Part shown: positions 1 to 59,429 of the stretch, piece by piece
Layout: every line of letters begins with the position of its first letter
Numbering within the stretch: the stretch's first letter is position 1
NCBI GenBank assembly: GCA_900197615.1
Contig: FZLR01000007.1
Location: forward strand, 1-59,429
DNA from: Rhodospirillaceae bacterium Spongia-Bin9
Lineage (GTDB): Bacteria; Pseudomonadota; Alphaproteobacteria; Bin65
DNA: 59,429 bases
Reading direction: 5' to 3'
Made by a program: the position numbers and the translations under genes
The notes under the pieces: generated by a model
Seen by the model: only the letters and a program-made list of their open reading frames with translations
Database searches by the model: none
Told to the model about the DNA's origin: nothing

Positions 1-919
1 GGGGTGGAACCGAACCCGTTGCAGGCGCCGCCGGTTGCGGCCGGTCGCGCTGCGGCCCGGCAACCGGCGGCCCGGCAACCGGCGGCGCGGTGGCAGGCGG
101 TGTCGCGGCGGCGCTCCGGGCGCTGCCGCCGCCCAGCCCGGCGAATTCCTCGATCAGGCCGGTGGCGCCGAAGCTGTCGCGGGCGACTTCCGCTTTCACC
201 GCGCCGCGTTCGAGCACCAGGATGCGGTCGGACAGCCGGGTGAGGAATTCCAGATTCTGCTCGACCAGCAGCAGGGTGAGGCCGCGACTGGCCCGGATCG
301 CCGCCAGGGTCTCCGCCATCTCCTCGATGATCGACGGCTGGATGCCTTCGGTCGGCTCGTCGAGCAGGAACAGCACCGGATCGGCGATCAGGCAGCGCGC
401 GACTGCGAGAATCTGCTGTTCGCCGCCGCTGAGCACGCCGCCCTGGCGGTCGAGCAACGGGATCAGGCGCGGAAAGTCGGCGACGATCCGGTCGATACCG
501 GCGTCGGCGCTGGCGTCGCCGGTTTCCGCGCTCCAGGCGAAATGCAGGTTTTCGCGCACCGTGAGGTTGGGGAAGATGCCCCGGCCCTGGGGGACATAGC
601 CGAAGCCGAGCCGGCTGCGCCGCCAGGTCGGCAGCCGCGTGATCTGCGCCCCTTCGAAGCCGATCTGTCCGCCGGTCGCCGGCAGCAGGCCCATCAGGGT
701 CTTGAGCAGGGTCGATTTGCCCATGCCGTTGTGGCCGAGCAGGCCGAGCACCTCGTTCTCGGCAAGGTCCATCGACACGCCGCGCAGTACGGGAATGTCG
801 CCGTAGCCGGCGCGCAGCTTGTCGACCGAGAGGATTGTATCGCGCCGCGGATCCGGGCCGTTCGCCCGATTGGCGATCGCCGTGTTGCCGTTCCCGTTCG
901 CATTCGGGGCGGCGCTCAT
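1..919 (-). CDS. Urea/amide-type ABC transporter ATP-binding protein, UrtE/LivF-like (3' end outside window)
   Basis: This is the second ATPase of a branched-chain/urea-type (HAAT) uptake transporter. Reading down from the ATG at 919, the protein shows Walker A GHNGMGKST (about residues 62-70), the signature LSGGEQQ, and Walker B LFLLDEPTEG followed by IQPSII, a stretch typical of UrtE/LivF. The start overlaps the stop of the upstream ATPase as ATGA, so the two are translationally coupled. After about residue 260 the chain runs into an alanine/proline-rich tail that usual members of about 235 residues lack, and it is still open at the window edge. The N-terminus is also extended by an Asn/Ala-rich stretch of about 28 residues. 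It would act at the inner face of the membrane. Family assignment is firm; substrate is inferred from the binding protein and neighbours. Confidence 0.88.
   Translation of the reverse strand, partial: MSAAPNANGNGNTAIANRANGPDPRRDTILSVDKLRAGYGDIPVLRGVSMDLAENEVLGLLGHNGMGKSTLLKTLMGLLPATGGQIGFEGAQITRLPTWRRSRLGFGYVPQGRGIFPNLTVRENLHFAWSAETGDASADAGIDRIVADFPRLIPLLDRQGGVLSGGEQQILAVARCLIADPVLFLLDEPTEGIQPSIIEEMAETLAAIRASRGLTLLLVEQNLEFLTRLSDRILVLERGAVKAEVARDSFGATGLIEEFAGLGGGSARSAAATPPATAPPVAGPPVAGPQRDRPQPAAPATGSVPP
52..81. repeat. Two perfect 15-bp tandem units inside the urtE-like tail
   Basis: Positions 52-66 and 67-81 are identical 15-mers (GCGGCCCGGCAACCG), followed by a partial third unit. On the minus strand they encode a repeated AGPPV-type pentapeptide in the proline-rich tail of the ATPase. 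Confidence 0.8.
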
Positions 920-1644
920 TGCGATTTCCCCAGATAGACGTCGCGCACCAGCGGATCGCTCAGCACCGAATCGACATGGCCTTCGGTCAGGATTCGCCCC
1001 TGGTGCAGCACCGTTACGGTCTTCGCCAGTTGGCGGATGAAATGCATGTCGTGCTCGACGACGATAATCGCCGCCCGGTCGTTCATCTCGACAATGATGT
1101 CGACGGCGCGTTCCGCTTCCTCGGCGGTCAGGCCGGCGGCCGGCTCGTCGAGCAGAATGAGCCAGGGATCGCCGGCCAGCACGGTGCCGAACTCGACGAG
1201 TTGGCGGCGGCCGTGCGCCAGGTTGCCGACCGGTTCGCCGGCGCTGTCGGAGATGCCGATACGCTCCAGCGTTTCGGCGACGATGCGGTTGGCCTCGCGG
1301 GTGGAATTGCGCTTGCGCGCCGCGATCCAGATATTCTCGCGCACGCTCAGGCCGTTCATCACGCTCGGCACCTGGGTCTTGATGCCGACGCCGAGGCCGG
1401 CGATCCGGTGCGGATGGGCGCCGACGCAATCGACGCCGCGGATGCGGATATCGCCCTCGCTCGGCCGCAGGACGCCGGTCAGGCATTTGAAGAAGGTACT
1501 CTTGCCCGCGCCGTTCGGGCCGATCAGGCAGCGCAGTTCCCGGTCGGCGAGGGTGAAATCGACGGCGTCGAGCGCCGCCACGCCGCCGAAGCGGACGCTG
1601 AGCCCGCGCGCCTCCACGACGCCGTCACGCGCGCCCCTACGCAT
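916..1644 (-). CDS. Urea/amide-type ABC transporter ATP-binding protein, UrtD/LivG-like
   Basis: This is the first ATPase of the transporter, 242 residues, about the normal family length. Walker A GPNGAGKST lies at residues 42-50, the unusual signature LAHGRRQ at about 148, Walker B LILLDEPAAGL after it, and the H-loop in VVEHDMHF. The signature is not the canonical LSGG; UrtD proteins commonly carry an L-S/A-H-G form, which supports Urt type over amino-acid LivG type. The C-terminus ends in VYLGKSQ, a conserved LivG/UrtD ending. It overlaps the upstream permease by 8 bp and the downstream ATPase by 4 bp, so the genes form one operon. It would energise uptake from the cytoplasmic side. Confidence 0.88.
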   Translation of the reverse strand: MRRGARDGVVEARGLSVRFGGVAALDAVDFTLADRELRCLIGPNGAGKSTFFKCLTGVLRPSEGDIRIRGVDCVGAHPHRIAGLGVGIKTQVPSVMNGLSVRENIWIAARKRNSTREANRIVAETLERIGISDSAGEPVGNLAHGRRQLVEFGTVLAGDPWLILLDEPAAGLTAEEAERAVDIIVEMNDRAAIIVVEHDMHFIRQLAKTVTVLHQGRILTEGHVDSVLSDPLVRDVYLGKSQ

Positions 1645-2698
1645 TGGGTCGCGCCCTTTCCGTTCTGGTACGGCGGCGCTGCCCGCCGCGGGCGGGCCCG
1701 CCCCGCCCGAGAGGAGCCCGGCTCAGCCAGCCCTGAACGGTAGGGGCCACGCCGCGCGGCAGGAACAGAATGAATAGAATCAGGATGGTGCCGAAGACCA
1801 GCGGGGCTTCCAGCGGGTTGTCCTTGCCGAAGATTTCCTTGATGGCCCGCAGGCCCAGCACGAATTTCAGGTATCCGAGTACGGCCGCGCCGATCATCGG
1901 CCCGATCAGGGTGCCGGCGCCGCCGACGATTACCCAGATGATGATTTCCGCGGCAAGGCCGAGGCCGAACAACTCCGGCGTCACGATCTCCGCCGCATTG
2001 GCGTAGAGGCAGCCGGCCAGGCCGGCCAGCGCTCCGCCGAAAGCGAAGGCCGCAGTCTTGCGGGCGCGCACGTCGTAGCCCAGCAGTTCGATCCGCTGCT
2101 CGTTCTCGCGCAGGCCGACCAGGATGCGGCCGAACGGGCTGCCGAGCAGCCAGCGCGTCAGCAGGTAACACAGCACCAGAACGATGAAGGTGAAGTAGTA
2201 GAGATTCTCGTCGTAGATGTAGGCTTCCGGATCGCCGGGTATGTGGAGCGTCGGATAGCCTGGGATGCCGTTGTAGCCGCCCATCCGGGCCTTGCCGATG
2301 ATGTATTGCTCGCCGGCGGTGGTGTTCATGAAACGGAACAGGATCAGGCTTACCACCAGGGTTACGACGGCCAGATAAACGTCGCTCAGCCGGCCGTAGA
2401 ACATCATGGCGCCCAGGACCGCGGCGAACGCGGCGGGAATGACGATCGCGAGGAAGACGCCGCTCCACGCTTCGCCCGTGTTGATAGCCGTCATCGCATA
2501 GACATAGGCGCCGAGGCCGTAGAAGGCGGTCTGGCCGAAACACAGGATGCCGCCGTAGCCCCAGACGAAACCCAGGCTGAGCGCCAACAGTGCATAGGCG
2601 GCAAACGTCGTCAGGTTCAGGACATCGAAAAACACCGGCAGCACGAACATGACGATCGCGGCGACGATAACGGCGGTCAGAGTCTGGCGGGCGGTCAT
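1637..2698 (-). CDS. Branched-chain/urea-type ABC transporter permease, UrtC/LivM-like
   Basis: This is an inner-membrane permease of 353 residues with many hydrophobic segments beginning at residue 8. LivM/UrtC hallmarks are the GYGGILCFGQTAFYGLGAY stretch and the GLRENEQRIELLGYD cytoplasmic EAA-like loop near the middle. The last 30 or so residues are an Arg/Gly-rich tail (GRGGPARGGQRRRT and following) not seen in typical family members. It lies 11 bp after urtB and overlaps the following ATPase gene, so it is translated from the same message. Function as the second permease half is secure; substrate is inferred. Confidence 0.88.
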   Translation of the reverse strand: MTARQTLTAVIVAAIVMFVLPVFFDVLNLTTFAAYALLALSLGFVWGYGGILCFGQTAFYGLGAYVYAMTAINTGEAWSGVFLAIVIPAAFAAVLGAMMFYGRLSDVYLAVVTLVVSLILFRFMNTTAGEQYIIGKARMGGYNGIPGYPTLHIPGDPEAYIYDENLYYFTFIVLVLCYLLTRWLLGSPFGRILVGLRENEQRIELLGYDVRARKTAAFAFGGALAGLAGCLYANAAEIVTPELFGLGLAAEIIIWVIVGGAGTLIGPMIGAAVLGYLKFVLGLRAIKEIFGKDNPLEAPLVFGTILILFILFLPRGVAPTVQGWLSRAPLGRGGPARGGQRRRTRTERARPNA

Positions 2699-2709
2699 GC
2701 TATGCCGCC

Positions 2710-3579
2710 CTACAGCCGGTTGCGGAAGAAGCGGCCGGAAATGCCGGTCGGCAGCAGCCGCAGCAGGATGACGGCGGCGACCAGCAGGCCGATCTCCCCG
2801 ACAACGGAGTTGGTTACGAAAGTGACGAACTGCGAGACGAAGCCGAAGAAGCCGGAACTGGCAATCAGGCCGGAGACCACCGACGCGCCGCCCGAAATTA
2901 CCGTGATGAACGCCTTGGCGATGTAGAGCGATCCGGCGGTCGGGCCGATGCCGACCAGGGGCGCCAGCACGCCGCCGGCCAGGCCTGTCAGCGCCGAGCC
3001 GGCCGCGAAGGTTACCATATAGACCTTCGACGTATCGTAGCCGAACGAGCTGGCGACGCCGGCATCCTGCATCGCGCCGCGTGCGATCAGGCCGGCGCGG
3101 GTGAACTTCAGCACGCCGAAGATCAACAGAATCACGCCGACGGCGCTGGCGATGATGAAGATGTTATAGCCGCTGAGCGAGAACTCGCCGACCTCGAAGC
3201 CGCCGAACGGCGCCTTGATGCTGGTGGTCGTCGTGCCGAAGATCAGCGTGAAACCGCCGATCATGGCGAGACTGAGGCCCCAGGTCGCCAGCATGGTGTT
3301 GATCAGCCGGCCGTAGAGGAAACGGATAATCAGCCGCTCCGCGATCACGCCGAACGCCGCGACGACCAGCGGCGAGACGATCAGCATGGAGACGAAGATG
3401 TCGATCCCAAGCGTGTTGTGAGAAACGATCGCCGCGTAGCCGCCCAGCAACACGAACTCGCCATGGGCGAGATTGATCACGCGCATCATCCCGAACACGA
3501 TCGCGAGCCCGGCGCTGATGAGCGTCAGGAACGCGACCGTGTACAGGATTTCGTAGACGACAACCGCCGCTAGATCCAT
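2710..3579 (-). CDS. Branched-chain/urea-type ABC transporter permease, UrtB/LivH-like
   Basis: This is an inner-membrane permease of 289 residues, normal LivH/UrtB length. The conserved VINLAHGEFVLLGGYA sequence close to the N-terminus and the glycine-rich AAGSALTGLAGGVLAP segment identify the family. It pairs with the LivM-like permease encoded immediately downstream. It follows the binding-protein gene with a gap of about 54 bp, a usual spacing when the binding protein must be made in excess. Confidence 0.88.
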   Translation of the reverse strand: MDLAAVVVYEILYTVAFLTLISAGLAIVFGMMRVINLAHGEFVLLGGYAAIVSHNTLGIDIFVSMLIVSPLVVAAFGVIAERLIIRFLYGRLINTMLATWGLSLAMIGGFTLIFGTTTTSIKAPFGGFEVGEFSLSGYNIFIIASAVGVILLIFGVLKFTRAGLIARGAMQDAGVASSFGYDTSKVYMVTFAAGSALTGLAGGVLAPLVGIGPTAGSLYIAKAFITVISGGASVVSGLIASSGFFGFVSQFVTFVTNSVVGEIGLLVAAVILLRLLPTGISGRFFRNRL

Positions 3580-3633
3580 CGAAGCGCTGCCGTCCTTTCT
3601 ACGTTATCGAACGGGACCGCAAGGCGGACGGGA

Positions 3634-4854
3634 TCAGATCTTGATCTCGTACTGCTTGGTGTCGTTCGGGTTCTTCTCGAGATCGCAGACCCGCTGGGTA
3701 TCCGACGGCGGAATCTGACCGATGCTCTTGAGGATCGTCAACTGCTGGTTCTGGATCTCGATCAGATGCATGTCATGGGTCACATGATGCGTCTTGCCGT
3801 CGATCGTGACCTTGCCCGTCGGCCCGGTGAAGCTGACGCCGCTTTCCAGCGCCTCGATGACTTTCATCCGGTCGAGCGATCCGGCCTTCTTCACGCCTTG
3901 CGCCCACAGATGCAAGCCGTCGTAGCTCGACGCCGCGATCTCGTGGATGTCGTTGGTGTTGCCGAATTTCTTCTGCCAGGCCGCGAGGAACGCCTTGGTG
4001 CTTGGAATATCGGCCTTGTCCGAATAGCTCTGGCAGACCAGCACGCCGTTGCCTTCGCTCGCGGTCAGAACCCGGTGGTCGTTGCCCGACGACATGGTGG
4101 TCGACGCGATCGGAATTTTCTTCTTCATGCCGGCCGCCGACCACTGGCGATAGAACGACAGGTGCGCCGCGCCGACCAGGACCGCCACGATCATGTCCGG
4201 CTTTGCCTTCTGGATCTTGGCGATGGTCGAGCCGAAATCCGACACGTTGAGCGGGAAGAAATCGGCCTGGATCACATTGCCGCCGGCGTTCTTGGCATAG
4301 TGCTTGATCCAGTTCGTGGTGATCTGGCCGTAGTTGTAGTCCGCCGCCAGCACATAGATCTTCTTGCCCCAGCGCTCGATCGCTTCCGGCACCAGGATGG
4401 CGGACTGCTGGGCCGGCGTCGTGCCGACGCAGAAGACGTTGCGGTCGCAGACGCCGCCTTCATAGGTCGTGTTGTAGAAATACAGCGTCTTGGCCTTGCG
4501 CAGGGTCGGCCGGATGGCTTCGCGCGATGCCGACAGGATGCCGCCATGCACCACATCCACCTTGTCGCGCCGGGTCAGGCGCCGGGCGTACTGGGTGTAT
4601 AGCGCCATGTTGGACTGGGTATCGTAGGGGATCATCTCGACCTTGCGGCCGAGCAGGCCGCCGCCGGCGTTGATCTCGTCGATCGCCAGCCTGTGCGCCT
4701 TCTCCATCGGCTTGCCGTAGATCTCGAAGATGCCCGAAGTATCGAGCACGCTGCCGAGCTTGATCGAATCGGCGCTGATGGCGGCCGACGGGATCGTCGC
4801 CAACGCACTCGCCGCCGTCGCGCCCTGCACGAATTGTCTGCGGTTGATCGTCAT
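3634..4854 (-). CDS. Periplasmic urea/short-chain amide-binding protein (Peripla_BP_5, AmiC/FmdD type)
   Basis: This is the extracytoplasmic solute-binding protein of the ABC system, 406 residues. The N-terminus INRRQFVQGATAA is a twin-arginine signal with a short hydrophobic stretch ending at an AxA site (about residue 28). The mature part begins with IKLGSVLDTSG and contains YDTQSN and the ADYNYGQ segment, typical of the AmiC/UrtA/FmdD branch rather than the leucine-binding branch. It is the first gene of the urtABCDE-ordered operon and lies 33 bp after the flotillin gene. The nearby formamidase-type enzyme makes a short-chain amide or urea the likely ligand, but the pocket residues cannot be assigned from sequence reading alone. 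Confidence 0.85.
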   Translation of the reverse strand: MTINRRQFVQGATAASALATIPSAAISADSIKLGSVLDTSGIFEIYGKPMEKAHRLAIDEINAGGGLLGRKVEMIPYDTQSNMALYTQYARRLTRRDKVDVVHGGILSASREAIRPTLRKAKTLYFYNTTYEGGVCDRNVFCVGTTPAQQSAILVPEAIERWGKKIYVLAADYNYGQITTNWIKHYAKNAGGNVIQADFFPLNVSDFGSTIAKIQKAKPDMIVAVLVGAAHLSFYRQWSAAGMKKKIPIASTTMSSGNDHRVLTASEGNGVLVCQSYSDKADIPSTKAFLAAWQKKFGNTNDIHEIAASSYDGLHLWAQGVKKAGSLDRMKVIEALESGVSFTGPTGKVTIDGKTHHVTHDMHLIEIQNQQLTILKSIGQIPPSDTQRVCDLEKNPNDTKQYEIKI

Positions 4855-4887
4855 GATGCTACTCCCTCTTGATTGAATTTCCGCCGG

Positions 4888-6498
4888 CTAGCGATCGTCG
4901 CCAGCCTTGTTCTCGTCCGGGCTATCGTCCGCCGCGTTGTTATCGCCGCCGACATCGAGATTGACGCCCAGTTGTCTGCCCAGCTTCTGCATGGCCGGCA
5001 ATTGCACCGCCATGTTCAATACACCCTCGACGGCCTGGTTGAACGGCGAGGAGGCGCCGCCCCCGCCTCCGCCGTCGCCACCGCCGCCCGCGCCGCCGGC
5101 GCCCAGACCCGTTACCTGGTTGATCCGGATCGAATCGATCTTCTCGGCCGGCTTGACCATCTGTTCGACGATCGCAGGCATCCTGTCGATCCGGTGCTGC
5201 TCCAGCCGGGTGCGCAGAACCTGGTCGCTCACGGCATTCTCGGCCTCGGCCAGCGCTGCCTTGCCCTCGGCTTCGGCCTTCAGTTCGTTGCGCCGGGCTT
5301 CGGCTTTCACGGAAGTCGCCTTGGCCTCGGCCTGAACCTTGTCGAGCAGCGTCTTGACCTCGGACTTGGTGACCTCGTCCGATATATCGGAATCGCGCTT
5401 GGCGCGCAGGAGCGCCGTCGCCGCGTCGCGCTCGGCCGCCAGCTTCTCCTTCTCGCGCTGCACTTTCTCCTGGGCCGACACGATGCCGATGCGGCGCAGC
5501 TCGGTCTCGGCCTCGGCCTCGAATTCCTCGGCGCGTTTCAGGCTGAGCGCGATCTGGCTGTCGATCTTGGTCGTCTCGGCGGCCAGCAGGGCTTCGGACT
5601 CTTCCTGCCTCAGCGTCAGGTCGCGCTGGATTTCGGCAAGACGGGTCTGGCGCTCGGCGTCGATCTTGGCCCGTTCGGCCTCCTGCCGGGCGTGCTGGCG
5701 CACCGCTTCCTGGGCGGCGTCGCTTGCCGCGCGGGTCTCCTCCACCGTCTGGCGCTGGGCAATCTCCGCTTCCTGCTGCTCGCGCTCGATCTCCAGCTTG
5801 CGCTTCAGCGAATCGAGCTGGGTCTGGCGCACCGACACGTCGGCGTCGGCCTCGATATTCGCCCGTTGTTTCCGGTTGGCGGAGATGATCTCGGCCAGCT
5901 TGCGCATGCCGACGGCGTTGAAGGCGTTGTTCTCGTCGAGCGACGCCAGCGACGCCTGGTCGAACCGGGTGAGCGAGGCCGATTCGAGCCGCAGGCCGTT
6001 CTGCTCTAGGTTATCCGTCAGCAGGCTTTCGACTTCCTGGACGAACTCGCCTCGGTGTTCGTGCAGCTGGTCCATGGTCTTGGTCGCGACGACCGCCTGC
6101 ATGGCGCCGACCAGCCGGCCGTCCAGCAATTCGTGCAGGCCTTCGGTCCGCAGCGAGCGGGATCCGATGGCCTGGGCCGCCGTCGCCACGCCCTGCGGCG
6201 TCGGCAGGACGCGCAGGTTGAACTCCATCTCCACATCCAGGCGCAGCCGGTCCTCGGTCATCAGCGAGGCATTGCCCGCGCGCGCGATCTCCAGCGGCAT
6301 GGCGCGCATGTTGATCTCTTCGACCCGGTGCAGGAAGGGCAGGGCGATGCAGCCGCCGTCCATTGCCACCTTCTGCCCGCCGAAGCCGGTGCGGATCAGG
6401 GCGGTTTCCCGCGTGGCTTTGCGGTAGAAGCGCTGCAGGAAGGCGATGAGAATCGCCAGCGCCACGACAACGATGACAATGGTGATGAAGGTCGCCAT
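4888..6498 (-). CDS. Flotillin/SPFH-band membrane scaffold protein
   Basis: This is a 536-residue flotillin-like protein. A single N-terminal transmembrane segment (about residues 3-21) is followed by an SPFH/band-7 region (GFGGQKVAMDGGC and following) and a very long Ala/Glu/Arg-rich coiled coil from about residue 200 to 430. After that come a glycine-rich linker (about 467-486) and an acidic tail. Flotillins organise membrane microdomains and help membrane complexes assemble. It is unusual here in sitting directly upstream (33 bp) of, and co-oriented with, the amide/urea ABC operon, which suggests co-expression. No partner NfeD gene is visible in the window. Confidence 0.88.
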   Translation of the reverse strand: MATFITIVIVVVALAILIAFLQRFYRKATRETALIRTGFGGQKVAMDGGCIALPFLHRVEEINMRAMPLEIARAGNASLMTEDRLRLDVEMEFNLRVLPTPQGVATAAQAIGSRSLRTEGLHELLDGRLVGAMQAVVATKTMDQLHEHRGEFVQEVESLLTDNLEQNGLRLESASLTRFDQASLASLDENNAFNAVGMRKLAEIISANRKQRANIEADADVSVRQTQLDSLKRKLEIEREQQEAEIAQRQTVEETRAASDAAQEAVRQHARQEAERAKIDAERQTRLAEIQRDLTLRQEESEALLAAETTKIDSQIALSLKRAEEFEAEAETELRRIGIVSAQEKVQREKEKLAAERDAATALLRAKRDSDISDEVTKSEVKTLLDKVQAEAKATSVKAEARRNELKAEAEGKAALAEAENAVSDQVLRTRLEQHRIDRMPAIVEQMVKPAEKIDSIRINQVTGLGAGGAGGGGDGGGGGGASSPFNQAVEGVLNMAVQLPAMQKLGRQLGVNLDVGGDNNAADDSPDENKAGDDR

Positions 6499-6620
6499 GG
6501 CTCGCCTCGCTTTCCGGACCGTCGCAATTCTGACAGCCTCGCGGCGCGGATCAAGTTATCCTTGCTTTATTTTCCATGTCAAATAAATTGTCGGCAGGCA
6601 GGCAATCCGGCAAGGACCGG

Positions 6621-7634
6621 TCAGCGGGCCAGTTGGTAGACGACCCGGAAATCGAACCCATGCGCTTCGGCCAGATAGACGGGAAGGTCGCGAAATCCGC
6701 CGTCGCTGCGGACGCCGGCGGCGATCCGGCGGTTGCCCGTTGCCTGCACGGCGAGGCGGGCTATGCCTTCGTAGATGGACTGGCCGAGATCGTTCAGCAT
6801 CGGCGCCCGCTCGGCAAACATGGCATGGTAGCGCTCGCGGAAAGCGCCGTTGCGCCGCGTATCGAGCGCCGCGAAATAGCCGGCGCTGACGAATACTCCG
6901 TCGGTCGCCGCCGCGCCCATGGCCAGCAGCATGTTTTCCTCGATGGCGCAAGAGAAGCGCAGGACCGAGCGCGCGAGTCCGGCAGCGTGGAAGGCGCGAT
7001 TGAAGAGCACCGAATCCTGGCCGATCAGGGACAGCAGCACCGCATCGGGCCGGCGGGTTTCGATCCGGTCGAGAATGGTGTCGAAGCGGCGGATGTCGGT
7101 GGCGCTCTCGTCGAAATCGACATAGTCGCTGCCGACGACCTCGCGGCCCTGCCGGGCCATCGCCCGCGCCGCCAGGGCATGGGACACCCGCGGCCAGACA
7201 TAGTCGTTGCCGACGAAATACCAGCGCCGCAGCCGGTAGCGCGCGCTCAGCCGGTTGAGCGCCGGCAGCAGCTGGCGCTCCGGCGTCACCCCGAGGCAGC
7301 AGACATTGTCCGGCGCGCTGCCTTCGTGCAGCGGCGTGTAGATGTAGGGAACGCGCCGGCCGACCGCAGCCGCCAGGGCGTCGCGCACGTCGCTGGTGTG
7401 CATCCCGACGATCGAATCGACCCGTCGCCCGGCGATCAGTTCCGCCGCGCGCCGGGCGACGGCCTCCGGATTCGAGCCGGCATCGACGAAGCGCAGCCGG
7501 AACACCGTATCGTCGGTCGCCGCGGCGTTGATTTCGCTGCAGGCCAGTTCGGCGCTGGCGCGGCAGGACGGGCCCCAGATGCCCGCCGGGCCGCTCGTGG
7601 GTATGAAAACGCCGATCCGGTGCGTGCTCGCCAT
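6621..7634 (-). CDS. AmiC-like ligand-binding protein without signal peptide
   Basis: This 337-residue protein has the Peripla_BP_5/6 fold: IGVFIPTSGPAGIWGPS at the start, then EINAA and a central YFVGNDYVWPR hinge segment. The N-terminus MASTHRIGVF goes straight into the first beta strand, so no secretion signal is present. In Pseudomonas a similar cytosolic protein, AmiC, senses amides and controls the antiterminator AmiR. No AmiR-like ANTAR gene is visible here, but a MarR regulator diverges from it. It is the first gene of the minus-strand run leading to flotillin and the amide/urea transporter. Role as a ligand sensor is inferred; a leaderless pseudo-transport protein is the alternative. 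Confidence 0.75.
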   Translation of the reverse strand: MASTHRIGVFIPTSGPAGIWGPSCRASAELACSEINAAATDDTVFRLRFVDAGSNPEAVARRAAELIAGRRVDSIVGMHTSDVRDALAAAVGRRVPYIYTPLHEGSAPDNVCCLGVTPERQLLPALNRLSARYRLRRWYFVGNDYVWPRVSHALAARAMARQGREVVGSDYVDFDESATDIRRFDTILDRIETRRPDAVLLSLIGQDSVLFNRAFHAAGLARSVLRFSCAIEENMLLAMGAAATDGVFVSAGYFAALDTRRNGAFRERYHAMFAERAPMLNDLGQSIYEGIARLAVQATGNRRIAAGVRSDGGFRDLPVYLAEAHGFDFRVVYQLAR

Positions 7635-7637
7635 ACC

Positions 7638-7697
7638 GTGTCCGGGGTGCTGTCCGAAGTGGTGTCCGGGGTGCTGTCCGGGATCTTGTCCGGGGCC
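7638..7697. repeat. Degenerate tandem repeat with core TGTCCGGGG
   Basis: Immediately upstream of the AmiC-like gene, the core TGTCCGGGG (with variants TGTCCGAA and TGTCCGGGA) recurs about five times at 10-14 bp intervals. It lies in the divergent intergenic region. Confidence 0.65.
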
Positions 7698-7768
7698 GAT
7701 TTGCGGCGCATCTGTCCGCCGGCCCGAATCCTACTCCAATCCGCTGCCCGTGCGCCACGCGCTTTCGC

Positions 7769-7825
7769 GGGTGCGCCAGCGGGTGCGCCAGCGGGTGTGC
7801 CAGCGGGCGTGCCAGCGGGCGTGCC
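7769..7825. repeat. 12-bp tandem repeat array, 4.75 units
   Basis: Units of 12 bp (GGGTGCGCCAGC with variants GGGTGTGCCAGC and GGGCGTGCCAGC) run head to tail from 7769: 7769-7780, 7781-7792, 7793-7804, 7805-7816, then a partial unit. The array ends about 45 bp before the MarR start, in the same divergent intergenic region as the TGTCCGGGG repeats. Being a multiple of three, it leaves all frames open, which creates spurious reading frames. Confidence 0.85.
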
Positions 7826-7869
7826 GGATGGATTGCGGATCGCCGGGCGTTCCTGTCGGAGTGAGGCGC

Positions 7870-8319
7870 ATGGCCTTTCCCGGTAGCCTCGCCGACATCC
7901 TGATGCGGAGCGGCCAGTCCGTCGCCCAGGATCTGGACGGCCTGCTCCGGCCCCTCGGCCTGTCCCTCGTGCAGTGGCGGGTGCTGGACAGCCTGAGCGA
8001 CGGCGCCGGCCGCACCATGAGCGGCCTGTCCGCGCGGTCGGCCATCCAGATGCCGGCCCTGTCGAAACTGGTCGACCGGATGGTCGTCCGCTCGCTGGTC
8101 CTGCGCAAGCAGAGCGAAACCGACCAGCGCGTGATCATCGTCATGGCATCCGATCTGGGCCTGGACGTCTACCGCAACAGCCTGCCGGCAATCCGGGCCT
8201 ACGAGGCGCGGCTGGCCGAGCGCCTGGCCGGCTTCGACCTGCCGCGACTCGACAGGTTCGCGCTGGACCCGGACGGCAAAGCCGCGGCGGCCGCCGGCAA
8301 GGCGGTTCGGCTCAATTGA
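7870..8319 (+). CDS. MarR-family transcriptional regulator
   Basis: This 149-residue protein has the MarR winged-helix layout. LGLSLVQWRVLDSLSDG, then SALSAR-like helix-turn-helix residues (GLSARSAIQMPALSKLVDRM) and the wing LRKQSETDQRVIIV are clear. The ATG at 7870 is chosen because the protein then begins with MAFPGSLADILMRSG, which fits family N-termini; an in-frame GTG at 7861 is possible. It is transcribed divergently from the AmiC-like/flotillin/ABC run across a repeat-rich 235-bp region, so it likely controls that run and itself. The ligand is unknown. Confidence 0.82.
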   Translation: MAFPGSLADILMRSGQSVAQDLDGLLRPLGLSLVQWRVLDSLSDGAGRTMSGLSARSAIQMPALSKLVDRMVVRSLVLRKQSETDQRVIIVMASDLGLDVYRNSLPAIRAYEARLAERLAGFDLPRLDRFALDPDGKAAAAAGKAVRLN

Positions 8320-8346
8320 TTGCCGCCCGGCGCCGCCCGGGGCCGT

Positions 8347-9141
8347 TCAGGTCAGGAACTTGGTGAAGCCGCCGTCGACGTTCCAGCACGCGCCGGTCAC
8401 GAAGCTCGCCCGCTTCGACGCGAGGAATGCGACGACGGCCGCGACCTCGTCCGGCCGGCCGTAGCGATCGATCAGGAGGAGTTGACCGGCGAGGTTGCTG
8501 AACACCTCGTCGACATTCTCCCCGGCCGTGCCGACGAAGCTGTCCTCCGCGAGACGTTCCCACAACGGGGTGTGGATGAGGGCCGGGTTGACCGCGTTCA
8601 CCCGGATGCCGTCGCCCGCCAGGTCCTGGGCCAGGGTCTTGGTGATTGCGAGCATCGCCGCCTTGGCCGAGTTGTAGTCCGCCATGCCGCCGAGTCCGCT
8701 GTGTCCGCTCACCGAGGCGACGTTGACGATGGAGCCGCCGCCCTGCTCGCGGATCAGGGGCACCGCGGCGCGCGTCGCCCGGACCGCGCTCCAGAGGTTG
8801 ATGTCGTAGGTCTGCTCCCAGACCTCGTCCGGATCCTCGATGGTCCGGCCGACCGCGGCGTCGCCGGCGTTGTTCACGAGAATGTCCAGCCGCCCGAAAT
8901 GCGCAGCGGTGTCGTTGACAAAGCGTTCGACATCCTCGCGCTTGCTCATGTCGGCGACGCACGAGAACACTTCGCCGCCGGCTGCCTCGATGGCCGCCCC
9001 GGTCTCTTCGAGCGGGCCCTCGCGGCGGGCGCAGATCGAAACTTTCGCGCCTTCCTGCGCAAACTCCATCGCAATCGCCTGGCCGAGGCCGAGGCTCGAG
9101 GCCGTCACGGCGGCCACCTTGCCGTTCAATCCGAGATCCAT
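8347..9141 (-). CDS. SDR-family NAD(P)-dependent oxidoreductase
   Basis: This is a classical short-chain dehydrogenase of 264 residues. The N-terminal cofactor motif is TASSLGLG, a variant of TGxxxGIG in which the first glycine is alanine. NNAG, the catalytic Ser region VASVSG and the catalytic YNSAK are present, and the C-terminal half closes with the usual [11 protein letters not shown]. It is the last gene of a four-gene minus-strand run with formamidase, lyase and ureohydrolase. The substrate cannot be read from sequence. The altered glycine motif may affect cofactor affinity but is seen in some related enzymes. Confidence 0.85.
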
Positions 9142-9220
9142 TGTCCGTTCCTTTTCGCAGAGTTGTCCGTTGGTCGTATGTCGGCGGCAGCGCCGGGTGG
9201 CGCCTGAAACGAGCGCGCCC

Positions 9221-10213
9221 CTAGAAGGCGGGGCTCAACCGATGCTTGGGATATTCCGCCCCGACGACGTGCTGAATCGTGATCGCGCGCACCATCTGGT
9301 AGGTCCGGATGCGGAACGCAGGATCGCAGGACATGCGGATGTAGGTGTCCTGCGGCTTGACGCCGTAATCCTCGCTCAGCCAGTCGATCATGTTGGCGCA
9401 GGCGTCGTAGACGGCATGCTCCATCGGCAGGTTGATGCCGACGGCGACGATGCTCTCCGGCTTGACGATTCGAACCGTGGGCTGGCGCCTGTTCTTGATG
9501 ACGGTGCAGTTGAGCTGCACGGTCGCGCGCGTCTCGTCGGCGATCCCGGTGAACTCCGTATCGCCCTGTCCGCCGTGGATGTCTCCGATGTAGAGCAATC
9601 CGCCCTTGTGGTAGGAATTGAGCAGGATCGTGTGCCCGGGCGCCACGTCCCGGCAGTCGATGTTGCCGCCGAACGGCCCCTGCCCCAGCAGCGAGGTGAA
9701 GACCTCGCGTTCGGGAGCGGTCGCCAGCGTGCCGCAGAAGGGCTCCAGGTCCCAGGTCAGCTTGTCCGAATACTTGCCCTTGCCGTCTCGGGTGTGGCCG
9801 CTCGGGCCGGGAAGGTGCTCGATGACCTGCACCCGCGGTTCCGCGCACTGGCCGCCCCATCGCGTCGACTCGCCGTAGGGCCCGATGCCGGGGAGGATGC
9901 CCGAGAAGCCGTAGCGCCACGGGTCTATGATTTCGAGGTTCACGGCGAGGACGTCGCCGGCTTCGCAGCCTTCGACATAGATCGGGCCGACGACCGGGTT
10001 GTACTTGGGAGGCCAGGCCGCGTTCAGCGCATCGACATGCGCATCGCCCACGAACTGGTGCACCTTCGGGTTGTCGCTATCGTCCTCGATGAGGCCCGAC
10101 AGCGCATCGTCGGTCTCGACCTGGAACGACTCCTCCTGCTCGACGCGAAGCACGGGCTCGTCCCGTGCATCGAAGGCGTATTTGGTCACTTCGCCACGCT
10201 TGATGATCTGCAT
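9221..10213 (-). CDS. Acetamidase/formamidase (FmdA/AmdA family)
   Basis: This is a cytoplasmic amidohydrolase of the FmdA_AmdA family, about 330 residues. It would hydrolyse formamide or acetamide to the acid and ammonia. Characteristic stretches are [25 protein letters not shown] and [10 protein letters not shown], followed by [12 protein letters not shown], the metal/active-site face of the family. The ATG at 10213 is chosen because an AAGGAGG ribosome-binding site sits 8 nt upstream; a longer frame exists but has no such site. It lies 79 bp before the SDR and follows the lyase gene. Together with the amide-type ABC system it supports amide use as a nitrogen source. Confidence 0.85.
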
Positions 10214-10398
10214 CGATCGGCCTCCTTGGGTTCGATAAAAGGCCGGGTCGTCCTCCGGCCGGCACGTCGCGTGCCCTTTGCGCGCCAAACATTACGATAC
10301 AGGGCGCATCGGAGAAAACACTACCGTGCCCGGAGAATCTCGGGCGTGCGGCTGCCCCGCATCCACACGCCGCTGGCCGGGGCAGGCTTCGGCCGGGA

Positions 10399-11232
10399 CT
10401 ACCGACGCATGAAGCCGGCGATATCCGGCGTCGACATCGCTGTGTCGACATAGGAGAAGGCGCCCTTCTCCAGCGCTTCGATCGCCGCCGCGGCCATGCC
10501 GGTCATCGCCGCGCGGTACAGCGATGTTGCCAGGCTGATGCGCTTTGCCCCGGCGGCTGCGGCATCGGCCACGGGAAACGATCTGCCCCCGACGCCGACC
10601 ATGAAGTTGACCGGTTTCGACACCGCGCCGCACACCGCGCGCAGCGCCGCGAGGTCCGGCAGCGCCGGGGCCATCAGGACATCGGCCCCGGCACGTTCGT
10701 AGGCCTGCAGCCGCGCAATGACCTCGTCGAGGTCCGGAAGGCCGCGGATGAAACATTCGCTCCGCGCAGTCAGCGTGAAGCGAAAACCGACCGACCGTGC
10801 AGCTTCGGCGGCCGCGGCAATGCGTTCCGCGGCCTGACTGCGGTCATAGAACGGGCGGTCCGGGTCGCCCCTGTAGTCCTCGATCGAACAGCCGACCAGC
10901 CCCGCTTCGGCCGCCCGAATTACGGTCGTCGCGGCGGCCTCGGGCTCGTGGCCGAAGCCGTTTTCCAGATCGCCCGAAACCGGCAGGTCGACCGCGTCCG
11001 CGACTGCGCGCGAATGCTCCAGGGCCTCCTCGCGCGTGACCTCGCCGTCGCACCGGCCCAGCGTGCCGGCAAAGCCGCCGCTCGTCGTCGCAAGCGCCTC
11101 GAACCCCAGACCGGCCAGGATGCGGGCCGAGCCGGCATCGAACGCGTTGGCGAGGATGAAAGGTTCCGGGCCCCGGTGCAGGGCATGGAACCGCTCGGCC
11201 TTTTCGGCCTGGGTGGGCGGGGCGTCGGCCAT
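10399..11232 (-). CDS. Isocitrate lyase/PEP mutase superfamily protein
   Basis: This 277-residue TIM-barrel enzyme belongs to the PEP-mutase-like branch. It shows ILANAFDAGSARILAGLGF, SGDLENGFG, GCSIEDYRGD and the LTARSE strand. The isocitrate-lyase KKCGH catalytic loop is absent, so a true isocitrate lyase is unlikely; carboxyphosphonoenolpyruvate mutase, oxaloacetate decarboxylase or a C-C lyase are options. The ATG at 11232 has a GGAG site upstream and is preferred to the GTG at 11250. It sits between the ureohydrolase and formamidase genes in a single-direction run. The actual substrate is unknown. Confidence 0.8.
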   Translation of the reverse strand: MADAPPTQAEKAERFHALHRGPEPFILANAFDAGSARILAGLGFEALATTSGGFAGTLGRCDGEVTREEALEHSRAVADAVDLPVSGDLENGFGHEPEAAATTVIRAAEAGLVGCSIEDYRGDPDRPFYDRSQAAERIAAAAEAARSVGFRFTLTARSECFIRGLPDLDEVIARLQAYERAGADVLMAPALPDLAALRAVCGAVSKPVNFMVGVGGRSFPVADAAAAGAKRISLATSLYRAAMTGMAAAAIEALEKGAFSYVDTAMSTPDIAGFMRR

Positions 11233-11358
11233 GGGCAGGGCACTCTCCACAAGATTGAACCGGTGCGAGGGTGGGGGGCCGATACCCGTCTGTCAATGGA
11301 CCGCGCCGAACCGGTATCCCAGGCCGATGCGCGCGCCGCACCGGCTGTTCCGGCCGGG

Positions 11359-12363
11359 TCAGCCGCGCGCCGCCGCGCGGGCCTCGCGGTGCCGCTCCCA
11401 GCGCGGCTGGCGGCAGATGTTGCCGAGGAACTCCAGCACCGTGTGCGCGGCGAGGTAGGAGGTGACGCCGGTTCTCACATCCAGGGTCGGGTTGACCTCT
11501 ACGAGATCGAGCCCCACCACATTGCAGTGCTCGGCGATGGCGGCGAGCGTGTCGCGCAGCTCGGCATAGCTCATCCCGTTCGGCTCGGCCGAGACGCATC
11601 CCGGTATCAGCGGCAGGTCGAGCACGTCGATGTCGATGCTCACATAGGTCCGCGCATTGTGCGGGACGACTTCGGCGACGCCCTTCGGGCCGATATCGTG
11701 GAACTCGCCCATGGTCATCACCCGGTTGCCGTCGTCGATCGAGTCCCGGATTTCCGATTCGGCGCTCCGGAGGCTGCGGATCCCGACCTGGGTGAGGCTC
11801 AGCACATGGGGCAACGGGGCAATGTTGCGGAATGGATGGACATTGGTGAAACGGAGATCGTGGATGAACGGTGCATAGTCGATATGGGCGTCGAAGTGGA
11901 TGACGTGCAGCGGTTCTTCGTCCTCGAACCCCCTGACGACCGGGTAGGTCACCGAGTGGTCGCCGCCGAGCATGATCGGCATCGCCCCGGTGGCAAGAAC
12001 CGCCTTGGTCAGGTCGGTCGCGTTGTCGAACGTGCTATTCACGTCGGTCGGCCATACGTCGACGTCGCCGACATCGGCGATGGTCCCGTTCGCCATTTCG
12101 TGGGCGAGATAGGTGCGCCCGGTCTCCGGGTCGTAGAACCCGGCGTCGGGGGCGGCGAACCGCAACGAATGCTCGCGAATCGAGCGCGGACCCATGCGCG
12201 AGCCGGCGAGAAACGGCGAACCTTCGTCGAAGGGAACCCCATAGACTGCGATGTCGGCGTCGAGAGCGTCGAGGTCCGTTTCGATCGGCGCACGCAGGAA
12301 CGAAGGAATGCCGACGAACGGGCGGCCGAGAGTAATTCCGGAACGTCTGCTGCTCGATGTCAT
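11359..12363 (-). CDS. Ureohydrolase (agmatinase/arginase/formiminoglutamase superfamily)
   Basis: This is a binuclear-manganese ureohydrolase of 334 residues. All six metal ligands are visible: His136 in GGDHS, Asp158, His160 and Asp162 in DAHID, and Asp244 and Asp246 in SIDIDVLD. The family usually follows the last motif with a proline (LDP), here leucine (LDL). The ATG at 12363 has a GGAGG site 10 nt upstream. It leads a four-gene operon with lyase, formamidase and SDR, and faces an amino acid ABC transporter across a shared promoter region. The product may be urea (agmatinase or guanidino-acid type) or formamide (formimino type); the formamidase two genes away favours asking about the latter. 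Specificity is inference. Confidence 0.86.
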   Translation of the reverse strand: MTSSSRRSGITLGRPFVGIPSFLRAPIETDLDALDADIAVYGVPFDEGSPFLAGSRMGPRSIREHSLRFAAPDAGFYDPETGRTYLAHEMANGTIADVGDVDVWPTDVNSTFDNATDLTKAVLATGAMPIMLGGDHSVTYPVVRGFEDEEPLHVIHFDAHIDYAPFIHDLRFTNVHPFRNIAPLPHVLSLTQVGIRSLRSAESEIRDSIDDGNRVMTMGEFHDIGPKGVAEVVPHNARTYVSIDIDVLDLPLIPGCVSAEPNGMSYAELRDTLAAIAEHCNVVGLDLVEVNPTLDVRTGVTSYLAAHTVLEFLGNICRQPRWERHREARAAARG

Positions 12364-12955
12364 GGCCGGACCTCCAGATTTGCTGGCCGAATCTTACCGG
12401 ATAGCGATGCCTGACCGTTCCGTCGAAACGGTTTCGACGAGAACCGCCTGAGCCGACCCGTTTGGGATCGCGCGGGACTTGCCGGGCGCCTGCCTCGACG
12501 ATGCGCCCGGATCTCAGACCGCCTGACGGCCGTTCCGATCCGGGCAGGAGGAGCGTTCGAAACGCACTGTCGGGATCCGGAAAACGAAGCCCTTCGACGC
12601 AGCGAAGGAGCATACTCTCGTCGCATCCGCCCGGGCCGAACGGTTTCCGGACGGCGTCGATACGAACGATCGGGGAATTCGCCGTCGGGTTCGCAGTTGC
12701 GACCGGTTCGTACATGAGGGAAACGATGTTGCGGCGCCCGCCTGCGCCCGGTCGCCTCCTCGTGCGTTGCGACCGGCGCTCCCGATGGCGAACGAACGAA
12801 AAAACCCCTGCTGGTAACCATCCTGACTCCGACGGGCGCGCCGATCCTTGCGGACAGGATCAGTCATCGACTTCCAGCCCAATTGCAAATTCACTATGCT
12901 TTCATATTGTGATATACCATTGCATTCTGTGCAATAACCATGATGGAGGATAAAG
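12364..12955. other. Divergent intergenic region, 592 bp
   Basis: No gene can be supported here, although GC-rich frames are open on both strands. The part next to the binding-protein gene (12880-12950) turns AT-rich and should hold its promoter, including the 12919-12935 palindrome. The part next to the ureohydrolase gene holds no recognisable element apart from that gene's Shine-Dalgarno site. The middle (12440-12800) could be decayed coding DNA but resembles nothing I recognise. Confidence 0.6.
12919..12935. promoter_or_regulatory. Palindromic operator candidate upstream of amino acid ABC operon
   Basis: ATTGCA-TTCTG-TGCAAT is a perfect 6-5-6 inverted repeat 20 bp before the binding-protein start codon, inside an AT-rich promoter-like stretch. 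Its position could allow repression, for example by the XRE-cupin regulator encoded at the far end of the operon. The assignment to that regulator is inference. Confidence 0.5.
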
Positions 12956-13813
12956 ATGTTTGCCTCATTGAACCGAGCGTCGGCGGTCGCATTTGGGGCG
13001 ACCATCGCAGCGTGCCTTGCCTTCTCCGGCGGACCCGCCAATGCGGATCTCCTGGCCGAGATCAAGAAACGGGGAGAGTTCATCGTTGGAACCGAGGCGC
13101 GGTTCCCGCCGTTCGAGTTCGTCAAGGACGGCAAGATCGTCGGCTACTCGACGGATATCATGGTGCACGTCATGAAGGCGCTGCCGGGGGTCAAGCTGAA
13201 GCGGCTCGATCTTCCCTGGCAGGGCATTCTTCCCGGCCTGGCCGCGTCCAAGTTCGACTATGTCGTCACCTCCGTGACCGTTACCAAGGAGCGCTATGCG
13301 AAATACGCGCTCAGCCTGCCGATCGCCGACGCGACCATGGCGCTGGTGAAACGCAAGGGCGACGCTTCGATCAAGGCGCCGAAAGATATCGCCGGTCACA
13401 TGGTCGGCTCGCAGGCCGGCTCGGCGCAGCTGCAGGCCCTTCAGGCTTTCGCGAAGGGGCTCAAGAGCGCGGGCAAGGGAGTCAAAGGAATCAAGACCTA
13501 CGTCGATTTCAACGAGGCCTTCGCCGACCTGGCGGCAGGGCGGATCAGCGCCGTTTGCAACAGCCTGCCGAACCTGCTCGAACTTGTCCGAAAGCGGCCG
13601 GATACCTTCGAGATGGTTCTGCCGACTTTCGGTCCCAAGAAGTATTTCAGCTGGGCCGGCCGCAAGGATGCCGAAAGCGCTTCGCTCGTCGCCTTCATGG
13701 ACAAGCAGATCTCTGCGCTGAACAAGTCGGGTGTACTGACCGCGCTGCAAAAGAAATGGTTCGGCGGGCCTATGGACCTGCCGGCCGACAAGTTGCCGGT
13801 GCCGAAAAACTAG
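12956..13813 (+). CDS. Polar amino acid ABC transporter substrate-binding protein (family 3)
   Basis: This is a periplasmic solute-binding protein of 285 residues. A Sec signal covers about residues 1-30, with a hydrophobic core and an ANA cleavage site. The mature protein starts at DLLAEIKKRGEFIVGTEARFPPFEF, of which the EARFPPFEF part is the SBP_bac_3 ligand-loop signature. The ATG follows a TGGAGGA ribosome-binding site. It is the first gene of a four-gene plus-strand transporter operon, separated from the permeases by a strong hairpin. The family takes polar or basic amino acids; the divergent ureohydrolase suggests an arginine-, histidine- or guanidino-like ligand, which is inference. 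Confidence 0.88.
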   Translation: MFASLNRASAVAFGATIAACLAFSGGPANADLLAEIKKRGEFIVGTEARFPPFEFVKDGKIVGYSTDIMVHVMKALPGVKLKRLDLPWQGILPGLAASKFDYVVTSVTVTKERYAKYALSLPIADATMALVKRKGDASIKAPKDIAGHMVGSQAGSAQLQALQAFAKGLKSAGKGVKGIKTYVDFNEAFADLAAGRISAVCNSLPNLLELVRKRPDTFEMVLPTFGPKKYFSWAGRKDAESASLVAFMDKQISALNKSGVLTALQKKWFGGPMDLPADKLPVPKN

Positions 13814-13820
13814 GCGCCTG

Positions 13821-13864
13821 CGAGCGACCGCCCGATCGCCGCCGGCGGCCGGGCGGTCGACTCG
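13821..13864 (+). promoter_or_regulatory. Intercistronic stem-loop between binding protein and permease genes
   Basis: GACCGCCCG (13826-13834) pairs perfectly with CGGGCGGTC (13850-13858), an inner GCCGCC/GGCGGC extends the stem, and an outer CGAG/CTCG pair lengthens it with one bulge. No T-run follows, so it is more likely an mRNA-stabilising or partial-termination structure that keeps the binding protein in excess than a full terminator. Confidence 0.7.
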
Positions 13865-13884
13865 ACGATTGACGGGTCACGTCG

Positions 13885-14544
13885 GTGGATTTTCTCGGCG
13901 TTCTCTCTGACCACTATAACGCTTTCCTCGCTGGCGCGGTAATGACTGCCGCGATCTCGGCGGTCTGCATTGCTGCGGGCATGATCCTGGGGCTCTGGCT
14001 CAGTTTCGGTCTGATCTCGCAGAACCGGGCGATCCGGCGGGCTTCGGCTGCCTACCGAAGCTTTTGGCGGGGGACGCCGATCCTGGTGCAACTCCTGATC
14101 GTCTTTTACCTGCTGCCGACGATCGGGGTGGATGTGCCGCCGATCGCGGCGGCGACGATCGCGCTGGCCATGAATACCGCGGCGTTTCAGGCCGAGATTT
14201 TCCGGGGCGGCCTCCTGTCCATCCCGCCCGGCCAGGTCGAGGCCGCACGCATGCTCGGGATCGGTATCCTGTCTATCAGGGTCAGAATCCTGATTCCGCA
14301 GATGATGCGTCTGGTTCTGCCGGCGCTCATCAACGAGACCATCAGCATCCTCAAGAACTCGTCGCTGATCTCGGTGATCGCGGTGACCGAACTCATGCGC
14401 ACCAGCCAGCACGTAGTCTCCGTCACTCACCGGCCGCTGGAAGCCTACACGATCGCGGCCGTCATCTACCTCGCCATGAATTTGGTCCTGGCCCGTGCCG
14501 GGGCCTATTTCGAGCGGCGCTACGCCGTCGCGGCGGCGCGCTAG
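13885..14544 (+). CDS. Polar amino acid ABC transporter permease (HisM/GlnP family)
   Basis: This is an inner-membrane permease of 219 residues with a GTG start. It carries the family hallmark [20 protein letters not shown] and the cytoplasmic EAA loop, which reads [20 protein letters not shown], followed by [17 protein letters not shown]. About five transmembrane segments are visible. It pairs with the second permease 18 bp downstream to form the translocation pore. Clear family member, substrate inferred from the operon. Confidence 0.88.
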
Positions 14545-14562
14545 CCGGCCCCGGGGAAAGCC

Positions 14563-15219
14563 GTGTCGTTCGATATCGACATCGTGTTGCGCTACGGCCC
14601 GCTGTTGCTGTCGGGATTATGGACGACGGTATATATCTGCGCGCTGGCATCGCTTCTGGCCGTCGCCGCAGGTCTTGCGGTTGCGCTGCTCTACAGCCTG
14701 CCGTTCCACCCCGTGAAGCTCTTGTGCCGGGCCTATATCGAGGTCATGCGCGGGACCCCGATCCTGATCCTGCTGTTCATATTGTACTATGGCGGCCCCT
14801 CGATCGGTCTGACCCTGGATGCCGAACCGGTCGGGATCGTCGGCCTCGGTTTGTATGGCGGCGGCTATTTCGCCGAAATCTTCAGGGCCGGGTTCCAATC
14901 GATACCGCCCGGGCAGATCGAAGCCGCACGCATGCTCGGCATCCCGCGCCGGATGATCGTCGCCCGCATTCAGATCCCGCAGATGCTGACGCTGATCATC
15001 CCGCCATCGACCAATCAGGTGATAATTCTGGTCAAGGAATCGGCCTTGTTGTCGATCATCACGGTCGCCGAATTGACGAAAAACACGACGCAGATGGTCA
15101 ACGAGACTTTCGCCGTGATCGAGCCCTATGTGGCAGTTGCCCTGCTCTATTGGCTGATCATAGAGGGTATCGCGTTTGCCGGCGGAGTCCTGGAACGCCG
15201 GTTCGGCCGCGCATCGTGA
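14563..15219 (+). CDS. Polar amino acid ABC transporter permease (HisQ/GlnP family)
   Basis: This is the second permease, 218 residues, GTG start. It has [19 protein letters not shown] near residue 65 and the EAA loop [19 protein letters not shown], then [22 protein letters not shown]. It resembles the first permease, as expected of a heterodimeric HisQM-type pair. Its stop codon overlaps a GTG (GTGA) that is in frame with the downstream ATPase, which suggests translational coupling. Confidence 0.88.
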
Positions 15220-15242
15220 GCGACGAAGGGGCAAGTGGCGCC

Positions 15243-16022
15243 ATGGAAAGCAAACCCGTGGTTCTGGTCGAGAACCTGCACAAGCGGTTCGATGCGGCGC
15301 ATGTCCTGAAAGGAATCGACCTTGCGGTGGACAGTTCGCGGGTGGTCTGCGTCATCGGCCCGTCCGGTTCCGGCAAGAGCACCCTTCTGCGCTGCATGGC
15401 GTTTCTCGACCGGTACGACGAGGGCCGGGTGTATATCGAAGGCCGGCTGCTGGGCTACCGCGAGGTCGATGGCAAACGGACGCCCGACAGCGACCGCAAC
15501 ATCGACAGCGTCCGCAGCGTCATCGGCATGGTCTTCCAGCACTACAACCTCTGGCCCCATAAGACAGCGCTCGGCAACGTGACCGAAGCGTTGCGCGTGG
15601 TGAAGAAGCTTGGCAAAGCCGAGGCTGAGGCGATCGGCATGGAGATGCTGGCCAAGGTCGGGGTGGACGACAAGGCCCACGACTACCCGGCCCAGCTCTC
15701 TGGCGGACAGCAGCAGCGCACTGCGATCGCCCGGGCCCTGGCGATCCGCCCGCACGTGATGTATTTCGACGAGCCGACGTCGGCGCTGGATCCGGAACTC
15801 GTCGGCGAGGTGCTTCAGGTGATGCAGGAACTGGCGAGCGACGGCATGACCATGGTCGTCGTCACCCACGAAATGGGATTCGCCGCCCACGTTGCCGACG
15901 AAGTCGTGTTCATGGACGGGGGCGAGGTCATCGAGCGCGGCCCCCCGGACGACATCTTCAAGCGGCCCCGAAGCGAACGTCTGCGGGAGTTCCTCGATAC
16001 CTGGCGGTCGCGCACAATCTGA
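15243..16022 (+). CDS. Polar amino acid ABC transporter ATP-binding protein (GlnQ/HisP family)
   Basis: This cytoplasmic ATPase of 259 residues energises the upstream permease pair. Walker [11 protein letters not shown]-loop [11 protein letters not shown], signature LSGGQQQR and Walker [15 protein letters not shown] are intact, and the H-loop VTHEMGFA closes the domain. It has the HisP-type insertion ([19 protein letters not shown]) seen in basic amino acid transporters. The ATG at 15243 is preferred by family length; the in-frame GTG at 15216 overlapping the permease stop is an alternative giving nine extra residues. A G-rich repeat begins right after the stop, and a collapsed copy of parts of this gene lies at 17132-17187. 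Confidence 0.9.
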
Positions 16023-16027
16023 CGATC

Positions 16028-16071
16028 GGGATTGGGCGGAATTGGGCGGGAATGGGCAGGATCGGGCGGGG
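16028..16071 (+). repeat. G-rich repeat, potential G-quadruplex, after ABC ATPase stop
   Basis: Seven runs of at least three G lie within 44 bp (starting at 16028, 16034, 16044, 16048, 16054, 16064 and 16068), separated by 1-7 nt. The basic unit is about 10 bp (variants of ATTGGGCGGA). On the transcript this could fold as an RNA G-quadruplex at the 3' end of the transporter mRNA. Confidence 0.65.
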
Positions 16072-16202
16072 TGCCGCGCGGAAGCGACGCCGAGCGCAGG
16101 TTAAACAAATCCTCGAACCCCTGGCCGAATGGAGAGCTTGCGCGCCCTAACCGCCCCTATCGGCCGATCCGCTTCGAGTGCCGGTGCACTCCGGACGCTT
16201 CG

Positions 16203-16790
16203 CTAAAAGGTGGGAGGCGTGTTTATCCAGAGTACGCGAGCAGCCGTACTTCCGTTGTTGGCAAATGAATGTGTCAGTTCAGAACGAAAGACGAATGAGT
16301 CGCCCGCCTCCAAGAGATAAGACACGTTCTCAATCGTAAGGAATAATGACCCCTCCATTACAAAACCGAACTCCTCTCCGGAATGCTGAATTTCTCCGTT
16401 GCTTCCGCCGCCCGGGGGAATGATGTACATATCGGCCTGAAGCAACCTGCCCTTTTTTGCAGGCACAAGCTGTTCCAATCGCATCCGGTCGCCGTCGGCT
16501 TCATCGCCGTCGACATGAAGCACATTCCTCTTGTTCGCCCGGGTGACGGTTTCACTCTCTCCGGACCCGAAAATGTCGCTGATACTCAAGCCCAGCGCGA
16601 CTGCAATCTTGTGCAATGTGCTCAAGGAGGGCGTCGTCCGGTCGTTCTCGATTTTCGACAACAGGCTCTCCGAGCACCCGACGAGCTTTGCCATGTCTCT
16701 CAGGGTGAGGCCCTTCACCAGACGCCAGTGACGGATCTGTCTGCCGAGCCTGATGCTCCTGTCTTCATCTTGACTCGAATCGATATTCAT
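16203..16790 (-). CDS. XRE-family regulator with C-terminal cupin domain
   Basis: This 195-residue repressor-type protein has an N-terminal helix-turn-helix (about residues 15-70: GRQIRHWRLVKGLTLRDMA, then GCSESLLSKIENDRTTPSLSTL). A C-terminal cupin-2 beta barrel follows (IIPPGGGSNGEIQHSGEEFGFVMEGSL, then AGDSFVFRSELTH). Such proteins (PuuR/SutR type) respond to small amino-acid or amine ligands. The ATG at 16790 follows a GGAGAA site; an upstream open extension is not credible. It converges on the amino acid ABC operon and likely regulates it. The gene is visibly richer in A and T than its flanks, and ATPase-derived repeats lie on both sides, hinting at rearrangement. Confidence 0.85.
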   Translation of the reverse strand: MNIDSSQDEDRSIRLGRQIRHWRLVKGLTLRDMAKLVGCSESLLSKIENDRTTPSLSTLHKIAVALGLSISDIFGSGESETVTRANKRNVLHVDGDEADGDRMRLEQLVPAKKGRLLQADMYIIPPGGGSNGEIQHSGEEFGFVMEGSLFLTIENVSYLLEAGDSFVFRSELTHSFANNGSTAARVLWINTPPTF

Positions 16791-16993
16791 TATGCGTTCT
16801 CCTGTCGGCGAGTCCGGGGTCGCTGGAGCAGCGAGGAAAGTTCGGCTCCGTTGGCGATGCCCAATCCCGCTCGGACGCGGCAGCTCGTTCGACTCTTGAA
16901 ATATACCCTCAACGACAATTCGCGATGTCTCACTAACCCGGATATCCCGCGAAAAATGGATCGCCTGACTCCATAAGTGGCGACAATTCAATT

Positions 16994-17012
16994 GGTTGTG
17001 TTGAATATAACC
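16994..17012. promoter_or_regulatory. Imperfect dyad, operator candidate of XRE-cupin gene
   Basis: The 19-bp dyad GGTTnTnTTnAAnAnAACC matches its complement at 14 of 18 paired positions. It is about 200 bp upstream of the regulator start. Its use as an operator is inference. Confidence 0.35.
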
Positions 17013-17131
17013 AAGAGCCAAACGATTGCGGAATGTAACCACAAAGCGTTCGCCCTTTCAAACTGTCGCGAGCGGCAGTGCAGATTCCTGCCGGACCTGG
17101 AGCGCCGGCCGAATCGGTGGAAGGGTATCGG

Positions 17132-17187
17132 CGCACCGCGATCGCCCGGGCCCTGCCGCTCGCGCACAATCTGACGATCGGGCGGGG
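17132..17187 (+). pseudogene. Collapsed remnant of the amino acid ABC ATPase gene 3' part
   Basis: Positions 17132-17155 match 15717-15740 (the QRTAIARAL codons of the ATPase) at 23 of 24 bases. After four bases, 17160-17182 is identical to 16008-16030, the ATPase 3' end with its stop codon. It then continues as GATCGGGCGGGG, matching 16060-16071. The pieces are in the same order as in the intact gene, so this is a copy with two internal deletions. It lies on the other side of the XRE-cupin gene, 1,152 bp from the original 3' end. Confidence 0.7.
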
Positions 17188-17230
17188 CTCGGGTCGCCCG
17201 GCTGTCATGCAAGGCGCGGTCGTCTCCACC

Positions 17231-18649
17231 TTACCGCGGCAGCGACGTCTCACCCATCAGGAACGCGTCCACGGCCCAGGCGCATTGCCGGCCTTCGCGG
17301 ATAGCCCAGACCACCAACGACTGGCCCCGGCGCATGTCGCCCGCCGTGAATACGTTGGGCAGCGACGTGGCGTATCTCTCGGTATCGGCGAGGACATTGC
17401 CGCGCGGGTCGAGGTCGATACCCAATTCCTCAACCATGCCCTCGTGGACCGGATGGACGAAACCCATCGCCAGCAACACGAGCTCCGCCTTCAGTTCGAA
17501 CTCGGTTCCGGGGATTTGCTTAAAATTCTCATCCAGCCGGACAGCGTGAAGGGTGGAGACTTCCCCGCCGGCGCCGGAAAGGCCCTTCGTGGCGACGCTC
17601 CAATCCCGCTGCGCGCCTTCCGCCTGCGACGAAGACGTACGCAGACGCAGCGGCCACAAGGGCCACGTGGCCGCCTTGTCGGGTTTCTCGGGCGGTATGG
17701 GCAGAATTTCGAGTTGCGTCACCGAGACCGCGCCCTGGCGGAACGCCGTCCCGATGCAGTCCGAGCCTGTATCGCCGCCGCCGATCACCACGACATGCTT
17801 GCCGCGGGCCAGAATTTCCTCTCCGTCGCCAAGGGGCTCGCCGCCGATACGGCGGTTCTGCTGCGGCAGGTAATCCATCGCGAATTCGACCCCGCCCAAA
17901 TCCCTTCCCTTGACCGGCAGGTCGCGCGCCTTCTCCGCCCCGCCCGCCAGGACGACAGCGTCGAAATCGTGCGTGAGTTCTTGCGCCGATATGTCGACTC
18001 CGACATTCACGCCGTTGCGGAACGTAACGCCTTCAGCCTCCATCTGGCCCACGCGCCGGTCGATATAGTGCTTTTCCATCTTGAAGTCGGGAATGCCGTA
18101 CCGGAGCAGCCCGCCCGGTCTGGCGTTCTTCTCGAACAGCGTAACGTCGTGGCCGGCGCGCGCCAGTTGCTGCGCACAGGCCATTCCGGCGGGCCCCGAT
18201 CCGACGACAGCGACCCTTTTGCCGGTCCCGGTCGCAGGGGGGTCCGGGACGATCCACCCTTCCTCCCAGCCGCGGTCGGCGATCGCGCACTCGATGGTCT
18301 TGATCGTTACCGGAGCGTCATCGATGTTGAGCGTGCACGCTTCCTCGCACGGCGCCGGGCAGATACGGCCGGTGAATTCGGGGAAGTTGTTGGTCGAGTG
18401 CAGCACTTCCAGGGCCGCCTGCCACTGGTCGCGGTATACGAGGTCGTTCCAGTCGGGGATGATGTTGTTGACCGGGCAGCCGGTGTGGCAATACGGGATG
18501 CCGCAATCCATGCAGCGCGCGCCCTGCTGCATCAGCGTGTTCTTGTCCAGCGGGACGAGGAACTCGCGGAAATGCCGGATCCGGTCGCCGACCGGTGCGT
18601 AACGCTCTTCGTGCCGGTCGATTTCGAGAAAACCGGTGATCTTCCCCAT
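17231..18649 (-). CDS. gltD: Glutamate synthase (NADPH) small subunit
   Basis: This 472-residue flavoprotein passes electrons from NADPH to the large subunit in ammonia assimilation (glutamine plus 2-oxoglutarate to two glutamates). Cysteine clusters for two 4Fe-4S centres are present at [15 protein letters not shown] and CPAPCEEAC. The FAD motif is [12 protein letters not shown] and the NADPH motif [12 protein letters not shown]. Length is normal. It starts 3 bp after gltB ends, so the two are co-translated. It sits downstream of the nitrogen-compound uptake genes, where released ammonia would be assimilated. Confidence 0.95.
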
Positions 18650-18652
18650 GGT

Positions 18653-21600
18653 TCAGCTCGCCTCTGCCAGAACTTCAGCGGGCTCGGCCGGCTGCACGAG
18701 CTCCATTTCCCTGAGCGCGCGGTAGTAGTCGACCGGCATTACCTTGACGAAGTGCGGCAGATAGTAATCCCAGTCTTCCAGAATTTCTCTCCCCCGCGCC
18801 GAATCGGTGTAGTGGACGTGCTTCTCGATGAGCTTGTGCAGCCGTTCGGCGTCGAAACGGGTCATGTCGCGCATGACGTCGACCAGCCCGTGGGCTTCGA
18901 GATCGCCGCCCTGATGGGCGAGGCGTTCTAGCGTGTCGTCCTCCGCCTTGATGGGTTCGAGCTCGACCATGGCCAGGTTGCAGCGGCGTTCGAAGTCGCC
19001 CGATTCGTCCAGGACATAGGCGATGCCGCCGCTCATGCCGGCGGCAAAATTGCGTCCGGTGTTCCCGAGGCACACGACGACGCCTCCGGTCATGTATTCG
19101 CAGCCATGGTCGCCGACGCCTTCGACTACGGCGACCGCGCCGGAATTTCGCACGGCGAACCGTTCGCCCGCGACGCCCCGGAAATAGCATTCCCCGGCGA
19201 TAGCGCCGTAGAGAACGGTGTTACCGATGACGATGCTCTCTTCGGCGACGACCCCGCTGTCGGCCGGCGGATAGACCACGATACGGCCGCCCGACAGGCC
19301 CTTGCCGGTATAGTCGTTGGTTTCGCCGATCAGTTCGAAGGCAACGCCGTGCGCGAGAAACGCCCCGAAACTTTGGCCGGCAGAGCCGCGGAAGGTCACG
19401 CCGATCGTGCTGTCCGGCAGGCCCTCGTGGCCGAAACGCTTCGCGACCTCGCCCGAGAGCATCGCGCCGGTCGTGCGGTCGATATTGCGGATCGGCAGCT
19501 CGATGCGGACGGGTTGCCGCGCGGTCAGCGCCGGCTGCGCCGCTTCGATCAGCCGGCGATCCAGAATCTTGTCCAGCTTGTGGTCCTGGCGCTCGCTGTT
19601 GTGGGTCGCAACGCCCGGTGCAGCCCGGGGCTTGGCGAGGATCCGCGACAGGTCGATCCCCTTTGCCTTGAAGTGTTCGATCGCGCGGCGCTGGTCGAGG
19701 CGTTGCGATTCGCCGATCATTTCGCTGAACGTGCGGAACCCGAGATACGCCATCAGCTCGCGCACCTCTTCGGCCACGAAGAAGAAATAGTTGATCACGT
19801 GCTCCGGCATGCCGGTGAAGCGCCGGCGCAGCTCAGGGTCCTGGGTCGCCACGCCCACGGGGCAGGTGTTGAGGTGGCATTTGCGCATCATGATGCAGCC
19901 CGCGGCGATCAGCGGCGCCGTGGAAAATCCGAACTCGTCGGCGCCCAGGAGCGCGCCGACAACGACGTCGCGTCCGGTCCGCAGGCCGCCGTCGACCTGG
20001 ACGGCGATGCGGCCGCGCAGCCGGTTGAGCACCAGGGTCTGGTGCGTCTCGGCAAGCCCGATCTCCCACGGCGAACCGGCGTGGCTGATCGACGTCAGCG
20101 GGCTGGCGCCGGTGCCGCCTTCGAAGCCCGAAATGGTCACGTGATCGGATCGCGCCTTGGAAACCCCCGCCGCCACCGTTCCAACCCCGACCTCGGAGAC
20201 CAGCTTGACCGAAACGCCGGCATCCGGATTGGTGTTCTTCAGATCGTAGATGAGCTGGGCAAGGTCCTCGATCGAATAGATGTCGTGATGCGGGGGCGGC
20301 GAGATCAGGCCCACGCCCGGTGTCGAATGGCGCACCTTGGCGATGACCGCGTCGACCTTGTGGCCGGGCAGCTGGCCGCCCTCGCCGGGCTTGGCGCCCT
20401 GGGCCATCTTGATCTGCATCATGTCCGAATTGACGAGATATTCGGTGGTCACGCCAAAGCGGCCCGAGGCGACCTGCTTGATGGCCGAGCGCATGGAATC
20501 GCCGTTCGGCAAGGGCTGGAAACGATCCGGCTCCTCACCGCCCTCGCCGGTGTTCGATTTGCCGCCGATCCGGTTCATGGCGACCGCCAGGGTCGAATGC
20601 GCCTCGCGCGAGATCGACCCGAACGACATCGCCCCCGTCGAGAACCGCTTGACGATTTCGCTCGCCGGTTCGACCTCGTCGAGCGGCACCGGCGTTTCGG
20701 CGGGGACAAACTCGAACAGGCCCCGGATGGTCATCATCCGGCGGTCCTGATCGTTCACCAGCTTGGCAAAGGTGCGATATTTCTCAGGCACGTCGCCGCG
20801 CACGGCATGCTGCAGGTTCGTGACCGTGTCGGGCGTCCAGAAGTGTTCTTCCCCGCGCAAACGGTAGGCATATTCGCCGCCGACATCGAGCGCGTTGCGA
20901 TAGATCGGCATGTCGCCGTAGGCGAGCTTGTGGCGTTCCACGGTCTCGCGCGCGATCTCCGCCAGTCCCACCCCGTTAATGGTGCTCGCGGTCCCTGTGA
21001 AATACCGCCCGACGAATTCTTCGCCCAGGCCGACCGCGTCGAATATCTGCGCGCCGCAATAGGACTGGTATGTCGAAATGCCCATCTTGGACATCACCTT
21101 GAGGATGCCCTTGTCGACCGCCTTGATGTAGCGCCGGTAAAGCTGGCGCTCGCTGAGCTTCTCGGGCAGATCGTCCCGCATTGCCGAAAGGGTCTCGAAG
21201 GCGAGATAGGGATTGATCGCCTCGGCGCCGTAGCCGGCCAGCGTGCAGAAATGATGGACTTCGCGCGCCTCGCCGGTCTCGACGACCAGCCCCAGGAAAT
21301 TCCGGAGCCCGGATCTCACCAGATGATGGTGAACCGCCGATGTGCCCAACAGCGCCGGAATGGCAATCCTGTCGTCGTCGATCGCACGGTCGCTGAGCAC
21401 CAGGATGTTGTAGCCTTCCCGGCACGCCCGCTCCGCCTGCACACAAAGCGAGTCGAGCGCGGGACGCATCCCCTCGGCGCCATCGTTCGCGGGATAGGTC
21501 AGATCGAGAGTGAGGGTTCTGAAGGCGTTGTCCGCGATCTCGCCGATCGAGCGGATCTTTTCCAGATCCTGGTTGGTGAGGACGGGCTGGCGCACCTCGA

Positions 21601-23314
21601 GGCGCTTTTGCGGCGTCGTATCGGCGATGCCGAGTAGGTTGGGCCGCGGGCCGATCAACGACAGGAGCGACATCACCAATTCCTCGCGGATCGGATCGAT
21701 CGGCGGGTTGGTGACCTGGGCGAAAACCTGCTTGAAATAGGAATAAAGCAGCTTGGGGCGCGACGACAGCACCGATATCGGGATGTCGTTGCCCATCGAG
21801 CCGACGGCCTCCTGCCCGGTAGACGCCATCGGAGACATCAGGAACTTGAGGTCCTCCTGCGTATAGCCGAAGGCCTGTTGGCGATCGAGAAGCGTCAGCC
21901 GGTTGGGCCTGGCGACGGGGCTGTCCGTTGCGGGCAGGTCCTCCAGCACGATCCGGGTGCGATCCAGCCACTCCCGATACGGCTGGGCCGACGACAGGTG
22001 GGCCTTGATCTCGTCATCGTCGACGATACGGCCCTGTTCGAGGTCGACCAGCAGCATCTTGCCCGGCTGCAGGCGCCACTTCTTGACAATGCGCTTCTCG
22101 TCGATCGGCAGGACGCCGACTTCGGAACCCATCACCACGAAGTCGTCGTCGGTAATGAGATAGCGCGCGGGCCTCAGCCCGTTGCGATCCAGGGTCGCGC
22201 CGATCTGGCGGCCGTCGGTAAACGCCACGGCGGCCGGGCCGTCCCACGGCTCCATAAGCGCCGCGTGGTACTGGTAAAAGGCGCGGCGCTTTTCGTCCAT
22301 CAGGGGATTGCCGGTCCACGCCTCTGGAATGAGCATCATCATGGCGTGGGCCAGCGAATAGCCGGACTGCACCAGCAGCTCGAGCGCGTTGTCGAAGCTC
22401 GCCGAATCGGACTGGCCTTCGGTAATCAGCGGCCACAGTTTTTCCAGGTCCTCGCCCAGAAGTTCGCTCTTCATCAGATGCCGGCGCGCCGCCATCCAGT
22501 TGATGTTGCCGCGAAGCGTATTGATCTCGCCGTTGTGGCAGATCATCCGGTAGGGGTGAGCCAGGCGCCACGAAGGAAAGGTATTGGTGGAAAACCGCTG
22601 GTGGACGAGGGCCAGCGCGGAGACCATCGTCTCGTCTTTGAGGTCGCGGTAAAAATCGCCGACCTGGTGGGCGAGAAGCATCCCCTTGTAGACGATCGTG
22701 CGCGACGAAAAGGACGGCATGTAGAAGTCGTCGCAAGCCTCGCCCAGGGCATCGACCCTGTGCTCGGCCAGTTTGCGGATGACGAACAGCTTGCGCTCGA
22801 ACGCATCCCGGTCGGCGCAATTCTCGCCCCGCCGGACGAACACCTGGCGCACGAACGGTTCGGTCGGGATGACGCTTTCGCCCAGTCCCGAATTGTCGAC
22901 GGGCACGTCGCGCCAGCCCAGGACGTGTTGTCCTTCCGCTTCGACAAGCTCTTCGACGATACGGACGCAGTCCGCCCGCGGCCCCTCCGCCTGCGGCATA
23001 AACAGCATGCCGACGCTGTAGTCGCCCGGCTCTGGAAGATCGATGCCGATGTCGCCGCAAACGGCGCGCAAGTGGGCGTCCGGCATTTGAATGAGAATGC
23101 CCGCGCCGTCGCCGGCCAACGGGTCCGCGCCGACCGCGCCGCGATGCGTGAGGTTTTTGAGAACCTGCAGGCCCTGATCGATGATCCGGTGGCTCTTCCG
23201 GTTTTTTATGTTCGCGACGAATCCGATCCCGCACGCATCGTGCTCGTTGCGCGGGTCGTAAAGTCCCTGTTTTCCGGGCAGCCCCTTGTATCTGTGCCGT
23301 GCAGGTTCGACCAT
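18653..23314 (-). CDS. gltB: Glutamate synthase (NADPH) large subunit
   Basis: This is the 1,553-residue large subunit of GOGAT. The class II glutaminase nucleophile is Cys28 in [13 protein letters not shown], released after removal of a short propeptide. The middle and FMN/synthase domains follow, with the 3Fe-4S cysteines in [15 protein letters not shown]. The C-terminal GXGXG beta-helix domain ends the chain. The ATG at 23314 has a GGGGA site just upstream, and the protein then starts like other alphaproteobacterial GltB proteins; a longer open frame upstream is not used. It forms an operon with gltD and diverges from the MFS pump gene. Confidence 0.95.
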
Positions 23315-23651
23315 ACTTCCCCCATATCCCCGCTTGTTTTCTGCGGAATTGGTCCGCCCGGACCCGTCTGCGATCTCGGATCGACGGATCCGCCGGACGG
23401 AGTAAAATAGGGTGGACCGGCCTGTTCGGACAGTCTGGCTGACGGCCGGTGCGCCAGTTCGACGCCCATCGGCACGCCGATGCGTCGATCCCGACCGGCT
23501 ACGGGGAGTCGACATCCGACGCCGGCCGCAATGGCTTGCCCGATGCCTCCGCACCGGTCACGGCGCCGGGCCGGGCGCCGCCGGCATCCGCTGGACGCAG
23601 CCATGCCGCGGCCCAAATAGACAACCGGACAAACCCTCGAAACGAAGAAGC
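23315..23651. other. Divergent intergenic region between gltB and MFS gene, 337 bp
   Basis: No gene is supported. It should hold both promoters. A perfect short inverted repeat GGTCCGGGCGGACC-type element lies around 23352-23366, and a TAAAAT box near 23402 could be a -10 element. No riboswitch was recognised. Confidence 0.5.
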
Positions 23652-24887
23652 ATGAGCCGGACGGCCATCGGACCCACCCTGCGCCCCTCCCTGCCACTGG
23701 GCGAATTCATTCCCCTCGTCGCCCTCCTGATGGCGCTGGCTGCGCTCGCGATCGATGCAGTGCTGCCGGCGCTGCCCGCGATCGGCCGCGATCTCGCGGT
23801 GCCGCGCCGGAACGACCTTCAGTTCGTCATCCTGGCGCTCTTCCTGGGGCTCGGCATCGGCCAGATCCTGTTCGGCCCGCTCTCGGACGGCATCGGGCGA
23901 AAGCCCGCAATTTACGCCGGCCTCGTCCTGTTCATGGTCGGATGTCTCACGAGCATCTTCGCCTCCGGTTTCGAGGCGATGATAGTCGGCCGCATCCTGC
24001 AGGGCATGGGAATCGCCGGTCCGCACACCGTGATTATCGCGCTGGTGCGCGATCGCTACGAAGGCCGCCGGATGGCCCGCCTCATGTCGTTCGCGATGGC
24101 CGTGTTCATTCTCGTTCCCACCGTCGCGCCGGCGCTCGGGCAGGGCATCCAGTGGCTGGGCGGCTGGCGCGCGATTTTCGTCGCCTTCCTGGTCATAGCC
24201 GCGATCGCGTTCGCCTGGTTCGGGCTTCGGCAGCCGGAGACCCTGCCCGCCGACCGCCGGCGACCGCTCACGCCGGCGGCCATCGGCAGCGCCGTCCGCG
24301 AGATCCTCACGACCCGCGCCGCGCTCGGTTTCATCCTCGCCGCCGGATGCATCTACGCGCCCTTCGTCGCCTATCTGAGTTCCGCCCAGCAGATTTTTCA
24401 GGAAGCCTACCGGACCGGCTCGCTGTTTCCGGCGTATTTCGCCGTCCTGGCGTTGGCCCTGGGCGGCGCGTCGCTCGCGAACGGCCGCCTCGTCATGAAG
24501 TTCGGGATGCACCGGATCGCGGGAACGGCGGCGGTGTTTGTAACGCTGGTCTCGGCCGTTGCCTGGCCGGTGGCCCACGCCTTCGGGGGGCTGCCGCCCC
24601 TGTGGCTGTTCATGGCGTACCTGATCCTCGTCTTTCTTGGCGTCGGATTGCTGTTCGGCAATCTCTACGCGCTGGCCATGGAACCCCTCGGCCATATCGC
24701 CGGCGTGGGCGCGGCGGTGGTCGCTTCGGCTTCGACCATCATGTCGGTGCCGCTCGGCTCGATCGTGGGCCAGAGTTTCGACGGAACCATGTCCGCCCTG
24801 ATCGCCGCCTTTGCGGTCTTCGGCGCCGCCGCCTTCGCTGCCATGCGATGGGCCGATACGGGCCGCGGCGCGGCATCGTCGGCCTGA
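23652..24887 (+). CDS. Bcr/CflA-family MFS drug efflux transporter
   Basis: This is a 12-segment major facilitator of 411 residues. The conserved LYLPALPAI-like motif near the first helix appears as DAVLPALPAIGRDL, motif A as GPLSDGIGRKPAIYAG, and RILQGMGIAGPHTVIIALVRD is the Bcr/CflA motif C region. The family exports bicyclomycin, sulfonamides or dipeptides; the actual substrate is unknown. The ATG at 23652 follows GAAGAAG. It converges on the DUF6064 gene with a 19-bp gap. Confidence 0.85.
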   Translation: MSRTAIGPTLRPSLPLGEFIPLVALLMALAALAIDAVLPALPAIGRDLAVPRRNDLQFVILALFLGLGIGQILFGPLSDGIGRKPAIYAGLVLFMVGCLTSIFASGFEAMIVGRILQGMGIAGPHTVIIALVRDRYEGRRMARLMSFAMAVFILVPTVAPALGQGIQWLGGWRAIFVAFLVIAAIAFAWFGLRQPETLPADRRRPLTPAAIGSAVREILTTRAALGFILAAGCIYAPFVAYLSSAQQIFQEAYRTGSLFPAYFAVLALALGGASLANGRLVMKFGMHRIAGTAAVFVTLVSAVAWPVAHAFGGLPPLWLFMAYLILVFLGVGLLFGNLYALAMEPLGHIAGVGAAVVASASTIMSVPLGSIVGQSFDGTMSALIAAFAVFGAAAFAAMRWADTGRGAASSA

Positions 24888-24906
24888 CACCGGCCCGGCG
24901 CACGGC

Positions 24907-25590
24907 TCATGGAGTGCCTGCAGGTTTTCCTCCGGGCGCGGCACAGGCGGCGAGGCCGGTGAGCAGGGCCGCCAGCACCGCCCAGCCCTGCCCGGCGCCC
25001 ATCGTCAGGAGCGTGAGCGCGGAGACCGCCAGCCACAGCGCCGGAACGACGCACAGGAGGGCCGTCCACCGGCCGCGCGGCGTGAGCGCAAGCAGGGCGA
25101 GGGTGGCAACGGCGGTCGGATCCGGAACAAGCGCGAATATCTCCGCTTCCTGCCATGGCCGCCCGTCGAGCGGCGCGAAAAGCGGCCAGGCCAGAAGCGC
25201 CATCGCCAGCAGCCCGATGCCCACCCGAGCCCGTATCCCGTGTCCGGTGAAATCCAGCCGGCCCGAGAGGCCGAGCGCCGCAAGGAGCGCGCCCTCGGCG
25301 TAGAAGCCCCAGGCGAGCATCGGCGCGGCCCAGTTGACCGTCCCGTACCGCAACGCCACGAACTGCCAGCCGGCCCACAGCCACGCGGCGGCCAGTGCGA
25401 GACCGAGCGTGGGGCCGAGCCAGCGCCGGGATGGCCGCCTGCCCCGCAGCAGGCAGAGGACCAGCAGCGCGCCTGCCGCCAGCAATGGCGGCTGGATTGG
25501 CCAGACGGCCGCATTTTCCAGCGCGAAGAGCCGCCAATAGACCCGCGGCGAGAACAGCAGCAGGTCTTCCAGCGCCCAGGATCCCGCCAT
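24907..25590 (-). CDS. DUF6064 family membrane protein
   Basis: This is a 227-residue integral membrane protein with about seven hydrophobic segments. The N-terminal LLLFSPRVYWRLFALENAAVWP matches the start of the DUF6064 family (FSPxxYxRLxExxNxxxWP). Function is unknown; no catalytic motif is visible. It is convergent with the MFS gene and upstream of nothing co-oriented within close distance except the aldo/keto reductase gene 67 bp away. Confidence 0.75.
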   Translation of the reverse strand: MAGSWALEDLLLFSPRVYWRLFALENAAVWPIQPPLLAAGALLVLCLLRGRRPSRRWLGPTLGLALAAAWLWAGWQFVALRYGTVNWAAPMLAWGFYAEGALLAALGLSGRLDFTGHGIRARVGIGLLAMALLAWPLFAPLDGRPWQEAEIFALVPDPTAVATLALLALTPRGRWTALLCVVPALWLAVSALTLLTMGAGQGWAVLAALLTGLAACAAPGGKPAGTP

Positions 25591-25657
25591 CGCCGGCCGC
25601 TATTCCGTTCCAGCGCTCAGCGAAGCTGCGGGCCTGGACGGCCCGGTCGCCGGGGCC

Positions 25658-26560
25658 CTACAGGTCGCGCACATGCGCTGCCATACGCCGTCGCATGGCG
25701 GCGTCCGGCATGGGTCCGAAGGCGGCGGACTTGTTCTCGCGCAGATGGTCGACCCGGCCGGTCGCGGGAATGGCGGCCGTGACCGCGGGATGCGACAGGA
25801 TGAATTTCAACAGGAATTGCGGCCAGGTGGTGACGCCGATCTCCCGCGCCCATCCGGGCATCGGGCGCCCCGCCAGGCGGTCCGGCAGCCGGCCGCGCTG
25901 GAACGGCCGGTTGCAGATGACCGCGATCCCGCGCTCCCGGGCGAGCGGCAGCAATCGGATTTCCGCTTCCCGGTCGACGATGTTGTAGGTCAGCTGGACG
26001 AAATCGGGCGGCCGGCGCCGCATGACTTCCTCGAGTTCGCCGTGCCGGCGGCCGTGCGAGGTCGTGACGCCGGTATAGCGCAGCCGGCCGGCCGCCTTCA
26101 TGGCGTCGAGGGTGTCGAGATTCCTCTCCCAGTCCCACAGATTGTGGACCTGCAGAAGGTCGAAGCGCCCGACGCCCCAGTGCCGGGCGGTTTTCGCGAT
26201 CTGGGCCGGGCCGTTTGCGGCCGATGTCCAGACTTTGTCGGCGGAGAACAGGCCCAGCGGCCGGCCCAGCTTCGACAGTGCGTCGCCGATCACCGCCTGG
26301 GAGGAGCCGTACATGGGCGAGGAATCGACGATGCCCCCGCCCGCCTCGAAGAAGGCGGCCATGACGGCGCGGCATTCGGCGCGCAGCACCGGATCGTCGC
26401 CCACATTGAAGGTGATCCAGCTGCCAAGCCCGACCGTTGGGACCGGCTCGCCCGTCGACGGAATCCGCGTTGCGAGGGGCTTTGCCGCCGGGTTTCCGCG
26501 CGCCGGCGCGGCAAGCGCAGCGCCCGTCCCTGCAAGCACAGCCCGGCGTGTCACGCGCAT
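25658..26560 (-). CDS. Exported aldo/keto reductase (Tat signal)
   Basis: This is a 300-residue aldo/keto reductase. The N-terminus RVTRRAVLAGTGAALAAP is a twin-arginine signal, so the folded, cofactor-loaded enzyme is exported. Catalytic residues can be placed in the barrel: Asp and Tyr in IVDSSPMYGSS, Lys in SADKVW and His in LQVHNLWDW. The substrate is unknown. It stands alone between DUF6064 and a FAD protein gene, all on the minus strand. Confidence 0.85.
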   Translation of the reverse strand: MRVTRRAVLAGTGAALAAPARGNPAAKPLATRIPSTGEPVPTVGLGSWITFNVGDDPVLRAECRAVMAAFFEAGGGIVDSSPMYGSSQAVIGDALSKLGRPLGLFSADKVWTSAANGPAQIAKTARHWGVGRFDLLQVHNLWDWERNLDTLDAMKAAGRLRYTGVTTSHGRRHGELEEVMRRRPPDFVQLTYNIVDREAEIRLLPLARERGIAVICNRPFQRGRLPDRLAGRPMPGWAREIGVTTWPQFLLKFILSHPAVTAAIPATGRVDHLRENKSAAFGPMPDAAMRRRMAAHVRDL

Positions 26561-26691
26561 AAGAAGCCTTTCCCGTTTCGCTCTCGCGCCTGGCGCGTGC
26601 GTCGCTCCGACCGAGCGATCCGCTTGTGGATTCCGGTATCGAACGGCTTACGAGTCAAGAGCCGGGCAGATTTCCGTCAACCGGCGCAAGG

Positions 26692-28128
26692 CTACCGGCG
26701 CAGCGAGGCGACGATGTCCGGCACGATTTTGCACAGGCGCAGCGCGATGAACGGCGCGCCCTGCTGGTCGGCGAAGGCGCCGTAGGTTAGCGGGCCGACG
26801 ATCCGCAAGTGCCTGTCCGGGCGGCCGTCGGCATCGATCGCGCGGCATGCGCCGTCGACGCCGAACCCGATGCCCACCTGATGGGGCGCCGCATAACCGC
26901 GCGCCACCAGGTCCCGCACAAGGGGATTGCCCGATCGGTCCGGCCGCATGCCGGGACCGGTGCAGTTCACGACGGCGTCGAACATTTTGCGGCGGCATTC
27001 GCCGCCGCCCCTGGGCCGAAGCGTAATCGACAGGGCGTCGCCGTCGCTTTCGGCCGCAACGCAGAAAGCGGCCTCGAAGGACAGCTGCCCGGCGGTCTCT
27101 GCCTCGGCGATGTACGCCTCGACCTGGGGCGGCAGCTGGAAGCGGTGGACATCGTACCAGACCCGTACATGGCGCAGGAACCTGCGCTTCTCCGCCGGCG
27201 GCAGCGCCGGCCAGACCTCCCAGACCGAATCCCGCAGATCGCCGAAGGTCTCGAACCAGTTGCCGCCGCCGGCTTCGGCCCGGCGCACATCGGCGCGCAG
27301 CGTCCGCAAAATGCCAAGCACGCTCGCCTGCCGGCCGTGCGCCGCCGTGAACGGAGAGACCGGGCGTATAAGCCGTTCCACGATATCCGGTGGCGGTCCA
27401 ACAACCGACGCAGGCTTTCGGCGGGGCCGCAGACCGTGGCGCGCGACCGCCTCGATCCGCCCGGAATGCCCGTTCCGCAACAGGACGGCGATCGCGTCCG
27501 AAGCCGTTTGCGACATGCCGAGCACCAGAACCCTGGCATCGGAAGGGATTTCCCCGATGCGGGCCGTGTCCCATGGATCGGCGAGGAAACATGGATGGCC
27601 GGAGACCGCGCCGTCGAAGGGCGGCGGCGCCTGCGGGCGTTCGTAGCCGGCGGCAAGAACCGCCAGTCGGGCGTCCAGCGTTTGCCCATCATCGAGCGCC
27701 AGCCTGTAGCCGCCGGGGGTTCGCAGCGCCGCGACGGCGCGCGACCTGATATGCCGGATCGTCGAACCGGAGGCGTTGCCGGCGAAATGGGCGCGAAGCT
27801 GCTCTTCGACATAGCGCCCGAAGTCGCTGCGCCGAATGTAGAGATTGCCGTCCGGACACAGCGCCCCGGGGTCGCGCGCCGGTTCGCCCCGTTCGGCGTA
27901 CCAGGCGGGCAGGTGATCCGGCGCGTCGGGGTAGACAAAATGTATCGCCAGCGGCGCGTTGAGCCGATGATCCGGATCGGCGGTATCGTAGGCGACGCCG
28001 CGGCCTGGCCGGCTGCGCGGTTCGACGATGGCGATGTCGAGCGGTCGTTCGGCCATGCGCGCCAGTTGGATCGCGAAGACGGCCCCGGTGAAGCCGCCGC
28101 CGACGATGGCGACGTCGGCCGCCGTCAC
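26692..28128 (-). CDS. FAD/NAD(P)-binding protein (NAD_binding_9 type)
   Basis: This 478-residue flavoprotein opens with VAIVGGGFTGAVFAIQL, the dinucleotide-binding fold. NAPLAIHFVYPDAPDHLPAWY is the hallmark of the HydR/SidA-like NAD_binding_9 group. A second Rossmann motif, RVLVLGMSQTASDAIAVL, lies at about residue 200. Members are uncharacterised hydroxyacylglutathione- or amine-oxidation-associated proteins; the reaction here is unknown. It is followed by the exported aldo/keto reductase gene in the same orientation. Confidence 0.75.
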   Translation of the reverse strand: MTAADVAIVGGGFTGAVFAIQLARMAERPLDIAIVEPRSRPGRGVAYDTADPDHRLNAPLAIHFVYPDAPDHLPAWYAERGEPARDPGALCPDGNLYIRRSDFGRYVEEQLRAHFAGNASGSTIRHIRSRAVAALRTPGGYRLALDDGQTLDARLAVLAAGYERPQAPPPFDGAVSGHPCFLADPWDTARIGEIPSDARVLVLGMSQTASDAIAVLLRNGHSGRIEAVARHGLRPRRKPASVVGPPPDIVERLIRPVSPFTAAHGRQASVLGILRTLRADVRRAEAGGGNWFETFGDLRDSVWEVWPALPPAEKRRFLRHVRVWYDVHRFQLPPQVEAYIAEAETAGQLSFEAAFCVAAESDGDALSITLRPRGGGECRRKMFDAVVNCTGPGMRPDRSGNPLVRDLVARGYAAPHQVGIGFGVDGACRAIDADGRPDRHLRIVGPLTYGAFADQQGAPFIALRLCKIVPDIVASLRR

Positions 28129-28482
28129 CGGAAATCCTCCGGGGCGGACGAGACGCTCGGTCTATGCGGGAAGACCGTTCGGGCCTGCCGGCGCTTCGGC
28201 GTCGACTCGGGCGGCCCCGGTTTCCGGACAGCCGGGTGGATAAATCCTTCTTTGCGTCGGCGCATGTCGTTTTCGATTCATCCCCGGATACGACGTTGCC
28301 GCCCCGCTCCTCGCGGCCGCTGAGAAGCTGCTTACAACGTTCCGGGAAGCCGTACATCGCGAAGCGGCCATCCGAAAGTACTTGCGTGGCGGGTCCGGCA
28401 GCACCGGGAATAGGGAAACGCGGCGCCGGCGCCGGCACTTTCCGGTTGACCGCGGGCGCCCGCCCGGTTTCGGATCGGCGGC
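28129..28482. other. Divergent intergenic region, 354 bp
   Basis: This lies between the FAD protein and an SDR gene. I see no gene, terminator or palindromic operator that stands out. A GC-palindromic stretch near 28420-28435 (repeats of GGCGCC) is the only structure. Confidence 0.5.
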
Positions 28483-29313
28483 ATGAAGACCGTGCTCATC
28501 ACCGGCTGCTCTTCCGGCATCGGCCTCGACGCGGCCCGGACGCTGCATCGCCGCGGCTGGCGGGTCTTCGCGACGTGCCGGCGCGAGGAAGATTGCGACG
28601 CGCTGCGCGGCGAGGGGCTGGAGAGCTTTCGCCTCGACTATAGCGATCCGGCCTCGATCGACGCGGCAATGGCGGAGGCGCTCGACCGCTGCGACGGCGC
28701 GCTCGACGCGCTGTTCAACAACGGCGCGTATGCCATGCCCGGCGCGGCGGAGGATTTCAGCTACGAGGCGCTGGAGGCGATCTTCCGGGCCAACCTGTTC
28801 GGGCCGCACGAGCTGGCGCGCCGGGCGATCCGCGCGATGCGGGAGCGGGGACAGGGCCGGATCGTCAACTGCTCCTCGGTCCTGGGCTTCGCCTATCTGC
28901 GCTTCCGCGGTGCCTACACGGCGACCAAGCACGCCATGGAAGGGCTGACCGACACGCTCCGGCTCGAGCTGCACGATACGCCCATCGAGGTTTCGCTCAT
29001 CCTGCCCGGCCCGATCCGCACCTCGATCCGCGAGAAATCGCGCCCGCACTACGAGAAGTGGATCGACAGGGAGAACAGCGCGTGGCGCGAATTTTACGAG
29101 ACGGTGCTCGAACCCCGCCTCTACGATCCGGAGTCGCGCCGGGACCCCGGCGAGCTCGGCCCGGAGGCCGTGACTGCGAAGCTGATCCACGCGCTCGAAA
29201 GTCCGAAGCCGAAGGTGCGCTACTATGTGACCCGCACGACATGGATCGCGCGGCTGTTCCGGATTCTGGTGCCGGCCGGCGCCCGCGACCGGCTGCTGCA
29301 ACGCTATTTCTGA
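28483..29313 (+). CDS. SDR-family oxidoreductase
   Basis: This is a classical SDR of 276 residues: TGCSSGIG for cofactor binding near the N-terminus, then NNGAYAMPG, the catalytic serine in VNCSSVLG and the catalytic YTATK. The layout resembles YbbO/retinol-dehydrogenase-like SDRs acting on lipid or ketone substrates. A C-terminal basic stretch (TRTTWIARLFRILVPAGARD) may bring it to membranes. It is monocistronic and converges on the secreted hypothetical gene. Confidence 0.83.
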   Translation: MKTVLITGCSSGIGLDAARTLHRRGWRVFATCRREEDCDALRGEGLESFRLDYSDPASIDAAMAEALDRCDGALDALFNNGAYAMPGAAEDFSYEALEAIFRANLFGPHELARRAIRAMRERGQGRIVNCSSVLGFAYLRFRGAYTATKHAMEGLTDTLRLELHDTPIEVSLILPGPIRTSIREKSRPHYEKWIDRENSAWREFYETVLEPRLYDPESRRDPGELGPEAVTAKLIHALESPKPKVRYYVTRTTWIARLFRILVPAGARDRLLQRYF

Positions 29314-29328
29314 GCGGGCGGGGCAGCC

Positions 29329-30414
29329 TTACCGGCGGAGCGAGCGGATCGTCAGGGTGTGGCCGCTGCCATTCGACCGGATGAGCGACTCGAACGGATA
29401 GGCCGCGGCCCAGCGTGGCGCGAGAAACCGCCATGTCAGGCGGCGCCCGCCCTCGACGGGCTCGGAAGTCACCTCTCCCCGGGCGACCGGCTGTTCCGGA
29501 TCCATATGGATGACGAACCCGCGCGCGGCGCGCGGCGCACCGGGGGCGAGTGGCAGCGCGCCGTCCAGGCGAATCGCCAGCCGGTGCGTGCCGGTGTCGT
29601 GCCGGTATCCGGCGAACGCGCCGCCCGTATCCAGGTCGACATCGATCCGGTTGCGGTAGCCCGGCATGCGTGCGGTCAGGCGGACGCCGCTTGCGGACGA
29701 TCCGACCGCGAAGGAAAAGCCGGCCGGCGCGGAATTCATTTGCGGCCCGCGCCGCGCGAACGACCGGCGGCCGAACGGGATAACGGCGATCTGGATACTG
29801 GCGCTATAGGCTGCCACGAAACCATGCTTGCCCTTCGGGTCGTCGCCGGGGCGGAACGAGTAGTCGCGATCGCCCATCCGTATCTCGTTGCTGCGCGTGA
29901 GGGCGTTGCGGCCGCGAAGAAACAAAAGAAAATGCCGGTCGGCGGAATGTCCCGACTGGTCGGTCAGGCCGGACCGGACAGGGGCGAGCGGCCGGTCGGC
30001 AAGGTCGACGGCGATCTCGATGGGCGCGCCGTCCAGGCCGTTCAATGCCACCCGAACGCTCTGCGCCCGTCCTGCGGCGCCGGACCGCCGGTAGACGATC
30101 GGCCGATGGTGGCTGCCCGGAAAATTCTCGACAATCTGCCTGTCGTCGAAGAAGTGAAGCTGGCTTTTGCCGCCCTTTCGCTCGGTGAAGAAGACCCAGA
30201 CCGCGCGAAAGGGGCTGCCGGCCCTGTCGATCGACATGATTTCTGCGCTCTCGTATACCGGATGGCGCGGCAGCCAGACGAACCAGTGGTGATCCCAATA
30301 TTGATGGTAGGTCACAAGTGGCACGGCGGGCGAGGCCGCGCCGGCCGGCGCAACAGGGCCGGCCAGCCACAATAGGGCGAGGGCGCCGGCGAACAGGCTG
30401 CGGATGGCGGTCAT
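29329..30414 (-). CDS. Secreted protein of unknown function
   Basis: This is a 361-residue exported protein: a Sec signal (TAIRSLFAGALALLWLAGP) ends at about residue 27. The mature part is beta-rich with HHWFVWLPRHPVYESAEIMSI-like aromatic stretches and no known catalytic motif. The ATG at 30414 has a GGAGGAAA site; a longer frame upstream overlaps the regulator gene and is rejected. It is the last of three minus-strand genes (membrane protein, winged-helix regulator, secreted protein) and is probably co-transcribed. I do not recognise the family. Confidence 0.65.
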   Translation of the reverse strand: MTAIRSLFAGALALLWLAGPVAPAGAASPAVPLVTYHQYWDHHWFVWLPRHPVYESAEIMSIDRAGSPFRAVWVFFTERKGGKSQLHFFDDRQIVENFPGSHHRPIVYRRSGAAGRAQSVRVALNGLDGAPIEIAVDLADRPLAPVRSGLTDQSGHSADRHFLLFLRGRNALTRSNEIRMGDRDYSFRPGDDPKGKHGFVAAYSASIQIAVIPFGRRSFARRGPQMNSAPAGFSFAVGSSASGVRLTARMPGYRNRIDVDLDTGGAFAGYRHDTGTHRLAIRLDGALPLAPGAPRAARGFVIHMDPEQPVARGEVTSEPVEGGRRLTWRFLAPRWAAAYPFESLIRSNGSGHTLTIRSLRR

Positions 30415-30440
30415 GGTCTTTCCTCCGGCTACAAGATGCT

Positions 30441-30746
30441 TCAGGCGCTTGCGCCGTCGCCTTCCAGAATTTCGCGCAGATAGGCGACATGGTCCTGGAA
30501 GGCGCGCCGACCCGCGCCCGTGACGCCGGCGCGGGTCCGTGGCTTCTTGCCGGCGAAATCCTTGACGATCTTCACGTAACCCGCCTTCTCCAGCGTCGTC
30601 AGATGCGCGCCGAGGTTGCCGTCGGTCGCGCCGGTGATCGCCTTGAGCCGCACGAATTCGAGCATTTCCCGGCGCGGCAGCGCGTTCAGCGCCGACAGGA
30701 TCCTGAGGCGCGTCGTCTGATGGACGATCTCGTCGGGCCCGCTCAT
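30441..30746 (-). CDS. Winged-helix DNA-binding protein (HTH_34/transcriptional regulator type)
   Basis: This 101-residue protein has IVHQTTRLRILSALNALPRREM, then FVRLKAITGATDGNLGAHL, then LEKAGYVKIVKDFAGKKPRT and LTxxGR-like GAGRRAFQDHV, the arrangement of small single-domain MarR/ArsR-like regulators. The ATG at 30746 gives the family-like start; an in-frame GTG at 30776 overlaps the stop of the upstream membrane-protein gene (GTGA) and may be the true coupled start. It probably represses its own operon through the 31392-31408 palindrome. Confidence 0.8.
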   Translation of the reverse strand: MSGPDEIVHQTTRLRILSALNALPRREMLEFVRLKAITGATDGNLGAHLTTLEKAGYVKIVKDFAGKKPRTRAGVTGAGRRAFQDHVAYLREILEGDGASA

Positions 30747-30772
30747 GCCGGCACCGCTCATATCCGCACCGC

Positions 30773-31339
30773 TCACCGGGCCCACCGCATCCACAGGCCG
30801 GCCAGAATGAGCGCGCCGCCGCCCAGGACCGGCACGATGTAGGCCGCGTGGGCCGGCGCATGGTAAAAGGCGCCGACGGCAAGACCGGCGAGCGCCGCCC
30901 CGACGACCGCGAAGCGCAGCCCGAACCAGCACCCGACGAGCGCGTAGGCCGCCGCAACCAGCAGGACGATGAAGGTCTGAATTTGGACGCCGGATACCGG
31001 GGCGAAGACGGCGAGCGTCAACGCAATGAAGGCCGCCAGGATCGCGGCGATGCCGAGAAAGCGGACCGTCCCGGTCCGGCCACCGTCCTCGCCGAAGCGG
31101 CGGGACTGGGTGACGACGAGATAAGCAGTACCGGCGAGTCCGACTGCGTCGGCGGCGGCCCATCCGATGCCGGTGTTTTCGGGCGAGATTGCGCCGACCG
31201 CGCCGGCGGCGATCCACAGCGGTCCCCAGAGCAACAGATAGGGGCTGCCCGCCCTGTACTGAAACAGCGTGAGGCTTTGCCGTTCCGCCTTGTCTATATC
31301 GCGCAGCGCCGAAGCGGCGTCGTCCCTGGTCACGCTCAT
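30773..31339 (-). CDS. Small integral membrane protein, unknown function
   Basis: This 188-residue protein has about five to six hydrophobic segments after a 30-residue charged N-terminus (IDKAERQSLTLFQYRAGSPY). It resembles membrane proteins encoded beside HTH_34-type regulators, a common but uncharacterised pairing. Its stop overlaps the alternative GTG start of the regulator. No motif indicates transport or enzymatic activity. It is the first gene of the three-gene run. Confidence 0.7.
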   Translation of the reverse strand: MSVTRDDAASALRDIDKAERQSLTLFQYRAGSPYLLLWGPLWIAAGAVGAISPENTGIGWAAADAVGLAGTAYLVVTQSRRFGEDGGRTGTVRFLGIAAILAAFIALTLAVFAPVSGVQIQTFIVLLVAAAYALVGCWFGLRFAVVGAALAGLAVGAFYHAPAHAAYIVPVLGGGALILAGLWMRWAR

Positions 31340-31391
31340 GGCGTCCTCCGTCAGCCGGGTCTTCCGATGCCGGAGGATGTAGCGCGAATTA

Positions 31392-31408
31392 ACTCTGTAT
31401 AACAGAGT
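31392..31408. promoter_or_regulatory. Palindromic operator overlapping promoter of membrane protein/regulator operon
   Basis: ACTCTG-TATAA-CAGAGT is a perfect 6-5-6 palindrome 53 bp before the membrane-protein start; a second perfect palindrome AGAGTACTCT (31404-31413) overlaps it. On the minus strand a TTGTGA and a TATACA spaced about 15-17 bp apart fall across it, as expected of an autorepressed promoter. Confidence 0.6.
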
Positions 31409-31517
31409 ACTCTATTTCACAATTATTTGATTTGGATGCAGGCCGACGGCGGGCCGAAGACGGAGGCTTCGGCATTGGACGTTTATACCCGCAAATCGCG
31501 GCCGGCCGGCCCCTGCC

Positions 31518-32204
31518 CTAATACGGCACCCCGACGGCGCGGGCGAGGAAGGCCATGAAGCCGGAGCCGGTGCGGGCAATGGCGGCGAAGCGGTCGGGGA
31601 AATCGGCTTCGCAAGCCTCGCTTTCGGAGAATCGGGTGACGGCGACGAAGGACTTGCGTTTGAGATCGTCGATCAGCGGGTGGTCCGGGTCGTAGCCGCG
31701 CGGCGGCCGCTTGAGGGAGTCGCCGGTGAGTTCGAAGGTGTCGAGAAAGTCGGCGGCGGTCGTAAGGCGCCGCCATTCGTCCGCCCGCTCGACGAGGGCG
31801 TCCCTTATGCCGGCGAGTGTCGGGCCGTCGGGATGCCAGACGCCGCAGCCGGCGAAACAGGCGCCGGGCTCCAGATGGAGATAGAAGCCCGGCGCATGGG
31901 CGTCCCTGCCGGCTTCGTGGCGGAAATGGGCGCCGACATTGGTCTTGTAGGGCGTCTTGTTCTTCGAGAAGCGGGTATCCCGGTAGATGCGGAACAGCGA
32001 ACCGCCGTTGGCCCGCGGATCGGCGCGGAAATGGGGGCTGATTTTCGCCAGTGGCTCGGCGAATCCGGCAATAAAATCGAGCATGGGATCGCGCACCTCG
32101 CTCAGGTAACGCGCCTTGTTCGCCTCGAACCAGGGCCGTTCGTTATGGGCTTTGAGCTCGCGAAGAAAGTCGAACAGGGCGAGGGCGATCGGCTGGGCGG
32201 TCAT
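31518..32204 (-). CDS. DUF2461 family protein
   Basis: This 228-residue protein matches the DUF2461/TIGR02453 layout: ALFDFLRELKAHNERPWFE at the N-terminus, then SLFRIYRDTRFSKNKTPYKT and GFYLHLEP. Function is unknown. It is isolated between unrelated genes with about 125 bp on the downstream side. Confidence 0.88.
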   Translation of the reverse strand: MTAQPIALALFDFLRELKAHNERPWFEANKARYLSEVRDPMLDFIAGFAEPLAKISPHFRADPRANGGSLFRIYRDTRFSKNKTPYKTNVGAHFRHEAGRDAHAPGFYLHLEPGACFAGCGVWHPDGPTLAGIRDALVERADEWRRLTTAADFLDTFELTGDSLKRPPRGYDPDHPLIDDLKRKSFVAVTRFSESEACEADFPDRFAAIARTGSGFMAFLARAVGVPY

Positions 32205-32329
32205 GCGTATGTCCTGAATTGAAGAGGCGGAGGCGGCCTAGGGAGAGACAGGGCCTTCCGCAAATCGATAGCCTGCCCTCAGCGCCCGCGGCGACCATGC
32301 GCACGAGGGCCCTCGCCGCCGAATGACAG

Positions 32330-33202
32330 TCAGCGCACGCGTCGAAGTGCTGTATGGGTGAATTCGCTGTCACTAAGATCGGTGCGGAACCGGAATTCGG
32401 TCCATTTTAGCACCGTGACGGCGCCGGTCAGGTGGTTAATCATCGTCTGATTTTCCGCCCGCCAGTACCGGTCCAGATATTGCCGATAGTTCGCAATAGC
32501 GAGCGTCTTCAGGTGCGAACCCTTACGGTCGTACAGTTCCATTTTCCAGGTTCGAAGCTCGCCCGTGTCCTGCCAGACGACCTTGCGGCTGTATCCGGAT
32601 TCCTCATCGCGGGGAACTTGCTCGGTCACCGTACAAGTGAGGTTGCCGCAGGGCTCGTCGCGAAGATATTTGTAGGTGTATTCCTCGACCTCCGGAGAAC
32701 TCATGTCTTCGTAGGAAAACTCGCTACCCATGAACGATCCCGAGCGCCTCGATGCGCTGATGCGCTTCACCCTTTTCAGGGCCGGCAGGTATAGCCACTG
32801 GTCGTCGTGAGTGTCGATGTGCGCGTGGGTCAGGAGAGCGGTTCCCCGGACGTCCCGCGGCCGATCGAACACGAACAGGCTCTTGTCGCCATCCCCCTGC
32901 ACCTCGAGCACCTTGAAGCGCATCTTGCGGATGCTCTCCCGGCCGTGCCGATCGCGCAGCACCATCGTCAGTCCGGCGGTGAAATTCTCGAATCCGTCGT
33001 TGCGGGCGCTCGTTTCGCGCGCAATCCTCAGGCCCTTCTCCTCCGGCGTTTCGTCTTGAGCAAGGGCGGACGCATTCGGCAAGCAGAAGCACGCAAGCGC
33101 CAGGATAAGGACACCGAACGCCGGGCGCCGGCGGCGTGGATAACCCTTCGCCCAGCCTCGCCCGGCAGGCCGCGTTTCGGCGGTATCGTGGTCAGGGAAC
33201 AT
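32330..33202 (-). CDS. Outer-membrane lipoprotein-sorting (LolA-like) protein
   Basis: This is a 290-residue periplasmic protein with the LolA/LolB-like fold of the 'outer membrane lipoprotein-sorting' family. An N-terminal signal anchors at about residues 28-48 (FGVLILALACFCLPNASALA). The core has DRHGRESIRKMRFKVLEVQGDGDKS-type strands, LTHAHIDTHDDQWLYLPALK and SGSFMGSEFSYEDM, all typical. Such genes normally accompany an MMPL/RND exporter and an outer-membrane barrel; here the barrel gene is upstream and the exporter is only a remnant. Confidence 0.82.
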   Translation of the reverse strand: MFPDHDTAETRPAGRGWAKGYPRRRRPAFGVLILALACFCLPNASALAQDETPEEKGLRIARETSARNDGFENFTAGLTMVLRDRHGRESIRKMRFKVLEVQGDGDKSLFVFDRPRDVRGTALLTHAHIDTHDDQWLYLPALKRVKRISASRRSGSFMGSEFSYEDMSSPEVEEYTYKYLRDEPCGNLTCTVTEQVPRDEESGYSRKVVWQDTGELRTWKMELYDRKGSHLKTLAIANYRQYLDRYWRAENQTMINHLTGAVTVLKWTEFRFRTDLSDSEFTHTALRRVR

Positions 33203-33384
33203 CTACACAGGTCCCGAGATGGACATGTTTGCTTGTACCTCGATTTCCCGGTGGAGGTGAAGCCCGGTGCGCGCCCGGAAATTCAAAAGCGCTGCGCTTC
33301 CGGTATGGAATTCGCAACGCGGCGCAGGGAACCGCCCGCATCGACCGAGGAAGTTCCCAGCGGCAAAATCATATCCGGCGCCGA

Positions 33385-34665
33385 CTAGAAACTGTAGGCC
33401 AGCTTCATCCCAACGAAGCTGTCGTGCCGGGTCGGGTATACGATGGCATCCGCCTCGTCGACATGGAGCATGAGGATCGCCTCGGCTTTGACGGAGACCG
33501 AGTCGGTGAGGCGCCGATCGAATTCGAGCGACAGGGTCCGGGTGCCGTAGTCGAGATCGATCAGCGTGCCGAGTGTGAAGGCCGCGCCCTGGACGTCGTT
33601 CAGCGACAGGCGCACGCCGAAGAACAGGTCGTTCTGATACTGGTTGGTCGAGCGGTGCCGGCGACTGTCGATCAACCATTCGGCGAGCAGGCTCAAATCG
33701 GCGTCCGATTCGAAGATGCCGCTGAAGGTGTATTCGCCGCCGACGACGAAGGCGGCGAAACCTTCCTTCTTGCCGACAATGTTGCTCGCGCCGCTCCGGT
33801 GGATCGCTTCCAGCTTGAGCAACCAGGCCTCGATGGTGAGCTGGGCGTCCAGCCCGAACTGCCGGACCTGCTCGTAATGCGGTGCCAAGGCGCCCGGAAT
33901 GGGTTGCCCCTGAACAAGCTGGAATGCTGCCGGCCTCATGACCGGTTCCCGGCCGGTGCCGTCGAAGAAGCTCAAGCCGAGGTCGAGCGGCCCGAAGGTG
34001 TGGCTGTAACGGGCGGCAAAATCAAGATGCCATTCCTTCGCCCCGCTTTCGTAGGTTGCGAGGCTATTGTCGATTTTGAGCGCCGGGCGCAGCCGGCCGC
34101 CGCGGCCGGGAAAAGTGCGCAGACGGTGGTAGGAGATCAGGAAGACCTCCCCCACGCCCCAGCCGCCGGAGAGCGTAAGGTGGGCCATCGGCTGGCCCAG
34201 CTTGATCTTTTCGTTGGGATTTTCGACGAGGTCGGTCTGGTTGACGATATCGACCAGATTGCGCGTTTCCACAACGCCCCAGAACACCCGGTCGATGCCC
34301 AGGCGCAATTCCCATTCGTTCTCGCCCAGCGGGCCGTTCAGCAGCAGATAGGCTTCGCGCAGGTCGAAATGGGTCTGGGTGCGGTCCGCCGCGTCATAGC
34401 GGAAGAACGGAGCGATGGTGACGCTGAACTTGTCCGGTTCCTCGAGATACAGCTGAGGCTCCGCGACGAATCCGGCGTTGTAGTTGCGCTGGCCGTCGAA
34501 ATCGGCGGTCCGCGGAAACCAGCGGGTTACCAGGCTCAGCTTGCCGGAGAATTCGTGCTCGGCGAGCGCGGCGCCTGTGCCGGCTACCAGGCAGAGGCAG
34601 GCCAGCAAGGCGAGACAGGTGGCGTGAAGCCGGCGTGTCGCACAGCGGCAAGCAAGATGAATCAT
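33385..34665 (-). CDS. Outer-membrane beta-barrel protein
   Basis: This 426-residue exported protein has a signal peptide (hydrophobic stretch about residues 14-34) and then alternating aromatic strands consistent with an outer-membrane barrel. It ends in SFVGMKLAYSF, with a terminal phenylalanine as recognised by the BAM machinery. It resembles the barrels encoded beside LolA-like/MMPL exporters. Its start overlaps the stop of the MMPL remnant (ATGA), showing that the remnant was once the upstream gene of the same operon. Ligand or cargo is unknown. Confidence 0.75.
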   Translation of the reverse strand: MIHLACRCATRRLHATCLALLACLCLVAGTGAALAEHEFSGKLSLVTRWFPRTADFDGQRNYNAGFVAEPQLYLEEPDKFSVTIAPFFRYDAADRTQTHFDLREAYLLLNGPLGENEWELRLGIDRVFWGVVETRNLVDIVNQTDLVENPNEKIKLGQPMAHLTLSGGWGVGEVFLISYHRLRTFPGRGGRLRPALKIDNSLATYESGAKEWHLDFAARYSHTFGPLDLGLSFFDGTGREPVMRPAAFQLVQGQPIPGALAPHYEQVRQFGLDAQLTIEAWLLKLEAIHRSGASNIVGKKEGFAAFVVGGEYTFSGIFESDADLSLLAEWLIDSRRHRSTNQYQNDLFFGVRLSLNDVQGAAFTLGTLIDLDYGTRTLSLEFDRRLTDSVSVKAEAILMLHVDEADAIVYPTRHDSFVGMKLAYSF

Positions 34666-34913
34666 CGTTCCATTGTCCTGTCTATGGCCGGCAATGGCAG
34701 CGCTAGGAGCAGGAAATCGGCGAGCAGCGCGAACCGATCATAACGGCTATCGGTATGCCAGGCGACCGGCTGTATTCGAAATCCGATGCCGATCAGGCCC
34801 AGCCGGGGCGATCGCAAGGCGAACAGGAGAATGGCGGAAATGGCCAGGAACACGACTATTGTCCCGACCGGCATGGCGCGGATGTTGCGCTGTCCGATGT
34901 GGGCGGGGCCACC
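34662..34913 (-). pseudogene. Remnant of an RND/MMPL-family exporter
   Basis: The residual frame reads HIGQRNIRAMPVGTIVV then FALRSPRLGLI, which matches the membrane segment after the second periplasmic loop of MMPL exporters. It then jumps to LLADFLLLALPLPAIDR, which matches the extreme C-terminus of the same family. Roughly one hundred residues expected in between, including the conserved D-D-T-I-H helix, are missing, and an in-frame TGA at 34914-34916 cuts off anything upstream. The final stop overlaps the barrel gene start as ATGA. A free 70-residue protein from the ATG at 34874 is possible but unlikely to transport anything. Confidence 0.7.
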
Positions 34914-35256
34914 TCACGCTACTACGCGTTCCGGACCGTTCTTCGCGCCGGGCCGCCAGGGACATAGTCGCGCCGGCAGGCGGGTGACGGGCTGTCTCCT
35001 GTTGCCCCGACCGAGAGCGGCCGGCAGGACTTTTACCGCTCTTCTGCCGGGACCTTACGTTTCCCGGAGGTGAATAATACACCCGGCCGGTCATCCAATT
35101 CTTCAAAAATTCAACATCTGCGCCGGAATCTGTTAATAAGGGTTCCGGCAGCGCTGCCGGCCAAAGGCCCTCCCGAATTCCAGTCTGTCGAACACGCAGG
35201 GAATGGCGCGGCGATTTCAGCGCTCCATGACCGCGACCGCGATAGGGGACTCCTGC
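34914..35256. other. Intergenic region, 343 bp
   Basis: This lies between the MMPL remnant and the binding-protein gene. The centre (35085-35135) is AT-rich and may hold a promoter for the plus-strand run. The remainder may be decayed exporter sequence, but I could not recognise further MMPL motifs on the minus strand. Confidence 0.45.
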
Positions 35257-36522
35257 ATGCGAAGGCTGACTAGGAGAGCGGTGCTCGGCGCAAGCGCCGG
35301 CGGCTTACTCGTCCCGCCTTGGTCCATGGCGCACGGCGCTTCCGGCGATGCATCCGGGCTGACCGACACAGAGATCGTTCTCGGGATGTCGGCCGCCTTT
35401 TCGGGCCCGTCCCGCGGTCTCGGCATCGAGCTCTTTCGCGGCGCCAGCGCCTATTTCACCCATGTCAACCGGGCCGGCGGCATCGGCGGGCGCAAAATCG
35501 TCCTCAGGACCTACGATGACGGCTATCAGCCGAACCCTTCGGTGGAGAACACGGTCAAGCTGATCCTGAAAGACAGGGTGTTCGCCCTGTTCGGCTATGT
35601 CGGCACGCCGACCGTGACGCGGGTGCTGCCGCTTCTGAAGAAATTCCAGAACGAAAAGACATTCCTCTTCTTCACGTTCCCCGGCGCCCAGCCCCAGCGC
35701 CAGCCGCCCTACGGCGAATTCGCGTTCAACCTGCGCGCCTCCTACCGTCAGGAAACCGAGGGTCTGGTCGACAATTTCGTCTCGGTCGGCCGCAAGCGCA
35801 TCGGCATGTTCTACCAGGCCGACGCCTATGGGCGCAGCGGCTGGGCCGGCGTCCGGCGCGCACTCAGGAAATACGATCTGCGGATCGTCGGCGAAGCGAC
35901 CTACCGGCGCGGCAGCAAGTTCACCAGCGTGATGCGCCAGCAGGCCCAGATTCTCAAGAACGCGAAGGCGGATGCCGTCATCTGCATCGGCGCCTATGCC
36001 GCCTGCGCCGCCTTCCTGCGCGACGCCGTGGATAACGGGCTGCGCGTGCCGATCGCCAATCTTTCCTTCGTCGGCAGCGAGAACCTGCTGAAGCTGATTG
36101 CCGAATCGCAGGACGAGCCGCGGCGCTATGCGGAACTGCTGGTCAATTCGCAGGTTGTGCCGAGCTACGAGGACATTTCGATCCCGGCTGTCCGCGAATA
36201 CCGAGACCTGATGCAGCGCTACGATCCCAAACCGCCCAAAGAGCTGCTCAAGGAAGCCTACACGCCCTTCGCCCACAGTTTCGTCAGCCTCGAGGGCTTT
36301 CTCGATGCGAAACTGATGGTCGAGATTCTGCGGCGCATGGGCGACAGTCCGGAGCGCGGCAAGCTGGAAAATGCCGTGTTCTCGGTCAGCGACTTCGATC
36401 TCGGCGTCGGCGTTCCGGTCTCGTTTTCGGCCAACCGCCGGCAAGGCCTGGACCGGGTTTACTACACCGTCGTCGACGGCGGCCGTTTCGTTCCCCTGCA
36501 CGATTGGAAAGGCAGGTTCTAG
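35257..36522 (+). CDS. ABC-type substrate-binding protein (Peripla_BP_6, Tat signal)
   Basis: This is a 421-residue exported binding protein. RRLTRRAVLGASAGG is a twin-arginine signal, and the mature part begins with the strand IVLGMSAAFSGPSRGLG, characteristic of branched-chain-type binding proteins. The ATG at 35257 follows AGGGGAC; an earlier ATG at 35227 is possible. No permease or ATPase gene is near. It is followed 4 bp later by a HAMP sensor gene, and then by an OFA-family carrier, so it may serve as a ligand receptor for signalling rather than for transport. That role is inference. Confidence 0.82.
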   Translation: MRRLTRRAVLGASAGGLLVPPWSMAHGASGDASGLTDTEIVLGMSAAFSGPSRGLGIELFRGASAYFTHVNRAGGIGGRKIVLRTYDDGYQPNPSVENTVKLILKDRVFALFGYVGTPTVTRVLPLLKKFQNEKTFLFFTFPGAQPQRQPPYGEFAFNLRASYRQETEGLVDNFVSVGRKRIGMFYQADAYGRSGWAGVRRALRKYDLRIVGEATYRRGSKFTSVMRQQAQILKNAKADAVICIGAYAACAAFLRDAVDNGLRVPIANLSFVGSENLLKLIAESQDEPRRYAELLVNSQVVPSYEDISIPAVREYRDLMQRYDPKPPKELLKEAYTPFAHSFVSLEGFLDAKLMVEILRRMGDSPERGKLENAVFSVSDFDLGVGVPVSFSANRRQGLDRVYYTVVDGGRFVPLHDWKGRF

Positions 36523-36526
36523 CGAT

Positions 36527-37264
36527 ATGAAAATCCAAAAACTTTTCCAGAAGACCCTGTTCGGCATCTTCATGCTGTTCGGCCTTATCGGCATCTCGAC
36601 ATCGATGCTGGCCATCTACACGGTCGATTCCCAGCTGTCGCAGGAGTACGAGTCCAACGCCAAGGGCATCGCGAAGACCATCGCCGACTCCAGCGTCGAC
36701 ATCATCCTGAACCGCGACCTGTCGGCGCTCCAGTCCCTGATCGACCAGTTCGTCGAAATCCAGGGCATCAGCTATATCTACATCGTCAACGATAGCGGCG
36801 AATATCTCGCCCATACCTTCGTGCCGGGGATTCCCGACGAGATACTGAAGGGCGATCCCAATAATACGGCCTCGATCCAGCGCAGTCTGCCGGGCATGGG
36901 CGATTTCGTCGAAGTCAGCAGCCCGATACTCGCCGGCGTCGCCGGCAAGGTCCACATCGGGATGGATACCGGATTGATCGCGCTGAAAATCCAGCGGGCG
37001 ATCGGCCAGCAGATCTATCTGTTCTCGACCATATTCGTGATCGGCATTATCGCCGCGATCTGGCTGGTGAATCTGGCTGCAAGACCGATTGCCAATCTTC
37101 TTGCCTACGCCGCGGAACTGGCGCGTGAACAATCGTCCGCGGCGGACGGCGGAGTCCTGGTGCGCGATGACGAAGTCGGGCAGCTTGCGCGCCTGTTCCA
37201 GTATTTTTCCGGGACGGGCGATCTTCCCGCGCCGGCGCGGCCTTCTCCGGGCGCCCGGGCGTAA
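36527..37264 (+). CDS. Membrane sensor with periplasmic domain and HAMP linker, no output domain
   Basis: This 245-residue protein has TM1 (about 11-30), a periplasmic domain of about 130 residues of sCache/double-helix type (ILNRDLSALQSLIDQF, then GISYIYIVNDSGEYLAHTFV), TM2 (about 162-184) and a HAMP region (185-226, with RPIANLL and DDEVGQLARLFQYF). It then ends in a proline-rich tail. Kinase, cyclase, phosphatase or methyl-accepting domains that normally follow HAMP are absent. The preceding gene is an exported binding protein and the next a carrier, so it could relay ligand occupancy to an unlinked partner, or it could be a truncated kinase. No frameshifted kinase sequence is visible before the carrier gene. 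Confidence 0.75.
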   Translation: MKIQKLFQKTLFGIFMLFGLIGISTSMLAIYTVDSQLSQEYESNAKGIAKTIADSSVDIILNRDLSALQSLIDQFVEIQGISYIYIVNDSGEYLAHTFVPGIPDEILKGDPNNTASIQRSLPGMGDFVEVSSPILAGVAGKVHIGMDTGLIALKIQRAIGQQIYLFSTIFVIGIIAAIWLVNLAARPIANLLAYAAELAREQSSAADGGVLVRDDEVGQLARLFQYFSGTGDLPAPARPSPGARA

Positions 37265-37297
37265 ACCGGAGCGCCGACGAACAGCCCGGAGCCTGCG

Positions 37298-38605
37298 ATG
37301 ACGATCCCCCGCGCCGTCACGGTCCTGCTCTGCACGACCCTGCAGATCTGTTTCGGCACGGTCTATGCGTGGAGCTTCTTCCAGACGCTGCTGGTCCGGC
37401 AGCTCGGCTGGACCTTCACCGAAACAGCCATTGCCTTCAGCATCACCATCTTCTCCCTCGGCTGCTCGGCCGCCTGGGCCGGCGCAATGTTGCCCCGGCT
37501 CGGCCCGCGCAAGCTGGCGATCATCGGCAGCGTCATGTTCGCCGGCGGCTACGTTCTCGCCGGCCTCGCCCTGCAGATGGATTTCCTGCCGCTCTTCTAT
37601 CTCGGCTACGGCGTGATCGGTGGCGCGGGAATCGGCCTCGGCTATGTGACTCCGGTCGCCACGGCCGCGAAATGGTATCCCGACCGCAAGGGGCTGGCGA
37701 CCGGCATCGTCGTCATGGGTTTCGGCGTCGGTGCGTTCCTGCTCAGCATCGTCCTGGCGCCGATCCTGATCGTCCACACAGAGGGCGACCTGCCGATGGT
37801 ATTCGCCGGGCTCGGCATCCTGTTCGCGCTGATCCTGATTCCGTCCAGCTACTTCCTGAGCGATCCGCCGCCCGGCTACCGGATGACCGCCGCCGGTTTG
37901 CAATCGATGGCGCAGGAAGAAGAGGAATCGGCCTCCGTTCGCCAGTGCATCTCTTCGCGCGAATTCACGATCATGTGGCTGGTCTTCTTCTTCAACATTG
38001 CCGCCGGAATCTCCGTGATCAGTTTCCAGTCCTCGCTGCTCCAGGATGTCTGGGGGCTGGCCGATCCCACGATCGAGCCCGAGGTTCTGGCGGGATACGG
38101 CGCGACGCTGATTGCCGTCAGTTCCTTGTGCAACGGGGCGGGGCGGTTGTTCTGGGGCCTGCTGTCCGACCGGATCGGACGGGTCCGGGTTTTCCGGATC
38201 CTGCTCGGCAGCCAGATGATCGTGTTCGGCATCCTGATGACCGAGAGCAACCCGTGGGTGTTCTCCGCCCTCGTCTGTTATGTCCTGCTGTGCTTCGGCG
38301 GCGGTTTCGCCACCATGCCGTCCTTCGTGCTCGATGTCTTCGGCACCAGGCGAATGTCGGTCATTTACGGAGCGATCCTCACGGCCTGGGCGGCGGCGGG
38401 CATCTTCGGCCCGGTCTATGTCGGCTATATCAAGGACCAGTATCCCGACCGCGCGGTCATCTACTGCTTCATGATCGGGGTCCTGATCCTCGGGCTCGGC
38501 TTTTCCTTCTCCTACCTGTTGAACGACGACCGGGCCCGCTTCGGCAAACCGACCCTCGAAGGCACCCTGCGCCGGTTCGGCATCCCGGTGCCGGACCGGA
38601 AATAG
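37298..38605 (+). CDS. OFA-family MFS carrier (oxalate/formate antiporter-like)
   Basis: This is a 12-segment major facilitator of 435 residues. LQICFGTVYAWSFFQTLLV near the start, GYGVIGGAGIGLGYVTPVA and KWYPDRKGLATGIVVMGFG are OFA-family motifs. Members exchange oxalate/formate, or move other small carboxylates. It follows the HAMP sensor with a gap of 33 bp and is probably co-transcribed with the sensor and binding protein. Formate would also be a product of the formamidase encoded elsewhere in the window, but a functional link is only speculation. Confidence 0.85.
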   Translation: MTIPRAVTVLLCTTLQICFGTVYAWSFFQTLLVRQLGWTFTETAIAFSITIFSLGCSAAWAGAMLPRLGPRKLAIIGSVMFAGGYVLAGLALQMDFLPLFYLGYGVIGGAGIGLGYVTPVATAAKWYPDRKGLATGIVVMGFGVGAFLLSIVLAPILIVHTEGDLPMVFAGLGILFALILIPSSYFLSDPPPGYRMTAAGLQSMAQEEEESASVRQCISSREFTIMWLVFFFNIAAGISVISFQSSLLQDVWGLADPTIEPEVLAGYGATLIAVSSLCNGAGRLFWGLLSDRIGRVRVFRILLGSQMIVFGILMTESNPWVFSALVCYVLLCFGGGFATMPSFVLDVFGTRRMSVIYGAILTAWAAAGIFGPVYVGYIKDQYPDRAVIYCFMIGVLILGLGFSFSYLLNDDRARFGKPTLEGTLRRFGIPVPDRK

Positions 38606-38633
38606 CCGTAGAGGAACGGACTGGCGAGAGTCC

Positions 38634-39662
38634 CTACCGCCAGCCGGCGCGGTCGGCCAGCCGGACCGCTTCCTTCTGGTATTTCGCCAGCTCGGAAAGC
38701 GCCAGCGAATCGGCCTTGAACTCGCCGAAATCGGCGACGATCCTGCCGGGCTGGACATCCTTGCGCACCGGGTATTCGTTGACGATGCGGGCGTAGATCT
38801 GCTGGGCCTCCCGGCTCGCCAGGAACTCGATCAGCTTGACGGCGTTGGCCCGGTTCTTCGAATGCTTCGCCACGCCGGCGCCGGAGATATTGACATGGGC
38901 GCCCCGACCGGCTGAACCGGGGCCATCCTGGTTCGGCCAGAACAGCCGGACCGCGGCAGCGGCCTTGCGGTCGCGCTCCTTCTTCGATTTGGCGAGGCCG
39001 GCGTAATAGTAGGTGTTGGCGATGGCGATGTCGCATTCGCCGGCCGCCACGGAGCGGATCTGGTCGCGGTCGCCGCCGGCCGGCTTGCGGGCGAAGTTCT
39101 TCACGAAACCGTCGGCCCAGGCCTGCGCCTTCTCAACGCCGTTCGCCGCAACGATCGAGGCGATCAGCGACTGGTTATAGACGTTCGAGGACGAGCGGAT
39201 GCAGATGCGGCCCTTCCATTTGCCGTCGGCCAGCGCCTCGTAGGTCGACAGCTCCGACGGCTTGACCTTCGCCGGGTTGTAATAGATCGGCCGGCCGCGC
39301 ACCGTGAGACCGAACCAGTGGCCCTTGGGATGGCGAAGGTTTGCCGGGACGGCCGCGGTAACCGCCGCGGAGTCGAGAGGCTGGAACGAACCCATCCGGT
39401 CGAGACGGATCAGCCGGGCGGCGTCCACCGTCAGGATCACGTCCGCCGGGCTGGCCGCCCCCTCGGCCTTGAGCCGGGCCATCATGCCCTTCTTGAGATA
39501 GACCACATTGGCCTTGATGCCGGTCTTTTCCTGGAATCGGTCGAGCAGCGGCTTCATAAGGACCGCCTGCCGGTAGGAATAGATATTGACGTCTTTGGCG
39601 ACGGCGGCGGCGCCGGTCGCGACAAGAGCCGCGGCGGCGAGAAGAGGAAGTGTCATGCGCAT
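38634..39662 (-). CDS. Fe(3+) ABC transporter periplasmic iron-binding protein (FbpA/FutA-like)
   Basis: This 342-residue protein has a Sec signal (LPLLAAAALVATGAAAVA) followed by KDVNIYSYRQAVLMKPLLDRF, the FbpA/FutA opening. The iron-ligand tyrosine pair is visible in IANTYYYAGLA, and IYNP/VYNQ strands match the family. It would bind ferric iron in the periplasm. No permease or ATPase follows, so it depends on an unlinked transporter. A GATAAT...ATTATC palindrome, Fur-like, lies 31 bp before the start. Confidence 0.88.
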   Translation of the reverse strand: MRMTLPLLAAAALVATGAAAVAKDVNIYSYRQAVLMKPLLDRFQEKTGIKANVVYLKKGMMARLKAEGAASPADVILTVDAARLIRLDRMGSFQPLDSAAVTAAVPANLRHPKGHWFGLTVRGRPIYYNPAKVKPSELSTYEALADGKWKGRICIRSSSNVYNQSLIASIVAANGVEKAQAWADGFVKNFARKPAGGDRDQIRSVAAGECDIAIANTYYYAGLAKSKKERDRKAAAAVRLFWPNQDGPGSAGRGAHVNISGAGVAKHSKNRANAVKLIEFLASREAQQIYARIVNEYPVRKDVQPGRIVADFGEFKADSLALSELAKYQKEAVRLADRAGWR

Positions 39663-39692
39663 TGCTTACAGTTCCCGGTATGAGGTGCAACT

Positions 39693-39712
39693 GATAATCA
39701 TTTGCAATTATC
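39693..39712. promoter_or_regulatory. Fur-box-like palindrome upstream of iron-binding protein gene
   Basis: GATAAT-CATTTGCA-ATTATC has perfect 6-bp arms matching the outer parts of the Fur consensus, 31 bp upstream of the iron-binding protein start on the minus strand. Confidence 0.7.
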
Positions 39713-39774
39713 CTTTAACCCGGCGTCGGCGCAATTGGGAAATTGCGAGCGACTCGCAACAAGGTGTCGCAGGT

Positions 39775-40074
39775 TTACAGGCGCCCGCCATACAACACAG
39801 CCGAAACGATGTCGTAGGGTTCCATGCCCAGTTCGATGGGGTGAACGTTGCCGCCGGGATGCGCAGCGACCATACGGCCGCGCGCCGTCAGCCCGATTGC
39901 CGGGACGGCAATCGCCGGGCCGCTGCAAGGGGGCCTGTCGTAGGTTCGCACCAGTCCGCTCGCCCGTGCGGCGCGCACCGCCTCTGCCCCGAACCGGCGG
40001 CTAAGGATGTCTTCGGAGATAAGCCCGTCCGGAACGCCGTACATCGTTTCCAGATCCAGCAGCAAAGACAGCAT
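39775..40074 (-). CDS. Small protein of unknown function under a Fur-like operator
   Basis: This is a 99-residue protein. SEDILSRRFGAEAVRAARASGLV and IGLTARGRMVA recall a small winged-helix/initiation-factor-like fold, but no family is recognised. The start codon lies 5 bp from a 43-bp palindrome with a Fur-like core, so expression should be iron-responsive. It lies upstream of and co-oriented with the iron-binding protein gene, with 112 bp between them. Confidence 0.55.
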   Translation of the reverse strand: MLSLLLDLETMYGVPDGLISEDILSRRFGAEAVRAARASGLVRTYDRPPCSGPAIAVPAIGLTARGRMVAAHPGGNVHPIELGMEPYDIVSAVLYGGRL

Positions 40075-40078
40075 GGGC

Positions 40079-40121
40079 AGATCTCTTATTGCGAGTGATA
40101 ATCATTCGCAATAAGAGATCT
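40079..40121. promoter_or_regulatory. 43-bp near-perfect palindrome with Fur-like core
   Basis: Arms AGATCTCTTATTGCGA and TCGCAATAAGAGATCT (16 nt, perfect) flank TGATaATCA. The centre GCGAGTGATAATCATTCGC resembles Fur/Irr operators. It abuts the start of the small protein on the minus strand and lies about 160 bp before the metY-like gene on the plus strand. Confidence 0.75.
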
Positions 40122-40283
40122 TTGGATTTTGTGCAAGAATTAATGCGCCGTATCCCGCAACGCCGGCGGATACGACAGCGGCCTGTGCACGCCGTTCGAC
40201 GAATGACCCGAAGCCCCGGCTGCGAGGCTTGACCGGCCATGCCGCCCATGGGAAGGCAGCGCAACCCGATTGCGGAGCGCGCC

Positions 40284-41588
40284 ATGCTCGATCCCAAATT
40301 CCTCAAGTTCGATACGCTCAGCCTCCATGCCGGCCAGCATCCGGACCCGCTGACCGGCGCCCGGGCGGTGCCGATCTACCAGACGACCTCTTACATGTTC
40401 CCGGACGTCGAGCATGCCGCCTCGCTGTTCAATCTGGAGCGGGCCGGCCACATCTATTCGCGGATTTCCAACCCGACCGTCGCGGTGCTGGAGGAAAGGC
40501 TCGCGGCGCTCGAAGGCGGCGTCGGCGCGATCTGCACCTCCAGCGGCATGGCGGCGATCCATCTGGCGGTTACCACGCTGATGGGGCAGGGCGGCCATAT
40601 CGTGTCCTCCGGCTCGATCTACGGCGGCACCCACAACCTGTTCACCCATACGCTGCCACGCTTCGGCATCGAGACCACCTTCGTCGATCCGCGCGATCCC
40701 GCGGCCTTCGAAGCGGCGATCCGGCCCGAAACCCGGCTGGTTTTCGGCGAGACCCTGGGCAATCCGGGCCTGGAGGTCATGGACCTGCCGGTCATTTCGG
40801 AGATCGCCCACCGGCACGGCATCCCGGTGATGATCGACAGCACCTTCGCGACGCCCTGGCTGTTCCGGCCGTTCGATCACGGCGCCGATATCGTCATGCA
40901 TTCGGTGACCAAGTTCCTGGGCGGGCATGGCGTGGCGATCGGCGGCGCGATCGTCGACGGCGGCACCTTCGACTGGGAAGCCTCCGGCCGCTTCCCGACC
41001 ATGACCGAGCCCTATGCCGGCTATCACGGCCTCGACTTCGCCGACGAGTTCGGCCCCGCCGCTTTCATCATGCGCGCCCGGGCGGAGGGCCTGCGCGATT
41101 TCGGCGCCGCCATGGCGCCGGCCAACGCCTTCTACCTGCTCCAGGGCGTCGAATCCCTGCCGGTGCGCATGGCGCGGCATGTCGAGAACACGCGGAAGAT
41201 CGTCGCGTTTCTGGACGCCAGCCCGGATGTCGACTGGGTGAGCTATCCGGAACTGCCGTCCCACCCGGATCACGAACTTGCAAAGCGCCTGCTGCCGAAA
41301 GGCTGCGGCGCGATCTTCAGTTTCGGCATCGAGGGTGGGCGCGAGGCCGGACGCCGATTCATCGAGCGGCTCGGCCTGTTCTCCCATCTCGCCAATGTCG
41401 GCGACGCCAAGTCGCTGGTTATCCACCCGGCGAGCACGACCCACCAGCAGATGGATGCCGCGGCGCTGAAGGCCGCCGGCGTCGGCGAGGACCTGGTGCG
41501 CCTGTCGGTCGGCATGGAGGACCCGGACGATCTGATCGACGACCTGGCGGCGGCGCTCAGGGCGTCGCAGAAGAGCCGGGCGGCTTAG
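40284..41588 (+). CDS. metY: O-acetylhomoserine (or O-succinylhomoserine) sulfhydrylase
   Basis: This is a PLP-dependent Cys/Met-metabolism enzyme of 434 residues that joins an activated homoserine with sulfide to give homocysteine. FDTLSLHAGQHPDPLTGARA is the MetY opening, YSRISNPTVAVLE the next landmark, and the PLP lysine is Lys210 in SVTKFLGGHG. The ATG at 40284 fits the family start and follows GGAG; an in-frame ATG at 40239 would add a non-conserved extension. The hydrolase gene follows 12 bp later. No SAM-type riboswitch was recognised upstream. Confidence 0.88.
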   Translation: MLDPKFLKFDTLSLHAGQHPDPLTGARAVPIYQTTSYMFPDVEHAASLFNLERAGHIYSRISNPTVAVLEERLAALEGGVGAICTSSGMAAIHLAVTTLMGQGGHIVSSGSIYGGTHNLFTHTLPRFGIETTFVDPRDPAAFEAAIRPETRLVFGETLGNPGLEVMDLPVISEIAHRHGIPVMIDSTFATPWLFRPFDHGADIVMHSVTKFLGGHGVAIGGAIVDGGTFDWEASGRFPTMTEPYAGYHGLDFADEFGPAAFIMRARAEGLRDFGAAMAPANAFYLLQGVESLPVRMARHVENTRKIVAFLDASPDVDWVSYPELPSHPDHELAKRLLPKGCGAIFSFGIEGGREAGRRFIERLGLFSHLANVGDAKSLVIHPASTTHQQMDAAALKAAGVGEDLVRLSVGMEDPDDLIDDLAAALRASQKSRAA

Positions 41589-41600
41589 GGGGCGCGGATC

Positions 41601-42389
41601 ATGGAACTCACCGTCAACGGCAAACGCGTCTACGGCTCGACCGGCGGGCGGGATTTCGACCCGGCCCGGAACCCGGTTGTCTTCCTGCACGGCAGCGGCA
41701 TGGACCGCACGGTCTGGATGTTGCAGACCCGCTATTTCGCCTGGCACGGGCGCAGCGTGCTCGCTGTCGACCTGCCGGGGCACGGCAAGTCCGACGGCCC
41801 TGCCCTCGACGGCATCGAGGCCCAGGCCGAGTGGGTTATCGCCCTGCTGGATGCGGCTGGCGTCGCAAAGGCGGCGCTCGTCGGCCATTCGATGGGCGCG
41901 GCGCTGGCGCTGGAGACGGCGGCGGCGTATCCGGACCGGGTGAGCGCCATTGCGCTCTGCGGCGTCGCCGAGACCATGCCGGTGCATCCGGAATTGCTCG
42001 CCGCGGGACTGGAGGGCGACCGCCACGCCTACGACCTCATCACCTCCTGGGGCTTCGACCGCAAGGCCCATATCGGTGGGCACAAGGCGCCGGGGACCTG
42101 GATGACCGGCGGCGGCCTGCGCCTGCTGGAGCGCGGCCGGGACGCCGTGGTCGGCACCGACCTCGCGGCGTCCAACGCCTACAAGGGCGCGGCGGCCGCG
42201 GCGGCGAAAATCGCCTGCCCGGCGCTGTTCGTGCTCGGCGACCGGGACAAGATGACTCCGCCGCGCAACGCCCGGCCGCTGATCGACGCGATCGACGGCG
42301 CGCTGGTCGAGATCGTCGCCGACTGCGGCCACATGATGATGGTCGAACGCCCCGATGAAACCCTGGATGCGCTCAGGCGGCTGCTGTAG
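41601..42389 (+). CDS. Alpha/beta hydrolase
   Basis: This 262-residue enzyme has the full catalytic triad context: nucleophile Ser97 in GHSMG, Asp in LGDRDKMTP and His in CGHMMMVE. The oxyanion region is VVFLHGSGMDRTVW. It is immediately downstream of the metY-like gene and probably co-transcribed. Substrate is unknown; an ester or lactone linked to homoserine or aromatic metabolism is one possibility. Confidence 0.85.
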   Translation: MELTVNGKRVYGSTGGRDFDPARNPVVFLHGSGMDRTVWMLQTRYFAWHGRSVLAVDLPGHGKSDGPALDGIEAQAEWVIALLDAAGVAKAALVGHSMGAALALETAAAYPDRVSAIALCGVAETMPVHPELLAAGLEGDRHAYDLITSWGFDRKAHIGGHKAPGTWMTGGGLRLLERGRDAVVGTDLAASNAYKGAAAAAAKIACPALFVLGDRDKMTPPRNARPLIDAIDGALVEIVADCGHMMMVERPDETLDALRRLL

Positions 42390-42483
42390 CGGACCGGGCG
42401 GCGCTGTCGCTTTTTCCGCCAGCCTCCCGGGTGCACTTTACACGGTGCTGGGGCGTCCCTATTTCCACCTGAATTGCGGCTGC

Positions 42484-42501
42484 CGGGGCCAGCCCCGTTT
42501 T
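42484..42501 (+). terminator. Rho-independent terminator after hydrolase gene
   Basis: CGGGG-CCAG-CCCCG followed by TTTT lies 95 bp after the hydrolase stop. The stem is short but GC-only. Confidence 0.55.
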
Positions 42502-42576
42502 CCCGGCTGCATCGGTCGACCTGCTGCTGTCGGTCCGCCGGCCAAGGCGTAGCAGAAGATTGAGAGACTATCGAAA

Positions 42577-42762
42577 ATGCCGAACGACGGAGCCGTTTTG
42601 ACGAAGGATAATTCGAGAGACGACGCCGCCCCGACGTCCGGAGGCGCCGGCAAGGAGTCGTCCAAGAGCCGCAAACCCCGCCGGAGGCCGGTGTCCGAGC
42701 GCATCATCGAGGATATCTCGGTGGAGCGCAGGGTCGCCCTGGAGATACTGGCGGATCGCTAG
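42577..42762 (+). CDS. Putative antitoxin of a Doc/Fic toxin-antitoxin pair
   Basis: This 61-residue, very charged protein has a disordered N-terminus and a C-terminal segment PVSERIIEDISVERRVALEI, ending in LADR. Similar small proteins precede Doc/Fic-type toxins in Alphaproteobacteria, where the helix would cover the toxin active site. The toxin gene follows at once but is frameshifted. The protein itself is intact. Assignment rests on context and on resemblance to the ERRxALExLADR ending. Confidence 0.6.
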   Translation: MPNDGAVLTKDNSRDDAAPTSGGAGKESSKSRKPRRRPVSERIIEDISVERRVALEILADR

Positions 42763-43140
42763 AAATCATTACAGGGTCGCCTGGGTCGACGCTATCCGCG
42801 GGCACGACAAAGCGGTGCGCGGCGCGCGGCGTCTGGGATTCTCAACGAAAATAACATCCGATCGGCGCTGGCACGGCCTTACCACGGCTATCATCGATTC
42901 ATTCACGAAAAGTCCGTCGCTCTCGTTCACGGGATTGTTTCCAGCCACGGCTTTGTCGACGGGAACAAGCGTACGGCGCTCTATCTCGTCGAACTGTTTC
43001 TGCGACGGAGCGGTTATCGTCTGGTCGAAGACGATATCGCCATCGCCGATGCCATCGTAGCCGTCGCCGCCGGGGATATGGAATACGAGGCGCTGATGCG
43101 GTGGTTCAGGGAGCGGGTGGTTCGGGCCGAAGTCGTATAG
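42755..43140 (+). pseudogene. Frameshifted Doc/Fic-family (death-on-curing) toxin gene
   Basis: The first part, in frame with 42755, reads NHYRVAWVDAIRGHDKAVRG, the usual Doc N-terminus. Near 42830-42840 the frame changes, and the rest (starting GILNENNIRSALARPYHGYH) contains the Fic-type motif HGFVDGNKRTA and continues to a TAG at 43138. About one base is missing around GTCTGGGATT for the two parts to join. No good start codon is visible for the first part. The intact product would be an AMP- or phosphate-transferring toxin of about 125 residues. Confidence 0.75.
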
Positions 43141-43164
43141 CTGCCAGTGGCGCAGTTACCCGCC

Positions 43165-43530
43165 TCACCACAGCCAGCTTCCCGAGTTCGGATAAGGCAC
43201 ACCCTGCCCGAGATATTGCAGGCCCTTGACGCTGCGCACGATCCACCAGATCAGGGCGGCCAGCAGGATCAGCCAGCCGATGAATACGAACACGGTCGCC
43301 ACGCCGATGGCGCTGTAGAGCAGGCCGATCCAGAAGGTCCGGATCTGGAAGCGGTAATGCTCGGCGGCCCATTCCGCCGCGTCCTTGCGGCTGACATAGG
43401 CGACGATGACGCCGGCGATGGCGAGCACCCCGAAAACGATCGCGCCGAGATAAAGGAAATAAACGATCTTCGCGTTGCCGCTGCCGTCGGCGGCGGGGTT
43501 TTCAGACGGCAGGATGTCGGCGTTCGGCAT
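43165..43530 (-). CDS. DUF4870-like small membrane protein
   Basis: This 121-residue protein has about three hydrophobic segments and the conserved core AEHYRFQIRTFWIGLLYSAIG, ending in GSWLW. It matches the Tic20-like/DUF4870 family found widely in Alphaproteobacteria. Function is unknown. It is 23 bp after the thioredoxin-TPR gene on the same strand. Confidence 0.85.
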   Translation of the reverse strand: MPNADILPSENPAADGSGNAKIVYFLYLGAIVFGVLAIAGVIVAYVSRKDAAEWAAEHYRFQIRTFWIGLLYSAIGVATVFVFIGWLILLAALIWWIVRSVKGLQYLGQGVPYPNSGSWLW

Positions 43531-43553
43531 CGGTCTTCAGCCCCCGTTTCGGC

Positions 43554-44477
43554 CTAGGAGAACAGCACCGAGGACAGGCCGCGCCGGCCCTTCTGGGTGA
43601 GCGGGTGGGCCGGCCCGAGCGCGTCGAAGATCTTGAGCAGCAGCTTGCGCGCCTTGCCGTCCTCCCATTCCCGGTCGCGCCGTATGCTCTCGATGAGCGC
43701 CTGCATGGCGTCGTCCGCCCGGCCGCGTGCGTAGAGCGCGCGGGCCAGGTCGTAACGCGCCTGGAGGTCGGCGGGTTCGGCGTCGACCCTGGTCCGGAGC
43801 GCATCCGGACCGCCGGTCTCCCCAAGGTCGTCGATCAGGGCGAGCGCCGCCCGGGCGGCGACGACATCGGGGTCCTTGGCCATGTCCTCCGGCACTTGGT
43901 CGAGCATCTGGCGCGCCTCGTCCGGCTGGCCCAGCGCAATCGCGGCGCGCGCCAGGCCGACCAGGGCCGCGGCGCTGGCGCCGTCGAGTTCGAGGATGCG
44001 GGAATACAGGCCCGCCGCGGTGCCGGCGTCGCCCTGCTCGAGCGTGGTCTTGGCTTCTGCCAGCATCTGCTCGATCACCGGGTCGTCCTGCTGCGCGCCG
44101 CCGGGCGCGGCCGCCGCCAGCCGTTCGACGAACTGGCGGAGCTGGCTCTCGGGCTGGGCGCCGACGAAGCCGTCGACGGGCCGGCCGCCGGCAAAGGCGA
44201 AAACGGCAGGAATCGACTGTACCCGCAACTGGCCGGCCAGGGACTGGTTCTCGTCCACATTGATTTTGACCAGACGGACCTTGCCCTTCTGCTCCTTGAC
44301 CGCCTTCTCGATCGCCGGGCCGAGCTGCTTGCACGGGCCGCACCACGGCGCCCAGAAATCGACGATCACCGGCGTCTCCTGCGACGCCTGGATCACGTCG
44401 GCGGCGAAATTGGCCGTGTCCGAATCCTTGATGAGGTCGGCGCCCGCCGCGCCGCCTTCGCCGATCAGCGTGTCCAT
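43554..44477 (-). CDS. Thioredoxin-TPR protein (YbbN/CnoX-like chaperedoxin)
   Basis: This 307-residue protein joins a thioredoxin domain (about residues 15-125) to a C-terminal tetratricopeptide region. The active site is WCGPC with Cys46 and Cys49, so unlike E. coli YbbN (SxxC) it retains both redox cysteines. Proteins of this type hold unfolded, oxidised substrates and pass them to GroEL or DnaK. It would act in the cytoplasm. It precedes the DUF4870 gene and follows the prolyl-tRNA editing gene, all on the minus strand. Confidence 0.88.
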   Translation of the reverse strand: MDTLIGEGGAAGADLIKDSDTANFAADVIQASQETPVIVDFWAPWCGPCKQLGPAIEKAVKEQKGKVRLVKINVDENQSLAGQLRVQSIPAVFAFAGGRPVDGFVGAQPESQLRQFVERLAAAAPGGAQQDDPVIEQMLAEAKTTLEQGDAGTAAGLYSRILELDGASAAALVGLARAAIALGQPDEARQMLDQVPEDMAKDPDVVAARAALALIDDLGETGGPDALRTRVDAEPADLQARYDLARALYARGRADDAMQALIESIRRDREWEDGKARKLLLKIFDALGPAHPLTQKGRRGLSSVLFS

Positions 44478-44592
44478 GAAAACCCCTGTACCCTCGTCCT
44501 TGCATCCTCACGCGGTCGCGTCGCGCCATACATGGCGGACGGTGCGGCGCCGGGCAAGGGGATGGAAGCGCGCGGGACCGGCGCCAGCGGCC

Positions 44593-45099
44593 TTAGTCCG
44601 CCGCGGCTTCCAGATCCATGATCTGCGGATCGTGGCCGCAGTCGTGGATGAAGGCCAACAGGTCGGTGCTCGCGATGGTCGTCGTCGCGTCGTTGCGCAG
44701 GGGGTGGACGTTGACCAGCCGGTGCGCCATCAGGCCTTCGTCGAGGATGACCGTAACCCGGCAACCGGTATCGTTGATGAGGCCGAAGGGCGTGACGGCC
44801 CCGGGCGTGACCCCCAGAACCTCCATTAGCAGGTCAGCGCTGCCGAAGGACAGAGAGCCCCGGGCGCCGATGCGTTTGCGGGACGATTTGAGATCGACCG
44901 TTCGATCCTCCTCCGCCACGATCAGCCAGAGCGCCTTGTTCTTGTCGCGCAGGAACAGGTTTTTGACATGCCCGCCCGGCAGTTCGCCGCGCAATGCCTT
45001 GCTGTCGGCAACCGTATAGAGCGGCGGGTGCTCGACGGTCGTCCACGAAAGCTCGAGGGCTTCGAGGCGGGCGTAGAGATCCTGTTCGGTGGCGGGCAT
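44593..45099 (-). CDS. Prolyl-tRNA editing protein (ProX/YbaK family)
   Basis: This 168-residue deacylase removes mischarged alanine from tRNA-Pro in trans. PPLYTVADSKALRGELPGGH leads to the conserved lysine Lys46 in HVKNLFLRDKNK, followed by GSLSFGSADLL and VTPFGLIND, all typical of ProX (PrdX). It is 115 bp upstream of the thioredoxin-TPR gene and divergent from tRNA-Gly. Confidence 0.88.
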   Translation of the reverse strand: MPATEQDLYARLEALELSWTTVEHPPLYTVADSKALRGELPGGHVKNLFLRDKNKALWLIVAEEDRTVDLKSSRKRIGARGSLSFGSADLLMEVLGVTPGAVTPFGLINDTGCRVTVILDEGLMAHRLVNVHPLRNDATTTIASTDLLAFIHDCGHDPQIMDLEAAAD

Positions 45100-45215
45100 G
45101 GCAGGTTGCTGGTCGTCGTTGGTCGTCGTCGGCGGCGGGCGGCCGCCCGGCTTGAAATCCGGAGGGGCTTATCTAATTGTGACGCAGCCGCGATGCCAGC
45201 CCTTGTCAATCGCCC

Positions 45216-45243
45216 TTGTCAAATTGGGGGGCGGGCGTATAGT
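45216..45243 (+). promoter_or_regulatory. Sigma-70-type promoter of tRNA-Gly
   Basis: TTGTCA (45216-45221) and TATAGT (45238-45243) are separated by 16 bp, 53 bp before the tRNA. CCCTTGTCAA occurs twice in a row here. Confidence 0.6.
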
Positions 45244-45296
45244 CCGCGGCTTCACGGCAGACCGCGACGTTCCGGGCGGTCGCCGCCATAGTCTGC

Positions 45297-45371
45297 GCGG
45301 GAGTAGCTCAGAGGTAGAGCATCACGTTGCCAACGTGAGGGTCGCGAGTTCAAATCTCGTCTCCCGCTCCA
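45297..45371 (+). tRNA. tRNA-Gly(GCC)
   Basis: The acceptor stem GCGGGAG pairs with CTCCCGC, the D arm reads AGCTCAGAGGTAGAGC, and the anticodon loop TTGCCAA gives anticodon GCC. The T arm contains GTTCAAATC, and the discriminator T is followed by an encoded CCA. It is the only tRNA gene seen in the window. Confidence 0.95.
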
Positions 45372-45540
45372 GACTTCGCCGGCAAACCGGCCCCCTTTCC
45401 GCAGCGCCATTCGCGCCTTGAAGTCGTGCCCGGCCGGCGCTATCGGCTGCCGGGCGAACGATCCTGCCTGGCATCGCATCTTTCCGGCTGTCGGCCGGCG
45501 CAACGGGCTTCCCTGAAAGGCACTCCCCCGAAAGGTCATC

Positions 45541-46656
45541 ATGAGCAGCAACAAATCCCTCCTCATCCTGCCGGGCGACGGCATCGGCCCGGAAGTGATG
45601 GACCAGGTCGTCCGGGTCGCCGACTGGTTCGGCCGGGAGCGCGCGGTGAAGTTCGACCTCGACGACGGCATCTGCGGCGGCGCGGCGCTGGACGCCGAGG
45701 GCACGGCGATGCCCGACGCCGTGATGGCCAAGGCGAAAGCCAGCGACGCCGTGATGTTCGGCGCGGTCGGCGGCCCGAAATGGGACGCCAACCCCTTCCA
45801 CCTGAAGCCGGAGCAGGGCCTGCTGCGCCTGCGCAAGGAGCTCGACCTGTTCGCCAACCTGCGCCCGGCGCTCTGCTTCGAGGCGCTGGCCGAAGCCTCT
45901 TCGCTCAAGGCCGATCTGGTCTCCGGTCTCGACATCGTGATCGTGCGCGAACTCACCGGCGGGGTCTATTTCGGCGAGCCGCGCGGCATCGAAACCCTGG
46001 CCGACGGCAGCCGCAAGGGCGTCGACACGCAGCTCTACACCACGCCGGAAATCCACCGCATCGCCCGCGTCGCCTTCGACCTGGCGCGCAAGCGGCGCAA
46101 CCTGGTGCATTCGTCGGAGAAGTCGAATGTCATGCACACCGGCGTGCTGTGGCGCGAGGAGGTGACGGCGATCCACGAGAGCGAATTCGGCGACGTCGAA
46201 TTGCGGCACATCCTGTCGGACAACTGCGCCATGCAGCTGGTGCGCGCGCCCAAGCAGTTCGACGTGATCGTGACCGACAACCTGTTCGGCGACATGCTCT
46301 CCGACGTCGCGGCCATGCTGACCGGCTCGCTCGGTATGCTGCCCTCGGCCTCCCTCGGCGCGGAAGACCCGGCGACCGGCAAGCGCCACGCGCTCTACGA
46401 GCCGGTGCACGGCTCGGCGCCGGATATCGCCGGCCAGGGCGTCGCCAACCCGCTCGCCAGCATCCTCAGCTTCGCGATGGCGCTGCGCTATTCCTTCGAC
46501 CTGGGCGAAGAGGCGGACATGGTGGAGGCCGCCGTTGCCGGCGTCCTCGCCGACGGCCTGCGCACCGGCGACCTGGCCCAGGCCAACACCCAGCGCGTCG
46601 ACACCGCCGAAATGGGCGACGCCGTCCTGCGCGGGATGGAGAATGCGGCGGGGTAG
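45541..46656 (+). CDS. leuB: 3-isopropylmalate dehydrogenase
   Basis: This 371-residue enzyme oxidises and decarboxylates 3-isopropylmalate in leucine biosynthesis, using NAD and Mg. [11 protein letters not shown] opens the protein, RPALCFEAL and [14 protein letters not shown] carry substrate residues, HSSEKSNVM replaces the more common SVDKANVL, and [15 protein letters not shown] holds the metal aspartates. Length is normal. It is alone on the plus strand and converges on odhB with a 9-bp gap; other leu genes are not nearby. Confidence 0.93.
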
Positions 46657-46665
46657 GGGCTTCGC

Positions 46666-47949
46666 CTACACCCCGATCAGCAGCCGTTCCGGATCCTCCA
46701 GGCCTTCCTTGACCTTGACGAGGAAGGTCACGGCTTCGCGGCCGTCGACGATGCGGTGGTCGTAGCTGAGCGCGAGATACATCATCGGGCGAATCACGAC
46801 CTGGCCGTCGCGGGCGACCGGGCGCTGCTCGATCCGGTGCATGCCGAGAATGCCGGACTGCGGCGGGTTGAGGATCGGCGTCGACAGCATCGAGCCGTAG
46901 ACCCCGCCGTTCGAGATCGTGAAGGTGCCGCCGGTCAGCTCGGCCATCGACAGGGCGCCGTCGCGCGCTCTGACGCCGAGTTCGCCGATCGTCCGCTCGA
47001 TGCCGGCGAAGGACAGGCCGTCCGCGTCGCGCAGGACCGGGACGACGAGGCCCTGTTCCGTGCCGACGGCGACGCCGATGTCGTAATGGTTCTTGTAGAC
47101 GATGTCGTCGCCGTCGATCTCGGCGTTGACCGCCGGGATTTCCTTCAGCGCCTCGATACTGGCCTTGACGAAGAAGGACATGAAGCCGAGGCGCACGCCG
47201 TGGCGCTTCTCGAAACTGTCGCGATACCGTTTGCGCAGGTCGAGGATGGCGCTCATGTCGACATCGTTGAAGGTCGTCAGCATGGCGGCGCTGTTCTGCG
47301 CTTCCTTGAGCCGTTCGGCGATCCGGCGGCGCAGGCGGGACATGCGCACCCGCACTTCGCGCCCGTCGTCGCGAGGTGGCGCGGGCGCAGGTGTCGCGGC
47401 GGGTTTCGAGGTTGCCGGTTTCGGGGCGGCGGGCGCCGGTGCAGGTTCGGGCGCAGGTTCGGGCGCAGGCGGGGCCGGTTCGGGCTCCGCCGCAGCGGCC
47501 TGTTCGGCGAGGTGAGCCTCGATATCGGCCTTGAGCAGGCGGCCGTCCTTGCCGGTGCCCGCGATGGCCGCCGGATCGAGATTGTGCTCGGCAACCAGCT
47601 TGCGCACCGCCGGGCTGAGCGGCGGCGGAGCAGCCGGCTCAGGTTCGGGCTCGGGTTCCGCTGCCGCTGCGGCCGGTGCCGCCGCCGCCGGTGCGGACGC
47701 GACCGCTGCCCCGGTCTCGTCGATCCGGCCGAGCAGCGCCCCGACCTCGACCTCTGCGCCCGCGGGCGCCAGAATTTCGGCCAGGACGCCAGCCGCCGGC
47801 GCGTTCACTTCCAGCGTGACCTTGTCGGTCTCCAGCTCGACGAGCGGCTCGTCCGCCGCGACGGCGTCGCCCACCTGTTTGAACCATTTGGCGACCTCGG
47901 CTTCCGTCACCGATTCGCCGAGCGTGGGCACCTTGATTTCAATGGTCAT
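46666..47949 (-). CDS. sucB: 2-oxoglutarate dehydrogenase E2 (dihydrolipoyl succinyltransferase)
   Basis: This is the 427-residue core of the 2-oxoglutarate dehydrogenase complex. The lipoyl domain carries Lys43 in [11 protein letters not shown], an Ala/Pro/Glu-rich linker follows, then the E3-binding domain [21 protein letters not shown], a second long linker and the catalytic domain with [16 protein letters not shown] (His and Asp of the transferase site). It lies 40 bp after the E1 gene. The E3 (lpd) gene that often follows in related bacteria is absent here; leuB occupies that place on the opposite strand. Confidence 0.94.
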
Positions 47950-47989
47950 AGCGGGGGTCCGGAAGGTCGGTCTTGCGGTTACTGTGCGT

Positions 47990-50950
<2,961 letters not shown>

Positions 50951-51095
50951 GGGTCCGGCTTGCTTGCTGTTGCGGCCGCTGCACCCGGCCCGCGCCGGAC
51001 GCCGCTGAACACTAACGAATAACAGTAGGCATCCCGGCCGCTCTTGTCACCGGGAACTGCCGTAACCTTGCCGCGGCAGCACGGCGAACCTGCGC

Positions 51096-51971
51096 TCAGC
51101 CCTGCATCGCCGCGAGCATGGTCCGGCCGATCGCCGCCGGCGAATCGGCGACATGGAAGCCCGCGCTCTTCATCGCCTCGATCTTGTCGCCCGCCGTGCC
51201 CTTGCCGCCGGAAATGATCGCACCGGCATGGCCCATGCGGCGGCCGGGCGGCGCGGTCAGGCCGGCGATGAAGCCGGTTATCGGCTTGGCGGTGCCCGAC
51301 GCCTCGTAAAATTCCGCCGCTTCTTCCTCGGCCGTGCCGCCGATCTCGCCGATCATCACGATGCCTTCGGTCTCGTCGTCGGCCAGGAACATCTCCAGGC
51401 AGTCGATGAAGTTCGTCCCGTTGACCGGATCGCCGCCGATGCCGATGCAGGTCGATTGCCCCAGGCCGGTCGCCGTGGTCTGGGCGACCGCCTCGTAGGT
51501 CAGCGTGCCGGAGCGCGAGACCACGCCGATCCGGCCGCGCTTGTGGATATGGCCGGGCATGATGCCGATCTTGCAGGCGTCCGGCGTGATGACGCCGGGG
51601 CAGTTCGGCCCGATCAGCCGGGTCCCCGAGTTTTGCAGCGCGCGCTTGACCCTCACCATGTCGAGCACCGGAATGCCCTCGGTGATGCACACGACCAGCG
51701 CCACGCCGGCGTCGATGGCCTCAAGGATCGCGTCGGCCGCAAAGGGCGGCGGCACATAGATCGCGCTGGCGTTCGCGCCGGTCTGCGCGACGGCCTCGCC
51801 GACCGTGTCGAAGACCGGCAGGTCGAGGTGGGTTGCGCCGCCCTTGCCGGGCGTGACCCCGCCGACCATCTGCGTGCCGTAGGCGATCGCCTGTTCGGAA
51901 TGGAAGGTGCCCTGGCTGCCGGTGAAGCCCTGGCAGATCACCCTGGTGTTTTCGTCGACCAGTACCGCCAT
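51096..51971 (-). CDS. sucD: Succinyl-CoA ligase alpha subunit
   Basis: This 291-residue subunit binds CoA and carries the phosphohistidine, His248 in [16 protein letters not shown]. The N-terminal CoA site is [15 protein letters not shown]. The ATG at 51971 lies 3 bp after sucC and gives the normal length; a much longer open frame upstream is on the sucC/mdh antisense phase and is not used. It acts with SucC in the TCA cycle. Confidence 0.95.
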
Positions 51972-51973
51972 GG

Positions 51974-53170
51974 CTATGCCGCCTCCTTCACGGCTTGCAC
52001 GACCTTTTCCGCCGCGTCGGCCAGATCGTCCGCCGAGGTGATCGGCAGGCCGGAATCGGCCAGGATCTTTTTGCCCAGATCGACATTGGTGCCGGCGAGG
52101 CGCACGACCAGCGGGACGTGCAGGCTGACTTCCCGGGCCGCGGCGACCACGCCTTCGGCGATCACGTCGCAGCGCATGATGCCGCCGAATATGTTGACCA
52201 GGATGCCTTCGACATTGGGGTCGCTGAGGATGATCTTGAACGCGGTGGTGACCCGCTCCCGGGTCGCGCCGCCGCCGACATCGAGGAAATTGGCCGGCTC
52301 GGCGCCATAGAGCTTGATGATGTCCATCGTGCCCATGGCGAGGCCGGCACCGTTCACCATGCAGCCGATGGTGCCGTCCAGCTTGACATAGTTGAGGTCG
52401 TGCCGGGCGGCTTCGAGCTCGGCCGGGTCTTCCTCGTCCTCGTCGCGCAGTTCGGCGACGTCCGGATGGCGGTAGAGCGCGTTGTCGTCGAAGTTCATCT
52501 TGGCGTCGAGGGCTATCACCTCGCCGGCGCCGGTCACGACCAGCGGGTTGATCTCGACCAGGCTGGCGTCGAGTTCGGTGAAGGCCTTGTACATCGCGGT
52601 CAGGAACCGGATCGCCGATTTCACCTGGCCGCCCTCCAGCCCCAGGCCGAAGGCGACCGTCCGGCAATGATGGGCCTGGATGCCGGTCGCCGGGTCGATG
52701 GCGACGCGGATGATCTTCTCCGGCGTCTCCTCGGCGACCTGCTCGATGTCCATGCCGCCTTCGGTCGACGCCATCACGGTGACGCGGCTGGTCGCCCGGT
52801 CGAGCAGGACGGAGAGATACAGCTCCCGGGCGATGTCGCAGCCGTCCTCGATATAGAGGCGCTTGACCTCCTTGCCCTCCGGGCCGGTCTGCTTGGTCAC
52901 CAGCACCTGGCCGAGCATGGCGTCGGCATTCGCCCGCACATCCTCGACCGATTTCACGACCCGCACGCCGCCCTTGCCGCCGGGATCGTTTTTGAAGCGG
53001 CCGGCCCCGCGGCCGCCGGCATGGATCTGGGATTTCACGACCCAGACCGGGCCGCCCGTCTTTTCGGCCTGCTTGACCGCCTCGTCCGGCGTCCAGGCGA
53101 CGCCGCCGTCCGGCACTGCGATGCCGTAGCGGCGCATCAGCTCCTTGGCCTGATACTCGTGGATGTTCAT
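51974..53170 (-). CDS. sucC: Succinyl-CoA ligase beta subunit
   Basis: This 398-residue ATP-grasp subunit opens with [17 protein letters not shown]. It contains [18 protein letters not shown], the nucleotide and Mg region, and the closing [16 protein letters not shown] with GILVNIFGG. It forms a coupled pair with sucD and follows mdh at about 48 bp. A Glu/Asp-rich insertion ([14 protein letters not shown]) lies in a surface loop, as in many relatives. Confidence 0.95.
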
Positions 53171-53218
53171 GCTGGCTCCCCTGCAGGGAAAATGAGGGCG
53201 GTTTCGGGCCGGCCCTCG

Positions 53219-54274
<1,056 letters not shown>

Positions 54275-54355
54275 TTAGCGCGATGGGCCGGGCAAGGCAA
54301 CCGCGCACAATGCGTCAACAAAGGGCGCCGGGCAGCATCGCACCGGGCAAAGGCT

Positions 54356-54802
54356 CTACGGCGTCATCTCGTACAGGTTCCAGGCGGTCTTGACGGCGAC
54401 CCGGTCGTAGAGCGTGCGGGCGCGGTAGTTGTCGTCGGCGGTGATCCATCGGATCTTGTTCCAGCCGCGCGCCGCGGAGATTTCGTTCAGCCGCGCCAGC
54501 AGCTTCTCGCCGACCTTCGCCCCGCGCGCCGCCGGATCGACGAACAGGTCGTCCAGGAAGCCGATCTCGATGCCGCGCAAGGGGCTCGGCATGGCGCGGA
54601 AATGGGCGAGGCCGACCAGCGCGCCGCCCTGTTCCGCCACCAGCGCCTCGACGACATGGCCCGGATCGTGGATCCATCCCCACACCGTCTCCAGCGACTC
54701 GGCGGTCATGGGCACCTTGTAGAAGTCGCCATACCCCCGGAACAGCGGCTCCCAACACTCCCGGTCCCCCGGCACGGCCGGGCGGATGATGAGGTCGGTC
54801 AT
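54356..54802 (-). CDS. GNAT-family N-acetyltransferase
   Basis: This 148-residue protein shows IRPAVPGDRECWEPLFRGY at the start and motif A LDDLFVDPAARGAKVGEKLL for acetyl-CoA binding. ARGWNKIRWITADDN with RARTLYDRV completes the fold. The ATG at 54802 overlaps the stop of the methyltransferase gene (ATGA), so both are translated from one message even though this gene has the GC-rich composition of the chromosome. Substrate is unknown; diamine or amino-acid acetylation is usual for this subgroup. Confidence 0.82.
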   Translation of the reverse strand: MTDLIIRPAVPGDRECWEPLFRGYGDFYKVPMTAESLETVWGWIHDPGHVVEALVAEQGGALVGLAHFRAMPSPLRGIEIGFLDDLFVDPAARGAKVGEKLLARLNEISAARGWNKIRWITADDNYRARTLYDRVAVKTAWNLYEMTP

Positions 54803-55455
54803 GGGGCTGCTGCGACGGAATTGTAGGCGTAGGTTGGCCAGTCCGGGCGGTAGTCGTCCACGGCCTGATCGCCCCACACTGTCCAGCCGTCCCGCTTGCC
54901 CCGGCCGAACAGTTCCAGATACGGTCCCCGGCTGCACGCCTCAATCAGGCCGTACAGTTCGTCAGGCTTGCGGGAATGCTCGCGCTTTCGGCTGGCAAGC
55001 AGGTTGACCTGGCGCCGACCGGGCGCCAGCGTCCGCGCGCCCTTTCCGCGCACGCCGAAAAGCACGAGTTCTGTGACGTTGCGGAAATAAAATCCAACCC
55101 CCCGGCCGTCCGATCCACCGTCCTTGCGGATTTTGTGCCAAACGATGTTCGTCTTGTACTCAAAGCCCCAGGATCTCAAGACCTCGATCCCAATTGGCAA
55201 CAACGCGTTAGGTACCCACAAATAGCAATGCGCTGTATCAAGAAGACAGTCACTTACGGGAAGGCTCGCAATCTCTTCATTGGATAATGTTCCGTAACGC
55301 AGTAACTTACAGTTTTCAGGCGCGATCTTTCCGCTTCTATTCTTGAAGCGCCACGGAGGATCAGCCAAAATAGTTCCAAATCTTTTCCTTTCGATATAGG
55401 CTGCAAGCTTTACACCAATGTCCAGAGTCATCAGACCATCCTTCCGAAAACGCAT
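54799..55455 (-). CDS. MT-A70-family N6-adenine methyltransferase
   Basis: This 218-residue S-adenosylmethionine-dependent enzyme has the catalytic ADPPWRF motif at residues 31-37 and the C-terminal YLELFGRGKRDGWTVWGDQ, a hallmark of MT-A70. It would methylate adenine in DNA (or RNA). The start at 55455 has GGAA upstream; an ATG at 55431 with AAGGA is equally likely. It lies 39 bp after the nuclease-DGQHR-HEPN gene and overlaps the GNAT gene. The 5' third is AT-rich like that gene, while the 3' part is GC-rich, so the coding sequence spans a composition boundary. Confidence 0.85.
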   Translation of the reverse strand: MRFRKDGLMTLDIGVKLAAYIERKRFGTILADPPWRFKNRSGKIAPENCKLLRYGTLSNEEIASLPVSDCLLDTAHCYLWVPNALLPIGIEVLRSWGFEYKTNIVWHKIRKDGGSDGRGVGFYFRNVTELVLFGVRGKGARTLAPGRRQVNLLASRKREHSRKPDELYGLIEACSRGPYLELFGRGKRDGWTVWGDQAVDDYRPDWPTYAYNSVAAAP

Positions 55456-55494
55456 TACTATTCCAACAAACGAATGTGTGGGATAAAATATGCA

Positions 55495-57840
55495 TTATGG
55501 AATTTTGGGACTCACTTCTGTTCTTAACCAATCAACAAATTCTAAATCTTCGTCTGTATACGTTCTAAGCTGGTTCTTATGAGCCGCAATATTTCGCAAC
55601 TCGCTAAACCTACTTACCCAACTCAAATAATATTTCTGGCCTTTTCTGTCAACAGGACTGGGATTTTGAAATACATGCTCAAAATGAGCCCAATTGTTCT
55701 TCTGTTTTACTATCTCGGAAAGGTCAATAACGTTCAAATATGCTTCTTTACGGCTGCGACGGGTTTTGTCGCGTTGCTGTGCTTCGAAAGCATTACGACG
55801 AATACGCTCGCTTTCGACGCCTATTTCCCAATAGGCGGGTTCGTCACTCGGCAACCGATTAGTGCCGTGAACTTTCTTTAGCGTATCAATTACAAAATTT
55901 ATTAAGCGCTCAGAAAATTTCATCAAAAAATTATTGATTTCATTGACCTTTTCGGAGGCGCTTTGCTCCATCCAACGACGAAAATCATCAGGTCCAAAGT
56001 CGATATGCGTCTCCACCAAAATTTCCATCAGTCTATAGGTATACTCTTTAACTCCCCCTTCGCCAAATTTTCTCGAAAAGCGGCTCCGAATATCTTCATC
56101 GGAAGCGTTTCGAATGAACGAAAAAATAGGCTCCGTAAAATCAACGATATAATCCGCAAACTCTTCCTCTTTCATCAAATCAAAATCTAATGATTTTTTG
56201 TGGGTAAGGTATGATTCAATTTCCGCTATAATGTTCAAATGTGCCCGAAAACCCGGATTTGTTGCAATATACGCATCTCGCCCTGCCTCCCACCTTAAAG
56301 GATTGGCGACTCGCAAAGCTTCGAAATAAATTTTCAGTACTTTGCTGGCACGTTCTACGGTTTCTACGTCAACTGGACCAGAAAGCGAACCCGGGACGAG
56401 TGCGCGTCCTACCACTTTACCAATTAGAGAGGACCGCCGTAGCCCGTTCACGGCTTCCGACATCGTAAGGTTCTGGTTTGGTTCGGGCGGTACATCAGGC
56501 AAAGCGAAACGCCGAACCAATGGGCTGGTAATATCCGTGTTGAGTTTCCTGATGACAGCAGAGCCAAGCGCCGATAGTGCCGTAGATGGGTCGCTATCAC
56601 CAAGTCGAATGTCTGCCAGTAAGCTAACCAGCAGGCTCTTCGGCACGCTTTTTTGCTTGTGATTTATTGTAATGAATAGATCCGCCTCCTTTTCATTATC
56701 CATTTCTTCAAACGCTAACACAAAAAGACTTTGATCCAGATTCTTGTCCATGAGGTGAGAAAAGCCATACAAACGGTGTTGGCCATCAATGATCCAAGCA
56801 GACTTATAGGTAGACGGTAACGTCAGCCAGCCGAATTTTATACTCGGATCCGTATTTTCGGAATTAGAAATCAAATCGAAACGAGGTTTTTTAACAAAAT
56901 TTACCAGTATATTAGTTGGAAAATACCCGCCTTTTTCGATAAATGAGCCAATTTCCTTAATCCGTTTCGACGAAATCATTCGTTGATACGCTGGGCGGCC
57001 ATCCGGATGATTTAATGCTTGATGATTAATATATGAAACTTTGAGCAAATTACGAGGAGTTGTAACAAAACTGTAGAAAATCTTACCACCAATTTTACCT
57101 CGAATCGCGGGTAGTATATTATTCGTTAGCCCTGGAATTTTTTGATTTTTGAGGAACTCACCTAGGATTTGGTATTTGGCCGCGGGGCCCATGTGTTTTA
57201 CAAAGGTTTCAAAGTACTGCAATTCATTTTCCGTAACTACCTTTATGTCTCCTGCTTGAGCTCGCTCTACGTCTGGTTCAGACCAAATAATATTTTTTGT
57301 GGCGTAAATCCAAATGATTCTAGGTTTGGAATCAAATCTTTTGTTGATCTCGCTACGGAAGCTTTCCTTTAAAGAAATAGTTTCTTGGATATCCTTCTGT
57401 AAAGAACGATGTCCGCGTATTGCTTTTGATTTACATTCAACAATAAAGGCGGTTTCCGAATCTTCCGCGTAAACGTCAACTTGCTTACGTCCAGGCGACA
57501 AATCTTTTCGCCTAAACGAGATTTTGAAATTTTCTCCATTTATCCTTCGATATCCCATGGAATAGAGTAAGCACCAAACCCGGTCCTCGAGTCGTTTGCC
57601 ATGGTTCTTTTCTTTCTTGAGTCGCGTGGTTCTTTTTCCTGCCCTTTGTATTGTCCAGCCTTTTTCTACTTCCATTTGGGCGTCTGCTTGATGTGTGCTC
57701 TTAAACGTATATGCACTTCTCCGCTTACGATATTCGGAAGCTAGCTCTTTTTCGTTTGTTATGAGAGGTGAGAGAATATCTGTATTGCCCTCGTCTGCTT
57801 TGAGAACAATAAGCTCTTCAGCACGATTGGATGCGTTCAT
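55495..57840 (-). CDS. Three-domain protein: PD-(D/E)XK nuclease-like, DGQHR (DndB-type), HEPN-like C-terminus
   Basis: This is a 781-residue, AT-rich gene product. An N-terminal region (about 80-200) has ED at 85-86, Asp122 in KQVDVYAEDSE and Glu135/Lys137 in FIVECKSK, the layout of a PD-(D/E)XK nuclease. A central domain (about 245-520) has the DGQHR motif at 352-356 in AWIIDGQHRLYGFS, as in DndB and DpdB-like ParB-fold proteins, then LFITINHKQKSVPKSL. The C-terminus ends with SELRNIAAHKNQL, where Arg749-x4-His754 matches the RxxxxH motif of HEPN RNases. The ATG at 57840 is chosen; the open frame extends a little upstream to a TTG. It precedes an MT-A70 methyltransferase gene. A role in phage defence is inferred from domain content and neighbourhood. 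Confidence 0.8.
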   Translation of the reverse strand: MNASNRAEELIVLKADEGNTDILSPLITNEKELASEYRKRRSAYTFKSTHQADAQMEVEKGWTIQRAGKRTTRLKKEKNHGKRLEDRVWCLLYSMGYRRINGENFKISFRRKDLSPGRKQVDVYAEDSETAFIVECKSKAIRGHRSLQKDIQETISLKESFRSEINKRFDSKPRIIWIYATKNIIWSEPDVERAQAGDIKVVTENELQYFETFVKHMGPAAKYQILGEFLKNQKIPGLTNNILPAIRGKIGGKIFYSFVTTPRNLLKVSYINHQALNHPDGRPAYQRMISSKRIKEIGSFIEKGGYFPTNILVNFVKKPRFDLISNSENTDPSIKFGWLTLPSTYKSAWIIDGQHRLYGFSHLMDKNLDQSLFVLAFEEMDNEKEADLFITINHKQKSVPKSLLVSLLADIRLGDSDPSTALSALGSAVIRKLNTDITSPLVRRFALPDVPPEPNQNLTMSEAVNGLRRSSLIGKVVGRALVPGSLSGPVDVETVERASKVLKIYFEALRVANPLRWEAGRDAYIATNPGFRAHLNIIAEIESYLTHKKSLDFDLMKEEEFADYIVDFTEPIFSFIRNASDEDIRSRFSRKFGEGGVKEYTYRLMEILVETHIDFGPDDFRRWMEQSASEKVNEINNFLMKFSERLINFVIDTLKKVHGTNRLPSDEPAYWEIGVESERIRRNAFEAQQRDKTRRSRKEAYLNVIDLSEIVKQKNNWAHFEHVFQNPSPVDRKGQKYYLSWVSRFSELRNIAAHKNQLRTYTDEDLEFVDWLRTEVSPKIP

Positions 57841-57884
57841 CAATGCTACACCTAAATTTGCTGTGCTCGATGTTTGATTTACCA

Positions 57885-57913
57885 AAATGACCTAAAGACG
57901 TTAGAATTGTCAA
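57885..57913 (-). promoter_or_regulatory. Possible promoter of the nuclease-DGQHR-HEPN/methyltransferase pair
   Basis: On the minus strand a perfect -35 TTGACA (57913-57908) is followed after 17 bp by TCATTT, a weak -10. It lies about 45-70 bp upstream of the ATG at 57840. Confidence 0.4.
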
Positions 57914-58002
57914 GGTTAGGGAATTAGGTTGCGCAGTCTTTGTTTCCCGGACGCGATCCGACGGTCGGGGTGGTGGCGCATTTCGATGCTTAGAGTTTTC
58001 TC

Positions 58003-58191
58003 TCATCTCGCCTCCTGCCGCTCTTCGACGCGGCATTCTTCATCGCAGTCATCGCAATATGAGAATTGGTAAGGTCCGCCTTCCAGTTCCCATTTCTGGT
58101 CCGGCACACTCCAGACGGCCCAGGCGTCAGATTTGACGCTCTCACTGCCACAGGTCGCGCAAACCATGGTTTTCACGGTGTCGTCGGCCAT
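58003..58191 (-). CDS. Small zinc-ribbon protein
   Basis: This 62-residue protein has two cysteine pairs, VCATCGSESV and YCDDCDEEC, spaced to bind one zinc. The ATG at 58191 is preceded by AAGGAGG, which decides the start. The middle part (WAVWSVPDQKWELEGG) fits small alphaproteobacterial zinc-ribbon proteins of unknown function. It lies between the AT-rich insert and the aldolase gene. Confidence 0.7.
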   Translation of the reverse strand: MADDTVKTMVCATCGSESVKSDAWAVWSVPDQKWELEGGPYQFSYCDDCDEECRVEERQEAR

Positions 58192-58238
58192 CGACTGATC
58201 CTCCTTCACGCTTTCGCTTCGGTCGAGCAACGGCCCCC

Positions 58239-59042
58239 TCACGTCCGATACCCCGCATCCTTCCTATCCATCAGTCGCATCAACGCCGGCCATTCCAGCG
58301 TTTCGTCGTTCGCGCCGCCGTTGCCGGCGGTGCCGTCGTGCCATTGGGCGGCGGTGTGCGTTTGCACGGCGGCCGGCGGCTGGCGCAGGGCGCCGCTCGC
58401 CATGGCGTCGAGCTGAATCTTGCAGGCCATCTCCAGATAGTAGATGCGCCGGAAGGCCTGGCTGACATTCGCCCCGCAGGCGAGCAGGCCATGGTTGCGC
58501 AGGATCATCACGCTGCAATCGCTTAGGTCGGCGATCAGGCGCGCCTGCTCGGCCTCGTCGAGCGCGATGCCCTCGTAATCGTGGTAGGCGATGCGGTCGA
58601 GGAACTGGTAACCGTTCTGCTCCATCGGGATCAGCCCTTCCGCGAGGCAGGAAACCGCGATGCCGGCGCGGGTGTGGGTGTGGATCACGGCGTGCAGGTC
58701 CGGCCGCGCCCGGTGGATGCAGGCATGGATGACATAGCCCGCCGGGTTGATTCGCGTCCCGGGACTGTCAGGCGGATCGTCGAGCGGCCGGCCGTCTAGG
58801 TCGACCTTGACCAGGCCCGAGGCCGCGATCTCCGAATAGTGCGGGCCGAACGGGTTGATCAGGAAGTGATGGTCCGGTCCCGGCACCCGCGCCGTGATGT
58901 GGTTATAGATCAGGTCGGTCATGCCGAAATGGTCGATCAGCCGGTAGCAGGCGGCGAGCTGGACCCGCACGTCCCATTCCTCTTCGGACATGCCGTCGGG
59001 GCAATCGTCCGACCGGCCGGCCGGCAGCGTGGCGATGTTCAT
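58239..59042 (-). CDS. Class II aldolase/adducin-family protein
   Basis: This 267-residue protein of the AraD/fuculose-aldolase family has the metal-binding HTHTRAG motif (two histidines), a third histidine in RNHGLLACG, and the glycine/serine phosphate loop near FGMTDLIYNHITAR. Free-standing members act as aldolases or epimerases on sugar acids, or as decarboxylases; the substrate is not evident. The ATG at 59042 gives the usual length. Its promoter should lie in the AT-rich stretch around 59190-59260. Confidence 0.85.
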   Translation of the reverse strand: MNIATLPAGRSDDCPDGMSEEEWDVRVQLAACYRLIDHFGMTDLIYNHITARVPGPDHHFLINPFGPHYSEIAASGLVKVDLDGRPLDDPPDSPGTRINPAGYVIHACIHRARPDLHAVIHTHTRAGIAVSCLAEGLIPMEQNGYQFLDRIAYHDYEGIALDEAEQARLIADLSDCSVMILRNHGLLACGANVSQAFRRIYYLEMACKIQLDAMASGALRQPPAAVQTHTAAQWHDGTAGNGGANDETLEWPALMRLMDRKDAGYRT

Positions 59043-59429
59043 GGCGGTTATCCTTGCGATTTCCGGCGCACGATGCGTCGGATCGAACATGCCGCGGGCA
59101 GGCACCGGGAGACAAGCCCTTCGGGACGGTCGCCCGCCGGCGTCCGCCGCCGTCCGGGTGCGCCGGCTTGCGGTGCATCGCCTGGCCGGGTCGGGTTGAA
59201 AATATTGCGATAAATTTACCATTTTCGCTTGATATCACTTTAATAAATCCTAATATAGGGAAAAATAGGCGATCACGGTGCCGGGCTCCGTCTGTACGGT
59301 GCGCCTCGGCTCCTCCCCGATCCGCGTCGAAACATGACGAAACATGACATTCCATGACATCCCCATCCGTCATTTCGACCGGAGGCCCGGATTTGATCCG
59401 GGCCGAAGTGGAGCGACTGTCTTGTTAGT
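59043..59429. other. Intergenic region to window end, 387 bp
   Basis: The first part is GC-rich with no convincing gene. 59190-59265 is AT-rich and holds the presumed promoter of the aldolase gene, including a short CCTATATTAGG palindrome. Two near-identical AAACATGAC copies stand at about 59328-59348, followed by a dispersed-repeat-like hairpin. Confidence 0.55.
59384..59404. repeat. REP-like hairpin
   Basis: GGCCCGGAT-TTG-ATCCGGGCC is a perfect 9-bp hairpin inside the phrase TCATTTCGACCGGA...CCGAAGTGGAGCGAC, which looks like the intergenic repeats scattered in many alphaproteobacterial genomes. Only one copy is seen in this window. Confidence 0.55.

Follow-up and report, generated by a model that had tools for sequence, protein, structure and literature searches.

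A 5.6-kb cassette joining a polar-amino-acid ABC importer to a ureohydrolase with asparagine for the catalytic histidine: possible scavenging of N-formimino or other amidine-bearing amino acids

The 59,429-nucleotide stretch of contig FZLR01000007.1 from Rhodospirillaceae bacterium Spongia-Bin9 analysed here (the window) contains a conserved cassette (11357-16965, no strand assigned; bounded by homology edges across loci) made up of a ureohydrolase, an ABC importer and an XRE-cupin regulator. We propose, with a probability of roughly 0.4, that it is a mobile catabolic cassette for the import and formamide-releasing hydrolysis of an N-formimino or other amidine-bearing amino acid under XRE-cupin control. 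The ligand of the importer would be a carboxylate in which the nitrogen is something other than a free alpha-ammonium, with an amino acid bearing an N-formimino or comparable amidine group as the likeliest candidate; hydrolysis of its C-N bond by the di-metal ureohydrolase would presumably give the amino acid and formamide; and the XRE-cupin protein may control the cassette.

Results

The ureohydrolase (arginase superfamily, 334 residues; 11359-12363, minus strand) scores 215.3 bits to PF00491 (cut-off 22) and, according to the residue tables, has all six metal ligands, placing it in the superfamily. It is co-directional with a PEP-mutase/isocitrate-lyase-like gene, PEPM (10399-11250, minus; PF13714, 235.4 bits), an FmdA/AmdA-family amidase-like gene (9221-10213, minus; PF03069, 80.8 bits, cut-off 27) and an SDR gene (8347-9141, minus; PF13561, 198.9 bits), with gaps of 108 nt between ureohydrolase and PEPM and 185 nt between PEPM and FmdA. 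Facing this run is a polar-amino-acid ABC operon (12956-16022, plus strand), whose substrate-binding protein (SBP, of the SBP3 kind; 12956-13813; PF00497, 94.7 bits), two permeases (13885-14544 and 14563-15219; PF00528, 64.8 and 79.3 bits) and ATPase (15243-16022; PF00005, 103.1 bits) all score above cut-off. From its reading frame the ATPase is taken to start at the ATG before SKPVVL, rather than at 15216 as the gene caller placed it. The first-pass annotation, made from the sequence alone, had described just this arrangement of genes, which domain matches and coordinates bear out. Beyond the operon lies the PuuR-like XRE-cupin gene (16203-16790, minus), with PF07883 and PF13560 above cut-off and 98.4 bits to the PuuR model, under its cut-off of 211; it is probably the cassette regulator. 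Terminator-like sites number 8, against 7.2 expected, and promoter-like sites 2, against 1.7, counts too near expectation to be informative.

The left edge of the cassette falls at 11349-11359 in seven other loci (L014, L015, L016, L018, L022, L023 and L054). The right edge lies at 16953 in L016, 16965 in L133, 16820 in L018 and 16029 in L023, while L014, L015 and L022 end at or near their contig ends. The regulator is 89-91% conserved in L016 and L018 and missing in L023, where homology stops after the ATPase. A congener, G001, has the same chromosomal site (L070) without the 5.6-kb cassette: positions 11313-17221 are missing and the flanks are kept. The cassette has a defined gene content and boundaries, and is inserted beside unrelated genes. 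Enzymes 87-93% identical to the window ureohydrolase occur in metagenome-assembled genomes named as Alpha-, Gamma- and Deltaproteobacteria, and these apparently hold the gene set in common through recent transfer between unrelated bacteria. No clear mobile-element ends were found: the left-edge interval 11240-11420 contains no repeat, the right edge has one 15-nt inverted pair, a 31-nt pair at 11260-11290 and 17120-17150 is just 74% complementary, and 17131-17182 holds two 31-nt near-copies of sequence from the ATPase gene.

Of 40 public loci, 10 have a matching SBP no more than 2.5 kb from the ureohydrolase: six show the divergent layout of the window, one (L022) is co-directional and three come from Aurantimonadaceae; the linkage is found further in Chelatococcus (L073) and in genome G006. 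The other 30 loci have no matching SBP near the ureohydrolase, some of the 40 being too short to tell. Another congener, G003, encodes a 93% identical ureohydrolase ortholog with no matching SBP nearby in a 19.9-kb stretch.

The genes downstream of the ureohydrolase form a resident block and are bystanders, outside the cassette pathway. The first-pass annotation had placed the ureohydrolase in one operon with a formamidase and suggested that the former might make formamide for the neighbouring FmdA to hydrolyse, and in this one genome the genes are indeed adjacent and co-directional. However, FmdA stands beside the ureohydrolase in none of the 40 other ureohydrolase loci, and PEPM in only one, as a weak match (25%) 4 kb off. 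In DNA comparisons with the seven loci that define the left edge, homology on the PEPM side stops no more than 10 nt from the ureohydrolase stop codon. SDR, FmdA and PEPM are grouped both in the window and in G001, where a 91% PEPM copy lies near FmdA and no ureohydrolase ortholog is present. SDR is next to FmdA, away from any ureohydrolase, in G001, G003 and G006 (92-96%, with FmdA copies at 97-98%); in G003 and G006 the SDR-FmdA pair and the ureohydrolase are on separate contigs, the ureohydrolase of G006 being just an 80-base piece at a contig end. Synteny therefore rules out a single operon and refutes the proposed link between ureohydrolase and formamidase. The name "FmdA-type formamidase" holds as far as the FmdA/AmdA family, "formamidase" being a superfamily label only, but not for formamidase proper, as the gene scores 38.4 bits to model NF045496 against a cut-off of 500. 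The coupled pathway is accordingly very improbable.

Residues of the ureohydrolase were compared in SpeB numbering, in which the window enzyme has Ala155, Asn163, Leu236, Cys242 and Ser244. The table for the window clade has 33 rows and omits nine of the 40 loci: L034 and L035, which are near-duplicates, and L025, L043, L048, L049, L050, L051 and L053, which are fragments, frameshifted or partly matched; metformin hydrolases fall outside it. The six metal ligands are complete in all 33 rows. The first-metal site was left out of the comparison because 4myn is an engineered N114H variant, whose histidine at the first metal position is non-native. At column 163 all six urea-releasing references have His, all 33 clade rows have Asn, the five HutG references have Ser or Asn, and all six Deinococcota enzymes in or beside hutU-hutI-hutH, including 1WOG, have Asn. 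His163 is kept in all three Rhizobium, Ensifer and Leisingera enzymes of the same superclade, one of which (L074) has the same kind of importer. In SpeB, the H163F variant is reported to keep 3-5% of activity (PMC8125230). The same source names the Deinococcus radiodurans enzyme as an Asn exception and credits it with agmatinase activity, in both cases without kinetics (PMC8125230).

Column 244 is Ser in all 33 clade rows and in all six Deinococcota rows, Ala or Cys in HutG, and mostly Thr in urea-releasers. Cys242 was considered as a guanidinium contact and set aside, the contact named in PMC8049259 being T244, the position that is Ser in the clade. Column 155 is Arg in all five HutG references, while the clade has Ala in 20 rows, Ser in 10, Thr in two and Arg in one; a second type of ureohydrolase, ureoH2, has the HutG Arg155 in all five of its rows, and in four of these is encoded in the same operon as an enzyme of the clade. 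The motif SIDIDVLDLPLIPG is confirmed in the window enzyme. The Leu for Pro that the first-pass annotation had read as a possible mark of unusual specificity is real and clade-wide (Leu, Met or Ile at column 236 in 32 of 33 rows), but one clade member has Pro, and all five HutG references and the guanidine hydrolase GdmH have also lost it, so Leu alone marks no specificity. On the residues compared, the active site is more like those of formamide-releasing than of urea-releasing enzymes.

In two trees the window clade lies outside the urea-releasing clade, where a firm placement would have told against the formimino proposal. It falls within one superclade with the Deinococcota hut-linked enzymes (support 98/98), separate from the HutG clades. 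Both trees omit the near-duplicate paralogs L059, L061 and L062 and the 1WOG segment, identical to the L075 sequence; the second omits 15 more rows, for speed or because of long branches, including RocF and the Trypanosoma cruzi FIGase. An AlphaFold model of the ureohydrolase (pLDDT 84.7) has 1wog as its best solved match (Z 35.8), with 1wog, 9fek and 7esr tied within Z 1, so that fold comparison is uninformative as a discriminator.

The enzyme scores 129.4 bits to the HutG model TIGR01227 (cut-off 229.15) and 141.6 bits to the agmatinase model TIGR01230 (cut-off 174.3). It resembles HutG in having no His at column 163, but has Ala for the HutG Arg155. No hut gene lies beside the ureohydrolase in the window or in the annotated Chelatococcus locus, and none was recognised among the annotated neighbours of clade members, whose annotation is partial. 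Elsewhere, the same genome has a hut operon (G000:C117) with HutU, HutC, HutI, HutF (552.3 bits, cut-off 413), N-formylglutamate deformylase (314.5 bits, cut-off 278.75) and HutH, cut by the end of the stretch. Matches to the HutG model at E<=1e-60 occur in one of 115 genomes of the class, and not in this one. With HutF and the deformylase already present, the window enzyme was rejected as the missing HutG of its genome. By its score, its residues, its position in the trees and this alternative route, the window ureohydrolase is not a HutG.

In the SBP the Arg of the carboxylate site is conserved and the Asp of the alpha-ammonium site is missing (CNSLP, with Asn/Ser instead), an Asp that we take to hold the alpha-ammonium of the ligand in polar-amino-acid SBPs. 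This Asp is present in AncQR, ArtJ and GlnPQ and absent from all ureohydrolase-linked SBPs compared, L022_2991 being unreadable. As controls, 18 loci around related SBPs (L112-L129) were taken, of which 15 gave rows (L126-L128 gave none) and three of the 15 were cassette-type. Among the 12 non-cassette controls, Asp is present in nine, absent in two (L117 and L118) and unreadable in L125; the nine count as about three because of kinship, six being mutual orthologs (84-94%) and L123 and L124 being 71% alike. Lack of the Asp fits N-formimino amino acids and, since these too have no alpha-ammonium, guanidino acids as well.

Discussion

The closest known system is the Deinococcus radiodurans "agmatinase" 1WOG, the best PDB match by sequence (183 bits) as well as by structure. 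It shares Asn163, Ser244 and the superclade with the window enzyme but is only 38% identical, belongs to a hutU-hutI-hutH operon with no adjoining ABC importer, and keeps Pro236 and Thr242. HutG enzymes (1XFK, 3M1R, T. cruzi, haloarchaea) have the same fold and lack His163, that of Bacillus subtilis having both Asn163 and Cys242; the window enzyme differs in its lack of Arg155, its separate position in the trees and its score to TIGR01227. Guanidinobutyrase, guanidinopropionase, proclavaminate amidinohydrolase, SpeB and guanidinases (3NIO, 3NIP, 1GQ6, 7LOL, 7ESR, 9FEK) have the same fold and metal set but, unlike the window enzyme, keep His163 and form a separate clade in both trees. Clusters in Chelatococcus, Antarcticirhabdus, Aurantimonas and Jiella combine the same kind of importer with a 61-63% identical ureohydrolase; unlike the window cassette, they carry a second ureohydrolase with the HutG Arg and DUF1989 genes (one in Chelatococcus, otherwise four), from the family of carboxyguanidine deiminase. 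Among openly licensed papers in PMC, none was found that deals with this clade or proposes another function for 1WOG.

A formimino substrate is supported by Asn163, by placement outside the urea-releasing clade, by the hut operon of 1WOG and by an SBP without the Asp. To this extent the first-pass suggestion of a formimino or amidino compound, not an arginine derivative, survives, although its formamidase premise falls to synteny. Against a formimino substrate stand the failure to reach a HutG equivalog score, the lack of Arg155, the host histidine route through HutF and deformylase, the absence of recognised hut genes beside clade members, the agmatinase activity reported for the D. radiodurans enzyme, Ser244, the His163 of the Rhizobium, Ensifer and Leisingera relatives, the two control SBPs that also lack Asp, and the 30 loci without an SBP. 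Alternatively, and somewhat less probably, the enzyme could be a guanidino-acid hydrolase, with a guanidino carboxylate imported and urea released, Asn taking the role of the catalytic His. Such a substrate would suit the change in the SBP, the Rhizobium sister with an importer retains His163, the AlphaFold model is equally near to the guanidinases 9fek and 7esr and to 1wog (Z 35.6-35.8), and the superfamily has known guanidino acid hydrolases, such as human GDAH (PMC9772407). The residue at column 163, found as His in every urea-releasing reference and in 0 of the 33 clade rows, and the position of the clade in both trees argue against it. An agmatinase feeding polyamine metabolism is improbable: several relatives are annotated as speB or agmatinase, the D. 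radiodurans enzyme is reported as one (PMC8125230), and the regulator draws 98 bits from the PuuR model, but the equivalog cut-off is missed, Asn stands for His163 and Ala, Ser, Thr or Arg for Tyr155, and the SBP retains its carboxylate-site Arg while agmatine has no carboxylate.

A broader reading, possible though somewhat doubtful, would make the cassette a transferable unit that scavenges external N-formimino or amidine-bearing amino acids, with an importer that needs no alpha-ammonium and a new formamide-releasing ureohydrolase subfamily, and would also assign 1WOG to the hut operon around it as formimidoylglutamase and mean that many genes of the superclade annotated as speB do not encode agmatinases. 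If this is true, the large "agmatinase" annotation would split by presence of the catalytic His, a reference crystal structure would be re-assigned, and amidine-bearing amino acids would be an unrecognised nitrogen source for bacteria in two phyla or more, Pseudomonadota and Chloroflexota among them.

Ureohydrolase and importer genes as a unit

The first-pass annotation had placed a six-ligand ureohydrolase (11359-12363), a PEP-mutase-like gene (10399-11250), an FmdA-type formamidase (9221-10213) and an SDR (8347-9141) in one operon, facing an amino acid ABC operon. The four minus-strand genes and the facing ABC operon (12956-16022) are indeed found at these positions, and the residue table has all metal ligands of the ureohydrolase in place. 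The FmdA-type protein belongs to the superfamily (PF03069, 80.8 bits; nearest solved relative 5UBU, "putative acetamidase/formamidase"), but the label goes no deeper, since the NCBIfam formamidase model, with its cut-off of 500 bits, scores it at 38.4. The observation is partly confirmed.

A species-genome scan gave 40 loci with ureohydrolase relatives (55-96% identity), at least 3 kb of upstream flank being available in 33 and at least 3 kb of downstream flank in 31. FmdA is near the ureohydrolase in none of the 40, and the argument from a formamidase in the same operon fails. A PEP-mutase is near it in one (25% identity, 4 kb off); SDR matches in 14 loci, as befits a common family, are all remote (21-36% identity, at least 1.3 kb off). 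A matching importer substrate-binding protein (SBP) gene lies within 2.5 kb in ten loci, six divergent like the window, one co-directional (L022) and three from Aurantimonadaceae.

The SDR-FmdA pair is kept in three congeners (G001, G003 and G006; 92-98%). G001 also has the PEP-mutase gene beside the pair and lacks a ureohydrolase ortholog; in G003 and G006, ureohydrolase and SDR-FmdA are on separate contigs. G006 carries the ABC and regulator genes, its ureohydrolase being truncated by the contig end, while the 19.9-kb stretch with the G003 ortholog contains no importer. Matching flanks in G001, the PEP-mutase gene on one side and gltD-gltB on the other, hold about 1 kb where the window holds 11313-17221. 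Homology to seven other ureohydrolase loci ends on the left at 11349-11359, the ureohydrolase stop codon; on the right it ends near 16953-16965 in L016 and G006 (L133) and at 16820 in L018. In L023, where the regulator is absent, it reaches just past the ATPase (16029). Locus counts, congener synteny and homology edges together define a unit of ureohydrolase and importer, which the XRE-cupin regulator (16203-16790) often joins; in some relatives the enzyme stands alone. Just past the right edge, 17131-17182 holds two 31-nt near-copies (90-94%) of stretches from the ATPase gene region, which may be a scar of recombination.

The SDR-FmdA pair swaps hydrolase neighbours between genomes. In two congeners its neighbour is a creatinase/prolidase-type M24 gene (L068 6557-7771; L069, 7.7 kb); in G001 it is an amidase-like gene (L070, 6.6-8.0 kb). 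Beside it in the window are a UrtA/AmiC-like binding protein, by eye without signal peptide (6621-7634), and a gene that is MarR-like by eye (7870-8319); these two might provide amide sensing for the block.

Enzymes 87-93% identical to the window's occur in metagenome bins named as Alpha-, Gamma- and Deltaproteobacteria. Two of the Gamma members (L019, L020) sit on 5.7-Mb chromosome-level assemblies, making binning error less likely. Remoter members come from other Proteobacteria (68-73%), Chloroflexi (55-65%) and Aurantimonadaceae (61%). We suspect, from isolate names alone, that many hosts are sponge-associated. One bin (bin52; L014, L015) has two ureohydrolase copies, each adjoined by an SBP gene; the L015 enzyme, with its catalytic Glu changed to Ala and Pro at 236, looks decaying or changed.

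Phylogeny and active-site residues

In a 64-row tree, the window clade (33 rows, support 100/100) nests in a 48-row superclade (98/98) that includes the D. radiodurans enzyme and, under midpoint rooting, is separate from both formimidoylglutamase (HutG) and urea-releasing references. The superclade is recovered (98/98) in a second tree, which has 54 rows and includes five additional Deinococcota enzymes; this tree leaves the Deinococcota group's exact position within the superclade unsure (80/71) and sets B. subtilis HutG apart from the remaining HutGs. Long branches were flagged in both trees.

Column 163 (SpeB numbering) is His in all six urea-releasing references (SpeB, GbuA, GpuA, PAH, GdmH, RocF), in guanidinase 9FEK and in three of three Rhizobium/Ensifer/Leisingera enzymes. 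HutG references have Ser (four) or Asn (one), and Asn is invariant in the window clade (33/33) and the Deinococcota (6/6). The second ureohydrolase of related clusters, ureoH2, has Leu (5/5), the L055 group Gln (4/4), and L056/57 Gly or Ala. The window clade and the Deinococcota share Ser at column 244, a guanidinium contact (PMC8049259); the column is Thr in five of six urea-releasers (Trp in GdmH) and Ala or Cys in HutG. Column 155 is Arg in HutG (5/5), ureoH2 (5/5) and L056/57 (2/2), whereas the window clade has 20 Ala, 10 Ser, 2 Thr and 1 Arg. The pattern supports a chemistry in the window clade that would differ from classic guanidine hydrolysis, although the clade does not resemble HutG at all sites.

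A structure labelled agmatinase in hut operons

The nearest solved structure to the window's ureohydrolase is 1WOG, labelled agmatinase and identical to the L075 protein of D. radiodurans over the 292 residues compared (292/292). Its gene is flanked by hutU and hutI-hutH, with one further gene in between. Four other Deinococcus regions (D. proteolyticus, D. radiophilus, Deinococcus QL22, Deinococcus NW-56) have the relative inside their hut operon, and in Thermus thermophilus it adjoins the operon, so that all six regions read (L075, L106-L110) have the enzyme in or beside hutU-hutI-hutH. The annotation of these six stretches, which lie on plasmids, shows neither HutF nor another HutG. PMC8125230 singles out this protein (DrAGM) as the solved putative agmatinase for which agmatinase activity has been reported, without kinetics or specificity data, and notes Asn in place of the others' His163; PMC7370999 judges the evidence for its ligand highly doubtful. 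From the operon context, the 1WOG enzyme and its relatives are probably mis-named formimidoylglutamases.

The importer and its relatives

In binding proteins of polar-amino-acid importers, an Arg grips the ligand carboxylate and an Asp the alpha-ammonium. The Arg is kept and the Asp replaced in all ureohydrolase-linked SBPs compared (window, L015, L016, L018, L022, L023, L112, L045-L047, L073, L056/L113, L057/L114, L074, L102 and L132). AncQR, ArtJ and GlnPQ have the Asp, as do two further SBPs of the ureohydrolase-importer clusters (L073, L046) and nine control rows drawn from the genus, six of the nine mutually orthologous; two controls lack it and two rows are unreadable. Three related SBPs show the replacement too. 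Two are encoded on Klebsiella plasmids, next to an M24 enzyme in one case and to an M20 enzyme and DUF1989 in the other; the third adjoins hutC in R. johnstonii. Loss of the Asp fits a ligand with a substituted nitrogen, or one that would have no alpha-amino group. The K. pneumoniae plasmid SBPs (L130, L131; linked to M24, or to M20, DUF1989 and cupin) are 51-54% identical to the window's, and 336 Klebsiella plasmid records match the latter, weak matches counted.

In Chelatococcus the importer and clade enzyme are accompanied by a LysR regulator, ureoH2 and a single DUF1989 gene; Aurantimonadaceae have the same set with four DUF1989-type genes, confirmed by Pfam in L045 and through clustering in L046 and L047. 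DUF1989 genes recur downstream of ureohydrolase-ABC clusters (L045-L047, 10.9-13.6 kb, four consecutive in L045; L073, 12970-13572; L056, 10509-11105; L057, 5.3-5.9 kb), and L056 also has an Amidohydro_1 enzyme and an amidase downstream. The family includes carboxyguanidine deiminase (PMC11271267). On an Aminobacter plasmid (L102, 4977-9197), the importer is followed by a ureoH2 bearing the HutG Arg, then aspartate ammonia-lyase and asparaginase. This order hints at aspartate as the ureoH2 product, and the set is possibly a pathway for N-formimino- or N-amidino-aspartate.

Substrate of the cassette

The formimino interpretation of the first-pass annotation is partly supported: its neighbour-based part falls with FmdA, and the reading itself is kept by residue, context and importer evidence. 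We put the probability that the cassette imports and cleaves a formimino (or similar amidine-bearing) amino acid at roughly 40%. A guanidino acid as substrate is slightly less probable. Two points take a little weight from the formimino reading and from the broadest proposal below, and give some to the two enzyme rivals, a guanidino-acid hydrolase and an agmatinase: the SBP controls are only partly independent, and G003 and L023 are without parts of the cassette.

In the window's own genome, HutU, HutC, HutI, HutF and N-formylglutamate deformylase are encoded together with HutH (truncated where the stretch read there ends), and with HutF and deformylase present, histidine-derived formiminoglutamate needs no extra enzyme. 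Should the formimino reading hold, the substrate is more likely to be imported or to be some other formimino acid. The broadest proposal, doubtful as a whole, is that a transferable cassette would scavenge N-formimino or related amidine amino acids, and that 1WOG would be the formimidoylglutamase of its hut operon.
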